Below are positions 1 to 64,000 of a stretch of 64,000 nt of DNA, piece after piece. The stretch is taken from contig JANWZD010000014.1 in NCBI GenBank assembly GCA_025054935.1, positions 1 through 64,000 of the forward strand. Direction: 5' to 3'. The notes beneath the pieces are model-generated. The model made no database searches. It had not been told where the DNA came from and worked only from the letters and a program-made list of their open reading frames with translations. The stretch is from Dehalococcoidia bacterium (GTDB lineage Bacteria > Chloroflexota > Dehalococcoidia > SpSt-223). The position numbers were made by a program, and so were the translations under genes. Numbering within the stretch: position 1 is the stretch's first letter; every line of letters begins with the position of its first letter.

Positions 1-96
1 TCTCCACCTGCGCCAGTCCCTCGGCTGAGCCCCTCCTCAGCCCGCCCGCATCCGCCCCGCAGCACGCAAGCCGGCGGCAGGCCGCTGCCCGCCCCC

Positions 97-2535
97 TTAG
101 CCGCTCGGCACGCGGCTCGGGAACCAGCGGCGGTAGTCGGTTCCGACATTGGCGCGCTCCACCTGCCATTCTGCCGGATTGGCCGGGTCGTAGGTCAGGA
201 TCGTCCGCTGGAACGCTTGGACGATGATCTTCCGTCCCGTGACGCTCCCTTTCGACACCGTCGCCTCGACCGGCTCCGTGATCGGCAGCCCGATGTCGTG
301 CAGCCACCCGCCGGGAAAGAGGTCGCTCCGGGTGATGTAGCGCCAGAAATAGGCCGGAACGGTGTGACCGGGCGCGCTGCGGAGGTCGGTCGTGAAGGGA
401 ATGAAGACCGAGCCGTCCGGCCGCTGGACAACGTTGCCCGCATGACCCGCCGGCGGCGGGACGCGCCGGTCCGGCGCCGCCAGCAAGGCAAGGTCCTTGT
501 AGGTCAGCGTCGAGGTGTCGCCGCCGACCGGCAGCGTCGCGCCCGCCTGCTGCAGCTCGTCCACCAGCAGCCCGTACTGGAACTTCCAAACAGGGTCCGA
601 CTGTGCCGCCGAGTGGTCCTCAAGCCGGCCTTTCTCGAAGTACTGCACCTTGCCCCCCCGCCCGCCGGGCGCGAACGCGGGCGAGATCGCGCGGCCCAAG
701 AGACGCAGCCCGTCGTGCCTGCTGTAGTAGGCGGCGAACTCGCTCGCCGTCGGATGGAAGACTATCGGCACGGCCGCGGGCGGCGGCATCGACCCGGCCG
801 CAACCTTCCCCCCGAGCACCGTCGTCGAGGCGAGCGCGTTCGGCGGGTAGCCCATCCCGATCACGCGGCCGTCGCGGTCCCTCGCGCGGACGCGGAACTG
901 GTAGGTCGTCTCGAAGCGCGCCGGAAAGTCCGGCCGCTCCCCATAGACCGCCGAGGTCTGCGGCGAGCCGACGATCCAGTCGCGCCAGTCGCCGTCGCCC
1001 TCTTTCACCTGGACATCGTAGGTCCAGCCGCTGCCCGAGGCGCCGACCGGCGACCACGAGACCGTGAACGGCGCCAGGCTGCCCGGGCCGAGCGGCATGA
1101 TCGTCACCGCCGGCACGCGCCTGTCGTCCTCGATCAGGATCTGCACCTCGCCGCCGATAATGAAATCCTCCGGGGCGCATTCGCCGCTGATGCAGCCGAA
1201 GTTGTTGTTGTTCGTCGCGGCCGGCAGCGTGAGACGGTAGCCGCCGTCGCGCGCGGTGATCTCGCGCCGGTTGCCGAATTTGTCCATCAGCGTCGCCCGT
1301 TGGGTAGAGGCGGGGATGAAGGCGTCCACCGGCTGACCGATGTTGCTCCAAGCGACCGTCACCTTGCCTTCCGGCCCGCCCCAGAATGTGACCGCATCCC
1401 ACCCTTTCGCGCCCAGCTTCTCCTTGCGGCCGAGGTTGACCCGGGTCACCAGCTTCGCCCCAGCGAGGTAGTCGACCGCCGTCTGATAGGCGCGGTAGGC
1501 TGGGCGCACCTCGCCGCCGTTCGAGATCAGGCCGAAGTAGTCCGCCGGCTGCTTCGTCACCGGGTCGATGGTGCTCGCCCCATCGTCATAGAGCTGAAAG
1601 ATGAAGATCTTCTCGATGCCGGCAGCGAAGCCATAAGCAAAGGCCTGCCAGATAAAGTTGGCCGCCTCCTCCGCCGTCGCCCGCCCGGGACCGTTCTGGC
1701 CGGTGCCGACATTCCAAATCGGGACGCCGACTTCGTTCGCCCAGATCGGCTTGGCAAATCCGCGCTGCGCCATCAGCCCATGGAAGCCGACAAAGCTCGG
1801 CTTGCCGACGTAGCCGATCGGGAGATCGAATAAGGTCGATGGGCGGCCGTATTGATGGAGCGCCAGTGCATCGAAGTAGTAGTTGTTCTCCTTCGCCGTC
1901 GGGTCCTTCGCCAGCGCCTCGAGAAAGCGCGGAAACCAGTCTTGGTTGTTCCAAGTGAAGGACAGCCCGCCCAGCAGGACGGTGATCGTCGGGTCGACGC
2001 GCTTGAGCGTTCGGTAGGAAACCTTCAGCAGCTCGTAATAGTCGGCCGGGCTGCCCTTCCAGAAGACGCCTTCGCCGTTGTCCGCCTTCAGGTCCGGTTC
2101 GTTCCAGACTTCCCAGACCGTGATTTTGCCCCTATAGCGCGTTGCCGCCTCGCGGACAAACACCTCCCAGTCTTTCAGCCAATCGCCGGTCGCCCCCCAT
2201 TTCGGGTAGCCGAGAAGAATGCCTTGGCTCTTGATGCCGGCGGCATGGTTCGCGTTCACGACAGCGTCGTAGCGCTCCCACCTGAAGGGACCGCCCCGCG
2301 TCTCCTGCACCTCAGAGAAGTAGACCGGAAAGCGGTCCCACGCCGCGCCCATCTCCACCGCCTGACGGATCCGCCGGGGGTCGGGCAGGTGGCCGGGAAT
2401 GGTGATATGCGCGACGCCGAACGAATCCTCACGGACGCCCATCCGCAGCGCCGGCGGCGGCGCGGCGCTTCCCGCCGGCGGGATGGCAGCCAGCGCAAGG
2501 GCGACCAGCACCGCTCCGGCAACGAGGCGCATCAT
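97..2535 (-). CDS. Secreted clan-A glycoside hydrolase with C-terminal Chloroflexota-type repeats
   Basis: The protein is about 812 aa. ATG at 2535 is chosen because GAAGGAGGG lies just upstream and the next residues form a signal peptide (MMRLVAGAVLVALALAAIPP) ending near SAA. A TIM-barrel glycosidase domain follows. WEVWNEPD (about residue 145) carries the expected acid/base Glu, and IWANEVGVP about 150 residues later the expected nucleophile Glu, as in GH5/GH39-like clan-A enzymes. A fibronectin-III-like segment follows (about 490-590). The last 200 residues hold two diverged repeats (KVQYFEKGRLEDH; GHTVPAYFWRYIT plus GLPITEP) that resemble an extracellular repeat common in Chloroflexota. 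The protein is exported and probably acts on plant or exopolysaccharide; the substrate is unknown. It lies near the polysaccharide genes, but no shared operon is visible. Confidence 0.8.
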   Translation of the reverse strand: MMRLVAGAVLVALALAAIPPAGSAAPPPALRMGVREDSFGVAHITIPGHLPDPRRIRQAVEMGAAWDRFPVYFSEVQETRGGPFRWERYDAVVNANHAAGIKSQGILLGYPKWGATGDWLKDWEVFVREAATRYRGKITVWEVWNEPDLKADNGEGVFWKGSPADYYELLKVSYRTLKRVDPTITVLLGGLSFTWNNQDWFPRFLEALAKDPTAKENNYYFDALALHQYGRPSTLFDLPIGYVGKPSFVGFHGLMAQRGFAKPIWANEVGVPIWNVGTGQNGPGRATAEEAANFIWQAFAYGFAAGIEKIFIFQLYDDGASTIDPVTKQPADYFGLISNGGEVRPAYRAYQTAVDYLAGAKLVTRVNLGRKEKLGAKGWDAVTFWGGPEGKVTVAWSNIGQPVDAFIPASTQRATLMDKFGNRREITARDGGYRLTLPAATNNNNFGCISGECAPEDFIIGGEVQILIEDDRRVPAVTIMPLGPGSLAPFTVSWSPVGASGSGWTYDVQVKEGDGDWRDWIVGSPQTSAVYGERPDFPARFETTYQFRVRARDRDGRVIGMGYPPNALASTTVLGGKVAAGSMPPPAAVPIVFHPTASEFAAYYSRHDGLRLLGRAISPAFAPGGRGGKVQYFEKGRLEDHSAAQSDPVWKFQYGLLVDELQQAGATLPVGGDTSTLTYKDLALLAAPDRRVPPPAGHAGNVVQRPDGSVFIPFTTDLRSAPGHTVPAYFWRYITRSDLFPGGWLHDIGLPITEPVEATVSKGSVTGRKIIVQAFQRTILTYDPANPAEWQVERANVGTDYRRWFPSRVPSG

Positions 2536-2683
2536 CGCGGACCCTCCTTCAGCTTGCCTGCTCACCTTAACCAACCGAGCAGACGGTTTCAAGAGCTCCC
2601 CGGTCGGCATCGCGATGCCGAACGCCAGCCCTCATGGCAGCGCGGCAGAGCCGGCGAGCAAAACGGGCTATCATGCTCTCGGC

Positions 2684-3388
2684 ATGATGCGCTCCGCGTG
2701 GCCTCCGCAGCGGATCCCGGCGGCGATCGCCTCGGCCGACACGTCCGCGACCGAGCTGATTGTCCGCCCCCTCCCGCGCTGCTCCGAGAGCGCCGTCAGC
2801 GGCGTCTACGCCGACGCCCGGCACGCGGCGCGCGGCAGCATCGCGCCTCCGCGGGTCGAGATCGTTGCCCTCGAGCAGGGCACAGACCACGAGGGCATTG
2901 CGATTGGACTTCAGCTTCGCCGCCGCGCGCCGGACGCCAGGATTGTGCTCCGCACCGAGCGGGGCGCCCCGCGCTTCCTCGCCGCGCTGCCGCCCGAGGC
3001 AACCGCAGGATGGGCGTCCCTACCCAAGCGGCTCGCCGGCGACGGCGTGACGATGGAGCGCGCCGTTCAGAGCGTCGCCTCGGGGCTGGTCGTCATCGAC
3101 CCCGCGATCGTTGCCCGCCCGCAGCCGAAGCGCGAGGGGCTGCTCGCCGCGCTCACCGAGCACGAGCGGAAGCCCCCCTCGCTCGCCGCCCAGGGACTGA
3201 GCAACGCCGGGATTGCGCAGGACCTTCTCCTCGCCGAGAAGTCGGTTGAAAACCGGCTCGTCGCGATCGACCGCAAGCTCGAACTCGAAAGCAGCCCCGC
3301 CGACCACAATCCGCGGGTGCGGACGGTCTCGCCCGCTCTCCAGTACAGCGCCTTCCCCCACAACCCGTCCGCCAAGAAGGACCTATGA
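2684..3388 (+). CDS. Degenerate NarL/FixJ-type response regulator
   Basis: This is an open frame of about 234 aa whose C-terminal half aligns by eye with LuxR-type HTH domains (LTEHERKPPSLAAQGLSNAG, then AEKSVENRLVAIDRKLEL). The middle resembles the NarL-subfamily receiver end (DHEGIAIGLQLRRRAPDARI; AVQSVASGLVVIDPAIVAR). The N-terminal receiver is poor: where VVD(I/L)RMP is expected the sequence reads IVALEQG, so the phospho-accepting Asp is missing. No clear ribosome site precedes ATG 2684/2687, but TATCAT at 2669-2674 could be a -10 giving a nearly leaderless message. The stop overlaps the next gene as ATGA. It is either an atypical phosphorylation-independent regulator or a decaying gene; the start is uncertain. 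Confidence 0.5.
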   Translation: MMRSAWPPQRIPAAIASADTSATELIVRPLPRCSESAVSGVYADARHAARGSIAPPRVEIVALEQGTDHEGIAIGLQLRRRAPDARIVLRTERGAPRFLAALPPEATAGWASLPKRLAGDGVTMERAVQSVASGLVVIDPAIVARPQPKREGLLAALTEHERKPPSLAAQGLSNAGIAQDLLLAEKSVENRLVAIDRKLELESSPADHNPRVRTVSPALQYSAFPHNPSAKKDL

Positions 3389-4560
3389 CGCTCACGAGCG
3401 ACGCCGCGAAGCTCGCCGCCATCCGCGAGGAACTGCCCGCGACCACCGCGACGGTCTATTTGAACGCCGGCACGAACGGCCCCCTCCCTCGCCGCGCTGT
3501 CCAAGCGATGGCCGACTGGAGCGAGTGGGAGCTGCGCGAAGGGCGCGTCGGCCCGGAGAACCTGACGCGCAACCTGACGATCAAGCAGCAGCTGAAAGAA
3601 GCGCTCGCCGCTTTCACCAACTGCGCGCCGGAGCACCTCGCCATCACCGAGAGCACAACGAGCGGCGTCGCGGCAGCGCTCGGCGATTTCCGCTTCGCGC
3701 CGGGCGACGAGATCGTCACGACCGACGGCGAGCACGGGGGCGTGCTCATCCCGCTCTATTTCCTCGAGCGGCGGAGCGGCGTCCGCGTCCGGCTTGCGCC
3801 GGTCGGCCAGCGGGGCGGCGATATCACCGACGCCATCGCGAGCGCGGCGACACCGCGAACGCGGCTGGTTGTCGTCTCCCACGTCTCGTGGTCGACGGGT
3901 GCCTGCTACGACATCGCCGCGCTGGCCGCATGGTGCCGGGAGCGCGACCTGCCGCTGCTGGTCGACGGCGCTCAGTCGGTCGGCGCCATCCCCGTCGACT
4001 TTGCCGCTCTGGACGCCGATTACTACGCCTTCTCGGGCCAGAAATGGCTGCTCGGGCCGAACGGCGTCGGCGGGCTGTTCGTCCATCCGCGCCGGCTCGC
4101 GCCGCGTCATCCTGCCGGCGACCGAACGCTCGCCCGCTACGACGACTCGGTCATCATGGCAGGAACGCGCCGCTTCGAAATCGGGGGCAAGGTGAGCGCG
4201 ATGGCGATGGCGGGGTCGCTCGCGGCCGTGCGCTGGCTGCTTGACGACGTGGGGAAGGAGTGGCTGTTCGAGCGCGCTGGCCGGCTGGCACGCCGCACGG
4301 CCGAGCGCCTGCGCGCCATTCCCGGCGTTGAGGTGATCACGCCGCCCGAGATGGGCACGATGGTCTGCTTTCGCATCGGCGACGGCGCTCAGCAGGACTA
4401 TCTCGAGCGCTGCTTTGCCGCCGGCGTCCGCGTCCGCATCGTTCCTGAGGGCGGCTCCCCCCTCGACCCGCAGTATCTCCGCCTCTCGGTCGGCTTCTGG
4501 AACAGCGACGACGACCTCGACGCTGCCGTCTCCCTCGTTCAGCAGTTCGCCGCTGCCTAG
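3385..4560 (+). CDS. Aminotransferase class V (cysteine desulfurase/isopenicillin epimerase-like)
   Basis: A 391-aa fold-type I PLP enzyme. YLNAGTNGPLPRRAV near the N-terminus, the cofactor-contacting DGAQSVGAIPVD, and the Schiff-base Lys in SGQKWLLGPNGVGGLF are the family signatures. There is no Cys-containing loop typical of a dedicated sulfur-mobilising desulfurase, so it is better called a class V aminotransferase, epimerase or lyase of unknown substrate. The start ATG is preceded by AGAAGGA inside the upstream gene and overlaps that gene's TGA (ATGA), implying translational coupling. Its stop shares a CTAG with the convergent flippase gene. Confidence 0.88.
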   Translation: MTLTSDAAKLAAIREELPATTATVYLNAGTNGPLPRRAVQAMADWSEWELREGRVGPENLTRNLTIKQQLKEALAAFTNCAPEHLAITESTTSGVAAALGDFRFAPGDEIVTTDGEHGGVLIPLYFLERRSGVRVRLAPVGQRGGDITDAIASAATPRTRLVVVSHVSWSTGACYDIAALAAWCRERDLPLLVDGAQSVGAIPVDFAALDADYYAFSGQKWLLGPNGVGGLFVHPRRLAPRHPAGDRTLARYDDSVIMAGTRRFEIGGKVSAMAMAGSLAAVRWLLDDVGKEWLFERAGRLARRTAERLRAIPGVEVITPPEMGTMVCFRIGDGAQQDYLERCFAAGVRVRIVPEGGSPLDPQYLRLSVGFWNSDDDLDAAVSLVQQFAAA

Positions 4561-6020
4561 CGCTCGCGCAGGCCACGCAGCGCCTCGGGAACGCCGCCGA
4601 GCAGCGCGAAGACGCCGAGATAGATCAGACCGGCGGCAGCAGCCGCCGCCGGCCACGGCACCGCGGCGAGGAGCGCGGCGAGCGCCAGCGCCATCACCGC
4701 CGTCGCCACAACCGCCGGCGCAAGGGCGCGCGCGACCGGCGGCGGACCAACAAGCCGTCGGACACGCAGCCAGCCGCCGACAAGCACCACGAGCTCGGAG
4801 CAGACGGTGACGACCGCCGCGCCGGCCAGGCCAAAGCGCGGAATGGCGACGAGGTTCAGTCCCACGTTCAGGAGCGCCGCCGCCGTCACGAGCGCAAGGT
4901 CGTCGCGCTGGCGGTTGCAGCCGATCAGCACATTGCGGAAGGCGCCGCCCAGCACCGTAATCGCAACCGTCGCCATCAAGATGCGGAGCGGCAGCACCCC
5001 CGCCTCATAGCCTGGCCCTGCCGTCAGGAGGAGCGCGGGCTCAGCGAGAAAGGCGACCCCCACCGCCACAGGGAGAACGACCCCGCCAGTCAGCGCCAGC
5101 GAAGTAGCGACGAAGCGCGGCAGCGCCGCCACGTCGTTCGGGTAATGGCGCGCAATCGCCGGCAGCAGCGTCATGCTGTAGAGCGCGCCGAACCCGAGGA
5201 AGAGCAGGACGATCTTGTAGGCCGCCAGATAGGCCCCGTTGGCCGCATCGCCGAGCACGAAGTAGATCAACAGCACGTCGAAGTTGTAGCTGAGAATGCG
5301 CATGCCCTGCGCCCAGGCGAACGGCAGCGCTTGGCGCACCGTGGCGATCATCGCTTGGCCGATCTCGCCGCCGGCGCGCACAACCGGCAGCAGAACGAGG
5401 AGAACAACCGCCGCCTGCGCCATGTCGGCGACCGCCTGCGCTGCCGGAACGCGCCAGGCATCAGTCGGACCGCGCACGAACGCAAGGCAGCCGAGACCGA
5501 AGAGAATCTGCCCGGCCACTTGGGCTGCTGCCCACGGTCGCCGCCGCTCGAGACCGAGCAGGACGCCCTTCGGCGTCAGCGCATAGGGGAGGAACAGCAG
5601 GCCATAGAGCGCGACCGTCAACGTTGCGTCCCCCTCGGCAGGCAGGGTGAGCGCAAGAGCGAGGTAGGCCAGCGTCGCAAGAACCGCCGCTGCCAGCCGA
5701 AGCGCGATCAGCCGGCGGGCATAGGCTCCCGCAAGCGCCGGCTGGCGCGCGATCTCCCGCGTCGCGAGGAAGTCCAGCCCGAGATCGACCGCAAGAACGA
5801 AGTAGGTGGCAAGCGCAGTGGCAAAGCCGATCAAGCCGAAACCGGCCGCCTCGAGCGTCCGCGCAAGGTAGACCGCAACAAGCGCCGCGATCAGCTTGGT
5901 GATCAGCTCGCCGGTCGCCAGCGCGGCAAAGCCGCCCAGCACCCGCGCGAACGGATTAGCGGCCTGCGAGGAGGAGCCGACCATGTTCACCGGCGCAGAG
6001 GACGCGCGCTCCGGCTCCAC
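4557..6020 (-). CDS. Polysaccharide/lipid-linked oligosaccharide flippase (MOP superfamily, Wzx-like)
   Basis: A 487-aa integral membrane protein with about 12-14 hydrophobic helices. It has the N-terminal pattern of Wzx/MurJ-type flippases (FAALATGELITKLIAALVAV, then YLARTLEAAGFGLIGFATAL), with several positively charged residues between helices. Flippases of this family move undecaprenyl-linked sugar units across the membrane. Start: GTG 6020 gives the longest form and ATG 5984 is an alternative 12 codons in; neither has a strong ribosome site. Two glycosyltransferases lie upstream on the same strand beyond a 0.96-kb gap, which suggests a surface-polysaccharide locus. The stop overlaps the convergent aminotransferase stop (CTAG). 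Confidence 0.87.
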   Translation of the reverse strand: MEPERASSAPVNMVGSSSQAANPFARVLGGFAALATGELITKLIAALVAVYLARTLEAAGFGLIGFATALATYFVLAVDLGLDFLATREIARQPALAGAYARRLIALRLAAAVLATLAYLALALTLPAEGDATLTVALYGLLFLPYALTPKGVLLGLERRRPWAAAQVAGQILFGLGCLAFVRGPTDAWRVPAAQAVADMAQAAVVLLVLLPVVRAGGEIGQAMIATVRQALPFAWAQGMRILSYNFDVLLIYFVLGDAANGAYLAAYKIVLLFLGFGALYSMTLLPAIARHYPNDVAALPRFVATSLALTGGVVLPVAVGVAFLAEPALLLTAGPGYEAGVLPLRILMATVAITVLGGAFRNVLIGCNRQRDDLALVTAAALLNVGLNLVAIPRFGLAGAAVVTVCSELVVLVGGWLRVRRLVGPPPVARALAPAVVATAVMALALAALLAAVPWPAAAAAAGLIYLGVFALLGGVPEALRGLRER

Positions 6021-6977
6021 CGCTCGCGCTCACCGCCGAGGCCGGCAGAGCGCAGCGCCCGGGAGAACGCCGACCGGAGGAAACAGCATTACGGCTGGCG
6101 ACCCGCGCCGCGCCCCTCTCACCCCGCTCTCCCTGCGCTTCCTCGTCCGTGGCGCCAGCCGGAGCGAGCGCAGCGCGTTTCTTTCCGACGCCGCGCGAGC
6201 AGTGTGGACGCACCGGCTAGCCGCGGCGTGCGGCGCAGCATCGTCCGAGGAAACACCGGGGCGCGGCACGGCCGACGCGGAGCAGGTGTCCGTCCCCGGC
6301 AGCCAGACCTCGCGGCCGGCAGAGCGGTGCGCCACCGAAGCGCTGCTTCTCGCCGAGATGCCGGCCTCCGCGAGCAGCGGGGAACTGCGGGTCGGCGCGC
6401 CGCGCCTGGCGAGTGGGCGGCGGTCATCGGGAGAAGCGGGGAGGAGAAGCGCCGGCAGCGCAGCGCGCGAGAGCAGGTCGCGGCATTCCGCACCCCGGCA
6501 GGGCGGAGGAGAAGCGGATGCGCTCTCGCGCTCGTCCGGCCAGCCGCCTGCCGGAAGCGCGTCACACTACCGCGCGCAGGCAGCGGGAATGGCGGGGGCA
6601 GCAGCGAGAACGACGCGCGGCCCTCCTTGCCGTCCGCGCGCGCCAGCTGCCCTCCTGTGCCGTCGGAGGCTGCCGACTGCCGCACGGACCCTGCCTGCCA
6701 GTCGCGCGGTCTTCTGGCGAGGAGGATGGCGGTCGGCGGTCCTAGCTCGCCTCGTCCGCGCCGGGCCCCAGCCGCACGTTCGGCGACGCCCAGTTCCTCT
6801 CTTGGGGCCCCGCTTCGCCTTCTTTCGCCCCGGCATCGGCTGGCGCGGCTGCTGCCTTGGGCGACACGCCGTTCCCTCGCTGGCTGACGCATCAGCGATG
6901 GGCCCAGCGGCGAGCGCGGGGCGCAGCGGGGCAGCACGGGGGAAGCAGCAGAAGACACGCGATGTCCTCTCTCGGCG
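6021..6977. other. Gene-free stretch, 957 bp
   Basis: No convincing gene is seen. Long open frames exist on both strands, but their translations are Arg/Ala/Ser-rich with no domain, hydrophobic pattern or ribosome site, as expected from very GC-rich DNA. No repeat array or tRNA was found. It separates the flippase from the glycosyltransferase genes and may be a decayed gene or unselected spacer. Confidence 0.6.
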
Positions 6978-8207
6978 TCAGCGCTCAGCGAGGAGCTCGG
7001 CAACAATGGCGTAATACTGCGCGAGATGAGGCCGGGTCGTCCAGCGCTTCATGAGCGCCGCGCGGCCATTCTCGCCCAGCTGATCGCGGAGCGACCGGTC
7101 ATCCAGCAGCCGCTCGAGGAGATCCTGCAGTTCCGCCTCGGTTCGGTAGGTGAAGCCGCCTCCGCTCTCGGCGATCACCTCCGGCAGAGCCCCAAGATCG
7201 CGGACGACTGCCGGCGTGCCCATCGCGAAAGCTTCGAGGATGACGATGCCGAACACCTCGTAGCAGATCGAGGGGACAATGAGAGCGGTCGCTCCCCGAT
7301 ACAACCGGGCAAGCGTTTCCTGATCCAGCCGCCCCAGAAAGCGGATGCGGTCGCTTCCCGCCGCTTGGCGGCGCAGCGCCTCGCCGTAGTCGCCCTCGCC
7401 AGCGACCAGCAAGTCAGCGCGGCCCCAGCGGCGAAAGAGCGGAATGAGCGTCTGGAGCCCTTTGATCCGTTCCAACCGGCCGACGAACAGAAAATACGGC
7501 CGCTCATGGCGAAGTGGCGGAGGAAGCGTCGCAGGCGCGGGCACAAAGTAGGGGAGATGAATGAACGGCCGGCCGGCAAGCCCCCGCTCGAGGTGCATCC
7601 GCATCGTGAACCGGCTCGGCGCAAGGAAGCGGTCGACGCGATCCAGCGCCCGCTCGCGCAACGTGCCGTAGCGCCACCACTGAGGAGGACGCTTGCCGCG
7701 GAGTTGACAGAGGAAGCAGCGCGGCCGTTCGCACAGCTCACGGCCATCTTTCCAAAGCACATGCATCGGGCAGATCAGCCAATGCTCGTGTGTGGTGTAG
7801 AGCGTCGGCGCGCTGCCGATGAAGAGCGCCCCCAAGCCGATCAGGGAGGCGTTATGGAAGTGGATAACGTCCGGTCGCGCGTCGACGAGCGCTTCGCGCA
7901 GGGGACCGCGTTTCAGCCAAGGATGGCCCGTTTGCTGAGTAAGCAAGGGAGAGAGCGGGCCGAACGGACTGCGGAGCGTCCGCACCCGGACGTTCGGCGG
8001 CGGCGGCGGTCCGGGAGGAGGGGTGCGCCGCGCGAGCAACTGATATGAGTCGGCACAATGGATCACCTCGACCATATGCCCATCCGCCGCGAGCGCGTTG
8101 ACAAGCCGGGAGAGATAGATTGCGTCGCCCCCGAAGGAATACGGCGGGTAGAAGGTCGTCACCATCGCGAAGCGGCGGGGCGCCGCTGCCCAACGGTCGC
8201 CGTTCAC
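6978..8207 (-). CDS. GT4-family glycosyltransferase
   Basis: A 409-aa GT-B protein. The N-terminal Rossmann half begins MVTTFYPPYSFGGDAIYLSR with the glycine loop expected of acceptor-binding domains. The C-terminal half has PYFLFVGRLERIKGLQTLIP, then LVAGEGDYGEALR and the nucleotide-sugar motif EVFGIVILEAFAMGTPAVV, which contains the E-x7-E pair of GT4 enzymes. A Cys-rich insertion (LICPMHVLW, CERPRCFLCQL) sits between these halves, as in several family 4 members that act on cell-surface glycans. It starts at GTG 8207, sharing GTGA with the stop of the upstream glycosyltransferase, so the two are translationally coupled. Confidence 0.9.
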   Translation of the reverse strand: MNGDRWAAAPRRFAMVTTFYPPYSFGGDAIYLSRLVNALAADGHMVEVIHCADSYQLLARRTPPPGPPPPPNVRVRTLRSPFGPLSPLLTQQTGHPWLKRGPLREALVDARPDVIHFHNASLIGLGALFIGSAPTLYTTHEHWLICPMHVLWKDGRELCERPRCFLCQLRGKRPPQWWRYGTLRERALDRVDRFLAPSRFTMRMHLERGLAGRPFIHLPYFVPAPATLPPPLRHERPYFLFVGRLERIKGLQTLIPLFRRWGRADLLVAGEGDYGEALRRQAAGSDRIRFLGRLDQETLARLYRGATALIVPSICYEVFGIVILEAFAMGTPAVVRDLGALPEVIAESGGGFTYRTEAELQDLLERLLDDRSLRDQLGENGRAALMKRWTTRPHLAQYYAIVAELLAER

Positions 8208-9364
8208 TGCGCCGCCTCGCGAAAGACGGCGGCCGCGCGGGCCGCGGTCTCCTCCCAGCGGTAGGCAGCGGCCTGCCGGCGGAGCTGGTCGCCAAGGTCG
8301 CGGCGCCGCTCAGGATCAAAAAGGGGGCGCAGCGCGGCGGCGAGCGCCTCGTCATTGCCGGCAGGAACAACACGCGCCCCAGCGATCAGGTCGGCCGCGT
8401 GGCACTGGTCGCTTGCGACAATCGGCACCCCACATGCCGCCGCTTCCACGACCGACAGCTCTTCCCCATCCGGAAGGGAGGAGAAGACCGCTGCCACTGC
8501 GCCCCCATACAGCGCCGCCATGTCGGGTTCTGAAACGTGGCCGAGCCAGCGCAGCCGTTCCGCAAGGCCGAGCGCGGTGGCGAGAACGCGCAGCTTCAGC
8601 GGCTCAGCGTAGAAGCGGTCGCCTGCCGGCGCCCCCACGAGGGCAAGCTGCAGCGCAGGCACATCGTGGAGCAAGCGGAAGGTCGCCCGCAGCAGGGTCA
8701 GCCGATCTGCCTGAGGCGCGAATCCGCCGACAACGAGCAGATACGGCTGCGGAAGATGGTAGTCGCGCAGAACAGCGGCTATCCGCTCCGCCGGGAGCGG
8801 CGCAAAACAGGAGTCCGGCGCTTCGCCGACCACCCGCACTTTCCGCCGCGGCAGCCGGAACTGTGCGCCGAGACGACGCAGCGCGACTGCCGACGGCACG
8901 AGGATGCGGCGGGCAGCCCACAGCGCCCAGCGGACCGTCAGGCTCCAGCGCAGGGGAGCGTGACGAGACGCGGCAGGAGGGGACAGCAGACGCTCAGGAA
9001 CGGCGTTGTGCACCGCAACCACGTGCGGCGTTCGCAAGAGCACGGGAGCATATGTCGAGACCGAAGGATAGAAGAACAGATCGAAGCGAGCACGAGATGC
9101 GACCAGTCCGCGGCGCAGCGCCTCGATCAGCACCCGCACTCCCCGTGCCGGCATCGGAGCGCGAACGCCCGACAACGCCTCGAGGAGCAGCAAGCGCGCC
9201 CCGGGCGGCAGCGTGATCTGCCCGGCAGCCGCCCGGTCAGCGACAAGCGTCAGCCGGAGGTCATCGCGCGCGGCGAGCGCCGCCACGATCCCGCGGGCAA
9301 AGCGCCCGGGCCGCTGTCGATCCTGCCAACCGGCAGCATCTACGCCGACATGCAGCAGCGGCAT
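8204..9364 (-). CDS. GT4-family glycosyltransferase
   Basis: A protein of about 386 aa. ATG 9364 is preferred because TGAGGAGGAG abuts it and the recognisable domain starts there (MPLLHVGVDAAGW); in-frame sequence upstream is Arg-rich and unstructured. The N-terminal half contains DLFFYPSVSTYAP and VVAVHNAVPERLL. The C-terminal half contains PYLLVVGGFAPQADRLTLL, LRWLGHVSEPDMAALYGGA and the donor-site motif DGEELSVVEAAACGVPIVAS (E-x7-E like). It is probably an alpha-mannosyl/glucosyl-type transferase in surface-glycan assembly, based on its coupled neighbour and the flippase beyond. Donor and acceptor are unknown. Confidence 0.87.
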   Translation of the reverse strand: MPLLHVGVDAAGWQDRQRPGRFARGIVAALAARDDLRLTLVADRAAAGQITLPPGARLLLLEALSGVRAPMPARGVRVLIEALRRGLVASRARFDLFFYPSVSTYAPVLLRTPHVVAVHNAVPERLLSPPAASRHAPLRWSLTVRWALWAARRILVPSAVALRRLGAQFRLPRRKVRVVGEAPDSCFAPLPAERIAAVLRDYHLPQPYLLVVGGFAPQADRLTLLRATFRLLHDVPALQLALVGAPAGDRFYAEPLKLRVLATALGLAERLRWLGHVSEPDMAALYGGAVAAVFSSLPDGEELSVVEAAACGVPIVASDQCHAADLIAGARVVPAGNDEALAAALRPLFDPERRRDLGDQLRRQAAAYRWEETAARAAAVFREAAQ

Positions 9365-9864
9365 CTCCTCCTCAGCAACCGTGATTCCTCGGCGGAGGTT
9401 CGACGTTGCGGCGCCACCGCGTCTCACCGACCGTCTAAGCGGGGGGACGCCGACACGCCTGCTAGCACGCGACGCGCCGGTCCCGTCCGGCACCCCGCAC
9501 GCGGCGGCGCTCGCCGCCGCCGCGCTTCAGCGGCGGCGCTTTCGGACGAGCGAAGCCTCAGGAACTGTTGCCTCCTGCCAGCCTCTGCCGACGCAATCAT
9601 GCCGACTTCTCTCCTTCGCGCGGCCAGCACGCCCCAAATACCGCTAGAGGGGAGCGGCCGCCCGCTCCTCGGACGGCGGCAGCCTTGCGCTCTTCCCCTT
9701 CCCGACATCGCTGACCGCGCGCAATCGCGCGCGGAGCTCTCTGCTCTCGCTGCGCGGATGCGGCCTCGCGCCTGCGCCTTGCCCGGCGTCGGCAGCAGAG
9801 GGCTCGGTCCCTGCAGCGGTCGCCTTCCCGCCGAGCAGCGCCGGCGATCATGCCAGCAGCGCCC
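9365..9864. other. Gene-free stretch, 500 bp
   Basis: GC-rich DNA between the glycosyltransferase start and the luciferase-like gene stop. Short frames on both strands encode only low-complexity Arg/Ala/Ser-rich peptides. The promoter for the glycosyltransferase pair should lie at the left edge, but I cannot pick a convincing -35/-10. No repeats or structured RNA were recognised. Confidence 0.55.
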
Positions 9865-10839
9865 TCACCGGAACTTGGGGATAACCCGCTCGGCGAGAAC
9901 GCGCAGTCCATCGAGGTCATACGGCGCGAAGACCGAGAACATAAAGTGGGTGATGCCGGCCGCAATGTACTGCTGGAGCCGTTCGACTGCCGCCTCCGGC
10001 GGGCCGGTCAGGACGCGCGGGGCAAGCGCCTCAAACGGCTGGTGGAAAACCCGCGTCAGCTTCTCCTTGGCCGCCTGCTCGCCAGCCGAGTCGGCCGCGA
10101 TCGTCTGGAGGACGATCGCGGTGCGCTCTAATGTCGCCGGATCGCGGCCGATCTCGCGGCAGCGCTCGTCGAGCACCGCGTTCAGGCGGCGGATCTCTTC
10201 GACGCTCCCAGCAGTGTTCCACTGGTCAGCATGTTTCGCGACGACGCGGAAGGCCAGCTGTTCGCCGCGCGCGCCAACGAGGATCGGGGGGTAGGGCTTC
10301 TGGAGCGGCGGCGGGTCAGTTAGAGCATCCTTCAGCGCGTAGAACCGTCCTTGGAAGTTCGCTGGCTGCGTCGTCCACATCGTCCGGATGACAGTGAGCG
10401 CTTCGTCCTCCATCCGAACGCGGTCGGCTTTGGAGGGCAGCGTGCCGCCGTACATCTCGTGTTCGTACTGGTTGTACCCGGCGCCCATGCCAAGAACGAA
10501 CCGCCCGCCGGAGATCTGGTCAACCATTGCTCCCATCTTGCCGACAAGCCCGGGATTGCGGTAGGCGACAGCCAGCACGAGGGTGCCGAGCGTGATGCGC
10601 GTCGTGATGCTGGCGAGCGCCGAGATGGTGGTGAAGCATTCGAGACAGGGGCCTTCCCGGTCGATCGGGCCGGGAACGAAGTGATCGAACACCCAGAACG
10701 AGTCGAAGCCCATCGCTTCGGCCTCAACGCAGAGGGTCCGATACTCCTGCCATGTGGTGTGCATCGGCGTGGCGTTCAGGCCGAAGCGGATGCGGTCGCC
10801 AGTCGTCCGAGCGGGCAGCGGGAGGGAAGTGAGCGACAC
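9865..10839 (-). CDS. LLM-class (probably F420-dependent) oxidoreductase
   Basis: A 324-aa bacterial luciferase-like monooxygenase fold. DRIRFGLNATPMHTTW opens the first strand, followed by EAEAMGFDSFWVFDHF, RITLGTLVLAVAYRNPGLV, the SGGRFVLGMGAGYNQYE segment and PPILVGARGEQLAFRVVAK. These are typical of the F420-dependent subgroup of LLM enzymes; the substrate is unknown. GTG 10839 is chosen because GGAGGT lies 7 nt upstream. The more 5' ATGs (10872/10869) overlap a TATGAT -10 box and would add a non-conserved hydrophobic leader. It is transcribed divergently from the histidine kinase. Confidence 0.88.
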   Translation of the reverse strand: MSLTSLPLPARTTGDRIRFGLNATPMHTTWQEYRTLCVEAEAMGFDSFWVFDHFVPGPIDREGPCLECFTTISALASITTRITLGTLVLAVAYRNPGLVGKMGAMVDQISGGRFVLGMGAGYNQYEHEMYGGTLPSKADRVRMEDEALTVIRTMWTTQPANFQGRFYALKDALTDPPPLQKPYPPILVGARGEQLAFRVVAKHADQWNTAGSVEEIRRLNAVLDERCREIGRDPATLERTAIVLQTIAADSAGEQAAKEKLTRVFHQPFEALAPRVLTGPPEAAVERLQQYIAAGITHFMFSVFAPYDLDGLRVLAERVIPKFR

Positions 10840-10867
10840 GACAAGCACCTCCAGCAACAGCGACGCC

Positions 10868-10873
10868 ATCATA
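10868..10873 (-). promoter_or_regulatory. -10 box of the luciferase-like gene
   Basis: TATGAT on the minus strand lies about 28 nt before GTG 10839, leaving a short leader that contains the GGAGGT ribosome site. No clear -35 is present. The match supports the downstream GTG start. Confidence 0.5.
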
Positions 10874-10953
10874 GCCTAGCGCGACCGACAGGCGGCGTTT
10901 CCACTAAACTAAACATCGGCCGGAGCAATCGAGCGGTGCTATCGGAAGGCGCG

Positions 10954-13197
10954 ATGCGCTCCCAAGACCTTGCTGTCTATCGCTGTCTGTTCGCGGCGCT
11001 TCCGCTGGCAACCTTGCTTGTCTCCGAGAACGACCTGCGCATTGTCGACGCAAACGCTGCGGCAGAGCGGTTCATCGGCCTCCCGCTCTCCGCGCTCGTT
11101 GGCCAATCTGCGCTTCACTTTGCTCCGCCGGATGACCAGGCGGCATTTGCCTCCCAACTTCGCCTCCCGCGGGAGACCCCGCTTCGCGTCGGGCGTCTGC
11201 GCGACCGGAATGGCGAGGAGCGCACGGTGGCGGTCCGAGTCGCTCGTCTCGACAGCGCTGCGGAGCCGCTCCTGCTCGTCGTCTTTGACGATGTGACCGA
11301 CCAGCTCGCTCGCGCGATCAGCCGTAACCGCGCGGTTGAGCGGCAGCAGCTTATTGCCGCGATCGCCGGGGACACCAGCTGGGACTGGAATATCCTGACC
11401 GGCGACCTCTGGTGGGATGACGCGGTGGAACGACTTTTCGGCTATCCGCGGGGAGCGATTGAAGAAACGTTCGCCTGGTGGGCCCAGCGCGTTCATCCCG
11501 ACGACCGTGCGCGGGTCGAACAGTCTCTTGAAGAGGCGATTGCGGGGAGCAGCGAGCGGTGGGAAGCGGAGTACCGCTTTCGCCACGCCGACGGCCACTA
11601 CGTTGATGTCCGCGATCGCGGCGCCATTATTCGCAATGCTGCCGGCCAGGCAGTGCGGATGGTCGGCAGCATGATGGACATCAGCGAGCACCGCCGCATC
11701 ATGCGCGCGCTTGAGGAGAGTGAGACGCGCTATCGAACGATCTTCGAGCAAGCGCCGATCGGTGTCGCAGAGATTGATATCTACGGCAATATTGTCCGAA
11801 CGAATGCCGCTTTCAAGAAACTATTTGGCATATCCGAGCATAGAAAACGTAATCGCCACCTAATCTCCCTCTTCACTCATGAGGATCAGAAAAGAATTCG
11901 ATCAGCTGTTATACGAGCGCAGAAAAGGCGTATTCCATATCTCCGAAGAGAAGCAAAGTGCCAACGCAACGATGGATCGACCTTCTGGGCGAGCATAAAT
12001 GCCGTAGTTATTTTCGAGGATAATGGCACTCCGTTGTTTGGTATTGTCCTCATCGAGGATATCTCTGAGCAGAAGGAAGCAGAACACCGAGCACAGCTCG
12101 TCGCCCAGGCCGAGAAGCTGCGCGCGCTTGGCCAGATGGCAAGCGGCGTTGCGCACAATGTCAACCAAACTCTCGGCCTGATTGCCGGCCACAGCCAACT
12201 GGCGCTCGCTGCACTCGACCAGCCGGAGCCGAGCCTCGCGCGGGCGCGCGAGTCGGTGATGGTGATCCGCCAAGCGGTCGAGGAGGGCGCGGCGGTGGTC
12301 AGGCGACTGCAGTCCTTCGCTCGCCCCGGAGCAGAAGGGCCGCCGCGATTGATCGAGGTCGGCACCCTCCTCGAGGACGTTGCCCGGCTGACCGCGCCTC
12401 AGTGGCGCGATCTTCCCCAGCAGGAAGGCCGTCCCATCCGGCTTGCCGTCAACGCCGAGCCCGGCGTGTTCGTCGAGGGCTGGCCGGAGGCCCTCCACGA
12501 GGCACTCCTCAATCTCATCTTCAACGCCGTCGACGCGCTGCCCCAGGGCGGCGAAATCGTCCTCACTGCCTACCGCGATGAGAACGAGGCCGTCATCGAA
12601 GTCCGCGATACGGGTATCGGCATTCCAGAGTCGGCCCTCGGCCGCATCTTCGAGCCGTTCTTCACGACAAAGGGCGAGCGCGGCACCGGCATCGGCCTGC
12701 CCACCGTCTTCCGGATTATTGAGCGTCACCGCGGGACGATCGCCGTGCGCTCAAAAGTCGGCGCCGGAACCGCGTTCACCATCCGTCTTCCAAGCAAGCC
12801 CCCCGCGACGACACTCCCTCGCCGGGAGCGCGCCGAGCGGGGTCCGACGAAGCGCATCCTCGTCGTCGACGATGATCTCCGGATCGCGGAGATGGCGCGC
12901 CGGATGCTCGAATTGGATGACCACGCTGTGACGATCGCAAGCTCAGGGGAGGAAGCGCTTCGCTGCCTCGAACGGGAAGCATTCGACACCGTCATCGCCG
13001 ATCTCGGTCTTGGCGCAGGCATGAACGGCTGGGACCTCGCCGCCGCGGTGCGACGGCGGTGGCCGGGCACACGCTTCGTGCTCGCAACCGGCTGGGGCGC
13101 AGAGCTCGACCCGGCGAAAGCCCAAGCCCGCGGCGTCGATGCAGTCGTCGCGAAGCCCTATACCGTCGCAGAACTGCGCCGTCACCTCGCTCACTAG
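10954..13197 (+). CDS. Hybrid sensor histidine kinase (three PAS, HisKA, HATPase, receiver)
   Basis: A 747-aa soluble hybrid kinase; no membrane segment is seen. ATG 10954 follows GGAAGG by 4 nt. PAS domains lie at about 15-115, 125-245 (AQRVHPDDRARVEQSL) and 255-370 (RYRTIFEQAPIG to EDISEQK). The phospho-His is in GVAHNVNQTLGL (about residue 400); the H-box reads HNVNQ rather than HD/E-NN. ATPase motifs are [18 protein letters not shown] and GTGIGLP. The receiver begins ILVVDDD and its Asp is in VIADLGLGAG (about 682), with the conserved Lys in VVAKPYT. About 240 bp coding for the third PAS (11821-12060) is only about 45% GC by my count, against about 63% just after it. No separate response regulator is adjacent. 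Confidence 0.92.
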   Translation: MRSQDLAVYRCLFAALPLATLLVSENDLRIVDANAAAERFIGLPLSALVGQSALHFAPPDDQAAFASQLRLPRETPLRVGRLRDRNGEERTVAVRVARLDSAAEPLLLVVFDDVTDQLARAISRNRAVERQQLIAAIAGDTSWDWNILTGDLWWDDAVERLFGYPRGAIEETFAWWAQRVHPDDRARVEQSLEEAIAGSSERWEAEYRFRHADGHYVDVRDRGAIIRNAAGQAVRMVGSMMDISEHRRIMRALEESETRYRTIFEQAPIGVAEIDIYGNIVRTNAAFKKLFGISEHRKRNRHLISLFTHEDQKRIRSAVIRAQKRRIPYLRREAKCQRNDGSTFWASINAVVIFEDNGTPLFGIVLIEDISEQKEAEHRAQLVAQAEKLRALGQMASGVAHNVNQTLGLIAGHSQLALAALDQPEPSLARARESVMVIRQAVEEGAAVVRRLQSFARPGAEGPPRLIEVGTLLEDVARLTAPQWRDLPQQEGRPIRLAVNAEPGVFVEGWPEALHEALLNLIFNAVDALPQGGEIVLTAYRDENEAVIEVRDTGIGIPESALGRIFEPFFTTKGERGTGIGLPTVFRIIERHRGTIAVRSKVGAGTAFTIRLPSKPPATTLPRRERAERGPTKRILVVDDDLRIAEMARRMLELDDHAVTIASSGEEALRCLEREAFDTVIADLGLGAGMNGWDLAAAVRRRWPGTRFVLATGWGAELDPAKAQARGVDAVVAKPYTVAELRRHLAH

Positions 13198-13232
13198 CGC
13201 CAGAGCACGGCCGGAGCCCCCGGCGCGTTCGG

Positions 13233-15698
13233 CTACCGCTTGCCGGCAAGAGTAGCAAGAACGTCGCGGTAGTATTCCAGCCGGGCAGCGCCAAGATGAG
13301 CGACGAAGAACGGCTCGCGATCGGGCCGAAGAAATTGCGGCACCGCGACCGCATGGCCGGGCGCTTCCGGAGGGGAGATCCCGGCCCCGAGGATCGGCCC
13401 AGCATCAGCGGCAGGGAGCGGCAAAACAACGGCGCCAGCAACGCGCGGGATCACGCCCCGGATCGGCTGGGGAATGCGCGCAAGCGAGCGGAATGCCATC
13501 ACAACTTGGACCCCGCCGTCGCCCGAAACGGAGAGGAGCGCCGACAGCAGCTTGGTAAGCTCGTCATTTGCTGACGCGCCGCCGCGCGCAAAGAGGTCGT
13601 CGAGCCCGTCGAAGACGACGACAAGCCGAGGCAGCGGCGTTCCCGAGCGGCGACGGAACGCGGCGAGGGAGCCGAGGTCGCTCGAGCGGCGGAGCGCGGC
13701 GCGCCGGTCAAGCGCGGCGCGGACTGGCTGAAACAGCTTCAGAGGAAGCTCCTGAGCCGCGGTCAGCCGCTCCGCGCGCAGGTGAGACGAGGCGCCGCCG
13801 AGTGCGGCAAGTTCGCCATTGTCGGCGTCGAACAGCAGGATCTCCAGTTCCCTCGGGCTGTAGCGGAGCGCCAAGCTGAGCGCGAGGGTGCGCAGGAGCG
13901 ATGTCTTCCCGCTGTCTGGTCCTCCAATAACGGCCAGATGCTGCGCCGCCTCGCCGCCGAAGGAGGCATGCACAACTTCCCCATTTTGACGCGCTCCGAT
14001 CGGGGCGGCGATCGGGCCCCCGGCGTCACCCGTCCACCATTGATCGTCCGAGGGGGCGATCTGGTCGAAGAGCAGGGTGTAGCGGCTGACCGCGCGGCCG
14101 ACCCGCTGCACCAGCCGCGTCGCAAGCGCCGGCGCCGGCGGCGCATCCGGGCGAAGCTCGCATTCCGCGATTCCCTCCTCTTCAAGCGCGAACCCCTGCT
14201 TGCCGCTGCTGACCACAGTCGCGCAGGCGTCAAGGTCGGTCAGCCGCACGCCGATGGGGCCCGGCCGCGCGAGATCGACCAGCACAATCGGCCAGACCCC
14301 CGCCGCCGGTCCCTCCTGCATCAGCCGCCACAACCGCACTGCGGCGGTCTCGCTGAACCCTTCTGGAAAATCGAGCACGACCGCCACGTGGACGTGGTTC
14401 CCGCCGTCTCCGCCGCGGCGAGGCGCAACTACGTCGTCCAGCAGAGCCGCTAATTCATCTTCAATCTCGACCGGAGTGACCCGCACTCGGCCGCGAACAA
14501 ACCGCTCATCGTAGTCTGCCAATTGCAGGAACGGCGCAACCGCCGCGCCGCGTCCGAGGGGGTCGAAAAAGGAAAAGTGAAGCCGGCCGGGCGGGACCCC
14601 GCAGAGCAGCCGGAAGAGAAGCGAGACGACGAGGCCCAGCGCCTCATTGTGCTGGGCCGGGCTCGCCTTGATGAGGAGCGGTCGGGCGAGCGGCAGAGAG
14701 ACGAAAGCCGGGGTTTCGAGGCGATACATCGCGACCCCAGCGCGGAGGAGACCGAGGCGAAGCACCGGGGCGAGCTCGTCGGGCGGCGTCCAGCCCGTCC
14801 ATTCGTCCGCCTCCCAGTCGAGCAGCCACGGCTGCAGCTGGCGCCGCAGCGCTGCCAAGCCCGGCTCGACCTGCGCTCGTGCCTGGTCGAAGACCGGCTT
14901 CAAGATCTCTATCGCCTGCTGATAGGCAGCATCGGCCTCGCGCACGGCGCGCCCATAGGCGGCGTCGATCTCTTCGAGCCACCGGCGATAGGCGCGGCGA
15001 GCGCCTGCCAAGGAGCGCGACAACTGCTCGAAGGCGCCGGCAGGAGAAGCGATCGCCGGACCGCCCGGCTCAACGAGCAGCGGCAAAGCAAAGACGCCGG
15101 CGCCCCCGAGCAAGCTGAGCAGAAGGCCGACCAGCATCGCGGCGGTGGACCCGCCGAGGAGGAGGGAGGTCGCCGCGAGCGAGAGGCCAAGCACAGCAAC
15201 TACAGCGCCGACGAGCCGAAGCACCGCGCTCGGGCCGGCACTCTCGCCGACGCCGAGCGCGCGTTGAATGTAGCGCAGGGCTCGCTCGGCGCCGTCTGCA
15301 TAGGAAGCGATCTGCTTCGCTGGGTCGCTGTCGCTTGGCGGCGCGCCCGGGTCGCCGACCCCCGAGAAGCCGCCGAGCAGCAGCTCGAGCCGGGTGGCCC
15401 GGTCAGCCCGGCTCAGCCGGCTCGTTTCTGTCAGCAGCGCGCGAGCGCGCTCGTAGATGCCCTCGACGCGGCTGAAAGCGCGGTCGGCACTGGCGCGGCT
15501 GGCGCGCCGCGCCGCTTCTGCCTGCTGGATTGCCTGCTTGCGCCGCTCGCGCGCGAAGGCGATTTCCTGTCGGACATTCGCCGATGCATCCCGAAAGAGA
15601 TGCAGGAGCGCACGCAGCTCATCGTCGGCACGAGCCGGCGGGTTGTCGAGCGCCTGGACCATCGTACGCACAGCGCGGCCTCTCGCCGCGCTCTCCAC
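13233..15698 (-). CDS. FtsK/SpoIIIE-like membrane ATPase
   Basis: An 821-aa protein. The N-terminal about 120 residues are charged and helical (coiled-coil-like, QEIAFARERRKQAIQQAEAA). Two adjacent transmembrane helices (about 165-215) follow, then another helical region and a C-terminal P-loop domain. Walker A is GGPDSGKTS near residue 593 and Walker B is RLVVVFDGLDDL near 699. The domain resembles the FtsK/SpoIIIE/EccC motor family but occurs only once, unlike multi-domain T7SS EccC, and no WXG100 gene is nearby. There is no gamma (DNA-reading) domain at the C-terminus, so chromosome translocation is not implied; the cargo is unknown. GTG 15698 gives the longest frame and ATG 15662 is an alternative. 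Confidence 0.82.
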   Translation of the reverse strand: MESAARGRAVRTMVQALDNPPARADDELRALLHLFRDASANVRQEIAFARERRKQAIQQAEAARRASRASADRAFSRVEGIYERARALLTETSRLSRADRATRLELLLGGFSGVGDPGAPPSDSDPAKQIASYADGAERALRYIQRALGVGESAGPSAVLRLVGAVVAVLGLSLAATSLLLGGSTAAMLVGLLLSLLGGAGVFALPLLVEPGGPAIASPAGAFEQLSRSLAGARRAYRRWLEEIDAAYGRAVREADAAYQQAIEILKPVFDQARAQVEPGLAALRRQLQPWLLDWEADEWTGWTPPDELAPVLRLGLLRAGVAMYRLETPAFVSLPLARPLLIKASPAQHNEALGLVVSLLFRLLCGVPPGRLHFSFFDPLGRGAAVAPFLQLADYDERFVRGRVRVTPVEIEDELAALLDDVVAPRRGGDGGNHVHVAVVLDFPEGFSETAAVRLWRLMQEGPAAGVWPIVLVDLARPGPIGVRLTDLDACATVVSSGKQGFALEEEGIAECELRPDAPPAPALATRLVQRVGRAVSRYTLLFDQIAPSDDQWWTGDAGGPIAAPIGARQNGEVVHASFGGEAAQHLAVIGGPDSGKTSLLRTLALSLALRYSPRELEILLFDADNGELAALGGASSHLRAERLTAAQELPLKLFQPVRAALDRRAALRRSSDLGSLAAFRRRSGTPLPRLVVVFDGLDDLFARGGASANDELTKLLSALLSVSGDGGVQVVMAFRSLARIPQPIRGVIPRVAGAVVLPLPAADAGPILGAGISPPEAPGHAVAVPQFLRPDREPFFVAHLGAARLEYYRDVLATLAGKR

Positions 15699-15787
15699 TG
15701 AACTTTTCGGCTCGCCAGACGCTCGATGCAGCTACCGGATGGATGGCTCTTTGGTCCTAGCGGCCGCCCCGCTTCGTCAGCACGACA

Positions 15788-16483
15788 TTAGCGCGCGGCG
15801 GCTGGCTTCAGGCGGTTGTTGCGCGCCATGCCCGGCACGTGCTCAACCTCGGTGATGTAGAGGCTGGTCTCGGCAGGCGCCTCATACCAGCTTGGGTCGC
15901 CCGGCGGAACGAGCCGGTCCTGCGCCCCGCGCGCCGCGTCGACGCTCGGAAAATAGGTGACGACCGCGAGCTCGTTCTTGCCGATCACGCGGCGGAGGTC
16001 CCACCAGATCCATCCCTCGATGCCCGGCCCCCCTTGGGCAGCATAGGCGCTGATGACGTCGTCCATGCGTTCCGCCTTCGGCGTCAGCTTCTGGAAGACG
16101 TAGCCGCGCCCCGCACCGAGCTCGCGTCGCGGCTGCGGCTGGCCGACTACCGGGGCTCGCCCTGGCTCCGCATTCATCACCACTTCAGAGGCGATGAAAA
16201 TCGGATGGCGGGCGAAGACATCCCCGCGCCGCAGGTCCTGCAGCGCCGCCCGATGGCTCGCCTCGAAATCGGCGCTCGCCCGCCAAGCATCGAAGGCCGC
16301 CTGGTTGGGCCACTGGGAAGTGCTGTGGAAGGTGTTGCCTTCGAGCGGCCGCGCAATTTCGAAGAGGAGCGCGTTCCACCGTTCCGTGATTGGACGCGCG
16401 TCATCATCTTCGGCAAAGGCTAGGACCATCGCGTCGAAATGCTGCTCGGTGGGAAAGAGATGGTTTGTGCCGACGAAGAACAT
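15788..16483 (-). CDS. Dimeric alpha/beta-barrel (ABM-like) protein
   Basis: A 231-aa protein. ATG 16483 follows GGAGGGGAGT. It appears to consist of two ferredoxin-like halves: MFFVGTNHLFPTEQHFDAM with NTFHSTSQWPNQAAFDAW, then RGYVFQKLTPKAERMDD with ELAVVTYFPSVDAA and SLYITEVEHVPG. This pattern (strand, helix, strand, 'W/F..aaf..W') is that of stress-responsive A/B-barrel or antibiotic-biosynthesis-monooxygenase folds. The reaction is unknown; no catalytic residue is evident. A promoter overlapped by a perfect 10-bp inverted repeat lies directly upstream, so repressor control is likely. Confidence 0.7.
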   Translation of the reverse strand: MFFVGTNHLFPTEQHFDAMVLAFAEDDDARPITERWNALLFEIARPLEGNTFHSTSQWPNQAAFDAWRASADFEASHRAALQDLRRGDVFARHPIFIASEVVMNAEPGRAPVVGQPQPRRELGAGRGYVFQKLTPKAERMDDVISAYAAQGGPGIEGWIWWDLRRVIGKNELAVVTYFPSVDAARGAQDRLVPPGDPSWYEAPAETSLYITEVEHVPGMARNNRLKPAAAR

Positions 16484-16514
16484 ACTCCCCTCCACGCTGA
16501 TGGTGACGCGAGCA

Positions 16515-16556
16515 ATCGTGCCACAGCGCGCCAAAAATGTCAATACTGACATTTTT
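16515..16556 (-). promoter_or_regulatory. Promoter with overlapping palindromic operator
   Basis: On the minus strand, TTGACA (16543-16538), a 17-nt spacer and CACGAT (16520-16515) form a promoter for the 16483 gene. The -35 lies inside a perfect inverted repeat: arms AAAAATGTCA (16533-16542) and TGACATTTTT (16547-16556), loop ATAC. The core contains ATGT-N8-ACAT, the spacing reported for PadR-family operators; TetR-type binding is equally possible. No regulator gene is adjacent. Confidence 0.72.
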
Positions 16557-16562
16557 CTGGGG

Positions 16563-17531
16563 TTAGGACGGCGACGCCTGCCCTGCCTCTTCGAGCCGCC
16601 GCATCGCTGCCTCGTCGAGCGAAACGGTGAGCGCGCCGAGCAGTTCGGCAAGCTGCGCCGTCGAGGTCGCCGAGACGATGGGGGCGGTGATGGCAGGCCG
16701 GTGGAGAAGCCAGGCGATCGCCACCTGGGCCGGCGTCGCGCCGGTCATCGCCGCGACCGCATCGACCGCCTCCAGCACCGCGAAGCCCCGGTCGTTGAGA
16801 TAGCGGCGCTGGATGCCGGCCGCGCGCGGGGTGGGAGGGAGCTCCTGCCCGGGGCGGTACTTGCCTGAGAGAAAGCCGCTCGCCAGCGACGAGTAGGGGA
16901 TGACGCCGATCCCTTGGTCGAGGCAGAGCGGAAGCAGTTCGCGCTCGAACCCCTCGCGGTCGACGAGGTTGTAGAGCGGCTGGAGCGACTCGAAGCGTGC
17001 GTAGCCGTATTTGTCGCTCACCCACAGCGCCTTTGTCAGCCGCCACGCGACGTAGTTCGATGCCCCGATATAGCGCACCTTGCCTTGCGTGACGAGGTCG
17101 TCGAGGGCGCGAAGCGTCTCTTCGAGCGGCGTCTCCGGGGAGTCGAAATGGATCTGGTACAGGTCGATGTAGTCGGTTTGGAGGCGGCGCAGGCTCGCCT
17201 CGACTGCCGCCATCAGGTGCGCGCGCGAGGTGCCGCCCTCGTTCGGCCCCGGCCCCATCTGGCCGCCCGCTTTGGTCGCGATGATCACCTGATGGCGATT
17301 GCCACGCGCCTGCATCCACCGTCCGAGGATGGTTTCGGACTCGCCGCCCTTATTGCCCGGCGCCCAGCGCGAGTACGTGTCCGCCGTATCGATAAAATTG
17401 CCGCCCGCTTCAACGTAGGCGTCCAAGATCTGGAACGACGTCGGCTCATCAGCGGTCCACCCAAAGACATTGCCGCCAAGACAGATCGGGGCAACTTTCA
17501 AGCCGGTTCGGCCGAGCTTGCGGTACTGCAC
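16563..17531 (-). CDS. Aldo/keto reductase
   Basis: A 322-aa TIM-barrel NADPH oxidoreductase. MQYRKLGRTGLKVAPICLGG opens the protein. The catalytic Asp/Tyr lie in NFIDTADTYSRW, and the phosphate-binding and substrate-loop regions include IIATKAGGQMG, TDYIDLYQIHFD and IGASNYVAW. GTG 17531 is preferred because GGAGG lies 6 nt upstream; ATG 17537 would sit almost on that site. Members reduce aldehydes, ketones or sugars; the physiological substrate is unknown. Its TAA is 10 nt before the palindromic operator of the next gene on the same strand. Confidence 0.92.
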   Translation of the reverse strand: MQYRKLGRTGLKVAPICLGGNVFGWTADEPTSFQILDAYVEAGGNFIDTADTYSRWAPGNKGGESETILGRWMQARGNRHQVIIATKAGGQMGPGPNEGGTSRAHLMAAVEASLRRLQTDYIDLYQIHFDSPETPLEETLRALDDLVTQGKVRYIGASNYVAWRLTKALWVSDKYGYARFESLQPLYNLVDREGFERELLPLCLDQGIGVIPYSSLASGFLSGKYRPGQELPPTPRAAGIQRRYLNDRGFAVLEAVDAVAAMTGATPAQVAIAWLLHRPAITAPIVSATSTAQLAELLGALTVSLDEAAMRRLEEAGQASPS

Positions 17532-17693
17532 GAGCATCCTCCATGGTCTTCGCTGCCGGCAAGGGTAGCAAACTCTTCTTCTCTTCCGGCAGCGCAGAAT
17601 TGCTGGGAGCAGAGCGGCCCGTGGTCTATCCTCGTCTCACCGTCGACCAGCGTTCGGAATTCGGAAAGTGAAAGAGAGGGAGCTCTCCGCGCA

Positions 17694-20687
17694 ATGCCGA
17701 GCCCGCGCCTGCTTGTCGGCTCGCCCGCCGCGCTCGAAGCCGCGTTCGTCGCAGAAGCGCGCCGCGGACAAGCGGCCGTCCTGATCGGCCACCGCCTGCT
17801 GCGGCCCTATCTCCGCCGGCTTCTCGGCCGCTGCGGCGGCTTTTTCGGCGGCGTCTTCGCCACGCCGGAAGAACTAGCGTGGCGGCTGCATCCCCCCGAT
17901 GACCGCGAACCGCTCCCCCGCCTTGCATGGCGCGCCATCATCGAGGATGCCGCACTCGCCGGCCCGCTGCACGACCCCGCGCGCACCGGCTACTTCGCTC
18001 CCGTCGCCGGCACTCCCGGCTTTATCGAGGCGCTGGACCGCCTCGCGACCGAACTCCGCCGCGCGGGCGTCACCCCCGAGGCGCTTGCCCGTCCTGTGGC
18101 CGGCATCGACCCAGAGAAGCTCGCTCATCTTGCCGGCATGCTCGCTGCCGTCCGGGACAAAGCGACCGGGTGGCGCTTGCCTGACGAGCCGTTCTTCCGC
18201 GCCGATCCGACCCTCCTCGGCGCGGACCGGCTGCTCGTTTATGGCGTGTGGACATTTGATGCCGCCGAGCGCGCGCTTCTCGACCGGCTCGCCGAGGGCG
18301 GCGTCGAGATTGTCATCTTCCTTCCCGACGCCGACGAGGCTGCTTTCGGGGAGGTCGTCCGCTGGGTTAGGGAGCGTGCTCCTGCCGGCAGCGTTCCCGA
18401 GGCAGTCCGCGACCCGGCAGCTGAGCCGGCGCGAGAGGCCGCGCAGAGCGCTCTCGACCACCTCAAGGCGCACCTCTTCGCCCTCCCGGCCGAAGCGGCG
18501 CGCGATGACGGGACAGTGCAGATCGTCTCCGCGCCGGACGCCGTTCGGGAAGTGCGCGAGGCGGCGCGGGCGTGTCTTCGCTGGGCCGAGGAGGGCATCC
18601 CCTTCCATCACATGGCGGTGGTGTACCGCTCAGCGCAGCCGTACCGCGCTCTCGTCGAAGAGGTGTTCGGCGACGCCGGCATCCCGGTCTATCTCCACGA
18701 CGGCCGGCCGCTGGCGCAGCACCCGACCGGCCGGCGCGTGCTCGCCCTCCTCGACTTACTGGGCGGCAGCCTCGAGCGGGCAGCAGTGATGGCCTTTCTC
18801 GCCGAGGCGGCGCTGCCCGAGGACGCTGCAGCCGGCGTCGAGCCCGCCGCCTGGGACTCGCTCTCGAAGCGGGCTGGAATTGTCAGCGGCCGCGCCGAAT
18901 GGCGAGCGCGGCTGGCGCGGCTGCGGGGCGAGATCGCCGCGGTTGCGCCGGACCACCCCGACCTCCTCCGGATCGACGCCCTGCGCGCCTGGATTGACGA
19001 CCTCGGCGAGCGGCTGGAGCGCCTCCCGGCGCGGGCAAGTTGGGCCGAGTATCTCGACCACCTCGCTGACCTGCTGGCGCGCTCCGTCGCCGGGAGCGAG
19101 CCGGTGGCACGGCAGCTCGAGGCGCTTCGCGACCTCGACGCGATCACGGGCGACGTTCCCCTCGCGCGCTTTCAAGCGACCGTGCGCGGGGTGATCGCGA
19201 CGCTCGATGCCGACGAGACGCTCTTCGGCCGCCGGCGCGACGGCTTCGGCCGCGAGGGTGTCGCGGTGCTGGACCTCTTCTCGACGCGCGGCCTCCGCTT
19301 CGAGGCGGTCGCGATCGTCGGACTGGCGGAGCGGCAGTTTCCCGGCGCGCCGGCGCACGACCCGCTCCTGCTTGACCACGAGCGGGCCGCCCTCAATGCC
19401 GCCCATGGCTGGGCGATCCCGCTCCGGGCAGCCAGCGCCAGCCGCGAGCCGGCACAGTTTGCCGCCCTCATCCGTGGCGCCGACCGCCGTCTCCAGCTGT
19501 CGTTCCCGCGCACGGAAACAGGCACGGCGCGGCCGGCGCTCCCGTCGGTCTTCATCCGCGCCGCGGCCGAGGCGCTCCTCGCGCGGCCGGTCGCGGCCGC
19601 CACGATCGACCGGCTGCCGGCGTTCTTCCGGCGCGTCCCGGCCAGCCGCTTCGGCGTCGTCCCGCTGGAGCTCGCGCTCGACGAACAGGAGTATGACCGC
19701 TCGCTGCTCGAGCGCGACCCGCGGCTCGCGGCAGCGCTCGACTGGCCGACATTCGAGCGCGTCTGCGCGGCGTGGCGGGCGCGCACGAGCGAGCAGGCGC
19801 TCACGCCCTACGACGGCATCATCTCGGCTGTGCCGCCGCTCGCCCTCTCGCCGACCAAGCTCGAGACCTACGCCACCTGCCCCTATCAATTCTTCGTCCG
19901 CTCTGTCCTCCGCGCCTCGCGCGAGGAGGAGCCCGAGCTGATCGACCGGATCACCGCCCGCGACCGCGGCGCGCTGATCCACGCAGTGCTCGAACAGTTC
20001 TACCGCCAAGGCGACCTCTCGCTCGACGCCTTGCTCGAGACAGTCGAGCAGGTGTGTGCCGAGTTCGAGGCGACGGGCCGCGCCGGCCGCCGCCTGCTCT
20101 GGGAACTGGAGCGCCGCCAGATCCGCGAAGACCTGCAGGACTGGTGGCAGACATTCGGTGAGGCGCAGGACGGGTTTCAGCCCGTGAAGGTTGAAGCGCG
20201 CTTCGACGGCCAGCCGTTCATCCGCGTGGTCAGCGGCGTCGAGGTCGCGTTCAGCGGCGTCATCGACCGGGTCGACCGAGCGCCGGACGGCCGCTTCCGG
20301 GTGGTCGACTACAAGACCGGAAAGCTGACGGGGAAGGACAACGATCTGCGGGGCGGCCGGGCGCTTCAGCTCCCCTTCTACCTCGATGCAGCAGCAGCCC
20401 TGCTCGGGGCGCCGCCGACGCGCGGCGAGGCGGTGTACGAATCGGTGACACGGGTCGGCGGCTTCAAGCGCGTCCGCGTGGACAGCCAGTTCGACTGGGC
20501 GGAGTTCGATACGCTGCTTGCGGCCCTCGTCGCCGCCATCCGCGAGGGGGACTTCCATCCGGTGCCCGGTGACCCCTGCCGCCAGTGCGCGGCGCGCCCG
20601 ATCTGCGGACCGGAGATCGAGGAGCGGATGGAGCGCAAAGCGGGCGACCCGCGCGTTCAGCGTCTCCTCTCCTGGCGAACGTCATGA
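17694..20687 (+). CDS. AddB-like nuclease subunit (PD-(D/E)XK, 4Fe-4S type)
   Basis: A 997-aa protein and the larger non-motor partner of a recombination helicase-nuclease. The C-terminal nuclease has GALIHAVLEQFY, SGVIDRVDRAPDG and the catalytic VVDYKTGK. Cys in YATCPYQFFVRS plus the cluster CRQCAARPIC (C-x2-C-x5-C) are the four ligands expected for the AddB/Cas4-type 4Fe-4S cluster. The N-terminal two-thirds is helicase-like but has no Walker A lysine loop, so this half is predicted to be non-motor. ATG 17694 follows GAGAGGGAG with a long spacing. The stop overlaps the helicase start (ATGA), so the two subunits are translationally coupled. Known role of the family: double-strand-break end resection. 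Confidence 0.88.
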   Translation: MPSPRLLVGSPAALEAAFVAEARRGQAAVLIGHRLLRPYLRRLLGRCGGFFGGVFATPEELAWRLHPPDDREPLPRLAWRAIIEDAALAGPLHDPARTGYFAPVAGTPGFIEALDRLATELRRAGVTPEALARPVAGIDPEKLAHLAGMLAAVRDKATGWRLPDEPFFRADPTLLGADRLLVYGVWTFDAAERALLDRLAEGGVEIVIFLPDADEAAFGEVVRWVRERAPAGSVPEAVRDPAAEPAREAAQSALDHLKAHLFALPAEAARDDGTVQIVSAPDAVREVREAARACLRWAEEGIPFHHMAVVYRSAQPYRALVEEVFGDAGIPVYLHDGRPLAQHPTGRRVLALLDLLGGSLERAAVMAFLAEAALPEDAAAGVEPAAWDSLSKRAGIVSGRAEWRARLARLRGEIAAVAPDHPDLLRIDALRAWIDDLGERLERLPARASWAEYLDHLADLLARSVAGSEPVARQLEALRDLDAITGDVPLARFQATVRGVIATLDADETLFGRRRDGFGREGVAVLDLFSTRGLRFEAVAIVGLAERQFPGAPAHDPLLLDHERAALNAAHGWAIPLRAASASREPAQFAALIRGADRRLQLSFPRTETGTARPALPSVFIRAAAEALLARPVAAATIDRLPAFFRRVPASRFGVVPLELALDEQEYDRSLLERDPRLAAALDWPTFERVCAAWRARTSEQALTPYDGIISAVPPLALSPTKLETYATCPYQFFVRSVLRASREEEPELIDRITARDRGALIHAVLEQFYRQGDLSLDALLETVEQVCAEFEATGRAGRRLLWELERRQIREDLQDWWQTFGEAQDGFQPVKVEARFDGQPFIRVVSGVEVAFSGVIDRVDRAPDGRFRVVDYKTGKLTGKDNDLRGGRALQLPFYLDAAAALLGAPPTRGEAVYESVTRVGGFKRVRVDSQFDWAEFDTLLAALVAAIREGDFHPVPGDPCRQCAARPICGPEIEERMERKAGDPRVQRLLSWRTS

Positions 20688-23600
20688 ACGAGCTGGTTGA
20701 CGCCTCGGTCCGCGAGGAGATCCGCTCGCGCCTCGACCTGACGCTCTGCGTTGAGGCGGGCGCGGGCACCGGAAAGACGACCGCGCTCGTCAGCCGGATC
20801 GTGGAGCTGATCCGGCGCGGCCGCGCGACGGTCGACAACCTTGCCGTCATCACCTTCACCGAGAAAGCGGCCGCCGAGCTCGCCAGCCGCGTGCGGGAAG
20901 GGCTGGAAGCGGCAGCACGGAACGCCTCCCCCGAGGAGGCAACCCGCTTGACCGCCGCCATCGCGGGGCTCGCCCGGGCACGCATCGAGACCATCCATGC
21001 CTTCTGCCGCCACCTGCTCGCTGAGCGTCCGGTGGAGGCACGGCTTGACCCGAACTTCCGGACCTTGAATGACTTGGAGCAGCGTCTCTCCTTCGACACT
21101 GCCTATGCAGCGTGGGCGCGCGAGCGGTTCGACGCCGGCGACCCGGTCCTCCGGCGCGCCTTTAACCGGGGCTTGGACAGCAGCCACCTGCGCACAGTCG
21201 TCGAGGAAGTGCACCGCTTCCGCGCCCTCCTCCCCTTCGAACAGCCGACGATCGACGTGCCAGTCGCACCGTTCCTCAAAGAACTTGCTGACGCCGTAAT
21301 GCAGCTGGAGACGCTCGCCCCGGCGTGCCGCTCGCCCGATGACCGGGGACTGGCGCAGATCGCAGCGGCGCGCCGTCTCCTCGAGGATTGCCGACGCGCC
21401 GCTGAAGATGAGGAGCGGGTCGAGCGCATCCTGCTGCGGACGCCGACGATCAAAGCGGCGGGCAGCCAAAGGAACTGGCAGCCAGCTGATGCCTGCCGCC
21501 AGCAGAAGGAGATCTGCGAGCGCCTCGGCAAGCGGCTGGACGAGGTCCGCGAGGCACTGCGCAGCGCGGCGCTCGCCTCGCTCATCCCGCTCGCTGAAAC
21601 GTTCGTCCGGCAGTATGCCGAGGAGCGGCGAGCGCGGGGTGTCGCCGAGTTCGATGACCTCCTCGTCTGGGCGCGCGACCTGCTGCGGGATCATCCCGAA
21701 GTGCGGCGCTACTTTCAGGAGCGGTTCGCAGCAGTGCTCGTCGACGAGTTTCAGGACACCGACGCGCTCCAAGTGGAGATCCTGCTCCTGCTGACGAGCC
21801 GCGACGACCTGCCGACCGGCGAGCGCCGTCCCGCGCCCGGCGCCCTTTTCGTCGTCGGCGACCCGAAGCAGTCGATCTACCGCTTCCGGCGCGCCGACGT
21901 CGCGACCTACCTGCGCGTCCGCGATGAGGTGCTGGCGGAGGGACGGCGTTGGATCGTCCACAACTTCCGCTCCGTCTCCGGCGTGATCGCATGGGTGAAC
22001 CGGGTCTTCGCGGTCCCCCTCAGCGGCGACGGCCAAGTCGGCTACACGGCGCTCGCGGCCTCTCGGGCAGGCGGCGCGCTGCCCGCGGTGGCGGTCCTTC
22101 CCTTCGAGGGAAGCAGCAGGAGAGACGAGCAGCGGGCTAACGAAGCGGGCGCGGTTGCTGCTGCCATCCGCGCCGTTCTTGCCGACGGCTGGCCCGTCCA
22201 TGACGCTGAGCTCGGCGCATGGCGGCCGGCGCGCGCAGGCGACATTGTCGTCCTCCTGCCGACGCGGCGGGCCCTGCCGGCGTTCGAGCGGGCACTCGGC
22301 GCGGCGGGCATTCCGTTCCGCCACGAGGGCGGGCGCGCCTTCTTCGACCGCCAAGAAGTGCATGACCTCGTGGCAGTCTTGCGGGCAATCGACGACCCGA
22401 CCGACGGCGTCTGGCTGCTGGCAGCGCTACGCTCGGCCGCCTTCGGCTGCTCCGACGACGCGATCGCGCGCGCCGTCGCCGCCGGCTGGCGGCTGGACTA
22501 CCGCGCTCCGCTTCCAGCCGACGTGCCCGAGGTGGCGGATGCCTGCCGGGTCCTCCGCTCGCTCCACGATGCCCGCGCCTCGCTCTCGCTCGTCCCGCTG
22601 CTCCGTGCCGTCCTCCGCGAGACGCGCCTCGTTGAGTTTGCGCAGACGCTGCCGCGCGGGGAGCAGGCGGCGGCTAATCTCCTGAAGGTGCTCGACCAAG
22701 CGCGCGCCTTCGCCGAGAGCGGCAGCGCCAGCTTGCGCCCCTTTCTTCACTGGATCGAGCAGCAGCGCTCGGTCCGCGCCGACGAGGCGGATGCCCCGGT
22801 TGCCGACCTCGGCGACGAGGTGGTCCGCTTGCTGACAATCCACGCCGCGAAAGGGCTGGAGTTCCCCATCGTTATCCTCTCCGGCCTGGCTGAGCCGCCC
22901 GGCACGACTAAGCCGCCAGCCTTCGCCGAGGTCGACCCCGTCAGCGGAGCGCGCCGTCTCCACCTGCGTGTCGGCAACGACACCGACGGCCACTACCAGA
23001 CCCCGGGCTACGAGGCCGCCCGCAAGCAGGAGCAGCGGCAGGAAGAGGCGGAGCGGCAGCGCCTGCTCTACGTCGCGGCCACGCGAGCGCGCGACCGGTT
23101 GATTGTGCCGGTCCCGCTCCTTGATGGCGCGCCGCTGCCGCTGGCGGGCGGGCTGACGCCGTTCATCTGGCCCGCCGATGGGCAGCGGTTTCCGGACCAA
23201 GAGGTGCTGACGGTTTCGCCGATCGGTCCAGCCGCCTCCCCTCCGCCGCCTCCCCTCGATGCCGCTGCGATCGCGGGGGTCCGCGCCGAGCGCGCTGCTT
23301 GGCGCGAGCGGCGGGCGATGGTGATCGCGCGCGCCGCCGCATCTCATCCGGTCGTGCGCATCGGCGAGGAGAGCGCGTTCGCCGACGCCTTCCATGCTGC
23401 GCTCGTCGCCTCGCTGCGCCAGAAGGAGAGCGACCTGCTGGCGATCGCGGCGCGGGCGGCAGCTGAGGCCAATCTTCAGGAGAGCACCAGTGCGCTGCTA
23501 AGCGCGCTTGAAGCGTTCCGCGCCAGCGAGCCGTTCCGACGCGTCCGCGCCGCCGCCGGCGTCCGCTGGAACGAGACAGTTGTGCTGCCGCTTGGCGAGG

Positions 23601-23809
23601 ACGGGCTCGTCGAAGCGCGGCTGACCGCGTGGGACGGCACCACCGCGCTCGTTGCCCTCCTCGCCCCGGTCGCGGCAGCAACGCTCACCCGGTGGCGCGA
23701 GGCGCTGCGCGCCGGCTTCGCGGCAGCCGGCCGCCCTGACGCCGCCATCGAGTTCGTCCCCTGCTGGCCGCCCGACCGACCGAGCGCGGAGACGGAAGCA
23801 CGCCCTTAA
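20684..23809 (+). CDS. AddA-like UvrD-family helicase subunit
   Basis: A 1041-aa superfamily 1 helicase. Walker A is EAGAGTGKTT at about residue 24; other motifs are AVITFTEKAAAEL (Ia), VLVDEFQDTDALQ (II), VVGDPKQSIYRFRRADV (III), LLTIHAAKGLEFP (V) and RLLYVAATRARDRL (VI). The C-terminal region should hold a second PD-(D/E)XK nuclease, but the equivalent stretch reads LVEARLTAWDGTTALVALLA with no Asp...D/E-x-K, so this copy appears catalytically dead. Only the AddB-like partner would then cut. It starts at ATG 20684 inside the partner's stop codon. Confidence 0.9.
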   Translation: MNELVDASVREEIRSRLDLTLCVEAGAGTGKTTALVSRIVELIRRGRATVDNLAVITFTEKAAAELASRVREGLEAAARNASPEEATRLTAAIAGLARARIETIHAFCRHLLAERPVEARLDPNFRTLNDLEQRLSFDTAYAAWARERFDAGDPVLRRAFNRGLDSSHLRTVVEEVHRFRALLPFEQPTIDVPVAPFLKELADAVMQLETLAPACRSPDDRGLAQIAAARRLLEDCRRAAEDEERVERILLRTPTIKAAGSQRNWQPADACRQQKEICERLGKRLDEVREALRSAALASLIPLAETFVRQYAEERRARGVAEFDDLLVWARDLLRDHPEVRRYFQERFAAVLVDEFQDTDALQVEILLLLTSRDDLPTGERRPAPGALFVVGDPKQSIYRFRRADVATYLRVRDEVLAEGRRWIVHNFRSVSGVIAWVNRVFAVPLSGDGQVGYTALAASRAGGALPAVAVLPFEGSSRRDEQRANEAGAVAAAIRAVLADGWPVHDAELGAWRPARAGDIVVLLPTRRALPAFERALGAAGIPFRHEGGRAFFDRQEVHDLVAVLRAIDDPTDGVWLLAALRSAAFGCSDDAIARAVAAGWRLDYRAPLPADVPEVADACRVLRSLHDARASLSLVPLLRAVLRETRLVEFAQTLPRGEQAAANLLKVLDQARAFAESGSASLRPFLHWIEQQRSVRADEADAPVADLGDEVVRLLTIHAAKGLEFPIVILSGLAEPPGTTKPPAFAEVDPVSGARRLHLRVGNDTDGHYQTPGYEAARKQEQRQEEAERQRLLYVAATRARDRLIVPVPLLDGAPLPLAGGLTPFIWPADGQRFPDQEVLTVSPIGPAASPPPPPLDAAAIAGVRAERAAWRERRAMVIARAAASHPVVRIGEESAFADAFHAALVASLRQKESDLLAIAARAAAEANLQESTSALLSALEAFRASEPFRRVRAAAGVRWNETVVLPLGEDGLVEARLTAWDGTTALVALLAPVAAATLTRWREALRAGFAAAGRPDAAIEFVPCWPPDRPSAETEARP

Positions 23810-23917
23810 CTGGTGCAGAGAGCGGCGCAGACGGCCGGATGCCGCCTGCAGCCGAGCGGGGGCGAGTACACTTTCTCCCCGCGAGAGCGCGGAAACGGCG
23901 CTGCAGAGGAGGAGAGC

Positions 23918-24466
23918 GTGAGCAGCAACGCGGCCAGCCTCGGACTTATCGTCGGCGCCCTCCTCTGGATGATCTGGCCGTTCCTCGGCATGCTCGGCCT
24001 GCCGGCCCCAGCCAGCCGCATCGCGCTCGCGATGATCGTTCTCCTGCTGCTCGCCGCGCTCGTTCTCTACGCCCGCCGTGAGCAGCGCCTGCTCGCGGTC
24101 GGCGGGGCACTGATTGCAGTGGCGGGGCTGACGATCGTGCTGGCAGCGGCGACGGTTCCGTTCTGGATGCTGCCGACCGAAGCTGCCAGCCCCGGGCTGC
24201 AAACCGTTGTCGGAACCGCCGACGCTGCTGGCATGCTCGCCCTCTACTTGGGCGGCCTGTTGGTCGGGCTCGCTCGCCGGAGCGGGAGCGGCGCGGAAAG
24301 GCGCGCGGCGACGCTGCTGATCGCTGCGGCGCCGGCCGCGGGGCTGCTTGCGGCGATCGCCGCCCTCGCCGGACTGCCCTTCGGCGCTGCCGTCGCCGGC
24401 CATTGGCCGATCGGCGCGGCGCTGCTCGCGCTCGGGCTTGCCTCCCGCTCGGCCACAACCGCGTGA
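23918..24466 (+). CDS. Six-helix membrane protein of unknown function
   Basis: A 182-aa hydrophobic protein with about six predicted transmembrane helices (for example LIVGALLWMIWPFLGMLGL, IALAMIVLLLLAALVLYA). GTG 23918 follows GAGGAGGA at good spacing; in-frame sequence upstream is hydrophilic and unlikely to be translated. TACACT at 23868-23873 may be its -10. It is convergent with hisIE. No family is recognised; the Ala/Leu/Gly-rich helices carry no conserved polar residue suggestive of transport or catalysis. Confidence 0.65.
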   Translation: MSSNAASLGLIVGALLWMIWPFLGMLGLPAPASRIALAMIVLLLLAALVLYARREQRLLAVGGALIAVAGLTIVLAAATVPFWMLPTEAASPGLQTVVGTADAAGMLALYLGGLLVGLARRSGSGAERRAATLLIAAAPAAGLLAAIAALAGLPFGAAVAGHWPIGAALLALGLASRSATTA

Positions 24467-24478
24467 GCCGGGTGCAGT

Positions 24479-25117
24479 TCACTCAGCCGAACGGCGGGGC
24501 GCGCTGCGGCGCTCGCGGAGAACGGCGAGCACAGCGTCGGGGGTGAGGCCGCAGGCAGCGAGCAGGACAAGCGTGTGATACCACAAGTCGGCAACTTCAC
24601 CCGCGAGCGGGCCGGGGTCGCCATTCTTGGCAGCGATGATCACCTCAGAGGCTTCTTCGCCGACTTTTTTGGCGATCGTGTCGATGCCGCGATCGAAGAG
24701 CGCGGCGGTGTAACTGCCGGCTGGCCGCTCGCGGCGACGTTCCTCGATCACCGCAAACAGGTCGGCAAAGAGTGCGCCGGGCGCGGCCGGCGGAAGCGTC
24801 GTCTCGCTGTCGAGCGCACGATAGAAACAGCTCGGCTCGTTGGTATGGCACGTCGGGCCGGCCGGGTCGGCAAGGACGAGCAGGACGTCATCGTCGCAGT
24901 CGCGGCGGATCTCGACAACGCGCAGGACGTTGCCGCTTGTCTCTCCCTTCTGCCAGAGCGCTCCCCGGCTCCGGCTCCAGAACCACACGACGCCGCTCTC
25001 CCGAGTACGGCGCAGCGCTTCGGCGTTCATCCAGCCGACCATCAGCACGGCGCCCGTGCCGGCGTGCTGCACCACCGCCGGAATAAGGCCATCACCGTCG
25101 AACCGAAGCGCAGTCAT
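24479..25117 (-). CDS. hisIE: Bifunctional phosphoribosyl-AMP cyclohydrolase / phosphoribosyl-ATP pyrophosphatase
   Basis: A 212-aa cytosolic fusion enzyme for histidine steps 2 and 3. The HisI part (1-110) contains [36 protein letters not shown] and the metal site [11 protein letters not shown]...[13 protein letters not shown]. The HisE part (from about 115) contains [33 protein letters not shown]. Its ATG overlaps the TGA of the upstream small gene (ATGA). It is the last gene of the hisH-hisA-hisF-orf-hisIE set. Confidence 0.96.
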
Positions 25118-25470
25118 TCGTCATCCTCGTCAATCAGGGCAGGGCTGCAGTCGGTCTGGTGGTCGACGGGGAGCGGCGAGAACGCTTGGCGGCCGCCGAC
25201 CAGCCGCCCGATCTCGGCGCAGCGCGCGAACAGCCGCGCGGCGTCTCCCTCGCTGATCACCGCGAGCCGGCGCAGGAGGGCGACCCGGTTTTCGAGGCCG
25301 ATCAGCGACTCGCGCGCGCGCCCAACATGCCCGGCGCGCAGCTGGTCAGCGAGGTCGAGCGCGATCTCAACTGTTCTCGCGGCAACCATCGCCACGCCGT
25401 CGCGCGCGGGCACCGTGAGGGTCACCGCAAGGTCGGCCGCAAGGTCGAGCGCCAGCTCGAGCGCAATCAT
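25114..25470 (-). CDS. Small helical protein embedded in the his operon
   Basis: A 118-aa protein. It is mostly helical (residues 1-95; [20 protein letters not shown], then [20 protein letters not shown]) with an acidic tail ending DEDDE. The second half is weakly reminiscent of four-helix-bundle (23S rRNA intervening-sequence type) proteins, but the canonical N-terminal motif is missing, so I do not assign a family. It overlaps hisF upstream and hisIE downstream by ATGA at both ends, which argues for a real, coupled gene. A histidine-pathway role is inferred from position only. Confidence 0.65.
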
Positions 25471-26225
25471 GGCAGCCGAACCGGAATGCCATGGGCGGCG
25501 AGATACCGCTTCACCTCACCGATCCGCAGCTGGCCGAAGTGGAAGACACTCGCCGCCAGCACCGCATCCGCTTTCCCCTCGACCACCGCTTGCCGGAAGT
25601 GCTCGAGGGTCCCGGCGCCGCCGCTCGCCACCACCGGCACGCTGACCACCTCTGAGATCCAGCGGGTGATGCGCAGTTCGTAGCCGTTCTTTGCGCCATC
25701 CGCATCGACGCTGTTCAGCACAATCTCGCCGGCGCCAAGCGCAACCCCGCGCCGCGCCCATTCGACCGCATCCATGCCGGTGCGCCGGCGGTTCCCGTGC
25801 GTCGTCACCTCGTAGAAGTCGCCGTTCCACCAAGCATCGATCGAGAGGACAATGCATTGTGAGCCGAAGCGATCGGCCCCGCGCGAGAGCAGGGTCGGGT
25901 CAGCGACCGCGCTCGAATTGAGCGAGACCTTATCTGCTCCCGCGAGCAGCATCCGGCGCATGTCGTCGGTCGTCCGCAGGCCGCCGCCGACAGTGAGCGG
26001 AATAAACACTTGGTCGGCAGTGCGCTCAACGACGCTCACCATGATGCCGCGATCCTCGGCGGAGGCAGTGATATCGTAGAAGACGAGCTCATCCGCCCCC
26101 TCGTCGTTGTAGAAGCGCGCCAGTTCCACCGGATCGCCGGCGTCGCGGTTGCCGGCGAACTTGACGCCTTTGGTGACGCGGCCGGCGTCGACATCGAGGC
26201 AGGGGATGACGCGGACTGTCAGCAT
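25467..26225 (-). CDS. hisF: Imidazole glycerol phosphate synthase cyclase subunit
   Basis: A 252-aa (beta/alpha)8 barrel. Signatures: [19 protein letters not shown] with the first catalytic Asp, [38 protein letters not shown], and [13 protein letters not shown]; the second catalytic Asp lies in [15 protein letters not shown]. With HisH it converts PRFAR and ammonia to IGP and AICAR. ATG 26225 overlaps the last 7 nt of hisA. Confidence 0.97.
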
Positions 26226-26938
26226 TGGAGCGCCAACGCCGCTCGCAGGTCGAGCGTTCCATCGTAGAGGGCGCGGCCGACAATCGCGCCGGCCGCTCCG
26301 GCATCGCGGACCGCCCGCAGGTGCTCGAGGGTGGCGATGCCGCCCGCAGCGATGACCGGAAGGCCGGATGCCCGCGCCGCCGCCGTGAGGGTTGCGAGGT
26401 TCGTCCCGCCGCCTGTGCCGTCGTGGACGATATCAGTAACGATCAGCCAGCCGATGCCGGCATCGCGCGCTGCCCGCGCAAGATCCTCGACCGTCCGGCC
26501 GCTCGTCTCGCGCCAGCCGCGCACTGCCACCACGCCGTCACGCGCATCGATACTGAGGGCGAGCCGCGGGCCGAAACGCGCTGCAGCCTCCTGCAGAAAC
26601 GCCGGGTCCTCGATGGCAGCGGTGCCGACGATCGCCCGGTCGATCCCCGCCGCAAAGACCTGATCAAGGAGAGAGAGCGTCCGGAGGCCGCCGCCAAGCT
26701 GGAGCGGGATATCGACCGCCTGCCGGATCGCGCGGACCGCCGTCACGTTCGCGGGATACCCGGCAGCAGCGCCGTCGAGGTCGACAAGATGGAGCCGGCG
26801 AGCGCCAGCAGCGACCCACTGCTCCGCCACCGCGACAGGGTCGTCAGCGAAGACAAGTTCGCGCGCGTAGTCGCCTTGCACGAGGCGGACAACCCGCCCG
26901 CCGCGGAGATCGACTGCCGGGATAACCTCGAACGTCAT
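26219..26938 (-). CDS. hisA: ProFAR isomerase
   Basis: A 239-aa (beta/alpha)8 barrel paralogous to his[21 protein letters not shown] holds the catalytic Asp near the N-terminus; the phosphate loops are [10 protein letters not shown] and [31 protein letters not shown] carries the second Asp. It isomerises ProFAR to PRFAR. The start overlaps the hisH stop (ATGA). Confidence 0.97.
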
Positions 26939-27546
26939 CGCTGCCCTGCCAGCCGGCAGAAGTTCTCGTAGAGGCGAAGGCCGAGCGGCCCGCTCTTTTC
27001 GGGATGGAACTGGGTCGCCACGAGATTTTCCGCTGCGAGAACAGCGGGGAAGCGGATGCCGTACTCGGTCTCGCCGAGAACGACGGCCGGGTCGTCGGGA
27101 TCGGCATAGTAGCTGTGGACGAAGTAAAAATAGCTGCCGTTCGGGATGCCGTCGAAGAGAGGATGGCGCGCCTTCAGGACCACCTCGTTCCAGCCCATGT
27201 GCGGCACCTTGAGGCCGGCAGGGAGACGCCGGACGCGGCCGGGAACAATGTCGAGACAGGCTGCGCCGCCATTTTCATCGCTGACCGTCAGCAGCACCTG
27301 CAGCCCAATACACACGCCGAAGAACGGTTTGCCCGCCTTTACCGCCGCCCGCAGGGGGGCCACCAGCCCCGCCTCGCGCAGGCCGCTCATCGTGTCGGCC
27401 GCAGCGCCGACGCCCGGCAGAATGACTGCGTCGGCCCGCTCAACCTCGCTGGGGTCGCTGGTGACAACGATCGGCGCCCCGACTTTCTCGAGCGCCTTGG
27501 CAACGCTGCGCAGGTTGCCGGCTCCATAATTGACGACTGCGATCAT
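26935..27546 (-). CDS. hisH: Imidazole glycerol phosphate synthase glutaminase subunit
   Basis: A 203-aa class I amidotransferase. VVNYGAGNLRSVAKAL at the N-terminus, the nucleophile Cys in GKPFFGVCIGLQVLL, and the His/Glu of the triad in VATQFHPEKSG. It supplies ammonia to HisF. It is the first gene of the operon in this window. A possible -10 (TAGACT) lies upstream on the minus strand near 27590, but the -35 is unconvincing. hisG, hisD, hisC and hisB are not in the window. Confidence 0.96.
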   Translation of the reverse strand: MIAVVNYGAGNLRSVAKALEKVGAPIVVTSDPSEVERADAVILPGVGAAADTMSGLREAGLVAPLRAAVKAGKPFFGVCIGLQVLLTVSDENGGAACLDIVPGRVRRLPAGLKVPHMGWNEVVLKARHPLFDGIPNGSYFYFVHSYYADPDDPAVVLGETEYGIRFPAVLAAENLVATQFHPEKSGPLGLRLYENFCRLAGQR

Positions 27547-27629
27547 TTTCCCGTCGGGCGAGGGGGTGGATGCGACGTCCTTCCCCGAAGTCTAACACAG
27601 CCGCTGGCGAGGACGCGGAAGCAAGCAGG

Positions 27630-27658
27630 TTGACTGAGCGCGGCGCCAATGGTACCAT
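27630..27658 (+). promoter_or_regulatory. Promoter of the sortase gene
   Basis: TTGACT (27630-27635), a 17-nt spacer and TACCAT (27653-27658) form a good sigma-70-type promoter. The predicted transcript starts about 22 nt before GTG 27687, leaving room for GGAG. It is one of the clearest promoters in the window. Confidence 0.68.
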
Positions 27659-27686
27659 CGGCTCATCATTGCGACGCTGGAGCGAG

Positions 27687-28376
27687 GTGATCCCGTCCGG
27701 CGGCCAGCCGTTCCCGATCTTGCTTGCCGTAGCGGCGCTCTTCGCGGTGAGCGCGGCCTGCGCGCGCCCGGCACCGGAGTGGGATGAGCCCACTCCGATC
27801 CCCGGGCTCGACCAGATACTCCGCCCGGCCCCGTCGCCCAATCCGCTGCGCCCTCACTTCGTTATTCCGACGATGGCACCGGTGCCGGCGACGCGCAATC
27901 CTGTCGGGCTGCCGCCGGTGAAGGTGGCGACCGCTGCCGCCAACCCTGTTCATCTTCGGATTCAGGCGATCGGGTTGGACCTGCCGATCCAGCCGAGTTC
28001 GCTGACCCCGAACCGTGAACTCGCCGCGCCGAGTGATGCGCTCGGCGTCGTCTGGTACAAGGACGGCGCAAAGCCCGGGATGCGCGGAAACGCCGTCCTC
28101 ACCGGCCACGTCGATTGGCAAGGCCGGCCCGGCGCCTTCTACCGGCTGAAAGAGCTGCTTCCCGGCGACATTATCCAGATTTTCGCCGCTGATGGGCAGC
28201 AGTTTCTCTACACCGTCGATACCACCCACCTGTACCGCGCTGATGACGCCCCGGTCGCCGAAATCATGGGCGCGAAGGATATTCCGCTTCTAACGCTGAT
28301 CACCTGCGAGGGCACCTGGGACCCGATTCGCCAAGACTATACTCATCGTCGGGTTGTCCGGGCGATGTGGTATTGA
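27687..28376 (+). CDS. Class F-type sortase, membrane anchored
   Basis: A 229-aa protein. GTG 27687 follows GGAGCGAG. A hydrophobic N-terminus (ILLAVAALFAVSAACARP) is a signal anchor or a lipoprotein signal; the box SAAC is imperfect. A Pro/Thr-rich linker precedes the sortase beta-barrel. The catalytic triad is visible as His in TGHVDWQG, Cys in LLTLITCEGTW and Arg in HRRVVRAMWY. The short, isolated architecture fits the class E/F sortases of Actinobacteria and Chloroflexota. Their natural substrates are poorly known; no protein with an obvious LPxTG tail is encoded in this window. The CPBP protease gene follows 13 bp downstream. Confidence 0.85.
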   Translation: MIPSGGQPFPILLAVAALFAVSAACARPAPEWDEPTPIPGLDQILRPAPSPNPLRPHFVIPTMAPVPATRNPVGLPPVKVATAAANPVHLRIQAIGLDLPIQPSSLTPNRELAAPSDALGVVWYKDGAKPGMRGNAVLTGHVDWQGRPGAFYRLKELLPGDIIQIFAADGQQFLYTVDTTHLYRADDAPVAEIMGAKDIPLLTLITCEGTWDPIRQDYTHRRVVRAMWY

Positions 28377-28389
28377 CGGCGCCGGCAGC

Positions 28390-29283
28390 ATGACCGCGTT
28401 GGCCGAGAGCCGTCTCCTTGCGGGCGCGCGCGGCGGCGCGCTCCCTCGTCACCGACTGCTGGCAGCGCTTTTGCTCATCACGGGGCTTGCCGTCGCCTTG
28501 GGAGGAAGCTTCCTCACCGCCCCCCTCGGCTTTGCTCTCGGCCGCATTCCCGCCCCGCCGGACGTGCAGGCGGCGCTCGTCACCATCGGCGTCTTTGCCG
28601 GGATCTGGGTCGGGCTCGCGATCTGGGTGCCGCTCGCTGAGCGGCGCCCGTTCCGCTCCATCGGGCTGGAAACCGACCAGCCGATACGGCGCTATCTTGG
28701 CGGCGCCGCTGTCGGGGCCGGAATGTTCGCGGCTGTTGTCGGGCTGATGGCAGCCGTCGGCGCTGCCGCCATCGACACCATCCAGCTGGAGAGCGCAATG
28801 GTCGCTTCTCTCCTCGCCGCCGCAGCTGCCTACAGCGTGCAGGGGTCGGCAGAAGAAGCGCTCGTGCGCGGCTGGTTGCTGCCCGTCGCGAGCGTTCGCT
28901 TCGGGCTGAGCGGAGGAATGCTGATCCAGACCCTCGTTTTCACCGTGCTCCATGGGATCAACCCCGGCCTCACGCCCATCGCCGTCCTGAACCTGATCCT
29001 TGTCTCCCTCTTTCTCGGGGTGTGGGCACTGCGATCAGGAGATATCTGGCCCGTCATGGGCTGGCACGCGGCATGGAACTGGACCCAAGGCAACATCTTC
29101 GGGATCGCTGTCAGCGGCGCTCCCCCTGCGGTCGCTCCGTTCCCGGTTAAGGTGGCGGGCCCCGAGTGGCTCGCCGGCGGCGCCTTCGGTGCGGAAGCGT
29201 CGGTGATGACAAGCGTCGTTCTGAGCGTGGGGCTGCTCGCTGCGCTCAGCGCGCGCCGAGCGGGCGCTCGCCCGCCGGGGTAG
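28390..29283 (+). CDS. CPBP-family intramembrane metalloprotease
   Basis: A 297-aa protein with about eight membrane helices. The family motifs are present: EE-x3-R in SAEEALVRGWLL, the His in FTVLHGINPG, and H-x3-N in MGWHAAWNWTQG. The CPBP (CAAX protease/bacteriocin-processing) family cleaves membrane peptides in bacteria; the target here is unknown. ATG 28390 has no strong ribosome site but lies 13 bp after the sortase stop, so it is probably co-transcribed; a TTG at 28354 would be an alternative start overlapping the sortase end. Confidence 0.85.
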   Translation: MTALAESRLLAGARGGALPRHRLLAALLLITGLAVALGGSFLTAPLGFALGRIPAPPDVQAALVTIGVFAGIWVGLAIWVPLAERRPFRSIGLETDQPIRRYLGGAAVGAGMFAAVVGLMAAVGAAAIDTIQLESAMVASLLAAAAAYSVQGSAEEALVRGWLLPVASVRFGLSGGMLIQTLVFTVLHGINPGLTPIAVLNLILVSLFLGVWALRSGDIWPVMGWHAAWNWTQGNIFGIAVSGAPPAVAPFPVKVAGPEWLAGGAFGAEASVMTSVVLSVGLLAALSARRAGARPPG

Positions 29284-29290
29284 GCCCGCG

Positions 29291-29719
29291 CTACGGCTGG
29301 GCGCCGCCGACCCAGTCGCTCTGCGCAGGGGCGGAAGCCACTTCGATATCAGCAAAGACGAGCCGGAGCGTATAGGCAGCGGTCGCGAGGATCGCCTCGT
29401 GCATCGGCCGGCCGAGAGCTGCTGTCCACCGCCGCGCCGCTTCTGACGGCTCGACAAGAGCAACGCTGCCTTCCGCGATAGCCCCAATCACGCCTGCCTC
29501 GTCCTCGCGGAGCGCTTCCGGCCGAGCAGCGTAGCTGACCTCGACGCAATGCGTGAAGATAAGCGTGATCGTCCCGAGGAGCGCCGTGCCCTCGCCTTCT
29601 GGCGAGGGGCCCGCGACCTCGACGACGACCTCGTAGTGACGATCGCCAGCGGCAAAGCCGTGCCCCGCTATCAGCTGACCGGCAACCCCGACGTAGGCGA
29701 GGACATCGCGCGGCGCCAT
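29291..29719 (-). CDS. Conserved-looking protein of unknown function
   Basis: A 142-aa protein. ATG 29719 follows GGAGCGGAGCA. It has no signal peptide or membrane helix. Alternating strands and helices (DRHYEVVVEVAG, LLGTITLIFTHCVEVSYAAR) suggest a small alpha/beta fold. It begins 21 nt after a strong terminator-like hairpin that ends the upstream small gene, with no room for its own promoter, so expression probably depends on readthrough of that hairpin. No family recognised. Confidence 0.6.
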   Translation of the reverse strand: MAPRDVLAYVGVAGQLIAGHGFAAGDRHYEVVVEVAGPSPEGEGTALLGTITLIFTHCVEVSYAARPEALREDEAGVIGAIAEGSVALVEPSEAARRWTAALGRPMHEAILATAAYTLRLVFADIEVASAPAQSDWVGGAQP

Positions 29720-29729
29720 TGCTCCGCTC

Positions 29730-29987
29730 CTAAACAAACAACCCGCTCAGCAGAGGTGAGCGGGTTGCCGGAGGAAGAACTGCCATCCGTCTACTCGCAG
29801 GGTCGTCGCTCGTTGACGCGCTGACGCTGGCTTTCCGCCCAGCGCTGACGCCCGACGCGAAGTGCAGCCGCCGCATCAAGCGCTCAACGGACTGACGACG
29901 CGCTTCCTTCCCAACCTTGATCAGCCGGCCGTTTGCAACGACCGCGTACGGGTGGGAGGCGTGGTCGCGCCAAATCTTCACCGTCAT
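29730..29987 (-). CDS. Small basic protein, strongly translated
   Basis: An 85-aa protein rich in Arg/Lys (MTVKIWRDHASHPYAVVANG, then KEARRQSVERLMRRLHF). ATG 29987 is preceded by AAAGGAGGTGA at 7-nt spacing, the best ribosome site in the window, and by a TATACT promoter. The last codons run into the stem of a rho-independent terminator and the stop lies in the U-tract. The N-terminal half looks ordered and the Ser-rich second half disordered. It could be a nucleic-acid-binding protein; no family is recognised. Confidence 0.6.
   Translation of the reverse strand: MTVKIWRDHASHPYAVVANGRLIKVGKEARRQSVERLMRRLHFASGVSAGRKASVSASTSDDPASRRMAVLPPATRSPLLSGLFV
29731..29766 (-). terminator. Rho-independent terminator between two genes
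   Basis: A perfect 10-bp stem (AACCCGCTCA at 29740-29749, TGAGCGGGTT at 29757-29766) has a 7-nt loop, followed on the minus strand by TTGTTTGTTTA. It overlaps the 3' codons of the small gene and sits immediately before the ribosome site of the next gene. Confidence 0.82.
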
Positions 29988-30066
29988 CCCGCTCACCTCC
30001 TTTCCGGTTGGCGTCGCCGCTTCACTGCCCAGGCAGGCCCCTCTTTTCGTGCACCGGCGCAGAGTG

Positions 30067-30072
30067 AGTATA
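30067..30072 (-). promoter_or_regulatory. -10 box of the small basic protein gene
   Basis: TATACT on the minus strand lies about 80 nt before ATG 29987. The -35 is weak. The leader would be about 70 nt and ends in the AAAGGAGGTGA site. Confidence 0.5.
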
Positions 30073-30430
30073 GCCCGCTTGGGGCAGCTGCGCTAGCGAT
30101 CGGTGCCCGATTCTCTCCGCTTTTCGACGTATTTTCCACGAGCGCGGCGCCGCTCTCTGCGCTCTCCCCGTACAATGGGAATTGACGCCCGGGCCTGGGC
30201 ATCCTGTTCCGGTAGAGAGGCATCCGGTCAGTGGAATTCTGTTCCAGCCGACGACGGCCATCCCGCCCGTGCCGAGCAGTTCAGGGCTCGCGCCCGAGCG
30301 CGGAGAGCGCGAGCAGGCGCCTTCTGCTTCGGCAGCGGGCGCATGGAACGGCGCTGCGGCCGCGACCGTCGAAAGATGGTGAGCCACGATCTTCTCCCGT
30401 GCCACTCGCGCGGCTCGGAGGGGCCACAGC
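30073..30430. other. Divergent intergenic region, 358 bp
   Basis: This lies between the divergent small gene and the DUF2207 gene. TACAAT at 30171-30176 (+) is a plausible -10 for the rightward gene and would give a leader of about 250 nt. A short inverted repeat (TGGAA/TTCCA near 30230) lies in that leader. No riboswitch, SRP RNA or other known RNA consensus is recognised. Confidence 0.45.
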
Positions 30431-32281
30431 ATGAAGACCCTGCCCGCTCTCCTACTCGCGCTCCTCGCCGGAGTTGCCTTTCTCCACGGTGTCGCGGAAG
30501 CGCAGGCGCGCTCCGTGACCATGCCCCGCCGCGACGCCGAGGTGACGATCCTTCCGAACGGCGATGTGCAGTTCGTCGAGACCTGGGTCGTCCAGTTCAG
30601 CGGCGGGCCGTTTCAGCAGGCTTTCCGCAACATCTCCATGCGGCAAACCACCGGCATCACCGACGTCGCAATCAGTGAAGGCGAGACCGCCTACCGACAG
30701 ACCCTCGGGTCCGGGACACCGAACACCTACCGCGTCACCGCAGAGGGCGGGGAGACGCGCATCGAGTGGTACTTCTCGCCGACGACGAATGCGACGCGCA
30801 CTTGGACTGTGCGCTACACCGTGCGCGGCTCGCTCTATCTCTACCCAGAAGGCGACCAGTTCTACTGGAAGTTCATTGAGAGCGACCGGCAGTACACGAT
30901 CCAAGCGTCGCGCGTCCGGCTGACGCTTCCGAGCGAGGTCCGCCCCGACCAAATCCGCGCGACGACCTATACGAACGCCCGCGAGACGGGCGGAGCCCAG
31001 GTGAGAGATGGGCGGACTGTCGAATTCACTGGCGGGCCGTTCGGGCCGGGCGTGGAGTGGGAGCTGCGCGCGCAGTTTCCGTCTGGACTGGTCAACGCAA
31101 GCCGGGCGCCGTGGCAGGTCGAGCGCGATCGCGAGCCGTTCTACACCCTGTTTGGGCTGTTCTTTGCCGTTGTGATCGGGATCGCCGGCCCCGCCGGCGT
31201 CGTAACGCTGTGGTACCTGCGCGGCCGCGATGCGCGTCCGGGGCTTGTCGCTGAATTTCTCGCCAGCCCCCCGGATGATCTTCGTCCCGGCGTCGCCGGG
31301 GTGCTCCTCGATGAGCGCGCCGATCTGCAGGACATCATCGCGACGCTCGTCGACCTCGCCCGGCGCGGCTATCTTCAGATCATCGAGCGCGATGAGCGCG
31401 GCGCGGATCGATTCCGCTTCGTCCGGCGTGAGGGCGATCCAGCTGAACTGCAGCCGCATGAGCGGCTGTTGCTGGAAGCCGTCTTCGGCTCAAAGACGCA
31501 GACGGATCTCAGCGAACTGCGGAATAAGTTCTACCTGCAGATCCCCTCGCTCCAGCGGGCATTAATGCGTGCCGTCGTGGAGGCGGGCCTCTTTCCGCGC
31601 AGCCCTTCCACTACCCGAGCGATCTACGCGGCGCTCGGCGGCGCGGTGCTGCTAGCAGGACTCGCCGCGTTCGTGCTGGCGACGTCCTCCTCGTCGGCGC
31701 TCGTGGCGCGCGTTATCGGGTTCCCGAGCGTCCCCGTCATGCTGACGGGCCTGCTGCTGATCCTGTTCAGCCCGGCGATGCCGCGACGCACCGAGAAGGG
31801 CGCCCAGGCTGCCGCCAAGTGGCGCGCGTTCCGGCGCTATCTGGAGCACATCGACCGCTACACGAATGTTGCTGAAGCGAAGGACCAGTTCGAGCGCTAT
31901 CTCCCCTACGCGATTGCTTTCGGGGTGGAGCGGAGCTGGGTGGATCGATTCGCCCGGGTCGACACGCCGGCGCCGGTCTGGTACCTCCCAGAGCGGGTGT
32001 ACGAGACGGGCGGATGGGGCCGCTCTAGCCGTACGAGCGGCGACTGGAGAGGCACGGGGAGCAGCAGCGGCGACCGTGGAGGCCTGCCATCGCTCGATGA
32101 AGCCGCGGCGCGGTCGCTGGGCGGACTGAACGCGATGAGCGCCGGCTTTTTCTCGATGCTGAACTCTACTTCGTCGGTCTTCACGAGCGTGCCGCGATCG
32201 TCGGGAAGCGGCGGCGGCTGGTCTGGCGGCGGGGGCGGCGGCGGAGGCGGCGGGGGCGGCGGGTCGAGCGGCTTCCGCTAG
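30431..32281 (+). CDS. DUF2207-domain membrane protein with Gly-rich tail
   Basis: A 616-aa protein. ATG 30431 follows GGAGGGG. A signal peptide (LPALLLALLAGVAFLHGVAEA) leads into an extracytoplasmic beta-rich DUF2207 domain (about 35-220) containing FVETWVVQFSGGPFQQAFR and WYFSPTTNATRTWTVRYTV. A membrane helix (about 238-260) is followed by a winged-helix-like cytoplasmic part (DIIATLVDLARRGYLQI), two more helices (about 395-450) and a C-terminal low-complexity Gly/Ser stretch after about 590. DUF2207 proteins are widespread and of unknown function. The next gene is also a membrane protein with a winged-helix-like segment and may be related functionally. Confidence 0.85.
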   Translation: MKTLPALLLALLAGVAFLHGVAEAQARSVTMPRRDAEVTILPNGDVQFVETWVVQFSGGPFQQAFRNISMRQTTGITDVAISEGETAYRQTLGSGTPNTYRVTAEGGETRIEWYFSPTTNATRTWTVRYTVRGSLYLYPEGDQFYWKFIESDRQYTIQASRVRLTLPSEVRPDQIRATTYTNARETGGAQVRDGRTVEFTGGPFGPGVEWELRAQFPSGLVNASRAPWQVERDREPFYTLFGLFFAVVIGIAGPAGVVTLWYLRGRDARPGLVAEFLASPPDDLRPGVAGVLLDERADLQDIIATLVDLARRGYLQIIERDERGADRFRFVRREGDPAELQPHERLLLEAVFGSKTQTDLSELRNKFYLQIPSLQRALMRAVVEAGLFPRSPSTTRAIYAALGGAVLLAGLAAFVLATSSSSALVARVIGFPSVPVMLTGLLLILFSPAMPRRTEKGAQAAAKWRAFRRYLEHIDRYTNVAEAKDQFERYLPYAIAFGVERSWVDRFARVDTPAPVWYLPERVYETGGWGRSSRTSGDWRGTGSSSGDRGGLPSLDEAAARSLGGLNAMSAGFFSMLNSTSSVFTSVPRSSGSGGGWSGGGGGGGGGGGGGSSGFR

Positions 32282-32368
32282 CGTCGCCGCCCCGCCCGCG
32301 CAGCAGAGTGCTACGCTCTGTGGCGCCATGCATCTTTGCCCCGGCTGGGGCATATCGGAAGAGGGCGA

Positions 32369-32884
32369 ATGGGACGCGTGCTCGGCCTCATTGTGATCGC
32401 AGTCGGTGTTGGGATCTGCGCGGTCGTCTCACTGTTCATCGGCTCCGGCCTTTTGACCAACCAGCTGACGCTCGCGGGCGCGGTGCTCGGGATCGGGCTG
32501 TTCGGCGGCATGCCGCTTCTGCTGCTGAGCGGCATCGGCGCGTTCCTCTTTTTCCGCGGCCGCGCCGAAGAGAAAGAACTGGCCGAAATCCGGAAGAAGG
32601 AGCGGCTGCTTGGCCTGATCTCGGCGCAGGGGCAGGTGTCCCTCGGGTCGGCGATGATCGAACTGAAGATGACGCGCGACGAAGTGCAGAACGCGATCTA
32701 CGACCTCGTCAACCAAGGCCTGTTCGCCGGTTATATCGACTGGACAACGCAGACCTTCTACTCGAAAGATGCTGCCCAGGTCGGCAGCACGAAATGCCCG
32801 AACTGCGGCGGTGTCCGCGAGGTCGCCGGCAAGGGGATTGTCCGCTGTCCCTACTGCGGCGTGACGCTCTTCATCCCTGCCTGA
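32369..32884 (+). CDS. Membrane protein with winged-helix-like domain and zinc ribbon
   Basis: A 171-aa protein. ATG 32369 follows GGAAGAGGG. Two membrane helices (VLGLIVIAVGVGICAVVSLF; LGIGLFGGMPLLLLSGIGAF) precede a charged helix and a winged-helix/PCI-like segment (MTRDEVQNAIYDLVNQGLFA). A C-terminal zinc ribbon holds the four Cys in CPNCGG and CPYCGV. An extended -10 (TGC-TACGCT at 32309-32317) lies upstream. It is placed between the DUF2207 gene and the selenoprotein candidate, all rightward. Function unknown. Confidence 0.75.
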   Translation: MGRVLGLIVIAVGVGICAVVSLFIGSGLLTNQLTLAGAVLGIGLFGGMPLLLLSGIGAFLFFRGRAEEKELAEIRKKERLLGLISAQGQVSLGSAMIELKMTRDEVQNAIYDLVNQGLFAGYIDWTTQTFYSKDAAQVGSTKCPNCGGVREVAGKGIVRCPYCGVTLFIPA

Positions 32885-32959
32885 GCGCATCGGCGGAGAG
32901 AGGCGGACTACCGCGGAATGCGCTACGCTCCGCGTGATCCCGCCGCCCGAGGAGGCAGC

Positions 32960-33589
32960 ATGCACCGAGCGCCGCTGCCGGTCACCGTCTGGAGCGACTT
33001 CGTCTGACCGTGGTGCTTCATGGCGGTGTCCGGTCTGGACACCTTGGCCCGCGCCGAGCCGATCGTCGTCACGTGGAAAGCGTTCGAGCTGCGCCCGCCC
33101 GAAGCGCCGCCGCTGCCGCCGGAGGTCGTCGCGCAGTACCGCCAGCGCATCGCCGCCCAGAGCGAGCGGATGCGCCAGTACGCCCGCGCGGTCTTTGGCC
33201 TCGAGATGCGCCAGCCGGAACGCCCCGCATCCAGCCGTCTCGCTCACCAAGCCGCCAAATGGGCAGAAGCGCGCGGCGCGGGCGACTGCTACCGCCGCGC
33301 GCTCTTTGCTGCCTATTGGCAGGAGGGCCGCGACATCGGCGACCTTTCCGTCCTGACGGCGCTCGCGGCCGACTGCGGGCTGGATGCTGCAGCGCTGCAG
33401 GCGGACCTCGCTGCCGGCCGCTTTGTCGAGGACGTGCAGGCCGACAGCGCCGAAGCGCACGCGGCCGGCATCTCCGGCGTTCCCGCGTTTGTCTTCGCGG
33501 GCAAGTACCTCGTCACGGGCGCGCAGCCGCCCGAGACGCTGCGGCGCATCGCTGCGCTCGTCCGCGAACAGCTCGCGGCTGAGGGCTGA
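32960..33589 (+). CDS. Candidate selenoprotein: DsbA/FrnE-family oxidoreductase with UPWC active site
   Basis: From ATG 32960 (GGAGG at 4-nt spacing) the frame reads PVTVWSDFV, then TGA at codon 16 (33005-33007), then PWCFMAVSGLDTL and on to 33589 without another stop (209 aa). In FrnE-type DsbA proteins this site is the CPWC redox motif, so the TGA replaces exactly the first, nucleophilic Cys. The rest is a complete family member: VVTWKAFELRP after the active site, a helical insertion, and the cis-Pro loop GISGVPAFVFAGKYLVTG. A hairpin meeting bacterial SECIS rules follows the TGA. Selenocysteine insertion is inferred; the alternative is a nonsense mutation of TGC/TGT. Translation starting after the TGA (near 33020) would lack the first strand and the active site. 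Confidence 0.82.
33005..33043 (+). promoter_or_regulatory. UGA codon and SECIS-like hairpin
   Basis: The UGA is at 33005-33007. A perfect 7-bp stem, GGTGTCC (33025-33031) and GGACACC (33037-33043), closes a 5-nt loop GGTCT (33032-33036). The loop begins with G and contains GGUC, like the E. coli fdhF SECIS apex. The gap from UGA to the loop is 24 nt, within the 16-37 nt expected. A lower GGC/GCC pairing is possible across a 3-nt bulge. No bulged U equivalent to that of fdhF is evident in the stem. Confidence 0.75.
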
Positions 33590-33706
33590 GCAGCCTCCGC
33601 AGCACGCTACACCTTCGAGAGCGACGGCGTCCAACTGGCTCTCGCCCAGTAGGCGATCGGCAGCGCGATCTGGTACATTTGTTCTATCTTATCGGCGAGG
33701 CGATCG

Positions 33707-35083
33707 ATGGCGAAGACACGCACGCGTACTGTCTTCTGCTGCCAGCAATGCGGCGGCGAGCAGTCAAAATGGCTCGGGCGCTGCCCCGAATGCGGCACGT
33801 GGAACAGCCTTGTTGAGATGCAGGTCGAGCGGAGCGCCCCGGGAGCTGTCACCGCCTCGCTGCCGAAAGCGGAGCCGCAATCGCTGCCGACGATCACCGC
33901 CGACCGCGTCGAGCGGATCACCGTCGCCTACGAGGAATTCAACCGGGTGCTCGGCGGCGGCATCGTGCCGGGGTCGCTCATTCTGATCGGCGGGGAGCCG
34001 GGCGTCGGCAAGAGCACCCTGCTCGCTCAGATCTCCGGCGCGCTCGTCCGAACGATCGGGACTGTGCTCTATATCTCCGGCGAGGAGTCGGTGCAGCAGA
34101 TCAAGCTGCGGGCCGACCGCCTCGGCATCAACGACGCCGGTCTCTATCTCCTCGCGGAAACGTCGCTCGACAACGCGATGGCGGCGATGGAGCGCCTGCA
34201 GCCCCGCGCGGTCGTTGTCGATTCGATCCAGACAATGTACCTCGACGACCTCGAATCGGCGGCAGGGTCGGTCAGCCAAGTGCGCGAGTGCGCTGTCCGC
34301 CTGCAGCGCTGGGCGAAGGCGCGGCATGTCCCCATCTTCCTTGTCGGCCACGTCACCAAAGAGGGCGCGATCGCGGGGCCGCGCGTGCTTGAGCACATCG
34401 TCGACTGCGTGCTCTACCTCGAGGGCGAGCGGTTCCAAAGCTATCGGCTGCTCCGCAGCACCAAAAACCGGTTCGGCTCCACCTACGAGGTGGGGGTCTT
34501 CGAGATGCGGGGCGACGGCCTGGTCGAGGTGCACAACCCTTCTGCTGCCTTCCTCGCCGAGCGCTCCGCCGCCGCGACCGGTTCGGCGGTGACCGTGACG
34601 ATGGAAGGCACCCGCCCCATCCTTGTCGAGATCCAAGCCCTTACCAGCCCAAGCCCCTCCAGCCTCACCCGCCGCACCGCCAACGGCATCGACCCGAACC
34701 GGCTGCACCTGCTGACCGCCGTGCTCACTAAGCGCGTCGGGCTGAACCTGAGCGCGCAGGATGTCTTCGTCAACGTCGTCGGCGGACTGAAGATCGGCGA
34801 ACCGGCGGCCGACCTCGCCGTCGCGCTTGCCATCGCCTCGTCGTATCGCGACCTCCCGCTCGACCATGAAACGGTCTACCTCGGCGAAGTCGGCCTCGGC
34901 GGCGAACTGCGTTCCACCGGCCAGCTCGAGCGGCGGCTGCTCGAAGCGGCGAAGCTCGGCTTCAACCAAGCCCTCATTCCCGCCGCCGTCAAGCGCGACC
35001 GGATTAAGGTCGACGGGATGCGCCTGATCCCGGTGCCTGACCTTGCCTCGGCGATCGCGGTGTTTGACCCGCTCCCGTTTTGA
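33707..35083 (+). CDS. radA: DNA repair protein RadA
   Basis: A 458-aa cytosolic RecA-like ATPase for branch migration in recombination. The N-terminal zinc finger has CQQCGG and CPECG. Walker A is GGEPGVGKSTLL, the RadA-specific motif is KNRFG (STKNRFGSTYEVGVF), and the C-terminal Lon-like domain includes DVFVNVVGGLKIGEPAADLA. The length matches the family. In many bacteria radA neighbours disA, yacL, ispD and ispF; here ispD-ispF and a YacL-like remnant lie 1.3-3 kb away. Confidence 0.97.
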   Translation: MAKTRTRTVFCCQQCGGEQSKWLGRCPECGTWNSLVEMQVERSAPGAVTASLPKAEPQSLPTITADRVERITVAYEEFNRVLGGGIVPGSLILIGGEPGVGKSTLLAQISGALVRTIGTVLYISGEESVQQIKLRADRLGINDAGLYLLAETSLDNAMAAMERLQPRAVVVDSIQTMYLDDLESAAGSVSQVRECAVRLQRWAKARHVPIFLVGHVTKEGAIAGPRVLEHIVDCVLYLEGERFQSYRLLRSTKNRFGSTYEVGVFEMRGDGLVEVHNPSAAFLAERSAAATGSAVTVTMEGTRPILVEIQALTSPSPSSLTRRTANGIDPNRLHLLTAVLTKRVGLNLSAQDVFVNVVGGLKIGEPAADLAVALAIASSYRDLPLDHETVYLGEVGLGGELRSTGQLERRLLEAAKLGFNQALIPAAVKRDRIKVDGMRLIPVPDLASAIAVFDPLPF

Positions 35084-35167
35084 GCGGCGGACCACCGCGT
35101 CCCTCGACCTCGCCTCGAGGATCGGGCGGTTCGCCGCCTCGAGTACGATCCGCCAGCAGGAGGACCG

Positions 35168-35941
35168 ATGCGCCGCGGCTACACCACCACCTCCCACGGC
35201 CAACTTCACTTCCGCGAGGCAGGCACAGGCGAGCCGCTTGTCCTTCTTCACCACTCGACCCGATCGTCGGATGTCTGGCGCGAGATTGCGCCGTGTCTCG
35301 CGGCGCGGTTTCGCGTTCTCGCGCTCGACACGCCGGGTTTCGGCAGCTCGCCGCCGCCCGCCGCGCCGCCCGGGCTCGCCGGCTACACGCAGGCGTTTCT
35401 TGAGGCGCTTGACTCCCTTGGGGTCGACCGCTTCGCCCTGTTCGGCTTTCTGACGGGTGCGGCGCTCGCCCTCGAACTCGCGGCGCGCGCGCCGAGCCGG
35501 GTGACCAAGCTGATCCTCGGCGCCTGCCCGGTGATCGACGACCGCGAGGCATGGCTCCGCAGCGCCCGGATCACCCCCCTGCAGCCGGACGGCAGCCATC
35601 TGACAGCAATCTGGACTAACTACGCTGCCGGCGCCTACCGCGGCTGGGGAACGCTTGAGCAGATGCAGCGCGCAACCATCGACAGCGCCGCCGCCGGGCC
35701 CGTCCACGCCCACTTCGCCCATCTAGCGGTCGCCGAACTGGATGTCAAGGCGCGCATCCCGCTGGTCGCCGCGCCGACGCTGCTAGTGTATGGGACGCGA
35801 GGACCGTTCGCAGAGCGGCAAGCCGAGATCGCCCCGCTCTTCCGCGCTGCTGAGCGCGTTGCGATTGAGAGCGGCCCGCTCATCATGCAGGAGCGTCCGG
35901 ATGTGCTCTGCCGCATCGTGACCGACTTTCTCTCGCGCTAG
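35168..35941 (+). CDS. Alpha/beta-hydrolase fold protein lacking the Ser nucleophile
   Basis: A 257-aa protein. ATG 35168 follows CAGGAGGACCG. The fold is clear: LHFREAGTGEPLVLLHHSTR (oxyanion strand-loop), RVLALDTPGFGSS, and a nucleophile elbow that reads FALFGFLTGAALALEL, i.e. G-F-L-T-G where G-x-S-x-G is normal. The late His/Asp region (LLVYGTRGPFAE; SGPLIMQERPD) also lacks a clear catalytic His. It is therefore unlikely to be a classical Ser hydrolase. It is related to the 62564 protein, whose elbow reads GHHTG. It could be a C-C hydrolase/lyase-like or non-catalytic member. Confidence 0.8.
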   Translation: MRRGYTTTSHGQLHFREAGTGEPLVLLHHSTRSSDVWREIAPCLAARFRVLALDTPGFGSSPPPAAPPGLAGYTQAFLEALDSLGVDRFALFGFLTGAALALELAARAPSRVTKLILGACPVIDDREAWLRSARITPLQPDGSHLTAIWTNYAAGAYRGWGTLEQMQRATIDSAAAGPVHAHFAHLAVAELDVKARIPLVAAPTLLVYGTRGPFAERQAEIAPLFRAAERVAIESGPLIMQERPDVLCRIVTDFLSR

Positions 35942-36405
35942 ACCACGCCGCGGCAGCCGCATTCGAGCGCGGCCGCCATCACGCCAGCAGCGGACCGCGC
36001 TGCTGCCGTACCGGTCGAAGAGGACGACCTCCTCGACGCCGCGGCGCCGGAAGAACAGCGAACCGATCGGGTGGTCCTGCGTCTCCGAGCTCGGCCGACA
36101 ATTGCTGCGACTGCGTCCGGAAGGAGCGAGACCGTTCCGGAGCATCGTTCTGGCTCGGGCAGGAGAGCAGCGGCAAGGAACCGAAGAAGAACAGCAGCGT
36201 CGTGCTCGCAGCCCCTCCATCGGCGAGCGCGGCGCTCCGGTCGGCCGGCTGGCGAACCCGATCGGGCTGGTTCAGCTCGCCCGGCGACCATTCCCGACGC
36301 GGCACATCCTTGATGAGCGACGGCCGGACCGGCTGCGCCGGAAGCGACAAGAGCGTCCCGCCGCCGCGCGCTGGCGCAGCGGCTCCGTCATACCGTCCCG
36401 CGCGT
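35942..36405. other. Gene-free stretch, 464 bp
   Basis: This lies between the convergent hydrolase and ispF stops. Open frames on both strands translate to Arg/Ser/Ala-rich peptides without domains. No promoter is expected here and I see no strong terminator, repeat or RNA. Confidence 0.5.
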
Positions 36406-36882
36406 TTACACCCTTCGTTCGACGAGGGCGACCGCCTGCGCCGCAATCCCGTCGCGCCGGCCGGTGAAGCCGAGGCCGTCGGTCGTCGTCGCTTTGACGC
36501 TCACTGCCGCAACCGGCAGGCCGAGGTCAGCCGCGATCGCTGCGCGCATCGCTTGGCGGTAGGGGGCGAGCCGCGGCTGCTCAGCGATGATGACCAAGTC
36601 GAGGTTGACGACACGCCAGCCGGCAGCTGCGAGCATCGCTGCTGCCTCGCGCAGCAGCAGCCGGCTCGAGATGCCGCGGTAGCGGGGGTCGGAGGAGGGA
36701 AAATGCTCCCCGATATCCCCAAGCCCTGCCGCCCCGAGCAGGGCATCGATCGCCGCGTGCAGGGCGGCATCGCCGTCGGAATGCCCTTCGAGGCCGTGGT
36801 CGTAATCGATCTCGACCCCGCCGAGGACGAGCCGGCGCCCCGGAACGAGGCGGTGCGCGTCGACGCCGAGACCTACCCGCAC
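36406..36882 (-). CDS. ispF: 2-C-methyl-D-erythritol 2,4-cyclodiphosphate synthase
   Basis: A 158-aa homotrimeric enzyme of the MEP isoprenoid pathway. The zinc-site D-x-H is in VGLGVDAHRLVPG and the third ligand in HGLEGHSDGDAALHAAIDAL. GDIGEHFPSSDPRYRG and the substrate-binding KATTTDGLGFTGR are also present. It overlaps ispD by 10 bp, so the pair is coupled. Confidence 0.97.
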   Translation of the reverse strand: MRVGLGVDAHRLVPGRRLVLGGVEIDYDHGLEGHSDGDAALHAAIDALLGAAGLGDIGEHFPSSDPRYRGISSRLLLREAAAMLAAAGWRVVNLDLVIIAEQPRLAPYRQAMRAAIAADLGLPVAAVSVKATTTDGLGFTGRRDGIAAQAVALVERRV

Positions 36883-37529
36883 CGCAGGATCGCCTCCGCG
36901 AGCGCCAAGTCAGCCGCTGTCGTCACCTTGAAGTTGCGCTCCGATCCGAGAAAGACACGCACCGGCACGCCAAGCGCCTCGACCGCTGCCGCATCGTCGG
37001 TCACGTCGCTTTCTGTCTCGAGCGCCCGCTCGAGGAGGGCAGAGCGGAAGATTTGGGGCGTCTGAGCCGCCCAGAGGCGGGCGCGGTCGACAGTGGCGAT
37101 GATCTGGTCGTTCTCGACGCGCTTGAGCGTGTCGCGCACCGGCAGGGCAGCGATCGCGGCGCCGGTGGCGCGAGCGGCCTCGAGACCTCGGGCAACGACT
37201 TCGGGCGTCACCAGCGGCCGCGCGGCATCGTGGATCAGCACCCACTCCGCTTGGGCAGCGCGCACGCCGGCAAGCACCGAGTCTTGCCGGCGCGCTCCGC
37301 CGACCGTCACGGCGCGCAGCTTCGTCCAGCCGTACTCCGCGGCAAGCGCCCACGCTCGCCCCACCTTCTCCTCCCGCAGGACGAGGACAATCCCGTCTAC
37401 CTCGGGCGACTCCTCAAACGCCGCGACGGCGTGGGCGAGTACCGGCCGGCCGGCAAGCTCGGCAAACACCTTATCGCCCCCAAAGCGGCGGCCGCTCCCA
37501 GCGCCGACGATGACCGCGACAACGCTCAT
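36873..37529 (-). CDS. ispD: 2-C-methyl-D-erythritol 4-phosphate cytidylyltransferase
   Basis: A 218-aa MEP-pathway nucleotidyltransferase. The CTP-binding loop is VVAVIVGAGSGRRFGGDKVF; the catalytic/structural motifs are VTVGGARRQDSVLAG, VLIHDAARPLVTP and LWAAQTPQIFR, with TDDAAAVEALG and KVTTAADLALAE at the end. It overlaps the upstream membrane-protein gene by ATGA and ispF downstream. Confidence 0.97.
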   Translation of the reverse strand: MSVVAVIVGAGSGRRFGGDKVFAELAGRPVLAHAVAAFEESPEVDGIVLVLREEKVGRAWALAAEYGWTKLRAVTVGGARRQDSVLAGVRAAQAEWVLIHDAARPLVTPEVVARGLEAARATGAAIAALPVRDTLKRVENDQIIATVDRARLWAAQTPQIFRSALLERALETESDVTDDAAAVEALGVPVRVFLGSERNFKVTTAADLALAEAILRCG

Positions 37530-38149
37530 CGCGTCAGCTCGCGGGCCGGCGCGCTCAGTTCCGCCGGCGCATGGCCATTCCCGAGGGGCGAGACGGCCGG
37601 CAGGCGCTCGACCCGAGGAGCCGCGATCCGCTCGGCCGACAGGCGACGAACAAGCAGCCGCCGGACTACGCCCGGCCGCCCGGCGAAGGCGAGCGCCCCC
37701 GCGAGGCCGCAGCCAGCGGTGATCGCGAAGGGGACCCAGGCCCCCACGCCCTCATCGAGGCGCGGCAGCGGGTGCACGAGGAGCAGGCCTGTGAGGAGAC
37801 CGAGGATCGCGCCGAGTGCCGCACCGGCGAGGCGGTACGGGCCGAGGCGGCCCAGCAGTTCGATCGCCCACAGCACCGGGCGGGTTGTCAGCAGCGGCGC
37901 GGCGATCGCCGCCAAGGCCGCGGTGCCCACCACCGCCAGCAGGAGAAAGCGCGATTCGAGCAGGTCAACGTAGACGACGCCCTCCTCTGCCAGCCACTCC
38001 CCCACCGCGCGGCCGGCCCAGAGCGCGGCGACAAGCCGGAGCGGCAGCTCGATCAGCGCAAGGAGAACAGTGCGGGTCCACCACCAGGGCCGCACCCGCA
38101 GAAACCGCGCCTGCGGGCGGTAGGAGCGGCGACGAATGGAACGGCGCAC
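37526..38149 (-). CDS. YacL-like membrane domain without PIN/TRAM
   Basis: A 207-aa protein starting at GTG 38149. An Arg-rich N-terminus precedes about four membrane helices, including LRLVAALWAGRAVGEWLA, LLLAVVGTAALAAIAAPLLT, LAGAALGAILGLLTGLLLVH and VPFAITAGCGLAGALAFAG. Members of the YacL family have this kind of helical N-terminus followed by PIN nuclease and TRAM domains and commonly precede ispD. Here the PIN and TRAM parts are absent; a 50-residue hydrophilic tail ends at the ispD start (ATGA). The YacL assignment is inferred from position and topology. Confidence 0.55.
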   Translation of the reverse strand: MRRSIRRRSYRPQARFLRVRPWWWTRTVLLALIELPLRLVAALWAGRAVGEWLAEEGVVYVDLLESRFLLLAVVGTAALAAIAAPLLTTRPVLWAIELLGRLGPYRLAGAALGAILGLLTGLLLVHPLPRLDEGVGAWVPFAITAGCGLAGALAFAGRPGVVRRLLVRRLSAERIAAPRVERLPAVSPLGNGHAPAELSAPARELTR

Positions 38150-38296
38150 GCGCAGATCCTAGTCGAAACTGCTGACCGAACTCGACCGCGAGTGGCGCGG
38201 GAATGCTGCCTCAGTTCGGCCGGCAGCGGCGCAGCGTTGCCCTCCCTGCAGCGCAGGACAACTGCGACCTTCCCGCAGGACGGTCGGGAACGCTGC

Positions 38297-38962
38297 TCAG
38301 TTTTCAGCACCCGCTCGGCGGAAAATCCGGCGGCGGAGGAGGTTAACGGCCGTCTGCCGGTAGTCCTGCCAGAGATGAACGAGCGTGGGCAGCGCCGAGA
38401 CGAAGATGATGAGCAAGATGATCGGGATGAGATACTTATCGACATCAGGAATAACGCTGCCGAGGAAGTAGCCGGCAAGCGTCACCCCGATCGCCCACAG
38501 CACCGCGCCGAAGATGTTGTAGAAGACAAAATCGCGATAGCGCATTGAGCCGATGCCCGCGACGATCGGGGCGAACGTGCGGATCGCCGGCAAAAAGCGC
38601 GCTAAGACGATCGTCTTCCCGCCGTGTTTCCGATAGAACGCTTCGGTCCGCTCGATGTTCTTCCGGTGGAAGAAGAACGATTCTTCCCGGTCGAACAAGC
38701 GCCGGCCGACGCGATGGCCGAACCAGTAGCCGACTTGGTCGCCGGCGACAGCGGCGATAAAGCAGCCGACAAGCAGGAGCGGCAGATTGAGGTAGCCCTG
38801 GCTCGCGAGAAACCCCGCGGTGAAGAGCAAGCTGTCGCCAGGCAAGAAGAAGCCGAACAGCAGCCCGCTCTCGGCGAAGACGATGGCAAAGATGATGAAA
38901 TGCGCGAACAGCCCGAACGCCGTCACGGCGTCCTTCATCAGGTGAGCAAGTTCGAAATGCAC
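38297..38962 (-). CDS. DedA-family membrane protein
   Basis: A 221-aa protein. GTG 38962 follows AGGAGG at 4-nt spacing; upstream in-frame residues are not conserved. The DedA/SNARE-associated core is present: IVFAESGLLFGFFLPGDSLL, VGCFIAAVAGDQVGYWFGHR, and the membrane-embedded Arg segment KTIVLARFLPAIRTFAPIVA followed by FVFYNIFGAVLWAIGVTLAG. Family members act in lipid (undecaprenyl or phospholipid) flipping and envelope homeostasis. It is transcribed away from the hydrolase at 39100. Confidence 0.92.
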   Translation of the reverse strand: MHFELAHLMKDAVTAFGLFAHFIIFAIVFAESGLLFGFFLPGDSLLFTAGFLASQGYLNLPLLLVGCFIAAVAGDQVGYWFGHRVGRRLFDREESFFFHRKNIERTEAFYRKHGGKTIVLARFLPAIRTFAPIVAGIGSMRYRDFVFYNIFGAVLWAIGVTLAGYFLGSVIPDVDKYLIPIILLIIFVSALPTLVHLWQDYRQTAVNLLRRRIFRRAGAEN

Positions 38963-39084
38963 GAAACCTCCTGGCGCGTCAGTGCGGCGGCCCGGCGGAA
39001 CTGTAGCGAAAATCGTTCGCGTTCGCCTACTGGTTGGCCTGCCCGCCTTTTGCGTGCGGCAGCGCAAGCGGCCGGCGCCGGCTG

Positions 39085-39093
39085 TGCTATAAC
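39085..39093 (+). promoter_or_regulatory. Extended -10 directly before a start codon
   Basis: TGC-TATAAC (39085-39093) ends six bases before GTG 39100, so transcription should begin at or next to the start codon. No ribosome site fits in between, suggesting a leaderless mRNA. Confidence 0.62.
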
Positions 39094-39099
39094 CAGACA

Positions 39100-39963
39100 G
39101 TGGCGACCTTCGTCCTCGTGCACGGCTCGTTTCATGGCGGCTGGTGCTGGGCGCGCGTCCGGCCGCTGCTGCGCGCGCTTGGCCACGAGGTGTTTACGCC
39201 GACCCTCACCGGCCTAGGCGACCGCGCCCACGCCGCAACGCGCGACACCGGGCTGGAAACGCATCTGCTCGATCTGACGCAGCTGCTCGTCTTTGAAGAT
39301 CTCTCCGAAGTGATTCTCGTCGGCCACAGCTACGGCTGCGTTCTCGCCACCGCGCTGCTCCATCGGGTCCCCGAGCGGCTCGCGCATATCGTCTACCTCG
39401 ACGCCGGCATTCCCGAGGAGGGGCAATCGGCGTGGGACCTCTTCGACGAGGCGACGCGAATGAGCATTCGCCAGCGAATGGCCGCGCGAGGATGCGACTG
39501 GCTGGTGCCGCCGCCTCCGCTCGAAGCGCTCGGCATCACCGACGCAGCGGATGCGGCTTGGGTCGCGCCGCGGCTGACGCCGATGCCGCTGAAAGCGTGG
39601 ACCGACCCGGTGCGGCTCGGCAATCCCGCCGCAGCGGCGGTGCCCTGCTCGATGATCGCCTGCACGCGCGGCGGCGCGCGCGCCGTCCAGACTAGCCGAC
39701 TCCAAGCGATCGCGGCGCGGCGCGGGTGGCCCTACTTCGAACTGGAGAGCGGTCACGATGCGATGGTGACCCATCCGCTGGAGCTGAGCGCGCTTCTGCT
39801 GGCGATCGCGGAGCAGCCAAGACCAGCACCGTCCCTCGCGGGCCTCCCGCTCTCTGCTGCTGCCCGCCGCGGCGAGGCGACCCTCGGCGCAGACTTGCGC
39901 GCCGTCATCGAAGAGCGGTGGGAGCGCTATCGCCCTGCGCTCAAGCGGCTGGGCGACCGCTGA
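39100..39963 (+). CDS. Alpha/beta hydrolase (salicylate-esterase/hydroxynitrile-lyase-like)
   Basis: A 287-aa protein. GTG 39100 is chosen because the conserved fold begins at once (VATFVLVHGSFHGGWCWARV), the frame upstream is not conserved, and a -10 box ends 6 nt before it. The nucleophile elbow is canonical, VILVGHSYGCVLATAL, with Ser. The late His is in FELESGHDAMVTHP. The N-terminal H-G-x-W-x-W pattern is typical of the methylesterase/HNL branch. The substrate is unknown. The Doc-like gene begins 2 bp after the stop. Confidence 0.86.
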   Translation: MATFVLVHGSFHGGWCWARVRPLLRALGHEVFTPTLTGLGDRAHAATRDTGLETHLLDLTQLLVFEDLSEVILVGHSYGCVLATALLHRVPERLAHIVYLDAGIPEEGQSAWDLFDEATRMSIRQRMAARGCDWLVPPPPLEALGITDAADAAWVAPRLTPMPLKAWTDPVRLGNPAAAAVPCSMIACTRGGARAVQTSRLQAIAARRGWPYFELESGHDAMVTHPLELSALLLAIAEQPRPAPSLAGLPLSAAARRGEATLGADLRAVIEERWERYRPALKRLGDR

Positions 39964-39965
39964 CC

Positions 39966-40340
39966 ATGGGATACCGCTATCTGTCGGCAGACGAACTCGT
40001 GGCGCTGCAGCGGCGGCTCGGCGGCAGCAGCGACGTCGATGCCGACCGGCTCGACGCCCTTGTCGCGCGGCCGGCGCTCGCCGCCCAGTACGATAACGCC
40101 GACCTCATTCGCCAAGCCGCCCTCCTTGTCGCAGGGATCGTCTGCCTCCAGCCGTTTCCGAACGGCAATCGGCGCCTTGCCCTTGTCGCCGGCGATCTCT
40201 TCATCGCAATCAACGGCTTCCGCCTCACCGCTGACCTCCTCGAATTCGCCGACCAGATCGTCAATCTCCCTGCCGCCCTCGAGGAGGCTGCCGATACGCT
40301 CGAGGCGTGGCTCCGCCGCCGCGTCCGCTTCGACGGCTGA
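39966..40340 (+). CDS. Doc/Fic-fold protein with degenerate catalytic motif
   Basis: A 124-aa protein, the usual length of Doc (death-on-curing) toxins. The family order is recognisable: YRYLSADELVALQRRLGG, then LDALVARPALAAQYDNADL, AALLVAGIVCLQPFPNGNRR, and FIAINGFRL. The Fic motif H-P-F-x-x-G/A-N-K-R appears as Q-P-F-P-N-G-N-R-R: the catalytic His is Gln, while the F, N and R positions remain. Toxin activity (EF-Tu phosphorylation or AMPylation) is therefore doubtful. There is no Phd-like antitoxin gene beside it; the upstream neighbour is the hydrolase. Confidence 0.75.
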   Translation: MGYRYLSADELVALQRRLGGSSDVDADRLDALVARPALAAQYDNADLIRQAALLVAGIVCLQPFPNGNRRLALVAGDLFIAINGFRLTADLLEFADQIVNLPAALEEAADTLEAWLRRRVRFDG

Positions 40341-40716
40341 CGCGCCAGGGAGCCGCACTGCCGGACCGCCAAGAACCAAACACGCCGCGAACGACGCGCC
40401 CAAAAACGGCGCCTCGGCTCACGGCGTTGGCTCGACGTTGAACCTTCTTCGCCCCACTGCGCGCGCTGCGGTCGGACTGCCGAACAGCGCTGATCGGCCT
40501 GCGTTATGAAGCATACCAACACTCTATAAGCGGCCCGTGAAATTTGTTCTTCGGCTGTAAAAACGAGGTAAGCAGTCGGTCAAGGGGTGCGACTGACTCC
40601 TGCCGGCCGACAAGCGCCGCGGTCGGCCACGACTGCTGAGCAACCCCTAGACACCAGGCAGGCAAGTACGGTAGGATGAGGAGGACGATCGTCCTAGGAC
40701 GATCGGGGAGACCAGG
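40341..40716. other. Intergenic region, 376 bp
   Basis: No gene is seen. The middle (about 40500-40570) is noticeably AT-richer than its surroundings and could hold a promoter or small RNA, but I recognise no RNA family. TAGGAT at 40672-40677 may be the -10 for the 40717 gene. Confidence 0.45.
40682..40705 (+). promoter_or_regulatory. Palindrome with direct repeat, candidate operator
   Basis: AGGACGATCGTCCT (40682-40695) is a perfect 14-bp palindrome. Its first ten bases recur at 40696-40705 immediately after it. It lies between a possible -10 and the ribosome site of the 40717 gene, a position suited to repression. Confidence 0.5.
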
Positions 40717-41043
40717 ATGGGCGTTCCGGTGACGATTGCCGGCTATCGCGCGGTGGCCGCTCCCGCGGACGGCCAATCGTGCGCACCGCGCCCCATCGCC
40801 CCACTCTATCGCGTCGAGCCAGCCGCTCCTCCCGCCGCGCCTGGTCCAGCAGAGAGCGCGTTTCCGTGGGGCCCTGCCGCACAGCTCACTTTGACCCCCC
40901 TTGGGGAAGCGGTGCTGCGAGCGGACCGATCGCGCCTCGTCCTCAGCTCTGAGCGGCTTGACCGCGTCCGGCGGCTGATCGCGGCGGAAGGATGCGCCCC
41001 GACGGTTCTCGAGCGTGCCGTCGCGCTGCTAACAGGCGAGTGA
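40717..41043 (+). CDS. Small protein of unknown function
   Basis: A 108-aa protein. ATG 40717 follows GGGGAG at 6-nt spacing. The N-terminal half is Ala/Pro-rich and probably disordered. The C-terminal half is helical (LTPLGEAVLRADRSRLVLSS, then RLDRVRRLIAAEGC and VLERAVALLTGE). The layout loosely recalls small anti-sigma factors such as FlgM, but the match is too weak to name. The stop is 2 bp from the tRNA on the other strand. Confidence 0.5.
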   Translation: MGVPVTIAGYRAVAAPADGQSCAPRPIAPLYRVEPAAPPAAPGPAESAFPWGPAAQLTLTPLGEAVLRADRSRLVLSSERLDRVRRLIAAEGCAPTVLERAVALLTGE

Positions 41044-41045
41044 GG

Positions 41046-41117
41046 TGGGCCCGTCAGGATTCGAACCTGAAACCCGCCGGTTATGAGCCGGATGCTCTGC
41101 CGTTGAGCTACGGGCCC
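41046..41117 (-). tRNA. tRNA-Met (anticodon CAT)
   Basis: On the minus strand a cloverleaf can be drawn. The acceptor arm is GGGCCCG with CGGGCCC, the D-arm is GCTC...GAGC, the anticodon loop CTCATAA has anticodon CAT, and the T-arm is TCAGG-TTCGAAT-CCTGA. Discriminator A is followed by CCT, so the CCA end is not encoded. The paired 1-72 position excludes initiator tRNA. Elongator Met is most likely; a lysidine-modified tRNA-Ile with CAT anticodon cannot be excluded by eye. Confidence 0.93.
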
Positions 41118-41171
41118 GCCGTTCGAGTATAGCCGGTAGCGCCCCTCTGCTATCACGTACACTCTCCTGCC

Positions 41172-41837
41172 GTGAGCATTTTCTCAGCGCTTCCCGCGGG
41201 CTCCTCCTTCCAGTCCGCGATCGGCTCCGCAATGCCGCGCCGGCCGTCGCTCGCCGCTGCGCCTTCGACCTACACGCGCGACCGCTTCTTAGAGCGCGTG
41301 CCGGACGCCGTCCGCCGCGCTCTTCCCCCCGCGCTGCGCGACTTCCGCACGCGCAAACGGTGGGGGCTGGTCCAACTGAGCTACGGCACTCCCCGGCTCC
41401 ACTACGAGATTTGGCTGCGGACAACTGCCGATTTGATCGAACTCGGTCTCCATCTGGAGGCCGACGCGGCGACGAATGCCCGCATTCTGGAGAGGATCGC
41501 CGAGCATGCCCTCGAGGTGCGCGAGATGCTCGGGCCGGCGTGCGATCTCGAAGCGTGGACCTCGACTTGGGGCCGGGTGCACACCGTTCTGCCGCTCACT
41601 CCCCTCGACGACCGCCGTCTGGAACAATGCGCGCGCTGGCTTGCTCGCTGCATCGAGACGCTGCAGCCGCTCGTGGAAGCCGCCCTAGGGGGCCATTGCC
41701 GCGTGGATGAGCGCAGCGGGGACGACATGGGTCAGGCGCTTGCCCGTGGCGAGGTCGTCGCTGCCGCCGACGACGACGCCGAGGAGCCCGCCCTGGCTAT
41801 CGAAGAGCGCCCCGCCAGAATCGCCGCCCCCCGCTGA
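41172..41837 (+). CDS. Protein of unknown function with overlapping C-terminal extension
   Basis: A 221-aa protein. Residues 60-175 look like a genuine soluble domain (GTPRLHYEIWLRTTADLIEL, then HLEADAATNARILERIAEHA and CDLEAWTSTWGRVHTVLPL). The last about 50 residues are simply antisense to the C-terminus of the convergent protease gene and are unlikely to be conserved. One reading frame over, a TAG occurs at 41686-41688, precisely where the protease stop lies, so a late frameshift may have removed the original stop. The start is uncertain. Confidence 0.6.
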   Translation: MSIFSALPAGSSFQSAIGSAMPRRPSLAAAPSTYTRDRFLERVPDAVRRALPPALRDFRTRKRWGLVQLSYGTPRLHYEIWLRTTADLIELGLHLEADAATNARILERIAEHALEVREMLGPACDLEAWTSTWGRVHTVLPLTPLDDRRLEQCARWLARCIETLQPLVEAALGGHCRVDERSGDDMGQALARGEVVAAADDDAEEPALAIEERPARIAAPR

Positions 41838-42824
41838 CGAGTCGACCATCAACGTTGGATACGCACGCACTCCATACGGCTGATACAGGAAGAGCGGCCC
41901 CCCGATCCGCGCGAGCGTCGCCGTGCGCGCAGCGGGCGGGTCCGGATATCCCAGTCGGTAGCCGACAACGTAGCAGAGCGCGCCCGGCGGAGGGGGCGTG
42001 AGAACGAGCGACCGCGGCGCAGCCGGCAGGTCGACCGCAGCGGCGAGAAAGGCGATATCCGACTGCGGATAGGCAGCAGCCAGCCGCGCCTCGATCGCCG
42101 GCCCGCCCGGAAACTCAAGGCGGAACTCGGTGCCGAGCGCCACGACATGAAACGCCGTCACCGCGAGCCGCTGCCCGACCACCACGCCCGACCCCCACGT
42201 CGAGGGGTCGAGGGGGCGGCCGTCGCGGCCGCGAGCGAGGACAACGCGGGGCACCGCCGCGCGCCACGCCGGGTCGACCGAAACCACGGTGCCGACGGGC
42301 GCTTGGGTGGGCAGCGGAGCGGGCGCAGGCGGCGCCGCAGTGGGCGAGGGCAGAACCGGCGGGGCTGTAGGCGAGGGCGGAGCCAGAGGCAGCGCCGGCG
42401 TCGGGCTGAGCGAGGGCGCTGTCGGGCTCGCTGACGGCGATCGCGTCGGGCTCGGGGAGGGCGGCGCGCTCGTCCGCGTCGCCGGCGGCGGTGTCGGGCT
42501 GGGCGGGAGCGGCGTGATCGTCCGCGTCGCTGGGACCGTCGGCGACGCGAGAGGCGCCGTTGGAGCGGCCGAGGGTCCGAGGATAAGGTTCGGTGTCGGG
42601 CTGGGCGCCGCGGCATTGGCCGCCGGCGATGCGAGCGGCGGCCTGCCAGCAAGGGCAGCGGCGCTGCGGAGAGGAGCGACCGCAACGGCGCCCAGCCCGA
42701 CGCTGCAGAGACAGGAGAGCAGCGCCAGCGCGGAGACAAGCGCCGCAATCCGCCGCTCCGCGGCACGCCGCGCCCGGCGCGCCCGGCGCCGGCGTTCAAG
42801 CCACCGCTCATCGAAGCGATCCAG
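41685..42824 (-). CDS. Membrane-anchored trypsin-like serine protease
   Basis: The C-terminal domain (below 42287) is a chymotrypsin-fold protease: WGSGVVVGQRLAVTAFHVVA with His, SDIAFLAA with Asp, and GGGDSGGALFDSQGGLLGVV with Ser. The same frame continues upstream without a stop through a Pro/Thr/Ser-rich linker of about 100 residues, a membrane helix (IAALVSALALLSCLCSVGLG) and an Arg-rich cytoplasmic segment, the layout of HtrA/Chloroflexota surface proteases. No ATG, GTG or TTG occurs in this upstream frame. CTG 42824, preceded by GGAGGA 4 nt away, is the best start (379 aa). A start at GTG 42287 would remove the anchor. A sequencing or natural frameshift at the 5' end is the alternative. 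Confidence 0.68.
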   Translation of the reverse strand: MDRFDERWLERRRRARRARRAAERRIAALVSALALLSCLCSVGLGAVAVAPLRSAAALAGRPPLASPAANAAAPSPTPNLILGPSAAPTAPLASPTVPATRTITPLPPSPTPPPATRTSAPPSPSPTRSPSASPTAPSLSPTPALPLAPPSPTAPPVLPSPTAAPPAPAPLPTQAPVGTVVSVDPAWRAAVPRVVLARGRDGRPLDPSTWGSGVVVGQRLAVTAFHVVALGTEFRLEFPGGPAIEARLAAAYPQSDIAFLAAAVDLPAAPRSLVLTPPPPGALCYVVGYRLGYPDPPAARTATLARIGGPLFLYQPYGVRAYPTLMVDSSAGGGDSGGALFDSQGGLLGVVVGGSDDLATGKRLTHVVPAALIHAAMAP

Positions 42825-42936
42825 CTCTTCCTCCGACGGCGTCCATCCTACCGCGTCTGGCTGCTCGCTGCCAAACGGACGCCGCCGGGGAAATCGCCGC
42901 GGGGAAGGCTGATGACTCGACGCAGTGTGCGGTATG

Positions 42937-42946
42937 CACTATAGTG
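42937..42946. promoter_or_regulatory. Bidirectional -10 palindrome
   Basis: CACTATAGTG is a 10-bp palindrome that presents TATAGT as a -10 on both strands (42940-42945 on plus, 42943-42938 on minus). It sits between the divergent protease gene and the 42996 gene. The -35 boxes are weak on both sides. Confidence 0.5.
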
Positions 42947-42995
42947 ACCGATAAGCGTTCCCAATGCTCGGGGAGCGTCGAGAAAGCAACTGTCG

Positions 42996-43613
42996 ATGCA
43001 GTGGGGGATCATCGTGGAAGCTGAGCAGAAGCGTCACCCATTCGTCCCGCCTCCGACTGGGCTCGAGGGCCGGGAGGAGGAGCTGGGCATGGCGGTCCGA
43101 GCGCTCGTCCGAACGCTCTCGGACCGCTCGCCGTATCCTCATGAATTTAACGATGCGCTCGTCAAGTCCACGCTCACGCATATCCAGTTCTGCAAGAACC
43201 ACGGTCTGATCAAGGAGATGCAGGAGCATCAGGTCAAGACCCTAGAGCCGGTGCTCAAGCGCGTCAAGATGGTGATGGAGAAGGCAGGCGACCCTGAGCT
43301 TGGCCTTGTGGGAATGTTCGACCGCACCGCTTGCCACTACCAGCTCGTCAAGTACACCGAGGTGGAGCCGGGTGTGCGGCGCTTTCCCTGCCCCTTCAAG
43401 CTGGTCCTTGAGCAAGGGCGGCGCATCGGGCAGTACGACATGACGATCGAGGATGTCCACCACCTGTGGTGCGTCCCAACGTGGAAAGGCTATGCCGCCT
43501 ATCTCGGCATCGAGATCGACGTGACCGAGTGTCACGGCGAGATGGTCGAAGTGCGGCTGAAGCAGATTGAGAACGCGGCTGAGCCGGCCCGCGAAGCGGT
43601 CGCAACCGGCTAA
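42996..43613 (+). CDS. Cys-containing soluble protein of unknown function
   Basis: A 205-aa protein, with ATG 42996 or GTG 43014 as start. Several Cys residues sit in conserved-looking contexts (HIQFCKNHGLIKE, FDRTACHYQLV, RRFPCPFKLVLEQG, HHLWCVPTWKGYAAYLG, DVTECHGEMVEV). These could ligate a metal or Fe-S cluster. The charged helix KTLEPVLKRVKMVMEKAG precedes the Cys-rich half. No family is named; there is some resemblance in layout to L-2-amino-thiazoline carboxylate hydrolase-like proteins, but it is not convincing. It is convergent with the SRPBCC gene (4-bp CTAA overlap). Confidence 0.65.
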   Translation: MQWGIIVEAEQKRHPFVPPPTGLEGREEELGMAVRALVRTLSDRSPYPHEFNDALVKSTLTHIQFCKNHGLIKEMQEHQVKTLEPVLKRVKMVMEKAGDPELGLVGMFDRTACHYQLVKYTEVEPGVRRFPCPFKLVLEQGRRIGQYDMTIEDVHHLWCVPTWKGYAAYLGIEIDVTECHGEMVEVRLKQIENAAEPAREAVATG

Positions 43614-44071
43614 CCGTCAGTCCGCCCGTCGGGTGCGGCGGGTTGACGCCGCGCCCGGCGCAGGTCGCGGATCCGTCTTGCGAAGGCACGGATCGTCCCG
43701 TCGATGTTCGCCTTGAGCGCGCGCGCGACCAGAAGCGAGGCGCCCGGGAGCGGCAGGTCGAGATCCCAGACCGTTCGGTAGCTGACGCGCGTGCCTCCCT
43801 CAACCGGCGTGAACGTCCAGCAGCCATCGAGGCGGCGAAAGGGGCCGCGGACGAGGGTGAGCCGAATCTCCCGGTTGTCGACAAACGTCGCGTGGTGCAC
43901 CCAGGTCAGTTCGAGCGGCCCCGCCTGGACTGTCATCTCAACGAGATCGCCCTCGCGCCGGACGGTCTTTACATCCGGCAGGAACTCGGGATACTTCTCG
44001 ACCTCCGCGACAACCGGGTAGACCTCGTCCACCGGCGCCGTCACGATCACTTCTTGGTAGAGTTCGGGCAT
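43610..44071 (-). CDS. SRPBCC (COQ10/START-like) protein
   Basis: A 153-aa protein. ELYQEVIVTAPVDEVYPVVA, then EVEKYPEFLPDVKTVRR and WTFTPVEGGTRVSYRTVWDL, show the polyketide-cyclase/coenzyme-Q-binding COQ10 pattern of the START superfamily, a hydrophobic ligand cavity. The ligand is unknown. ATG 44071 lies inside the end of the upstream zinc-ribbon gene, whose last codons supply GGAGGAGAGAAGG as the ribosome site, so the two are coupled. Confidence 0.85.
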   Translation of the reverse strand: MPELYQEVIVTAPVDEVYPVVAEVEKYPEFLPDVKTVRREGDLVEMTVQAGPLELTWVHHATFVDNREIRLTLVRGPFRRLDGCWTFTPVEGGTRVSYRTVWDLDLPLPGASLLVARALKANIDGTIRAFARRIRDLRRARRQPAAPDGRTDG

Positions 44072-44403
44072 TCGCCGCCCTTCTCTCCTCCTGCGCCGTC
44101 GGGGGACGAAGCGGGCAGGGGTCGGAATGACGCTGGCTCCGGCGCGGGATGTTTGTAGAAGAGATAGCGCAAGCTCGGGTTCGTCCGGATCGGTTTGTGG
44201 CGAAACTGGGTTCCGACTTCGCCACCCTCAAACGTGTAGCGCTCGCGCCGGCTGAGCACCTGCTTCGCGATAAACCCTTGCTCGAGCCGGCAGTACCAAG
44301 CATCCCGCGGGCAGTGCCACTTCACGGGCTTCGGCTGGACCTCGACCATCGGCTGCCCGCAGTCCGGACAGGGCGGCGGCTCAATCACCCCGCGGCTGAT
44401 CAT
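44047..44403 (-). CDS. Small zinc-ribbon protein
   Basis: A 118-aa protein. ATG 44403 opens MISRGVIEPPPCPDCGQPM; the four metal ligands are CPDC and, about 18 residues later, HCPRDAWYC. A basic, aromatic C-terminal half follows (RRERYTFEGGEVGTQFRHKP). In-frame sequence upstream of 44403 is antisense to the kinase gene promoter and not protein-like. TACGAT about 12 nt before the ATG may be its -10. It overlaps the SRPBCC gene by 25 bp. Function unknown. Confidence 0.65.
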   Translation of the reverse strand: MISRGVIEPPPCPDCGQPMVEVQPKPVKWHCPRDAWYCRLEQGFIAKQVLSRRERYTFEGGEVGTQFRHKPIRTNPSLRYLFYKHPAPEPASFRPLPASSPDGAGGEKGGECPNSTKK

Positions 44404-44481
44404 GGCGCGATCGTACGCCGAGCGCGCGCTCCCTTCAAGCCGACGCTCGCGCCGCAGAGAGCGCATCCATCGCGAGAAGAG

Positions 44482-44511
44482 TTGAATGACGCCGGGCTGC
44501 CTCGGTATACT
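44482..44511 (+). promoter_or_regulatory. Promoter of the sugar-kinase/MFS operon
   Basis: TTGAAT (44482-44487), an 18-nt spacer and TATACT (44506-44511) lie 54 nt before ATG 44566. This is a strong sigma-70-type match. Confidence 0.7.
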
Positions 44512-44565
44512 CCCACCGCTCAGCCAAGGGAGCAATCGGCTGCGAGATCTGCGCGGACGTCGCTG

Positions 44566-45570
44566 ATGCACTATCGGGCTAAAGCCCCGCTCCGGATCAG
44601 TTTTTGCGGTGGAGGCACCGACGTTCCTCCCTATCCTGAGCGCTACGGCGGGCTTGTCCTCGTCGCGACGATCAACAGCTACGCCCACGCCTCGCTTACC
44701 CCGCGCGACGATAATGTTTTGACGATCCAGTCGCTCGACTACGACATCGTTGCGCGCTACCACGTCGATGACGACCTGTTCTTCGACGGCGAACTCGATC
44801 TCGTCAAGGCGGTGATCCGCTACATGGGCGGAAAGCGGGGACTTGATCTCTTCCTGCGCTCAGACGCCCCGCCGGGGACCGGCCTTGGCAGCAGCTCGGC
44901 GATGATTGTCGCCCTCATTGGGGTCCTGAAGGAGTTCCTTCGGATGCCCCTCTCGATCTATGAAGTCGCCGAGCACGCTGTCGAGATCGAACGGCGCGAC
45001 CTCCGGATCAAGGGCGGCTTGCAGGATCAGTACGCCTCGGCGTTTGGCGGCTTCAATCTGATCGAGTTCTACGGCGACAAGACGGTGGTCAACCCGCTGC
45101 GCATCTCCGACGAGATTATGAACGAGTTGGAATGCCGGCTCCTGCTGTGCTACACCGGCCAGACCCATCTCTCCGGCAACATCCTCGCTCGCCAGATCGA
45201 CAACTATGAGCGCGAAGATGCCGAGGTGCTCGCTTCTCTTCATCGGCTGAAGGAATTGACGACCGAGATGAAGAACGCGCTCCTGCGGGGCAAGCTGGAT
45301 GAAATGGGCGTTCTGCTCCATGAGACATGGCTGAACAAGCGCCGGCTGGCGAGCGGCATCTCGACGCCGGTGATCGAGGAGTTGTACGAGGTCGGTCGCG
45401 GGGCGGGCGCCTACGGGGGCAAGGTGCTCGGCGCCGGCGGCGGCGGCTATCTCCTGTTCTACTGTCCCTACGAGCAGCGGCACCGGGTGGCAGAAGCCCT
45501 CGAAGCAGCGGGCGGCCGGATTGTCGAGTTCAGCTTTCACACGAAGGGCCTGCAGACCTGGCAATACTGA
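44566..45570 (+). CDS. GHMP-family sugar kinase (HddA-like)
   Basis: A 334-aa kinase. KAPLRISFCGGGTDVPPYPE at the N-terminus, the ATP-binding loop PPGTGLGSSSAMIVALIGVL, LRIKGGLQDQYASAFGGFN and the C-terminal GKVLGAGGGGYLLFYCP are the four GHMP signatures. The 'GGGTD' start and length resemble D-glycero-D-manno-heptose 7-phosphate kinase (HddA) and related kinases of surface-sugar nucleotide synthesis. No other heptose gene is in the window, so the sugar remains open. The stop overlaps the start of the MFS gene (CTGA). Confidence 0.88.
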   Translation: MHYRAKAPLRISFCGGGTDVPPYPERYGGLVLVATINSYAHASLTPRDDNVLTIQSLDYDIVARYHVDDDLFFDGELDLVKAVIRYMGGKRGLDLFLRSDAPPGTGLGSSSAMIVALIGVLKEFLRMPLSIYEVAEHAVEIERRDLRIKGGLQDQYASAFGGFNLIEFYGDKTVVNPLRISDEIMNELECRLLLCYTGQTHLSGNILARQIDNYEREDAEVLASLHRLKELTTEMKNALLRGKLDEMGVLLHETWLNKRRLASGISTPVIEELYEVGRGAGAYGGKVLGAGGGGYLLFYCPYEQRHRVAEALEAAGGRIVEFSFHTKGLQTWQY

Positions 45571-47003
45571 CGCGCCGCGCCGATGTCCTGCTCTTTGTCA
45601 TCGCCGCCTCGACCTCGATTATGGCAGCCGTCGATGGGACGGCGGTCATCGTTGCCTTTCCCGCTATCGCCGATGAATTCCAAACGAGCGTCGCCTGGGT
45701 GGGGTGGGTGCTTACCGCCTTTTCGCTCACCCTCGGCATCACGCTGCCCCTCGTCGGGCGGGTCGTTGAGCGGGTCGGCCAGCAGGCCGCGTTTGTCGGC
45801 GCCGTCTCGATCTTTCTGGTCGGCTCGCTCGGCTGCGCGCTCTCGACCTCCGTCGAGCAGCTGATCCTCTTCCGCGCGCTCGAGGGAGTGGGTGGCGGCG
45901 CCTTTATGCCGCTGGCCGCCGGCATAGTGAGCGATCGCTTCGTTGAAAACCGTGCCCGCATGATCGGGCTGCTGACCAGCTTCTACCCTCTCGGGGGGAT
46001 CGTCGGCCCCAATGTTGGCGGGCTGCTCGTCTCGCTCGCTGGGTGGCGCGCGATCTTCCTGATGAACATCCCGATCTGTCTGGCGGCGATCGCGCTCGGC
46101 GCGTGGCTGCTGCGCGGTGCGCGGCCGCCGCGCCGCACCGGCGCGGTCGATGTTCCGGGCGCGCTCCTGCTGGGACTAGGCACCCTCTGCATCATGACCG
46201 GCCTCACCCTCGCCACCACCACGGCAACCGCATGGCGGGAACTGCCGTCGGCGGGATTAGTGGCGAGCGGGATCGCCCTCTTTGCCCTTCTGATCCTCTG
46301 GGAACGGCACGCCGCCAATCCGATCCTCGACGTTGCCATTCTGGGGAAGCGTCCCTTCCTCGCAGCCAACCTGATCAGCTTCGGCATTGCGGCGTTCATC
46401 TTCGCCATTTTTGGGCTGGTCCCGCTCTTTCTCACGCGCGCCTATGGCTATTTCCCCAGTCAGATTGGCCTCCTCGTCACCCCACGGGCGCTCCTGACGA
46501 TCATCATCTCGGCAGTCGTCTCGTTTCTGCTGCCCCGCCTCGGCTTTCGGCTCCCGATCGCTATCGGCTTCGCGTTGGTTGCCATGAGCACAATCCTCGT
46601 CGCCCAAGCGCCAAGGAGCGCCGTGCTGGTGGGCAGCCCCATTCCTGAACCCGTGGCGGTGGCGATGCTGCTTGCCATCGCCGGGGTCGGGCTGGGCTTC
46701 GTGCTGCCTGCCTCCAACAGCGTCGGGATGGACCTCCTGCCCGATAAAGTGACGGCGATCGCGGGAATGCGGGGCGCCTTCAACGTGCTCGGCAACGTGC
46801 TGGGCACAACGCTGTCGCTGCTGGTGGTCTCGCTCGCCGCTACTCAAGCCGAGGGCCTGATCCTCGTCTTTCACCTCGCCGGCATCGGCGCCCTCGCGCT
46901 CATCGCCCTCGTTCCCCTGCTGCCGGACAAGCCGCGCCCGCTCCCCGCCGCACTGCCGGCGACGGAGGCCGAGACGTCCGACCGATTGCGGGATCGAACG
47001 TGA
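45567..47003 (+). CDS. MFS drug exporter, DHA2 (14-helix) family, CTG start
   Basis: A 478-aa protein with about 14 membrane helices. Helix 1 carries ASTSIMAAVDGTAVIVAFPA, the DHA2 (EmrB/QacA) motif with the acidic residue; WVGWVLTAFSLTLGITLPL and RALEGVGGGAFMPLAAGIV follow. The first helix begins a few residues after the kinase stop. The frame there has no ATG, GTG or TTG. CTG 45567 overlaps the kinase TGA as CTGA, the same geometry as the ATGA/GTGA junctions elsewhere in the window, so CTG is the likely start. The first ATG would delete half of helix 1. Confidence 0.85.
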   Translation: MTRRADVLLFVIAASTSIMAAVDGTAVIVAFPAIADEFQTSVAWVGWVLTAFSLTLGITLPLVGRVVERVGQQAAFVGAVSIFLVGSLGCALSTSVEQLILFRALEGVGGGAFMPLAAGIVSDRFVENRARMIGLLTSFYPLGGIVGPNVGGLLVSLAGWRAIFLMNIPICLAAIALGAWLLRGARPPRRTGAVDVPGALLLGLGTLCIMTGLTLATTTATAWRELPSAGLVASGIALFALLILWERHAANPILDVAILGKRPFLAANLISFGIAAFIFAIFGLVPLFLTRAYGYFPSQIGLLVTPRALLTIIISAVVSFLLPRLGFRLPIAIGFALVAMSTILVAQAPRSAVLVGSPIPEPVAVAMLLAIAGVGLGFVLPASNSVGMDLLPDKVTAIAGMRGAFNVLGNVLGTTLSLLVVSLAATQAEGLILVFHLAGIGALALIALVPLLPDKPRPLPAALPATEAETSDRLRDRT

Positions 47004-47122
47004 CCTTCGTCAGAGCGCGCCGCCGCCGCCTGCCAAGAACCGACCGGCACAGACCTTACCCACTGGACAGCAAGGGGATGAACGCCGTATCGTGCTGACG
47101 ACTGCACCATCATCCGAGCACA

Positions 47123-47737
47123 ATGAACCACCTCAGCCCCCTCTACCCGCCTCATGGCCGGATTCGGATCGCCGAAGCGCAGCGCGGCGATTTCGACGAG
47201 GTCGCCGACCTCTTCGGCGCCCTCCACGCCCACAATGCCGAACTCGATGAACTGTTCTCCCTCGCCGAGAACTGGCGGGAATTGCTCTACGACCATTTCG
47301 TGCGCACGGTGGGGACCCCGTCAGTGCTCTGGCTGCTCGCGTGGGATGGTCCGCGGGCAGTCGGACTGCTGCTGATGGAGCAGCATCTCGACTCGCCGCT
47401 CTTCCGCTACCGCCGCTGGGCAGAACTGGTTGCAATTTATGTCGTGCCGGAGCAGCGGGGCAGCGGCCTCGCCCAGCGCTTTCTGGAAGAGGCGTACCGC
47501 TGGGCGGCGGCACGCAATTTGGACCGCATTCAGCTCTATGTCACCACATCGAACGAACGCGCCAAGGCGTTCTATGCCAACGCGGGCTTCCGGCCGGTGC
47601 AGGAGATCTGGCGGATCGCGGTCACGCCTGTCGCCGACGCCGCCTCGCTGCCCGACCCACCGCGGACGACCGACCGCGGCAGCGTCGATTTTGTTCAGTT
47701 GGGACACCACCATCTTGGGATGGACGACCATGACTGA
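47123..47737 (+). CDS. GNAT-family N-acetyltransferase
   Basis: A 204-aa protein. The acetyl-CoA site motif A is AELVAIYVVPEQRGSGLAQR (Q/R-x-x-G-x-A), followed by FLEEAYRWAAARNLDRIQLY and the motif B segment NERAKAFYANAGFRPVQEIW. The acceptor is unknown. Its last 8 nt overlap the moaB start, so they are probably co-translated. The upstream region has no obvious ribosome site. Confidence 0.88.
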   Translation: MNHLSPLYPPHGRIRIAEAQRGDFDEVADLFGALHAHNAELDELFSLAENWRELLYDHFVRTVGTPSVLWLLAWDGPRAVGLLLMEQHLDSPLFRYRRWAELVAIYVVPEQRGSGLAQRFLEEAYRWAAARNLDRIQLYVTTSNERAKAFYANAGFRPVQEIWRIAVTPVADAASLPDPPRTTDRGSVDFVQLGHHHLGMDDHD

Positions 47738-48254
47738 GCTGGGCTACCCGGAGCATCACGCGCGGGCCGCGGAGGAAGTGCCGGCGTCCTTACGCTGCGG
47801 CGTGATCACCGCCAGCGACACCCGCACCCCAGAGACCGATATCTCCGGCACGATCATCCGCGAGAAGCTGGCCGCTGCTGGTCACCACGTCGCGCAGTAT
47901 GCTGTCGAGCGCGATGAGGCGACGGCGATTGCGGCGCTAATCCGCCGCTTTGCCGAGGCCGGCTGTCAGGTCATCATCATTAATGGCGGCACCGGCATTG
48001 CCAAGCGCGACTCGACGTTCGAAGCGGTCGATCGCCTGCTCGAAAAGCGGTTGCCAGGCTTCGGCGAGCTGTTCCGAATGCTGTCGTATCAGGAGATCGG
48101 ACCGGCAGCGATGCTCTCCCGCGCCACGGCAGGCGTGCTCGGCAAGACGCTCCTCTTCTCGCTTCCCGGCTCTCCGAACGCGGTCACGCTGGCCCTCGAC
48201 CGCCTGATCCTGCCGGAGCTGCGTCACCTCGTCTGGGAGGCCACTCGCTCCTAG
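47730..48254 (+). CDS. moaB: Molybdenum cofactor biosynthesis protein MoaB-type
   Basis: A 174-aa protein of the MogA/MoaB molybdopterin adenylyltransferase family. CGVITASDTRTPETDISG, then VIIINGGTGIAKRDSTFEAV and FGELFRMLSYQEIGPAAMLS are the family motifs; SLPGSPNAVTLAL is the MPT-binding loop. ATG 47730 follows GGGA at suitable spacing and overlaps the GNAT stop by 8 bp. No other moa/mog gene is in the window. Confidence 0.92.
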   Translation: MTELGYPEHHARAAEEVPASLRCGVITASDTRTPETDISGTIIREKLAAAGHHVAQYAVERDEATAIAALIRRFAEAGCQVIIINGGTGIAKRDSTFEAVDRLLEKRLPGFGELFRMLSYQEIGPAAMLSRATAGVLGKTLLFSLPGSPNAVTLALDRLILPELRHLVWEATRS

Positions 48255-48269
48255 CGTCCGCTTGGTCAC

Positions 48270-48299
48270 TTGCTCTCTAAGGCTGCCTGCCTGCATAAT
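48270..48299 (+). promoter_or_regulatory. Promoter of the LysM/M23 gene
   Basis: TTGCTC (48270-48275), an 18-nt spacer and CATAAT (48294-48299) precede GTG 48306 by six bases, implying transcription starts at the start codon (leaderless). Confidence 0.6.
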
Positions 48300-48305
48300 G
48301 CCCCC

Positions 48306-49397
48306 GTGCAAGCATCGCGCGCGCTGCGCCTTTCTCAGTCAGGACGGCGCGCCCTCGTGGTGGCGCGGGCGCTCAGTGAGTGGCAGGATGTCGTCCGGGT
48401 GGAGCACCCGGCGGCTGGCACCCAGCTTGTCGTTTCTCTCCTTCCGCGCCATCTCACCCACCTTCTCGTCGGCCTGATCGTGCTCGCCGTCGCCGCTGCC
48501 GGCCTTGTTGAGCGGCGCGCCGGCAGCGATGGCGGACTGCGCAGCTGGGTGTTCGAGCCATTCTTCCCGAGCAGTCGGGCAAGCTATCTCACGGCTCATC
48601 CTTTTCTCGGTCCTGGGCTCTCAGAGCGAACGACGATCGTCGACTACGTCGTCCAGCCGGGCGATACGGTCTCGCACATCGCCAACCGTCTCGGCGTCTC
48701 AACCGAGACCGTGATCTGGGCTAATCAGATCGCCAACCCAGACCTGATCCGGCCGGGGGACGTCCTGCGCATTCCGCCGATCACAGGCGTGCTGCATACC
48801 GTCGAGCCGGGCGACACGCTGCCCCAACTGGCAGCGCGCTACGGCGTCAGTGTCCAAGCGGTGCTCGACTATCCGCTCAACCGGATCGACAACCCCGACG
48901 AGCTGATCGTCGGCCAACTGATCATGTTCCCCTTCGGCATTCGCCCGCGGCCGCCGGCGCCAGTCGTCGCCGTCGCGAGCGCGGCCGCAAGCACGGGAAC
49001 GACCGGAGGAGAAGCGGCGGCTGCGGCGCCCCGCGGCTTTCGCCTCGGGTGGCCGACCGAGGGCCGGATCACGCAATCCTACTCTGCTTACCACCCTGCC
49101 TTAGATATTGCCGCACCGCTCGGCCAGGGGGTTTTCGCCATTGAAAGCGGCACAGTGATTGTTGCTGCCAGCGGTTGGAACGGCGGCTACGGCACAGTCG
49201 TGGATATCGATCACGGCAATGGGCTGGTCTCCCGCTACGCCCACCTGAACCGGCTGTATGTCAGCAAAGGCGACTGGGTAGCAAAAGGCCAGGCGATCGG
49301 CACCGTCGGCCTCACCGGCATTACGACCGGCCCTCACATCCACTTTGAATTGCTCCTGCGCGGGGTACGCGTCAACCCCCTGACCTACCTGCGCTAG
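48306..49397 (+). CDS. LysM-domain M23 peptidase (cell-wall hydrolase)
   Basis: A 363-aa protein. GTG 48306 is placed by the -10 box six bases upstream. A cytoplasmic N-terminus of about 45 residues precedes one membrane helix (HLLVGLIVLAVAAAGLVE). Two LysM repeats follow (VDYVVQPGDTVSHIANRLGV with RPGDVLRIPP; VLHTVEPGDTLPQLAARYGV with IVGQLIMFP). The C-terminal M23 (LytM) domain has the first Zn ligands in AYHPALDIAAPLG and the H-x-H in TGPHIHFELLLRG. The first His/Asp of the metal site appears as H-PALD. It is predicted to cut or bind peptidoglycan outside the membrane. It is convergent with the PNPOx gene (CTAG). Confidence 0.92.
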   Translation: MQASRALRLSQSGRRALVVARALSEWQDVVRVEHPAAGTQLVVSLLPRHLTHLLVGLIVLAVAAAGLVERRAGSDGGLRSWVFEPFFPSSRASYLTAHPFLGPGLSERTTIVDYVVQPGDTVSHIANRLGVSTETVIWANQIANPDLIRPGDVLRIPPITGVLHTVEPGDTLPQLAARYGVSVQAVLDYPLNRIDNPDELIVGQLIMFPFGIRPRPPAPVVAVASAAASTGTTGGEAAAAAPRGFRLGWPTEGRITQSYSAYHPALDIAAPLGQGVFAIESGTVIVAASGWNGGYGTVVDIDHGNGLVSRYAHLNRLYVSKGDWVAKGQAIGTVGLTGITTGPHIHFELLLRGVRVNPLTYLR

Positions 49398-49909
49398 ACC
49401 GCCGCCGCTTTCCCTCCCTCTCCGTCAAGCGGGAAGGTGGTCAGGATCGCCGGCGTCTCGCCGCCGACCCACCCCTCGGCACGCACGAGGCGAGGCGTCG
49501 TCCAGAGCAGCCAGCGGTCGGTGCGCCGCTCTGGCGCCGGCCAGCCCCGCGCAGCAGCGCGCCGGACGAGAAAGTCGTACACGCGCTCCGGGTCGTCGTC
49601 GATCGTGCATTCGCCGAGGAGGAGGACATTACGCGCCGGCCCGCGCTCAGCAGGGGTCAACTCCACCCAGAGATAGCTGACAAGCGGGTTGCGCCGGATG
49701 TGCGCCACCTTCACGCTCTCCGGCTCGGTGATGGTGCCGACGCGCCATCCGTCGAGAAAAGCGCCGACTTGGCGGGTGACTGGCTGGCCGCTCCGCTGGG
49801 TTGTCGTCAAGAAACATGCCACCATAGGGCGGCGCTGCTGGATGAACTGATAGATCGAGTCGCGATAGACCTCGGCGGCTTCCCCCCGGACCCCAATCCG
49901 TCGAAACAC
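49394..49909 (-). CDS. PNPOx-like flavin/F420 split-barrel protein
   Basis: A 171-aa protein. GTG 49909 follows GGAGGAG at 4-nt spacing. The split-barrel pattern is clear: VYRDSIYQFIQQRRPMVACF, LTTTQRSGQPVTRQVGAFLD, GWRVGTITEPESVKVAHIRR and NPLVSYLWVELTP. Members bind FMN or F420; the reaction is unknown. The F420-type luciferase-like gene elsewhere in the window makes F420 use possible. The stop shares CTAG with the convergent peptidase gene. Confidence 0.82.
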   Translation of the reverse strand: MFRRIGVRGEAAEVYRDSIYQFIQQRRPMVACFLTTTQRSGQPVTRQVGAFLDGWRVGTITEPESVKVAHIRRNPLVSYLWVELTPAERGPARNVLLLGECTIDDDPERVYDFLVRRAAARGWPAPERRTDRWLLWTTPRLVRAEGWVGGETPAILTTFPLDGEGGKAAAV

Positions 49910-49947
49910 GCAGCTCCTCCGGGCCGTTCTGCCGACGGCAGCGTGCC

Positions 49948-49953
49948 AGTATA
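49948..49953 (-). promoter_or_regulatory. -10 box of the PNPOx-like gene
   Basis: TATACT on the minus strand lies 38 nt before GTG 49909, with the GGAGGAG ribosome site in between. The -35 is not clear. Confidence 0.5.
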
Positions 49954-50011
49954 GCGCCTCCATCCGCCGGCCGAACCGGTACACTTCGATCAGCGCGGAC
50001 CGGAGGGAGCA

Positions 50012-50833
50012 ATGCGCGTCGCATTCCAAGGAGAGCGCGGAGCGTACAGCGAGGCGGCAGCGTTCGAACTGCTCGGTCCCCAGATCGAGCCGGTCGCCTG
50101 CCCGAGCTTCGAGGCCGTCTTCGCTGCCGTCGAGAGCGGCGACTGCCAGCGCGGCGTCATCCCGATCGAAAACTCGCTTGGCGGCAGCGTCCATCAAAAC
50201 TATGACCTGCTGCTTCGGCACACCCTCCATATCGTTGGGGAGCTGAACTTCCGGGTGCGCCATTGCCTGATCGCGATGCCGGGAGTGCGCAAGGAAGATG
50301 TCCGGCGCGTCTACAGCCACTGGCAAGCGCTCGCTCAGTGCGAAGGCTACCTAGCGCAGCTCGGGGTCGAGACCGTGCCGTTCTACGACACGGCAGGAGC
50401 GGTCAAAGCCTTGGCAGAGGAAGGGCGCACCGACGCTGCAGCGATCGCCAGCCGGCGGGCCGCTGAGTTTTACGGGCTGGACGTGCTCGAGGAAGGGATC
50501 GAAGACAACCCAGAGAATTACACGCGCTTTTTGCTGCTCGCTCGCGATCCCCAGCCGCCAGGCGAGACGGCAGGGCCGCTCAAAACCTCGATCGTCTTCT
50601 CGGTGCCGAATAACCCGGGCGCGCTGTTCCGCGCGATGGCCGCTTTTGCGCTGCGCGACATCGACCTTTCGAAGATCGAGTCGCGTCCTCTCAAGGGGCG
50701 TCCCTGGGAATACGTCTTCTATATGGATTTCGCGGGGAGCGCTGACGAGGGACCGGGCCAGCGCGCGCTTGCCCAGCTTGCCGAAACCGCAACGCTGCTG
50801 CGCGTGCTCGGCACCTACCGGCGGTCAGAATAG
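50012..50833 (+). CDS. pheA: Prephenate dehydratase
   Basis: A 273-aa monofunctional enzyme making phenylpyruvate in phenylalanine synthesis. ATG 50012 follows GGAGGGAG. The catalytic domain shows VAFQGERGAYSEAAAF, GVIPIENSLGGSVHQNYDLL, AAIASRRAAEFYGLDVL and the active-site TRF in NPENYTRFLLLA. A C-terminal ACT domain (about 190-270; VFSVPNNPGALFRAMAAFA, then LSKIESRPLKGRPWEYVFYM) provides allosteric phenylalanine feedback in the family. Confidence 0.96.
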   Translation: MRVAFQGERGAYSEAAAFELLGPQIEPVACPSFEAVFAAVESGDCQRGVIPIENSLGGSVHQNYDLLLRHTLHIVGELNFRVRHCLIAMPGVRKEDVRRVYSHWQALAQCEGYLAQLGVETVPFYDTAGAVKALAEEGRTDAAAIASRRAAEFYGLDVLEEGIEDNPENYTRFLLLARDPQPPGETAGPLKTSIVFSVPNNPGALFRAMAAFALRDIDLSKIESRPLKGRPWEYVFYMDFAGSADEGPGQRALAQLAETATLLRVLGTYRRSE

Positions 50834-50846
50834 CTGTCCTGACGAG

Positions 50847-51776
50847 TTATGGCGCCGTTTCGGCAAGCGCTTCCTCGTCAGCCTGCTTCGGGGCGGCTTT
50901 GCGCCGGCCGTTCGCGAGATCGATGCTTTCGAGATAGGCGCGGAACTCTGGCCCAATGTCTGGCCGGCGGAGCGCCATCTCAACCGAGGCCTTCAAGAAG
51001 CCGAGCGGTGTTCCCGTATCGTAGCGCGCCCCTTCAAACTGGAAGGCGTAGATCGCCTGGCGCTCGAGCAGGATCCTCAAGGCGTCGGTAATCTGGATCT
51101 CGCCCAGCTTGCCGGGCCGGGTCGAGCGAATAGCGTCGAAGATTTCCGGCGTGAGGATGTACCGGCCGACAATGGCCAAGTTTGACGGCGCTTCGGCGGG
51201 GTCGGGCTTCTCGATCAAATTCCGCACCTGGGAGACGCGCTCGCCGACAGGATGCCCTTCGATGACGCCGTACTTATGCACCTCACTAGGCGGCACCTCT
51301 TCAACCGCGATCACCGAGCACCGATAGCGGTTGTAAACCTCCATCATCTGCGCCATCGCCGGGGTCGCCGCGTCAATCACGTCGTCCGGAAAGCACAGCG
51401 CAAACGGCTCATTGCCGACAATGTCCTCCGTTGTCAGGACAGCATGCCCGACGCCAAGCTGCTCCTTCTGTCGCACGTAGTAGATCCGAGCGAGGTCGCT
51501 AATCCCGCGCACCAGATTGAGCAGCCGGAGGTCGCCTTTCTTCTCAAGCGCCGCCTCCAGTTCAAAGGAGCGGTCGAAATGGTCTTCGATCGCCCGCTTG
51601 CCGAGTGCCGTGACAATGACGATCTGCTCGATGCCCGAAGCGACCAGCTCCTCGACGACGTATTGAATGATTGGCTTGTCGACCAACGGAAGCATCTCTT
51701 TTGGCTGCGCCTTCGTCGCCGGCAGAAAGCGCGTCCCCCAGCCAGCCGCCAGCACCACCGCCTTGCGGAGCCTCAT
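50847..51776 (-). CDS. galU: UTP-glucose-1-phosphate uridylyltransferase
   Basis: A 309-aa nucleotidyltransferase. AVVLAAGWGTRFLPATKAQP is the nucleotide-binding loop; KEMLPLVDKPIIQYVVEEL, VGNEPFALCFPDDVIDA, and NLIEKPDPAEAPSNLAIVGR are characteristic of bacterial GalU. It makes UDP-glucose for polysaccharide and glycolipid synthesis, which fits the glycosyltransferases at 7-9 kb. ATG 51776 overlaps the AI-2E gene stop (ATGA). Confidence 0.95.
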   Translation of the reverse strand: MRLRKAVVLAAGWGTRFLPATKAQPKEMLPLVDKPIIQYVVEELVASGIEQIVIVTALGKRAIEDHFDRSFELEAALEKKGDLRLLNLVRGISDLARIYYVRQKEQLGVGHAVLTTEDIVGNEPFALCFPDDVIDAATPAMAQMMEVYNRYRCSVIAVEEVPPSEVHKYGVIEGHPVGERVSQVRNLIEKPDPAEAPSNLAIVGRYILTPEIFDAIRSTRPGKLGEIQITDALRILLERQAIYAFQFEGARYDTGTPLGFLKASVEMALRRPDIGPEFRAYLESIDLANGRRKAAPKQADEEALAETAP

Positions 51777-52903
51777 GACCGAACCTCTCCCGATACCACC
51801 GCAGTGAGCGGAAGTTCTTTCTGTTCCTTGGTTGCATTCGCCAGCTGCTTTCGCCGCTGGCGATAGAGCTGCACCACCATCGAATAGACCACTCCGACGA
51901 TCGGCACGCCGAAGATCGCGCCCCAGATCCCCGCTTCTTTCGTGCCGAGCAGCACGGCGAAGAAGATGAGCAGGGGATGCATCCCAACCGTATCCGACAT
52001 CACCTTCGGTGAGATTACGTTCAGCACCACCTGCTGGAGCACCAGCAAACCAGCAAAGACGAGCAGAACGCGCAGCCAGTCACCGGTGAGCGCAGCGAGG
52101 ATGACCGGCGGGATCATCGCCACCACCGAGCCGATAAAGGGGATGACCATCATCGCCCCGGCGAAAAGCGAGACCACAAGAACGAACGGCAATCCGGCGA
52201 TCGTCATCACAATCCCTGTGCCGACCGCATAGACCGCCGTCTGGATGAGCAGGCCGCGCATGAAACCGCCGAAGGTCTTGTCGATCGCTGCGAGGAGATA
52301 GCGCGCCTCGTCTTCCCAGCTTGCCGGCAAGATGTCGATGAACAGGCGCGAGAACCGCTCCCCGTCGATCATGAAGTAGAGCGACAAGATAATGACAATC
52401 ACGGTGTTGAAAATGAACGCGGCCACCCCTTGCGCAATGCCGAGAGCGTTTTGAGCGAGCGCGGTGCCCAGCTGTTCTGCGCGCTGCAGGAGAGCGCTCT
52501 CCGTCAACAGCGCGCCCAGCCGAAGATCGATCCCGCGCTCGTTGAGGAAGCCTTGAACAAGTTCGGCGTAGCGCGGCCACTCGTTCACCCAGCCGGGGAT
52601 CGACCGGCCGAGCTGGACTGTCTGGGTCGCCAGCGGGGGCACAATCACGAGGCCGACCGTGATCACCGCCACAAGCAAGAAGAGATAGACCAGCATAATC
52701 GCCAGCAGACGAGGAAGACGCTGCCGGACCAGAAAGTCCGCCACGGGGTTCAGGGTGTAGGCAACGAGCCACGCCATAAAGAAGGTGAGAATGATGTCGC
52801 TGAAGCGGAGAAATAGCTGCCACAGCATTCCGCCGAGATAGATCGCGGCGATGAAGACCAGCATGATGATGAGCGCTTGGAGCCAGCGATTGCGCTCAAG
52901 CAC
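51773..52903 (-). CDS. AI-2E family transporter (PerM-like)
   Basis: A 376-aa protein with about eight membrane helices and a central amphipathic region. The N-terminal helices read LIIMLVFIAAIYLGGMLWQL and IILTFFMAWLVAYTLNPVAD; the family core is LLAAIDKTFGGFMRGLLIQT, PFIGSVVAMIPPVILAAL and NVISPKVMSDTVGMHPLLIF. GTG 52903 follows GGAGAGG at 7 nt. Members export small molecules or ions; the substrate is unknown. A TACCAT -10 lies upstream on the minus strand near 52965. Confidence 0.93.
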   Translation of the reverse strand: MLERNRWLQALIIMLVFIAAIYLGGMLWQLFLRFSDIILTFFMAWLVAYTLNPVADFLVRQRLPRLLAIMLVYLFLLVAVITVGLVIVPPLATQTVQLGRSIPGWVNEWPRYAELVQGFLNERGIDLRLGALLTESALLQRAEQLGTALAQNALGIAQGVAAFIFNTVIVIILSLYFMIDGERFSRLFIDILPASWEDEARYLLAAIDKTFGGFMRGLLIQTAVYAVGTGIVMTIAGLPFVLVVSLFAGAMMVIPFIGSVVAMIPPVILAALTGDWLRVLLVFAGLLVLQQVVLNVISPKVMSDTVGMHPLLIFFAVLLGTKEAGIWGAIFGVPIVGVVYSMVVQLYRQRRKQLANATKEQKELPLTAVVSGEVRS

Positions 52904-52997
52904 CGGAGCACCTCTCCTTGGGCGCGTTGGCCGCTCTTCGGAAAGACCTCAGTTCGCCCAGCAATGGTAGCGGACGCCGGGCGAATCCGCTCTCATC

Positions 52998-54437
52998 TCA
53001 GGAACCCGCCGGCGGCAGAAGCCGGGACCGCAGCGCCTCCCATGCGGCTTGGACCTCGCGAACGTCGGCCTCGGCCGGCGGCTGTTCCGCATAGCGGGCG
53101 CGGTGATAGCCTGCGGTGATAGCTGCCGCGAACGGCTCCCCCTCCCCGAGCTTGGGAGCAATGGCGTTCAGATATTCGAGCGGGGTCTGCTCCGGCCGCC
53201 GCGGCAGGCCGATAGCCGCGCCAGCGCGCAGGTAGGCCCGATAGATCGCCCGGATCGAGCGCGCCTCTTCCGCGACCGGCGGCTCACTGCGCGAGACGCT
53301 CGCCCCCGCCGGTGGCCGCAGCCGGCGCCTGAGACGCACCAGCCACGCCCAGAGCCCGGCGAAAAACTCGCGCCACGACCAGACACTGTCGCGCTCCTCT
53401 GTCCGCTCGTCCTCCTTCCGGCGAACGCGCTTCCGATAAGACCGCCAAACGATCGCCGCCACCAGAGCAAGCAGCGCGAGGAAAATCAGCCACTCACCGA
53501 GCATGATGAGATCGATTTCCAGGATATTGCGCAGCCGCTCCTCCATCTCTTCAGGCGGCGTCTGCTCAAGGTTCTGAAAGATCTCGGCAAAACTGAACCG
53601 GCTCAGGAACCGCCCAAACAGGACGAAGATCCGCTCCAGCAGCAGCGCAATCGGCAGCAAAATCGCGAGGAAAATCGGGTCGAGAATGCGCAGGAAGGGA
53701 ATGAGCGGAGCGAGAACGCGGCCAAGGCCGCCGAGCGGCTCAGGAATGACCGCGATCACCGTCAATCCCGTGACGATCACCAGCCCGATCGTGGCCGCGG
53801 TTGTCAACGCCCAGCGCGGTGCGGTGCGCCGCGTTCGAGGCCCGCGCGCTTGCAGCGCCCGCAGCCGGGCGATGGCAAGCGTTGTCAGGCCGGTGGTGAA
53901 GAACAGCAGGGAGGCGCCCGGCAGGTCAGCGATCACCGTCGAGACATCGGTCACATTCGTTGCGATCGGGGCAGCAATGGCGAGGAGAACGAGCGCGATC
54001 GCTCCCGTTCGAAACCGCTCCTCGGCCTCGAGCGTGTCGATCGGGCGGTCTCCGATCCCCTGACCGCGCCACCACGTGATGCCCGCCATAACCAGCGCGA
54101 GAACGGCTGGCGGCCAAGCAAACAGCGGGTCGCGGATAAACGGGCCGAGCGTCGCCAGCCAGTCGGGGCCGAAAGCGAGCGTCACCACCGCGAGCGCCAT
54201 CGCCACCCCCGCGCTGATTGTCGTCCAGCGCAGGCGGCGCAGCGACCAGACCGCGCGCGACGCCCAGCGCATCAGGAGCGCAGCGGTCACCGCCGTCAGG
54301 ACCAGCAGCCCGAGCGGCACTAGCGGCTCCTCATTCGGCCCATGCGCGACGAGGCGAAACCAGAGCGACAGCCACGTCACTTCGCCGATCGCCAGCAAGA
54401 CCGGCAGCAGGAGGTCGGGGACCGGGCGGAGGATCAC
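52998..54437 (-). CDS. DUF4129-domain multi-pass membrane protein
   Basis: A 479-aa protein with about nine membrane helices in the first 340 residues (for example LLLPVLLAIGEVTWLSLWF, ILDPIFLAILLPIALLLERI). A basic linker and a C-terminal DUF4129 domain follow (about 395-479; IRAIYRAYLRAGAAIGLPRR, QTPLEYLNAI, then FAAAITAGYHRARYAEQPP). In many bacteria DUF4129 proteins occur with MoxR ATPase/DUF58 clusters or transglutaminase genes; none is here. The start overlaps the upstream hybrid kinase stop (ATGA). Confidence 0.85.
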   Translation of the reverse strand: MILRPVPDLLLPVLLAIGEVTWLSLWFRLVAHGPNEEPLVPLGLLVLTAVTAALLMRWASRAVWSLRRLRWTTISAGVAMALAVVTLAFGPDWLATLGPFIRDPLFAWPPAVLALVMAGITWWRGQGIGDRPIDTLEAEERFRTGAIALVLLAIAAPIATNVTDVSTVIADLPGASLLFFTTGLTTLAIARLRALQARGPRTRRTAPRWALTTAATIGLVIVTGLTVIAVIPEPLGGLGRVLAPLIPFLRILDPIFLAILLPIALLLERIFVLFGRFLSRFSFAEIFQNLEQTPPEEMEERLRNILEIDLIMLGEWLIFLALLALVAAIVWRSYRKRVRRKEDERTEERDSVWSWREFFAGLWAWLVRLRRRLRPPAGASVSRSEPPVAEEARSIRAIYRAYLRAGAAIGLPRRPEQTPLEYLNAIAPKLGEGEPFAAAITAGYHRARYAEQPPAEADVREVQAAWEALRSRLLPPAGS

Positions 54438-56749
54438 GGCCCGCCTCCGAGCAGGGAACGGACAATCTCGCGCAGCCGCTGAAACGGGAAGGGCTTCGGC
54501 AAGACGGCGTCGATCGCCACGCGGGAGGGAGCATCACGGTCGAGGTCGCTTCCCCAGCCGGTCACCAGCACAACCCGCGTTGAGGGGTCGCGCCGCTTCG
54601 CCGCCGCCGCAACATCCCAGCCGTCGAAGCCGGGCATGCCTAGGTCCGTCACCACGACGTCGAACCGCTCGCGCTCGATTGCGGCGATCGCCTCGTCAGG
54701 CACGGTGAAGAAGCGGACGGTATGGCCGTCTCGCCCGAGCATCCGCGCCATCATCGCGGCGATGCCCGGCTCATCGTCGAGGACGAGAATCCGTCCCCGC
54801 CGGTCGTCCTCCACCGGAGAGCGCGGGTCGTCCGGCGCCGACGCGCTAAAAGGCAGCCGGATGGTGACAGTTGTTCCCCGCCCCAGTTCGCTCTCGACCG
54901 CAATCTCGCCCCGATGGCGCTTCACCACCGCATACACCATCGTCATCCCGAGCCCGCTGCCACGCTCGCCTTTGGTCGTGAAATACGGTTCGAAGATGCG
55001 CTGCCGCACGGCCTCGGTCATTCCCACGCCGGTGTCGACGACGCGAATGACCGCGACATTGCCGTCGCGCGCTGCAGAGAGAACGATGCGCCCCCCGGTC
55101 GGCAGCGCATCGACCGCGTTGAAGATGAGATTGATCAGCGCATCGCGCAGTTCGCTGGGGTCTGCCGCAACCGGGGGAAGCGTTTCGGTATGTACTTCCA
55201 GCGCAATCGTGATCCCGCGCCGCCGGGCGTCATTCAGCCAGCGCGGCCGCGTCACCGAAGCGACCTCGCGCAGCAGTTCGGCAAGATCAACCGCGCTCAG
55301 CTCGGCCGTCGGCCGCTCACGCGCAAAATCGGCGAGACGGCGCGTCATGTTCGCGGCATCGAGGGCCGCTTGACGGATGGCAAGGATCGTCTCTTCGAGG
55401 TCGGCGAGGCGAGGGGTTTCACCGCGCACCTCGTTGTAGGCGATCTCGCTGCTGCCGAGGATGAGCGCGAGGGCATTGTTGAGATCATGAGCGACGCCCG
55501 CGGCGAGGTGCTCTAGGGCGCGGAGCGCTTCATTCCGCAGCCGCAGGCGTGCCGCCTCGTACAGCGCCGTCACCTCGCGCTGCACCGAAAGGATTCCGAC
55601 GACCCGCCCTTCGCCGTCGCGAAGGGGCGTGCTGCTGACGGACACCCAGCCGCGCCGTTCGCCGCACTCAAACTGATAGGCCGGCCCGGAAGGCACGACG
55701 CCGGCGATGGGGGCGCCTGTCTCGTCGAAGTAGCGCACCGGCAGCTCCTCGACAAGCCGCCCCACGATCTCGCTGCGCCGGACGCCGTACAGCTGCTCAT
55801 ACGCGGCGTTGGCGTCGACTACCCGCTGGTCGGTGTCGAGCAGCAGCACCGCATCGCTCATCTGTTCGCGCAGCGCTGCAGCTTCTCCGTTCAGCCGGTC
55901 GTCCCCTTCCGACCGGCGGCTGGTCATGAGAGCGAGCGCGGCCAGCGCTGTCAGTTCGCCGAGGATCTGCTGGTCAACGGCATCGAAGGATCGTTCCTCC
56001 GTCCGCCAGACCGCGAACGCGCCGAGAGAGCGCTCTCCGGCGGTCAGCGGCAGCGAGATTGCCGCTCGGAAGATCCGCCACGGCTCGGGCAGGCCCAGTG
56101 CCGCGACCGTCTGGTCCCACTCCGCGCCGACCGCCTGGCGCGTGCAGGGCCCGGCGAGCGCCAAGAGAGCGGGGGCAGCATAGTCAGCAGCGAGGCACCC
56201 CGACCATTCAGGGAGATCGCCAGCAAGACCGACCACCATCGGCGCGCCGTGGTCGCCGCGCGCCAGCACTGCTGCCGCCGCCGTCGAACGCGTCAAAGCA
56301 ACGGCGGCCTCGGCGACCCGCCGGAGCGCCGTCTCGCTCGGCGCCGCGTTCAGGATCTCGCGACGAATTTGCGCGACCACGGTCGCGTGGGCGTGGAGCA
56401 GCGCAAGGTCGCGCTCAGCGCGGGCGGCACGAAGCGCGAGACGGAGCGCGCTCTCCAGCGCCTCGGGCTCGGCGGAGGGGCGGATCGGCACCGTTGCGGG
56501 ACGCTGCGGGGGCGCCCCCGGGCCGACCCAGACAACTGCCGGCGGACGGCGAGCGTGCCGGCGACACAGGCGATCGAGGTCGTCCTCCGCTGCAGCCGCC
56601 GCCACGATCACGTCAATCAGCGGCTCGTCATCGGCAGCGACGACTTCGCCGAGACGGTAGAGCGCTGCCTCAAGCTGGGCGCGGCGATCGGAGTCTAGGG
56701 CGAGCAGGAGAACCGGTCCGTTCGTACGCTCCACCGGCGGGCGCTCCAT
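54434..56749 (-). CDS. Hybrid sensor histidine kinase (pseudo-receiver, GAF, PAS, HisKA, HATPase, receiver)
   Basis: A 771-aa soluble protein. The N-terminal about 110 residues ([20 protein letters not shown]) resemble a receiver without the phospho-Asp. A GAF domain (about 125-285) and a PAS domain (about 300-410; [20 protein letters not shown]) follow. The phospho-His is in [16 protein letters not shown] (His421). ATPase motifs are [18 protein letters not shown] and GSGLGMT. The C-terminal receiver starts ILVLDDEPG with Asp in [15 protein letters not shown] (about 701) and the Lys in VLPKPFP. It is coupled to the DUF4129 gene downstream. Architecture is close to the kinase at 10954 but the sensory parts differ. 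Confidence 0.92.
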
Positions 56750-56779
56750 CCTTGCGCGGCGATTGGCGGGTCACTGCCC

Positions 56780-56785
56780 ATTATA
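56780..56785 (-). promoter_or_regulatory. -10 box of the hybrid kinase gene
   Basis: A consensus TATAAT on the minus strand lies 30 nt before ATG 56749. It is divergent from the rlmN promoter 40 bp away, so the two genes share an 87-bp promoter region. Confidence 0.6.
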
Positions 56786-56824
56786 GAGCCGGAAGCGGGC
56801 AGCCCCGACACCAAGAAGGTCTGG

Positions 56825-56830
56825 TATTCT
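56825..56830 (+). promoter_or_regulatory. -10 box directly before rlmN
   Basis: TATTCT ends six bases before ATG 56837, the same spacing as at 39100 and 48306, suggesting a leaderless transcript. The six bases TGGGGG are too close to act as a normal ribosome site. Confidence 0.5.
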
Positions 56831-56836
56831 TGGGGG

Positions 56837-57985
56837 ATGACACTTCGCGATCTGCTTGATACGCCCGACACCCAGTTGCTGGCCGAGCTCGCCACGCTCG
56901 GTGAACCTGCGTACCGGCTTAAGCAGGTGCGCCGCTGGATCTTTAAGGAGAGCGTCGTCGATTTCGCCGCCATGACCGACCTCCCGCGCCGCGTGCGGGA
57001 GGCGTTCGCGGAGCGGTACCGCGTGCTCCCGCTCGAGATGATCCGCGCAGTCGAGTCGGCCGATGGATGGACCCGCAAGTTCCTTTTCGCGGTCTCCTCC
57101 AGCGCAGCGCGCCTGCCGCGCAGCGAAGCGACCAGCAGCGTCGAGACGGTGCTCATGCGGTATGACCCGACCGACAGCGCGCGCGGCCGGCTCACTGCCT
57201 GCGTCTCGAGCCAAGTCGGCTGCGCGGTCGGCTGCCCCTTCTGCGCCACCGGGCAGGCAGGGTTCGTGCGCAATCTGACGGCGGGCGAGATCGTCGCCCA
57301 AGTCCTCGCTCTGAATGCGCTGCTTCGGCCTGCCGGAGAACGCGTCACCAATATTGTCCTCATGGGCCAAGGCGAACCGCTGCTGAACTTGGAGGCCGTC
57401 TGGCGCGCCATCGAATGGTTTCACGATCCGGACGGCCTCGGGATCGGAGCGCGCCATATCACGCTCTCGACGGTCGGCATCATCCCGGGGATCGAGGCGA
57501 TCGCTGAGCGAACGCCGCCCGTGCGTCTGGCAGTGTCGCTCCATGCCCCGAACGACGCTTTGCGCAACCAGCTCGTCCCTCTCAACCGGCGCTACCCCCT
57601 CGCGGACCTGCTCGCCGCCTGTCGCCGCTTCGTTGAGAAGAGCGGCCGGCGTATCACGTTCGAGTACGCTCTGCTCGCCGAGACCAACGACCATCCTGCG
57701 CTCGCCCGAGAGCTGGCGCGCCGGCTCGCCGGCCTTCCCTGTCACGTCAATCTGATCCCGGTCAATCCGACGCCTGCTGGTCCCTACGCCCGCCCGTCCG
57801 CCGAGCGGATCGCCGAGTTTCAGCGCATCCTGCGCGCTGCCCGCATCCCGACCACGGTTCGCGTCGAGCGGGGGATCGATATCTTTGCCGGATGCGGACA
57901 GCTGCGCGCCGACGAAGCGCGCCAACGCGGTCCCGCCCCTGCGCTCGCCGGTAAGCCGGCCGCGCCACTTGCCGCCCGCCGCTGA
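56837..57985 (+). CDS. rlmN: Dual-specificity 23S rRNA/tRNA adenine-C2 methyltransferase
   Basis: A 382-aa radical SAM enzyme. The 4Fe-4S motif C-x3-C-x2-C is in [19 protein letters not shown]. The N-terminal accessory domain has [35 protein letters not shown] and [13 protein letters not shown] are family hallmarks, and the second methyl-carrier Cys is near the end ([16 protein letters not shown]). It methylates A2503 of 23S rRNA and A37 of some tRNAs in characterised bacteria. Confidence 0.96.
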
Positions 57986-58114
57986 CCCCTCGCCGCTGTG
58001 GTTGACAGGTTCGGCGACGTTCTGGTTCTCTCAGGGCGGGCAGCGAGGAGATAGGCGCCGGTGCGCGGTAGGGGCCGGCCCACTCTTTGCCTCTTCCCCT
58101 GAAAGGAGCGAACG

Positions 58115-59065
58115 ATGCCCCGCGTGCTGACTGGAATCCACCATGTCACTGCGCTCTGCGGCGACCCCCAGCGCGCGATCGACTTCTACGCTGGAACGCT
58201 CGGGCTGCGCTTCGTCAAGAAGACTGTCAACTTCGATGCGCCGCAGGTCTATCATCTCTATTTCGGCGATGCCGAAGGCACTCCCGGCTCGATCATCACC
58301 TTCTTTGCGTGGCCGGACGCGGCGCGCGGCCGGCGCGGCGCAGGCCAGCTCACCAGCATCGCATTCGCCGCACCGCACGGCTCGCTCCCGTTTTGGAAGC
58401 GCCGCCTCGAGACGCATGGCATCGCCGTTGTGGGCGAGGAGGAGCGGTTCGGCGAGATGCTTCTCCGATTGCTCGACCCTGATGGGCTGGAAATTGAGAT
58501 CGTGGCGAGCGACCATGCCGCAGCGCATCCTGTCTGGCCGGTCGGCCCGATCCCGACCGAGGTCGCCATTCGCCAGCTCTCTGGCGTGACTGCAACTCTC
58601 AGCTCGGTCGATGCCGCGGCGGACTTCTACGAAGCGGTGCTGGGATTCCGCGAGCGCGCGCGCGACGGCAGGCGCTGGCGCTTCGTGACTGGTCACGGCG
58701 GCGCCGGCGCCCTGCTGGATATTGTCGCCGCGCCGGAAGCGCCGCGAGGCCGGATCGCTGTCGGCCAGATCCACCACGTGGCGTGGCGGACGCCAAGCGA
58801 TGAGGAAGCGCTTGCGTGGCGCGAGCAGCTCCTCGCCGCCGGACACGCGGTGACGCCGATCCTCGACCGGCAGTACTTCCGCTCGATCTACTTTCACGAG
58901 CCGGGCGGCGTCCTCTTCGAGATTGCGACCGACCTGCCGGGGTTCGCGCGGGACGAGCCGCTAGAGCAGCTTGGAACGCGGCTGATGCTGCCGCCGTGGC
59001 TGGAGCCATACCGCGCGCAGATCGAAGAAGCGCTGCCCCCGGTGCAGCTTCCCGTCGTTCGCTGA
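58115..59065 (+). CDS. VOC-family ring-cleaving dioxygenase (MhqA/MhqO-like)
   Basis: A 316-aa protein made of two tandem vicinal-oxygen-chelate halves. ATG 58115 follows AAAGGAG. Half one: LTGIHHVTALCGDPQRAIDF, YAGTLGLRFVKKTVNFD, then EGTPGSIITFF. Half two: VTATLSSVDAAADFYEAVLG, IHHVAWRTPSDEEALAW and YFRSIYFHEPGGVLFEIATD with the metal His/Glu pair. This arrangement matches hydroquinone-specific MhqA/MhqE/MhqO proteins. A quinone or hydroquinone substrate is inferred. A flavin reductase-like gene follows, possibly in the same pathway. Confidence 0.88.
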   Translation: MPRVLTGIHHVTALCGDPQRAIDFYAGTLGLRFVKKTVNFDAPQVYHLYFGDAEGTPGSIITFFAWPDAARGRRGAGQLTSIAFAAPHGSLPFWKRRLETHGIAVVGEEERFGEMLLRLLDPDGLEIEIVASDHAAAHPVWPVGPIPTEVAIRQLSGVTATLSSVDAAADFYEAVLGFRERARDGRRWRFVTGHGGAGALLDIVAAPEAPRGRIAVGQIHHVAWRTPSDEEALAWREQLLAAGHAVTPILDRQYFRSIYFHEPGGVLFEIATDLPGFARDEPLEQLGTRLMLPPWLEPYRAQIEEALPPVQLPVVR

Positions 59066-59247
59066 CCGGAGCGCACGCCCCATCGAGGGAGAGTGCCGCG
59101 CACCGCGTCGGAGACGACGGAGCGCCACGGGGTGCCGAAGAGGCAGCAGCGCCGATTTCTGCGAGAACGGCGGCAGTATCGCGACAGCTTCAGCCCTATC
59201 ATCTAGCAGTCTGTCCATCACCATCCCACCACTGCCTGGAGGCCGCG

Positions 59248-59862
59248 CTGATCACGCTCACCATTGATGAACTGGCGCCGCATGATGCCCAGCGCTTGCT
59301 CACTTCGCTCATCATCCCTCGGCCGATCGGCTGGGTCTCGTCAGTCGGCGCAGACGGAACGCGCAACCTCGCCCCTTTTTCGTTCTTCAACGCCGCCGGC
59401 GGCCCGCCGCCGACGCTCCTGCTCTCGATCGGTCAGCGGCGAGGCACGGCGAAGGACACCCTGCGCAACGCCCGCGAGACGGGCGAACTTGTCGTCCACC
59501 TCGTTGATGAAACGCTCGCCACAGCGGCTAACCTCACGTCAGGAGAGTGGACATACGAGGTCGACGAGTTCGATGTAGCCGGCCTCGCCGTCGTGCCAGC
59601 GGACCTCGTGCGCCCGCCCCGGCTGCGCGACGCGCCCGCAGCGATGGAATGCCGCGTCACCCAAATTATTCCCGTCGTCGATACGCCCTACACCCTCATC
59701 CTCGGGCGTATTCTGCGCATTCATCTGCGCGAGGGGCTGCTCGCGCCGGATGGGCTCGTCGATGCGCGGGCGCTGCGGCCGGTCGCTCGGCTTGGACGAG
59801 AGGAGTGGGCGACGCTCGGAGAAATCTTTTCTCTTGCACGTCCTTCCGAATACCCTCGATAA
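59248..59862 (+). CDS. Flavin reductase-like domain protein, CTG start
   Basis: A 204-aa protein. It contains LLTSLIIPRPIGWVSSVGAD, NLAPFSFFNAAGGPPPTLLL, AKDTLRNARETGELVVHLVD and the C-terminal GRILRIHLREGLLA, i.e. the FMN-binding flavin reductase/DIM6 fold. Relatives begin about 15 residues before the LLTxLIxPRPI segment. In this frame that point holds no ATG, GTG or TTG, but CTG 59248 is preceded by GGAGG at 5-nt spacing, giving MITLTIDELAPHDAQ. TATCAT at 59197-59202 is a plausible -10. It probably supplies reduced flavin or uses it directly. Confidence 0.85.
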   Translation: MITLTIDELAPHDAQRLLTSLIIPRPIGWVSSVGADGTRNLAPFSFFNAAGGPPPTLLLSIGQRRGTAKDTLRNARETGELVVHLVDETLATAANLTSGEWTYEVDEFDVAGLAVVPADLVRPPRLRDAPAAMECRVTQIIPVVDTPYTLILGRILRIHLREGLLAPDGLVDARALRPVARLGREEWATLGEIFSLARPSEYPR

Positions 59863-59890
59863 GACTCTTGTTCCTCATTAGGAGGGGGAC

Positions 59891-60610
59891 TTGTTCCGAT
59901 CTAGCGTTGCGCTCATCTCGACGTTCCTTCTTGCTGCTGCCTGCGCCCCTGCCCCGGCGCCAGTGACGACAGGCCAAGCGGGGAGCACGCCGCCGACTGC
60001 CCCCACCGCGACCCCTACGACAGCGCCCCCTGCCGCCACCCCTACCCCGGCTGCTCAGCCGGCCGCCGGCGAAGTGCGGTTCGTTATCGCCACGGGGTCG
60101 AGCGAAGCGCGCTTCCGCGTGACCGAGCAGCTTGCGGGCCGCAATCTGCCGAACGACGCCGTGGGCGCTACCAAAGAGGTGTCGGGAACGGTGGTCCTCC
60201 GCGGCAATCAGGTCGTTGCTGAGCAGTCGCGCATCACCGTCGATATGCGCACCCTCCGCACCGACCAAGCGCAGCGCGACAACTTCATCCAGCGCAATAC
60301 CCTCGAGACGGACCGTTTCCCCACGGCAACCTTCGTCCTTCGAGAGATCCGAGGCGTCCCGATCCCGCTGCCAACCTCGGGGCAGTACACCTTTCAGCTC
60401 GTCGGCGACCTGACGATCCACGGCGTTACTGTCCCGGCGACGTGGGAGACGACCGCCACCTTCACGCCCCAGCAGGTGAGCGGCCAAGCCAAGAGCGCTT
60501 GGAAATTCGCCGACTTCAACCTGACCCAACCGCGGGTCCCGCTCGTCCTGTCGATTGAGGACAACATTCGCCTCGAAATCGACTTTGTCGCCACCCGCGC
60601 CGGGACCTAG
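59891..60610 (+). CDS. YceI-family lipoprotein
   Basis: A 239-aa protein starting at TTG 59891 after TAGGAGGGGGAC. The signal peptide ends in a lipobox (FLLAAACAP) with Cys as the predicted lipidated residue. A Pro/Thr/Ala-rich linker of about 40 residues precedes the YceI lipocalin-like beta-barrel: VRFVIATGSSEARFRVTEQL, SRITVDMRTLRTDQAQRDNF, TLETDRFPTATFVLREIRG and LTIHGVTVPATWET. The family binds isoprenoid-like lipids or stress metabolites in the envelope. It begins 28 bp after the flavin reductase stop, so it is likely co-transcribed. Confidence 0.88.
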   Translation: MFRSSVALISTFLLAAACAPAPAPVTTGQAGSTPPTAPTATPTTAPPAATPTPAAQPAAGEVRFVIATGSSEARFRVTEQLAGRNLPNDAVGATKEVSGTVVLRGNQVVAEQSRITVDMRTLRTDQAQRDNFIQRNTLETDRFPTATFVLREIRGVPIPLPTSGQYTFQLVGDLTIHGVTVPATWETTATFTPQQVSGQAKSAWKFADFNLTQPRVPLVLSIEDNIRLEIDFVATRAGT

Positions 60611-61049
60611 CTTCCCTCGGCCGTTCCACGGCTGACGCGGACCGCCGCGAGAAAGGCGGCTGCCTTTCGGCCGTCCGCCCGAACCGTGCGACGGCGCAGG
60701 GTCGGCACGAACCCGACGCCTCTCATCGGCGGCGCCCCCGCCGACGCGGCTCCCGGCGCTCCGGTCTCCCTCGGCGGGGCGCGCCCCTCGCTCCATCGCC
60801 TTGCCGAGCCTCCTGCTCGGCTGGACATTTGTCGTCGGCATCGGCTGCTGAGCTTGCTCGTGGGAAGGGAATAGGCATCCACTCGGGAAACGGCCGCCGC
60901 AATCGGCGGGCCGGACAGCCGGTGCCCGCGTGAAGCTGGCTTCGGCAGCCTCGATATCCTGCGCGCGCCCGCCGCGCTGTGGCGCTGGCATGCGCGAAGC
61001 GGCCGGGACGATCGGCTACACTCCGACGATACTATCCCGGAGCGACGCC
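60611..61049. other. Gene-poor stretch with methyltransferase promoter, 439 bp
   Basis: Short frames on both strands here are Arg/Ala/Gly-rich and unlike proteins. TACTAT at 61030-61035 is a plausible -10 for the methyltransferase gene, 14 nt before GTG 61050; no clear -35 was found. Confidence 0.5.
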
Positions 61050-61850
61050 GTGCCGGGCCCTGCTAGCGGTGAGCAGTATCTGCGCGATTTCCTGCGGATC
61101 GCGCCGCTCTCCCACGCCATGTTCCGCGCAGTGGAGGCGCTCGCGTTTCGCCAAGTCGAGCTAGAGCACCCGGTGCTTGACCTCGGCTGCGGCTTTGGCG
61201 AGTTCGCGGGCGTCGTCTTCGATCAACTGGAGATGGGGATCGACATCAATGAAGCGGATCTTGATCTCGGCCGGCGCAGCAACAAGTATCAGCGGATGCT
61301 CTGGTCAGATGCCCGCCGGATGCCGTTTCAATCCGGGAGCTTCGCCACGGTGGTGTCGGTTAGCGTCCTCGAGCACATCCAGAATGTGCCGCGCGCGCTT
61401 GCGGAGGCAGCCCGCGTTCTCCGGCCGGGCGGGCTTCTTGTGGTCACCGTGCCGACAGAGGCGATGTACCGCCATCTCTTTTTCCCCCGGCTCTTCCGCG
61501 CGCTGGGGCTGCCTCAGCTTGCCCGGTGGTATCTTCGCGGCCACCGGCTGGTCTTCAAGCACGTGACAATTCGGCCGGCGGACTGGTGGAAAGAGCAGCT
61601 GAGTCTGGCGGGGTTCGTCATCGAGCGCTGCGAGGGGACCATCTCGCCGCGCGTCATGCAATTGCATGACCTCTTTCTGCTGACAGCGTTTCCGTCGCAG
61701 CTGGCCAAATGGGTCACGGGCCGCCGGCTGCTGATGACGACCGGGCTGCGCGCCCGGCTCTTGCCCCTAGTGTTTGGTCGGTTGATCCGGCTCGACCGCG
61801 CCTCTGCGATCAATCTGTTCATTGTCGCGCGCAAGCGGCGGGAAGGATGA
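61050..61850 (+). CDS. SAM-dependent methyltransferase
   Basis: A 266-aa class I methyltransferase. GTG 61050 follows GGAG at 7-nt spacing and a TACTAT box; ATG 60990 would add a leader without conservation. Motif I is PVLDLGCGFGEFAGVVFD, then MGIDINEADLDLGRRSN, the post-I region ARRMPFQSGSFATVVSVSVL with EHIQNVPRALAEAARVLRPG. A basic, amphipathic C-terminal third (LRARLLPLVFGRLIRLDRAS) could touch membranes. The substrate may be a lipid or glycan; unknown. The stop overlaps the aroQ start codon region (ATGA). Confidence 0.88.
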   Translation: MPGPASGEQYLRDFLRIAPLSHAMFRAVEALAFRQVELEHPVLDLGCGFGEFAGVVFDQLEMGIDINEADLDLGRRSNKYQRMLWSDARRMPFQSGSFATVVSVSVLEHIQNVPRALAEAARVLRPGGLLVVTVPTEAMYRHLFFPRLFRALGLPQLARWYLRGHRLVFKHVTIRPADWWKEQLSLAGFVIERCEGTISPRVMQLHDLFLLTAFPSQLAKWVTGRRLLMTTGLRARLLPLVFGRLIRLDRASAINLFIVARKRREG

Positions 61851-62317
61851 TGGAAATCTGGGTATTGAATGGGCCAAACCTGAACCTGCTCGGCATCCGC
61901 GAGCCGGAGATCTATGGCCGGCTGACCCTCGCCGACCTGAACGCTCGGCTCGCCGCGACGGCGCGCGAACTGGGCGCGACGCTCGAGTTCTTCCAGAGCA
62001 ACCACGAAGGAGCGCTGATCGATCGCCTCCAAGCCGGTCACGGCCGCGGTCTTGCCGGCGCGATCTTCAACCCGGGCGGGCTGACTCACACCAGCATCGC
62101 CCTTCATGATGCCATCAAGGCGGTCGACTACCCGGTCATCGAAGTGCACCTCTCGAACCTGGCGCGCCGCGAGCCCTGGCGGGCCCACTCCTACATTGCA
62201 GCGGCCGCTGTCGGCACAATCGCAGGGCTGGGCTGGCGCGGCTACGAATTGGCGCTCCGCTACCTTGTCGCCCGCGCTGTCGAACAGCAGGCTGCTTCGT
62301 CCGGGGGACCCGATTGA
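61850..62317 (+). CDS. aroQ: 3-dehydroquinate dehydratase, type II
   Basis: A 155-aa shikimate-pathway enzyme. VLNGPNLNLLGIREPEIYG holds the catalytic Tyr/Arg loop; LEFFQSNHEGALIDRLQAG, GAIFNPGGLTHTSIALHDAI and VIEVHLSNLARREPWR complete the active site. ATG 61850 fits relatives (MEIWVLNG); ATG 61847 immediately before it would overlap GGAAGG. With pheA it represents aromatic amino-acid synthesis in this window. Confidence 0.96.
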   Translation: MEIWVLNGPNLNLLGIREPEIYGRLTLADLNARLAATARELGATLEFFQSNHEGALIDRLQAGHGRGLAGAIFNPGGLTHTSIALHDAIKAVDYPVIEVHLSNLARREPWRAHSYIAAAAVGTIAGLGWRGYELALRYLVARAVEQQAASSGGPD

Positions 62318-62525
62318 CGGGCGGTCAGCCGCCGTCTGGCGAGAAGGGCTCGACGTCCGGCGCCTCCTTCCGAGAGTCCGACCCTTGGATGAACGTGACG
62401 AGGGGCATGAAGTAGCCAGCTCCAGGCCATTCGTTCCCCTCCCTGGCGGCATCACCGTCGACGCACCCCGACCGCGAACAACGACGGCCACCACACGTCG
62501 GCGCCCCCGTTGCTGAGCAGCGTGC

Positions 62526-62531
62526 TACGAT
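62526..62531 (+). promoter_or_regulatory. Extended -10 before the GHHTG hydrolase gene
   Basis: TGC-TACGAT (62523-62531) lies 32 nt before ATG 62564, with GGAG in between. The TGC-TAC-type element recurs at 32309-32317 and 39085-39093. Confidence 0.48.
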
Positions 62532-62563
62532 TGCGTTCCCAGCTTTGATGTTTGGAGACTCAG

Positions 62564-63376
62564 ATGAGCAGCGCGCCGTTCCGCAAAGGCTACGTCGACA
62601 CCTCGTACGGCCAAATCCACTACCGAGAGGCAGGGACAGGTCGGCCGCTCGTCCTGCTCCACCAGACGCCCAGTTCGTCGGCGATGTGGGAGCCAGTCAT
62701 CCCCCTCTTTGCCCAAGAAGGCTACCGCTGTGTCGCCTTTGACATGCTCGGCTTCGGCAACTCGGCGATGCCGGCGACCAAGCCCTCCGGACGCGACTAC
62801 GCCCAAGCGATGGTCGAAGCGGCGCGTGGGCTGGGCATCGAGCGCGCCGATATCGTCGGCCACCACACCGGCGTCACAATTGCGCTGATCCAAGCCGACC
62901 TCTTCCCGGAGACCGTCCGCAAGCTCGTGCTCTGGGGAATTCCCTTGCTCCCCGAAGCGAGCATGGAGCGGCTCCGGAATGAAGGCCCTTCCACCTACAG
63001 CGAGGATGGCTCGGAGCTCGTCCGGTTCTGGGTCAATCGGCGGCGGATGAGCCGCCCCGGCGCAACGATCGAGATGTCGATCCGCTGGATGATCGAGCGG
63101 CTGCAAATGGGGCTGAACACGCATTGGGCCCACAACGTTGTCGGCGAAACCGATCACGCGGCGCTGCTTGGACGGCTGAAGCATCCGATCCTGCTGATGT
63201 GCGGCCAGCTCGATAAGTCGACCTGGCAAGCAACGCTCGATGCTAAGGCCCTGTTTCCGCATTTACCGTTTGTCGCGATCGAGAACGCCAGCCTCGATGT
63301 CGCCGACGAGTTTCCCGAGGCGTTTGTCCGCGCTGTTAACGGGTTCTTGTGCGAAGAGCTGCCCGACTGGGCATAG
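62564..63376 (+). CDS. Alpha/beta-hydrolase fold protein with GHHTG elbow
   Basis: A 270-aa protein. ATG 62564 follows GGAG at 5 nt. IHYREAGTGRPLVLLHQTP, VAFDMLGFGNSAMPATKP and HPILLMCGQLDKSTWQA mark the fold. The elbow reads ADIVGHHTGVTIALIQADL, placing His where the nucleophilic Ser/Asp/Cys is expected. It is related in sequence to the 35168 protein, whose elbow is GFLTG. Such proteins may use another mechanism (for example proton-shuttling as in cofactor-free lyases or dioxygenases with altered triads) or be non-enzymatic; I infer this from the missing nucleophile only. Confidence 0.85.
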   Translation: MSSAPFRKGYVDTSYGQIHYREAGTGRPLVLLHQTPSSSAMWEPVIPLFAQEGYRCVAFDMLGFGNSAMPATKPSGRDYAQAMVEAARGLGIERADIVGHHTGVTIALIQADLFPETVRKLVLWGIPLLPEASMERLRNEGPSTYSEDGSELVRFWVNRRRMSRPGATIEMSIRWMIERLQMGLNTHWAHNVVGETDHAALLGRLKHPILLMCGQLDKSTWQATLDAKALFPHLPFVAIENASLDVADEFPEAFVRAVNGFLCEELPDWA

Positions 63377-64000
63377 CCGGCCCTCCTGAAGACGCGCTCG
63401 CCGGGCCGCTCTGCCCCGCCTGCTGGCGCGAGCGCGCGGCGAGCAGCACCGCCTCTTGACGGCGTCGTTGCGGGCCTCCCGAGCGGGTATTCCTTCCGCT
63501 CCCCGGGCGCTCCTTCTCGGCCAGAGCGAGCGGGCATTTTGGGGTGAGGAAAGGGCGCGCGATCCTCGCGATGACCCTATCTCTGAATGTTTCTGCCATA
63601 AGCGCCCCCAGTGCATCAGCCGACGCCCGAGGACATCATTGCGAACGAAGTTTCTTCTCCGGTGGACTGAGCGCAGCGGCACGATCCAGCAGCGCCGGCA
63701 GGAGCTCCAGCGCTCGCCGACGCTTGCCCACTCCCTGAACCGAACCGCTCCGGGCAGCGCCGTTGCAGAACGCTGACGCGACCACAACCCCGCCTCACCT
63801 CCCGCCCTCCGCGCCCTGTCCTCCCGACAACACTGTTGCGCGGCAGCCGCAGCAACCCGCTCTGTTCAAGACCGGCGCTCTCAAGAACGCCTGCGCCGCC
63901 ACATTTGGGAGCACCCGCAGGCAGCACGGCTTGCGATAACCATGACGGCACAAACCCGTATCTTCCGCAGGACGATGCAGCGCGCTAGGATGCCGGCAAC
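63377..64000. other. Terminal stretch without recognised gene, 624 bp
   Basis: Frames on both strands encode Arg/Ser/Ala-rich low-complexity peptides. No promoter, repeat family or RNA gene is recognised. The end of the window may truncate a gene, but nothing reaching position 64000 looks like protein-coding sequence. Confidence 0.5.

Follow-up and report, generated by a model that had tools for sequence, protein, structure and literature searches.

What does a gene encode when a stop codon falls exactly where its family keeps a catalytic cysteine? In the 64,000-nucleotide stretch of DNA from a Dehalococcoidia bacterium analysed here (the window), a frame for a DsbA-family oxidoreductase is interrupted by a single TGA at the active site, and the question is whether that codon marks a broken gene, is bypassed by a downstream start, is read as an ordinary residue or is read as selenocysteine (Sec). 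We are very nearly certain of the last of these: the gene would encode an oxidoreductase of the FrnE branch of the DsbA family (COG2761, which we take to be the FrnE group) whose UGA at 33005-33007 is read as Sec by means of tRNA-Sec(UCA), SelB and a hairpin. The Sec reading follows from the machinery encoded in the genome, the conservation of the codon, a covarying SECIS hairpin, the existence of Cys homologues and the co-occurrence of Sec forms with selA. A preliminary description of the locus had proposed that selenocysteine replaces the nucleophilic Cys of a DsbA/FrnE protein, and every available test agrees with that proposal.

The gene, its frame and its predicted fold

The gene occupies 32960-33589 on the forward strand and encodes 209 residues, with U at residue 16 and a TGA stop at 33587-33589. 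An AGGAGG ribosome-binding site, read from the sequence, lies at 32950-32955 on the same strand, four bases 5' of the ATG at 32960. From that ATG, 15 sense codons ending in WSDFV lead to the TGA at 33005-33007 (forward strand), which is followed by PWCFMAV and an open frame down to the stop. This layout can be observed directly and is as the preliminary description gave it, from the GGAGG site to the end at 33589. The translation begins MHRAPLPVTVWSDF, and the one in-frame TGA within 32960-33589 takes the exact place of the first Cys in the CPWC active site, making it the first residue of a U-P-W-C motif in an alignment column shared by 57 Sec-form homologues. A standard ORF list reports only 33020-33589, a product of 189 aa from which the active site is missing, just the kind of fragment that had been expected of an ordinary gene caller. 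Other cysteines occur in the translation at residues 19, 110 and 139 only. No obvious signal peptide was seen by eye at the start of the translation, and the protein is probably cytoplasmic. It is the only PF01323 protein of the source genome. The upstream neighbour (32336-32884, forward strand) encodes a small membrane/zinc-ribbon-like protein and the downstream neighbour (33707-35083, forward strand) a RadA-like AAA ATPase; elsewhere in the window, 30431-32281 encodes a DUF2207 protein, predicted to lie in the membrane, whose C-terminal tail is rich in Gly/Ser.

The read-through translation, computed with Cys at residue 16, matches the Pfam DSBA family (PF01323) at 119.6 bits against a cut-off of 25.6 (E=1.9e-34) over residues 8-196, and because this match runs across the TGA a chance frame is excluded. 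The nearest solved structure by sequence is the FrnE protein of D. radiodurans (E=4.5e-35; 1e-45 with a profile). An AlphaFold model, for which the window protein was combined with 29 Cys homologues, has a mean pLDDT of 95.9 and predicts a thioredoxin fold with an inserted helical domain, to which FrnE is again the nearest solved structure: the best PDB matches are the FrnE entries 5cp1, 5co3, 5xwh, 5cnw and 5coh (TM 0.83-0.84), followed by SCO1869 and kappa-class transferase/HCCA isomerase folds. In the model, residue 16 directly precedes helix 17-32, and Pro175 directly precedes strand 176-179, which is the placement found in thioredoxin-fold enzymes. Pro175 (in GVPAF, codon 33482-33484, forward strand) is the cis-Pro that forms the second active-site hallmark of the fold. 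C(U)16, P17, C19 and P175 are all invariant in the homologue alignments, and the protein carries both the [C/U]PxC and the cis-Pro motifs.

Decoding of the UGA

The preliminary description had made its proposal depend on selA, selB, selD and tRNA-Sec being encoded somewhere in the genome. In the source genome (3.57 Mb in 93 contigs) the full set is directly observed: selA at 559 bits, selB at 329 bits plus a C-terminal piece in the same 674-aa frame, selD at 397 bits, and tRNA-Sec at 68 bits against a cut-off of 47, which ARAGORN likewise calls as tRNA-SeC with anticodon tca. SelB, recruited by the hairpin at 33025-33043, would deliver tRNA-Sec(UCA) to the UGA at 33005-33007, and with Sec inserted the active site would read U-P-W-C instead of C-P-W-C, the product being a FrnE-type thiol/selenol-disulfide oxidoreductase within the DsbA family. 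We infer that Sec is actually inserted at residue 16. The main formate dehydrogenase-like protein of the genome has no in-frame TGA (G000:C6:96044-98092; L151, L152; a 949-aa open frame), so a Sec formate dehydrogenase at that locus is not what the Sec system is retained for. The selD gene itself has an in-frame TGA, at GAGUACK (G000:C15:53052-53978, L010); it is a second selenoprotein gene, and its UGA would also be mishandled by ordinary gene callers.

It is conceivable that the UGA is read as some other residue, either by genome-wide reassignment of the codon or by near-cognate read-through with Trp or Cys, and leakage at UGA through Trp-tRNA is indeed known. But the FrnE gene has TGA as its own stop, which rules out reassignment across the genome; every non-TGA homologue found has Cys in the column; and the Sec machinery is present, with Sec forms tracking selA across genomes. 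We consider a decoding other than Sec very improbable.

The Sec reading agrees with what relatives of the gene hold at this position. Aligning homologues at position 16, a check put forward in the preliminary description, gives a column that is either U (57) or Cys (100). Within the class, TGA at the first position of [U/C]P[W/F/Y]C was found at 33 loci in 31 of 100 genomes, and a phylum-wide sample of 200 genomes adds 24 verified Sec loci, bringing the verified Sec-form homologues to 57; some of them come from single-contig genomes (e.g. G113 and G205). At the active-site column, Cys (TGC or TGT) is found in each of the 100 non-TGA homologues examined, 15 class homologues with TGC or TGT there were analysed, and neither TAA nor TAG occurs at this column in the aligned homologues. 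A contig search with a back-translated pattern requiring a Cys codon yields Cys forms only, and its results served as Cys controls and did not enter the Sec count. Presence of the machinery follows the codon: selA scores above cut-off in 26 of the 31 class genomes with a Sec form vs 2 of the 13 with Cys forms only (Fisher p=3.3e-5), with the proviso that p-values for this and the other Sec vs Cys contrasts are optimistic, as related sequences are not independent. In five Sec-form genomes no selA reaches the family cut-off; three of these genomes are only 71-81% complete. Some class genomes have more than one FrnE-type gene (G006, G029, G069), and in G069 a Sec and a Cys copy occur together.

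The closest comparison is with a congener (G002), whose FrnE protein matches at 86% identity across 209 residues and in which the TGA, the frame, the hairpin and both neighbouring genes are kept, with the RadA-like gene still adjacent. After the TGA the two genes differ at 110 sites, spread 17/15/78 over the three codon positions (dN 0.084, dS 0.87), and this pattern indicates that the frame downstream of the TGA is under strong purifying selection. Such conservation bears on whether the gene might be a pseudogene, or the TGA a Cys codon misread in sequencing or assembly. TGA is one base away from TGC, TGT and TGG, and an assembly in 93 contigs is a fragmented one, but the same TGA recurs at 57 loci in many independent assemblies, some of them single-contig, the downstream frame is strongly constrained in the congener, and the hairpin covaries. 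Decay or error is therefore refuted by conservation, and we give it almost no weight. We give as little to a shorter true product, lacking the catalytic residue and started at the internal ATG at 33020: an ATG-initiated ORF of 189 aa does exist there, but its product would start partway into the active-site helix, with neither the first strand nor the nucleophile, the 15 codons 5' of the TGA align with homologues and are conserved (WSDFV / SDYI), and the ribosome-binding site sits at the upstream ATG.

The SECIS hairpin

Downstream of the UGA, the bacterial SECIS (bSECIS) hairpin GGUGUCC-GGUCU-GGACACC spans 33025-33043 on the forward strand (stem 33025-33031/33037-33043, loop 33032-33036). It has a 7-bp stem and a 5-nt GGUCU loop, lies 24 nt after the UGA and has a folding energy of -13.9 kcal/mol, in keeping with every bSECIS rule given in the passages searched of a 2026 review: a loop of 3-9 nt, a stem of 4-16 bp, G in the first two loop positions, a distance of 16-37 nt from the UGA and an energy <= -7.5 kcal/mol (PMC13188914). 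The same rules hold for 48 of 57 Sec forms vs 24 of 100 Cys forms; these simple criteria miss 9 of the 57, and when Sec forms are shuffled synonymously, 42% of the shuffles still pass them. For the window alone, a 60-nt dinucleotide shuffle gives a z of only -1.07, and this weak single-window result was supplemented with family-level synonymous shuffles and covariation. Synonymous-codon shuffles give a mean z of -1.33 in Sec forms (n=33) vs -0.16 in Cys forms (n=15; Mann-Whitney p=1e-4, optimistic in the same way), so the post-UGA RNA of Sec forms is stabler than protein and codon use require. Covariation, scored on an 8-bp stem in 30 class members (the window pair and one divergent sequence being left out), is 0.340 in Sec forms vs 0.145 when shuffled (0 of 500 shuffles) and at most 0.184 when the structure is slid, whereas the same structure placed on Cys forms gives 0.168 vs 0.175 shuffled.

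The constraint on the hairpin can also be observed at a single base. The loop begins 24 bases from the U of UGA, and G occupies this first position in 28 of 33 class Sec forms vs 6 of 15 class Cys forms (p=0.003, again optimistic). This G opens a GNN codon, the eighth after the UGA, which encodes mostly Val, Glu, Asp or Ala (loci L020-L047 and L131-L149); the codons for these residues share their first base only, which suggests a constraint at the RNA level, namely that the first base of the SECIS loop must be G. Compared with most relatives examined, the window and its congener have the loop one codon (3 nt) farther away from the UGA, a shift also present in the related loci L154 and L160-L163. 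The Cys proteins L155-L159, tree neighbours of the Sec clade L160-L163, are without the hairpin stem: in this Cys sister clade of Sec forms the SECIS signal has been lost.

Exchange of Sec and Cys, and known relatives

In a tree of 110 rows, well-supported branches carry at least 12 changes between the Sec and Cys states, and the most parsimonious count is 20. We lean slightly towards a model in which the FrnE active site in Chloroflexota switches repeatedly between Sec and Cys and the downstream coding sequence is remodelled along with it: the SECIS hairpin, including the first-loop G that forces a GNN codon, would persist only as long as Sec occupies the site, and in the subclade of the window the loop would have shifted by one codon. 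If this is true, the FrnE family is a natural experiment on the gain and loss of Sec. Its many Sec/Cys contrasts can also serve to test why selenocysteine is retained.

Relatives of the protein are already on record. As stated in the passages of these papers that were searched, a DsbA-like UxxC selenoprotein (COG2761) was first described from the Sargasso Sea in 2005 (PMC1088965) and was counted in later surveys (PMC1794560, PMC2398784, PMC5029168), in one of them from 41 organisms (PMC5029168), and it is the 'DsbA-like protein form 1' of the 2026 review (PMC13188914). The window protein is like this prokaryotic family in its PF01323 domain, in having Sec first in UxxC and in the bacterial SECIS directly downstream; there is no essential difference, apart from its being a member from Chloroflexota (Dehalococcoidia-class) with the displaced loop noted above. 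The literature passages searched do not name Chloroflexota for this family, although an earlier report elsewhere is possible, and how common Sec-form FrnE is in the phylum is a point beyond what the cited literature states. The preliminary description had thought a FrnE selenoprotein unusual in this lineage, an expectation that did not survive: the Sec form is present in 31 of 100 class genomes and widespread in the phylum, and the COG2761 UxxC family was published in 2005 (PMC1088965). The gene is a well-supported addition to a known selenoprotein family, and the surprise is modest.

FrnE of D. radiodurans (DR_0659; PDB 5cnw, 5cp1) is alike at the E-value given above and at a TM of 0.84, its CPWC aligned with UPWC and its cis-Pro motif shared. 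It differs in having Cys where the window protein has Sec, and in carrying, at residues 239-244, a C-terminal CxxxxC (PMC8945050) that the 209-residue translation lacks. CxxxxC is also absent from S. roseofulvus FrnE, and the passages searched mention several FrnE proteins without this motif (PMC8945050). There the D. radiodurans protein is described as a cytoplasmic disulfide reductase/isomerase, protective in oxidative stress, whose CxxxxC is thought to regenerate the enzyme (PMC8945050); with that motif absent, the Sec-form FrnE must be recycled some other way. By analogy, the window FrnE may be a cytoplasmic disulfide reductase or isomerase that protects under oxidative stress, and its selenol would be the attacking nucleophile in protein disulfide reduction/isomerisation or in the relief of oxidative stress.

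The Cys-form FrnE/DsbA proteins of Chloroflexota and other phyla are homologous to the window protein over its whole length and at most 49% identical; they have TGC or TGT at the codon and the hairpin is not maintained, whereas the window has TGA and the hairpin. In eukaryotes, Sec insertion relies on a SECIS in the 3'UTR. FrnE/DsbA selenoproteins of algae and marine invertebrates, in the passages searched (PMC6627142, PMC3473315, and SelenoDB, PMC3965025), can be likened to the window protein by description only, sharing the family name and the Sec form. Standard gene callers cut the FrnE enzyme short of its active site, and probably do so in dozens of genomes of Chloroflexota; annotations of this large environmental phylum are therefore likely to under-report a redox step that depends on selenium.

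Follow-up and report, generated by a model that had tools for sequence, protein, structure and literature searches.

The window analysed here—the first 64,000 nucleotides of contig JANWZD010000014.1 from a Dehalococcoidia bacterium—carries on its forward strand a gene for a FrnE-like protein of the DsbA fold, with an in-frame UGA that we read as selenocysteine (Sec) and a hairpin shortly downstream (Table 1). A likely ribosome-binding site precedes the ATG, the same-genus orthologue L128 having GAGGAGGGCGGC ahead of its own, and the gene closes with an ordinary UGA stop at 33587–33589. With the internal UGA read as Sec, the predicted protein begins MHRAPLPVTVWSDFVUPWCFMAVSGLDTL and has a CPWC-type active site, UPWC, at residues 16–19, in which Sec comes first. 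The DSBA domain PF01323 matches residues 8–196 (E 1.9e-34) and among solved structures the best sequence relative is FrnE of Deinococcus (5cnw; E 4.5e-35, residues 6–196); by these sequence matches the protein has a DsbA thioredoxin-like domain with a CPxC-type active site. No NCBIfam model spans the 209-residue protein, the best (NF041057) covering only residues 92–197 with a score far under its cut-off, and no signal peptide was evident. A Gly-Val-Pro triplet is what we take, from general knowledge of DsbA, FrnE and the thioredoxin fold, to be the cis-proline loop; a regular expression for this motif matched 49 of 80 Sec genes and, as the pattern is too narrow, was left unused.

Ordinary gene callers, taking the UGA as a stop, would report a truncated protein from 33020 that lacks the active site. 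The gene order from 30431 to 35941 (a membrane protein with a Gly-rich tail, a zinc-ribbon protein, the Sec-FrnE protein, a RadA-like protein and an alpha/beta hydrolase) is shared with a related genome, KatS3mg060 (L128). On the minus strand, a 401-residue open frame (window 32429–33634) spans the whole selenoprotein gene and is probably a by-product of the high GC content.

Table 1: Features of the selenoprotein gene in the window, and the selD gene of the same genome.
Feature	Position	Strand	Basis or remark
AGGAGG, likely ribosome-binding site, 4 nt 5′ of the ATG	32950..32955	+	Sequence
FrnE-like DsbA-fold selenoprotein gene, 209 aa with UGA as Sec	32960..33589	+	Translation, PF01323, FrnE match
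In-frame UGA, predicted codon of Sec 16, first position of UPWC	33005..33007	+	Sequence, translation; UGA at the equivalent codon in 80/107 homologues
Spacer between UGA and hairpin, 17 nt, coding for PWCFM and part of A	33008..33024	+	Sequence
Putative SECIS stem, 5′ arm, GGUGUCC	33025..33031	+	Sequence, RNAfold, covariation
Putative SECIS apical loop, GGUCU	33032..33036	+	RNAfold; apex fits N1-G-[G/U]-N-N2 of the published model (PMC13188914)
Putative SECIS stem, 3′ arm, GGACACC	33037..33043	+	Sequence, RNAfold, covariation
Gly-Val-Pro, likely cis-proline loop facing the active site	33476..33484	+	Translation; role presumed
selD with in-frame UGA (L137)	G000:C15:53052-53978	−	Own SECIS-like hairpin with GGU apex

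Fold of the hairpin and its chance expectation

An earlier, sequence-only reading of this DNA had described a perfect 7-bp stem (GGTGTCC/GGACACC) with a GGTCT loop, and this is what lies at 33025–33043: seven uninterrupted Watson–Crick pairs, with exactly the same hairpin recovered by RNAfold within the minimum free energy (MFE) structure of 33005–33060. The distance given there, 24 nt after the UGA, is correct for the start of the loop and not for the stem, which starts after 17 nt. A G-U wobble between the two ends of the loop is possible and would reduce it to the triloop GUC.

The published model of bacterial SECIS elements describes an apical loop of 3–9 nt on an upper stem of 4–16 bp (PMC13188914, Fig. 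2A), with a G within the first two positions of the loop, most often a G that precedes G or U, a distance of 16–37 nt from UGA to apical loop and an MFE of −7.5 kcal/mol or lower (PMC13188914). In the window, the loop is 5 nt long (3 with the G-U pair) and the stem 7 bp (8 with the G-U pair); the loop, GGUCU, has its G early and begins 24 nt from the UGA, and the region from +18 to +42 folds at −12.7 kcal/mol. The stem at 33025–33043 contains no bulged U of the E. coli type. That no such U was evident had been remarked in the sequence-only reading, as a possible sign of a lineage-specific SECIS, and stands for this gene; the general model, however, makes no bulged-U requirement, and many bacterial elements are unlike those of E. 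coli (PMC13188914).

Of the 1348 UGA triplets on the two strands of the window, 14 (1.0%) precede a hairpin that has seven or more Watson–Crick pairs and agrees with the loop and spacing rules of the model, so that such a hairpin is uncommon yet not rare after a UGA and evidence beyond the fold is needed. Plain dinucleotide shuffles of 33005–33060 (56 nt) gave z −1.2, with 27 of 200 shuffles as good; this result is not significant and is not counted as support. An Rfam scan of the window at gathering scores returned no SECIS family match, only a tRNA. Scanning the window for other readthrough genes with a hairpin produced one candidate, an open frame at 16866, which was judged unconvincing. 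We make no claim for a second predicted hairpin, located after the UGA and ahead of the putative SECIS, as one of its pairs is lost in the same-genus orthologue.

Sec and Cys homologues across the phylum

Of 400 genomes of the phylum that were searched, 115 gave a match with an E-value no higher than 1e-20, and in most of these a single in-frame UGA was present. The active site of 107 genes reads UP[WFY]C in 80 and CP[WFY]C in 27, a set of some 80 Sec and 27 Cys homologues that amounts to a natural experiment on the co-evolution of the SECIS with Sec/Cys exchange. The best stem is at least 7 bp long in 67/80 Sec genes versus 4/27 Cys genes. Counting offsets from the U of the UGA as 0, the stem is centred at +25 in 56 of the 80 Sec genes and at +29, the register of the window, in eight; stem centres in the Cys genes are scattered.

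In the window, positions 20–26 pair with 32–38. All ten Sec genes that share this register form pairs 23/35, 24/34, 25/33, 26/32 and 27/31, the last being A-U or G-U throughout, while the lower three pairs do not persist in every member (per position, 3/10 cells paired in the class). Pair 23/35 occurs as G-C in four of the ten, as C-G in four and as U-A in two. Two compensatory double changes are seen in L020, whose protein is 41% identical: G-C to C-G at 20/38 and U-A to A-U at 22/36. The sole change in the 19-nt hairpin of the same-genus orthologue turns a U-A pair into U-G. In L018, a close homologue, only the upper five pairs are uninterrupted. Of the four pairs from 23/35 to 26/32, none is formed in the six closest Cys homologues (46–49% identical).

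To assess selection on the RNA, the synonymous codons of each gene were permuted, leaving its protein and codon usage unchanged, and the stretch past the UGA was folded. For the window gene, 5000 such permutations gave a mean of −5.7 kcal/mol over +18 to +42 against the −12.7 kcal/mol of the real sequence (z −4.2, p 0.0006). The mean z of the Sec genes was −2.38 in the window's class (n = 10) and −2.21 in the others (n = 70); Cys homologues had no excess folding, with +0.82 for the six closest (n = 6) and −0.28 for the others (n = 21). The Mann–Whitney P for Sec versus Cys folding z was 7e-13, a value that is indicative only, because related genes are not independent. The folding regions for the two registers were picked after the hairpins had been seen; two further measures are independent of that choice. 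A 24-nt window slid along all genes found excess folding in Sec genes only at starts 9–18 nt past the U of the UGA, with values near zero elsewhere in these genes and no excess in Cys genes, and an earlier 36-nt window, also applied to all genes, gave a weaker difference in the same direction (mean z −1.07 for Sec and −0.34 for Cys genes, P 2e-4). L018, though among the closest homologues, is no outlier under codon permutation (p 0.31).

As an RNA structure, the hairpin is therefore kept in Sec genes and missing in Cys genes. The sequence-only reading had named two outcomes that would speak against it—Cys orthologues keeping the same hairpin, and a stem without covariation—and neither occurred: the nearest Cys homologues lack both the pairs and the excess folding, and the stem varies at pair 23/35, in the double changes of L020 and in the U-A to U-G change. 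These comparisons bear directly on the idea that the hairpin is kept only through conservation of the encoded AVSGLDT. It does lie within a conserved stretch directly past the active site, but it remains an outlier when the protein is held fixed, and genes with quite different residues achieve the pairing through compensating bases, whereas the nearest Cys homologues do not; we give this explanation next to no credence.

The same data weigh on a plainer alternative, in which the UGA is a true stop, owing to sequencing error or in a pseudogene, translation starts at the ATG at 33020 without the active site, and codon choice has produced the hairpin by chance. Mechanical calling of open reading frames does yield a 189-residue frame from that internal ATG, past the active site, and the background of about 1% of UGAs preceding a comparable hairpin in this GC-rich window would allow such an accident. 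Against this, the orthologue in a separate assembly from the same genus (L107/L128, 86% identical) retains both the UGA and the hairpin, 80 homologues carry UGA at the catalytic codon, excess folding is confined to Sec genes and AGGAGG stands ahead of the upstream ATG. A true stop is very improbable.

One genome family (L019, L021–L025) has retained tRNA-Sec, has Cys in the FrnE-like protein and lacks the hairpin; as read from these sequences, it is a case of natural Sec/Cys exchange. The genomes of the six closest Cys homologues all keep tRNA-Sec, and G034, the one among them whose selD was examined, has an in-frame UGA in that gene; absence of the hairpin thus goes with Cys in the protein and not with loss of the machinery. 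Across the phylum, tRNA-Sec was found in 41/42 sampled UGA-form genomes (the exception being a 91%-complete draft) versus 33/38 Cys-form genomes, and does not separate the two forms because most sampled genomes have it.

Selenocysteine machinery and a hairpin in selD

The genome that contains the window has a complete Sec-decoding set: a tRNA-Sec with anticodon TCA (68 bits), SelA (559 bits), SelB (scoring above its curated cut-off and including the C-terminal part) and SelD (397 bits). No additional SECIS came from a formate dehydrogenase alpha-like gene of this genome, whose reading frame is free of internal stops.

Its selD itself has an in-frame UGA, in the context SHGAGUACK, as did SelD in 25 of 26 genomes examined, with one UGA each. 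This UGA is followed by a SECIS-like hairpin, GGCGCA-GGUGC-UGCGCC, which is conserved in the two other species of the genus and recurs with paired changes in more distant genomes (GGCUCA-GGUCU-UGAGCC in G017 and L142). The two hairpins of this genome are alike in their GGU apex and differ in spacing, the loop starting 32 nt from the UGA in selD and 24 nt in the window; with GGUCU in one and GGUGC in the other, both genes share the apex N1-G-U-N-N2, in which N1 and N2 can pair, in agreement with the published model of bacterial elements (PMC13188914).

Stem-loops downstream of a stop codon can stimulate readthrough in some systems. The hairpin might accordingly be a generic recoding stimulator with no SelB site, with a near-cognate tRNA reading through the UGA or the codon being translated as Cys or Trp. 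We consider this extremely improbable: the genome has the whole Sec machinery and a selD with its own in-frame UGA and GGU-apex hairpin, UGA replaces Cys precisely at the redox residue, and the selenoprotein gene itself uses UGA as its ordinary stop.

Proposed decoding and relation to known elements and proteins

Recognition of the hairpin as a SECIS, as first proposed from the sequence alone, is supported by genomic evidence that we regard as established: RNA selection confined to Sec genes, covariation in the stem, a UGA at the catalytic codon and complete Sec machinery. The hairpin is very probably a bacterial SECIS through which SelB would insert Sec at the UGA. In the proposed mechanism, the hairpin folds in the mRNA 17 nt downstream of the UGA; SelB loaded with Sec-tRNA-Sec would bind the GGU apex and, when the ribosome reaches the UGA, deliver Sec at residue 16. 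The product is predicted to be a FrnE-like thiol/selenol oxidoreductase of the cytosol with Sec-Pro-Trp-Cys as its active site, and we would assign it a redox role.

The SECIS of E. coli fdhF has GGUCU at its apex, and E. coli SelB contacts a bulged U in the SECIS stem. The element in the window shares with that of fdhF the GGUCU apex and short stem, a small loop in which G comes early, and a position within the coding region; it differs in that its apex is about 6 nt farther from the UGA and its stem runs uninterrupted, without a bulged U. A class of SECIS without the bulged U of E. coli would make a test case for recognition by SelB. Separately, the predicted stem of L018 (G088) has single unpaired U residues on its 5′ arm that resemble the E. 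coli bulged U.

DsbA-like UxxC selenoproteins are a known kind, on record since 2005, to which the window gene adds a member. The type (COG2761) was originally reported from the Sargasso Sea (PMC1088965), was found again in GOS data as DsbA 1 (PMC2398784) and appears in PMC13188914 under the name ‘DsbA-like protein form 1’. Matched by these descriptions, the window protein shares with it the Pfam domain (PF01323), a UxxC site with Sec first and a SECIS 3′ of the UGA, and differs in its host, a member of the Chloroflexota, class Dehalococcoidia. Compared with FrnE of Deinococcus radiodurans (5cnw), it is shorter (209 against a chain of 260 aa), and the first Cys of the active site is replaced by Sec. 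Neither Chloroflexi nor Chloroflexota was found as a term in PMC13188914, so the abundance of the family in this phylum may be unrecorded so far, our check of the literature being incomplete. More tentatively, the genes described here could represent a phylum-wide, largely unannotated subfamily of FrnE-like selenoproteins in Chloroflexota, with a SECIS that has no bulged U and sits in one of two fixed registers, centred at +25 or +29, some lineages of which have switched between Sec and Cys with loss or gain of the hairpin.

The protein L084 (G348) is nearer to FrnE / HCCA isomerase in its N-terminus, MKVEIWSDIVUPWCYIGKRRFE; it too has UGA at the first active-site Cys, and its best hairpin lies further downstream.
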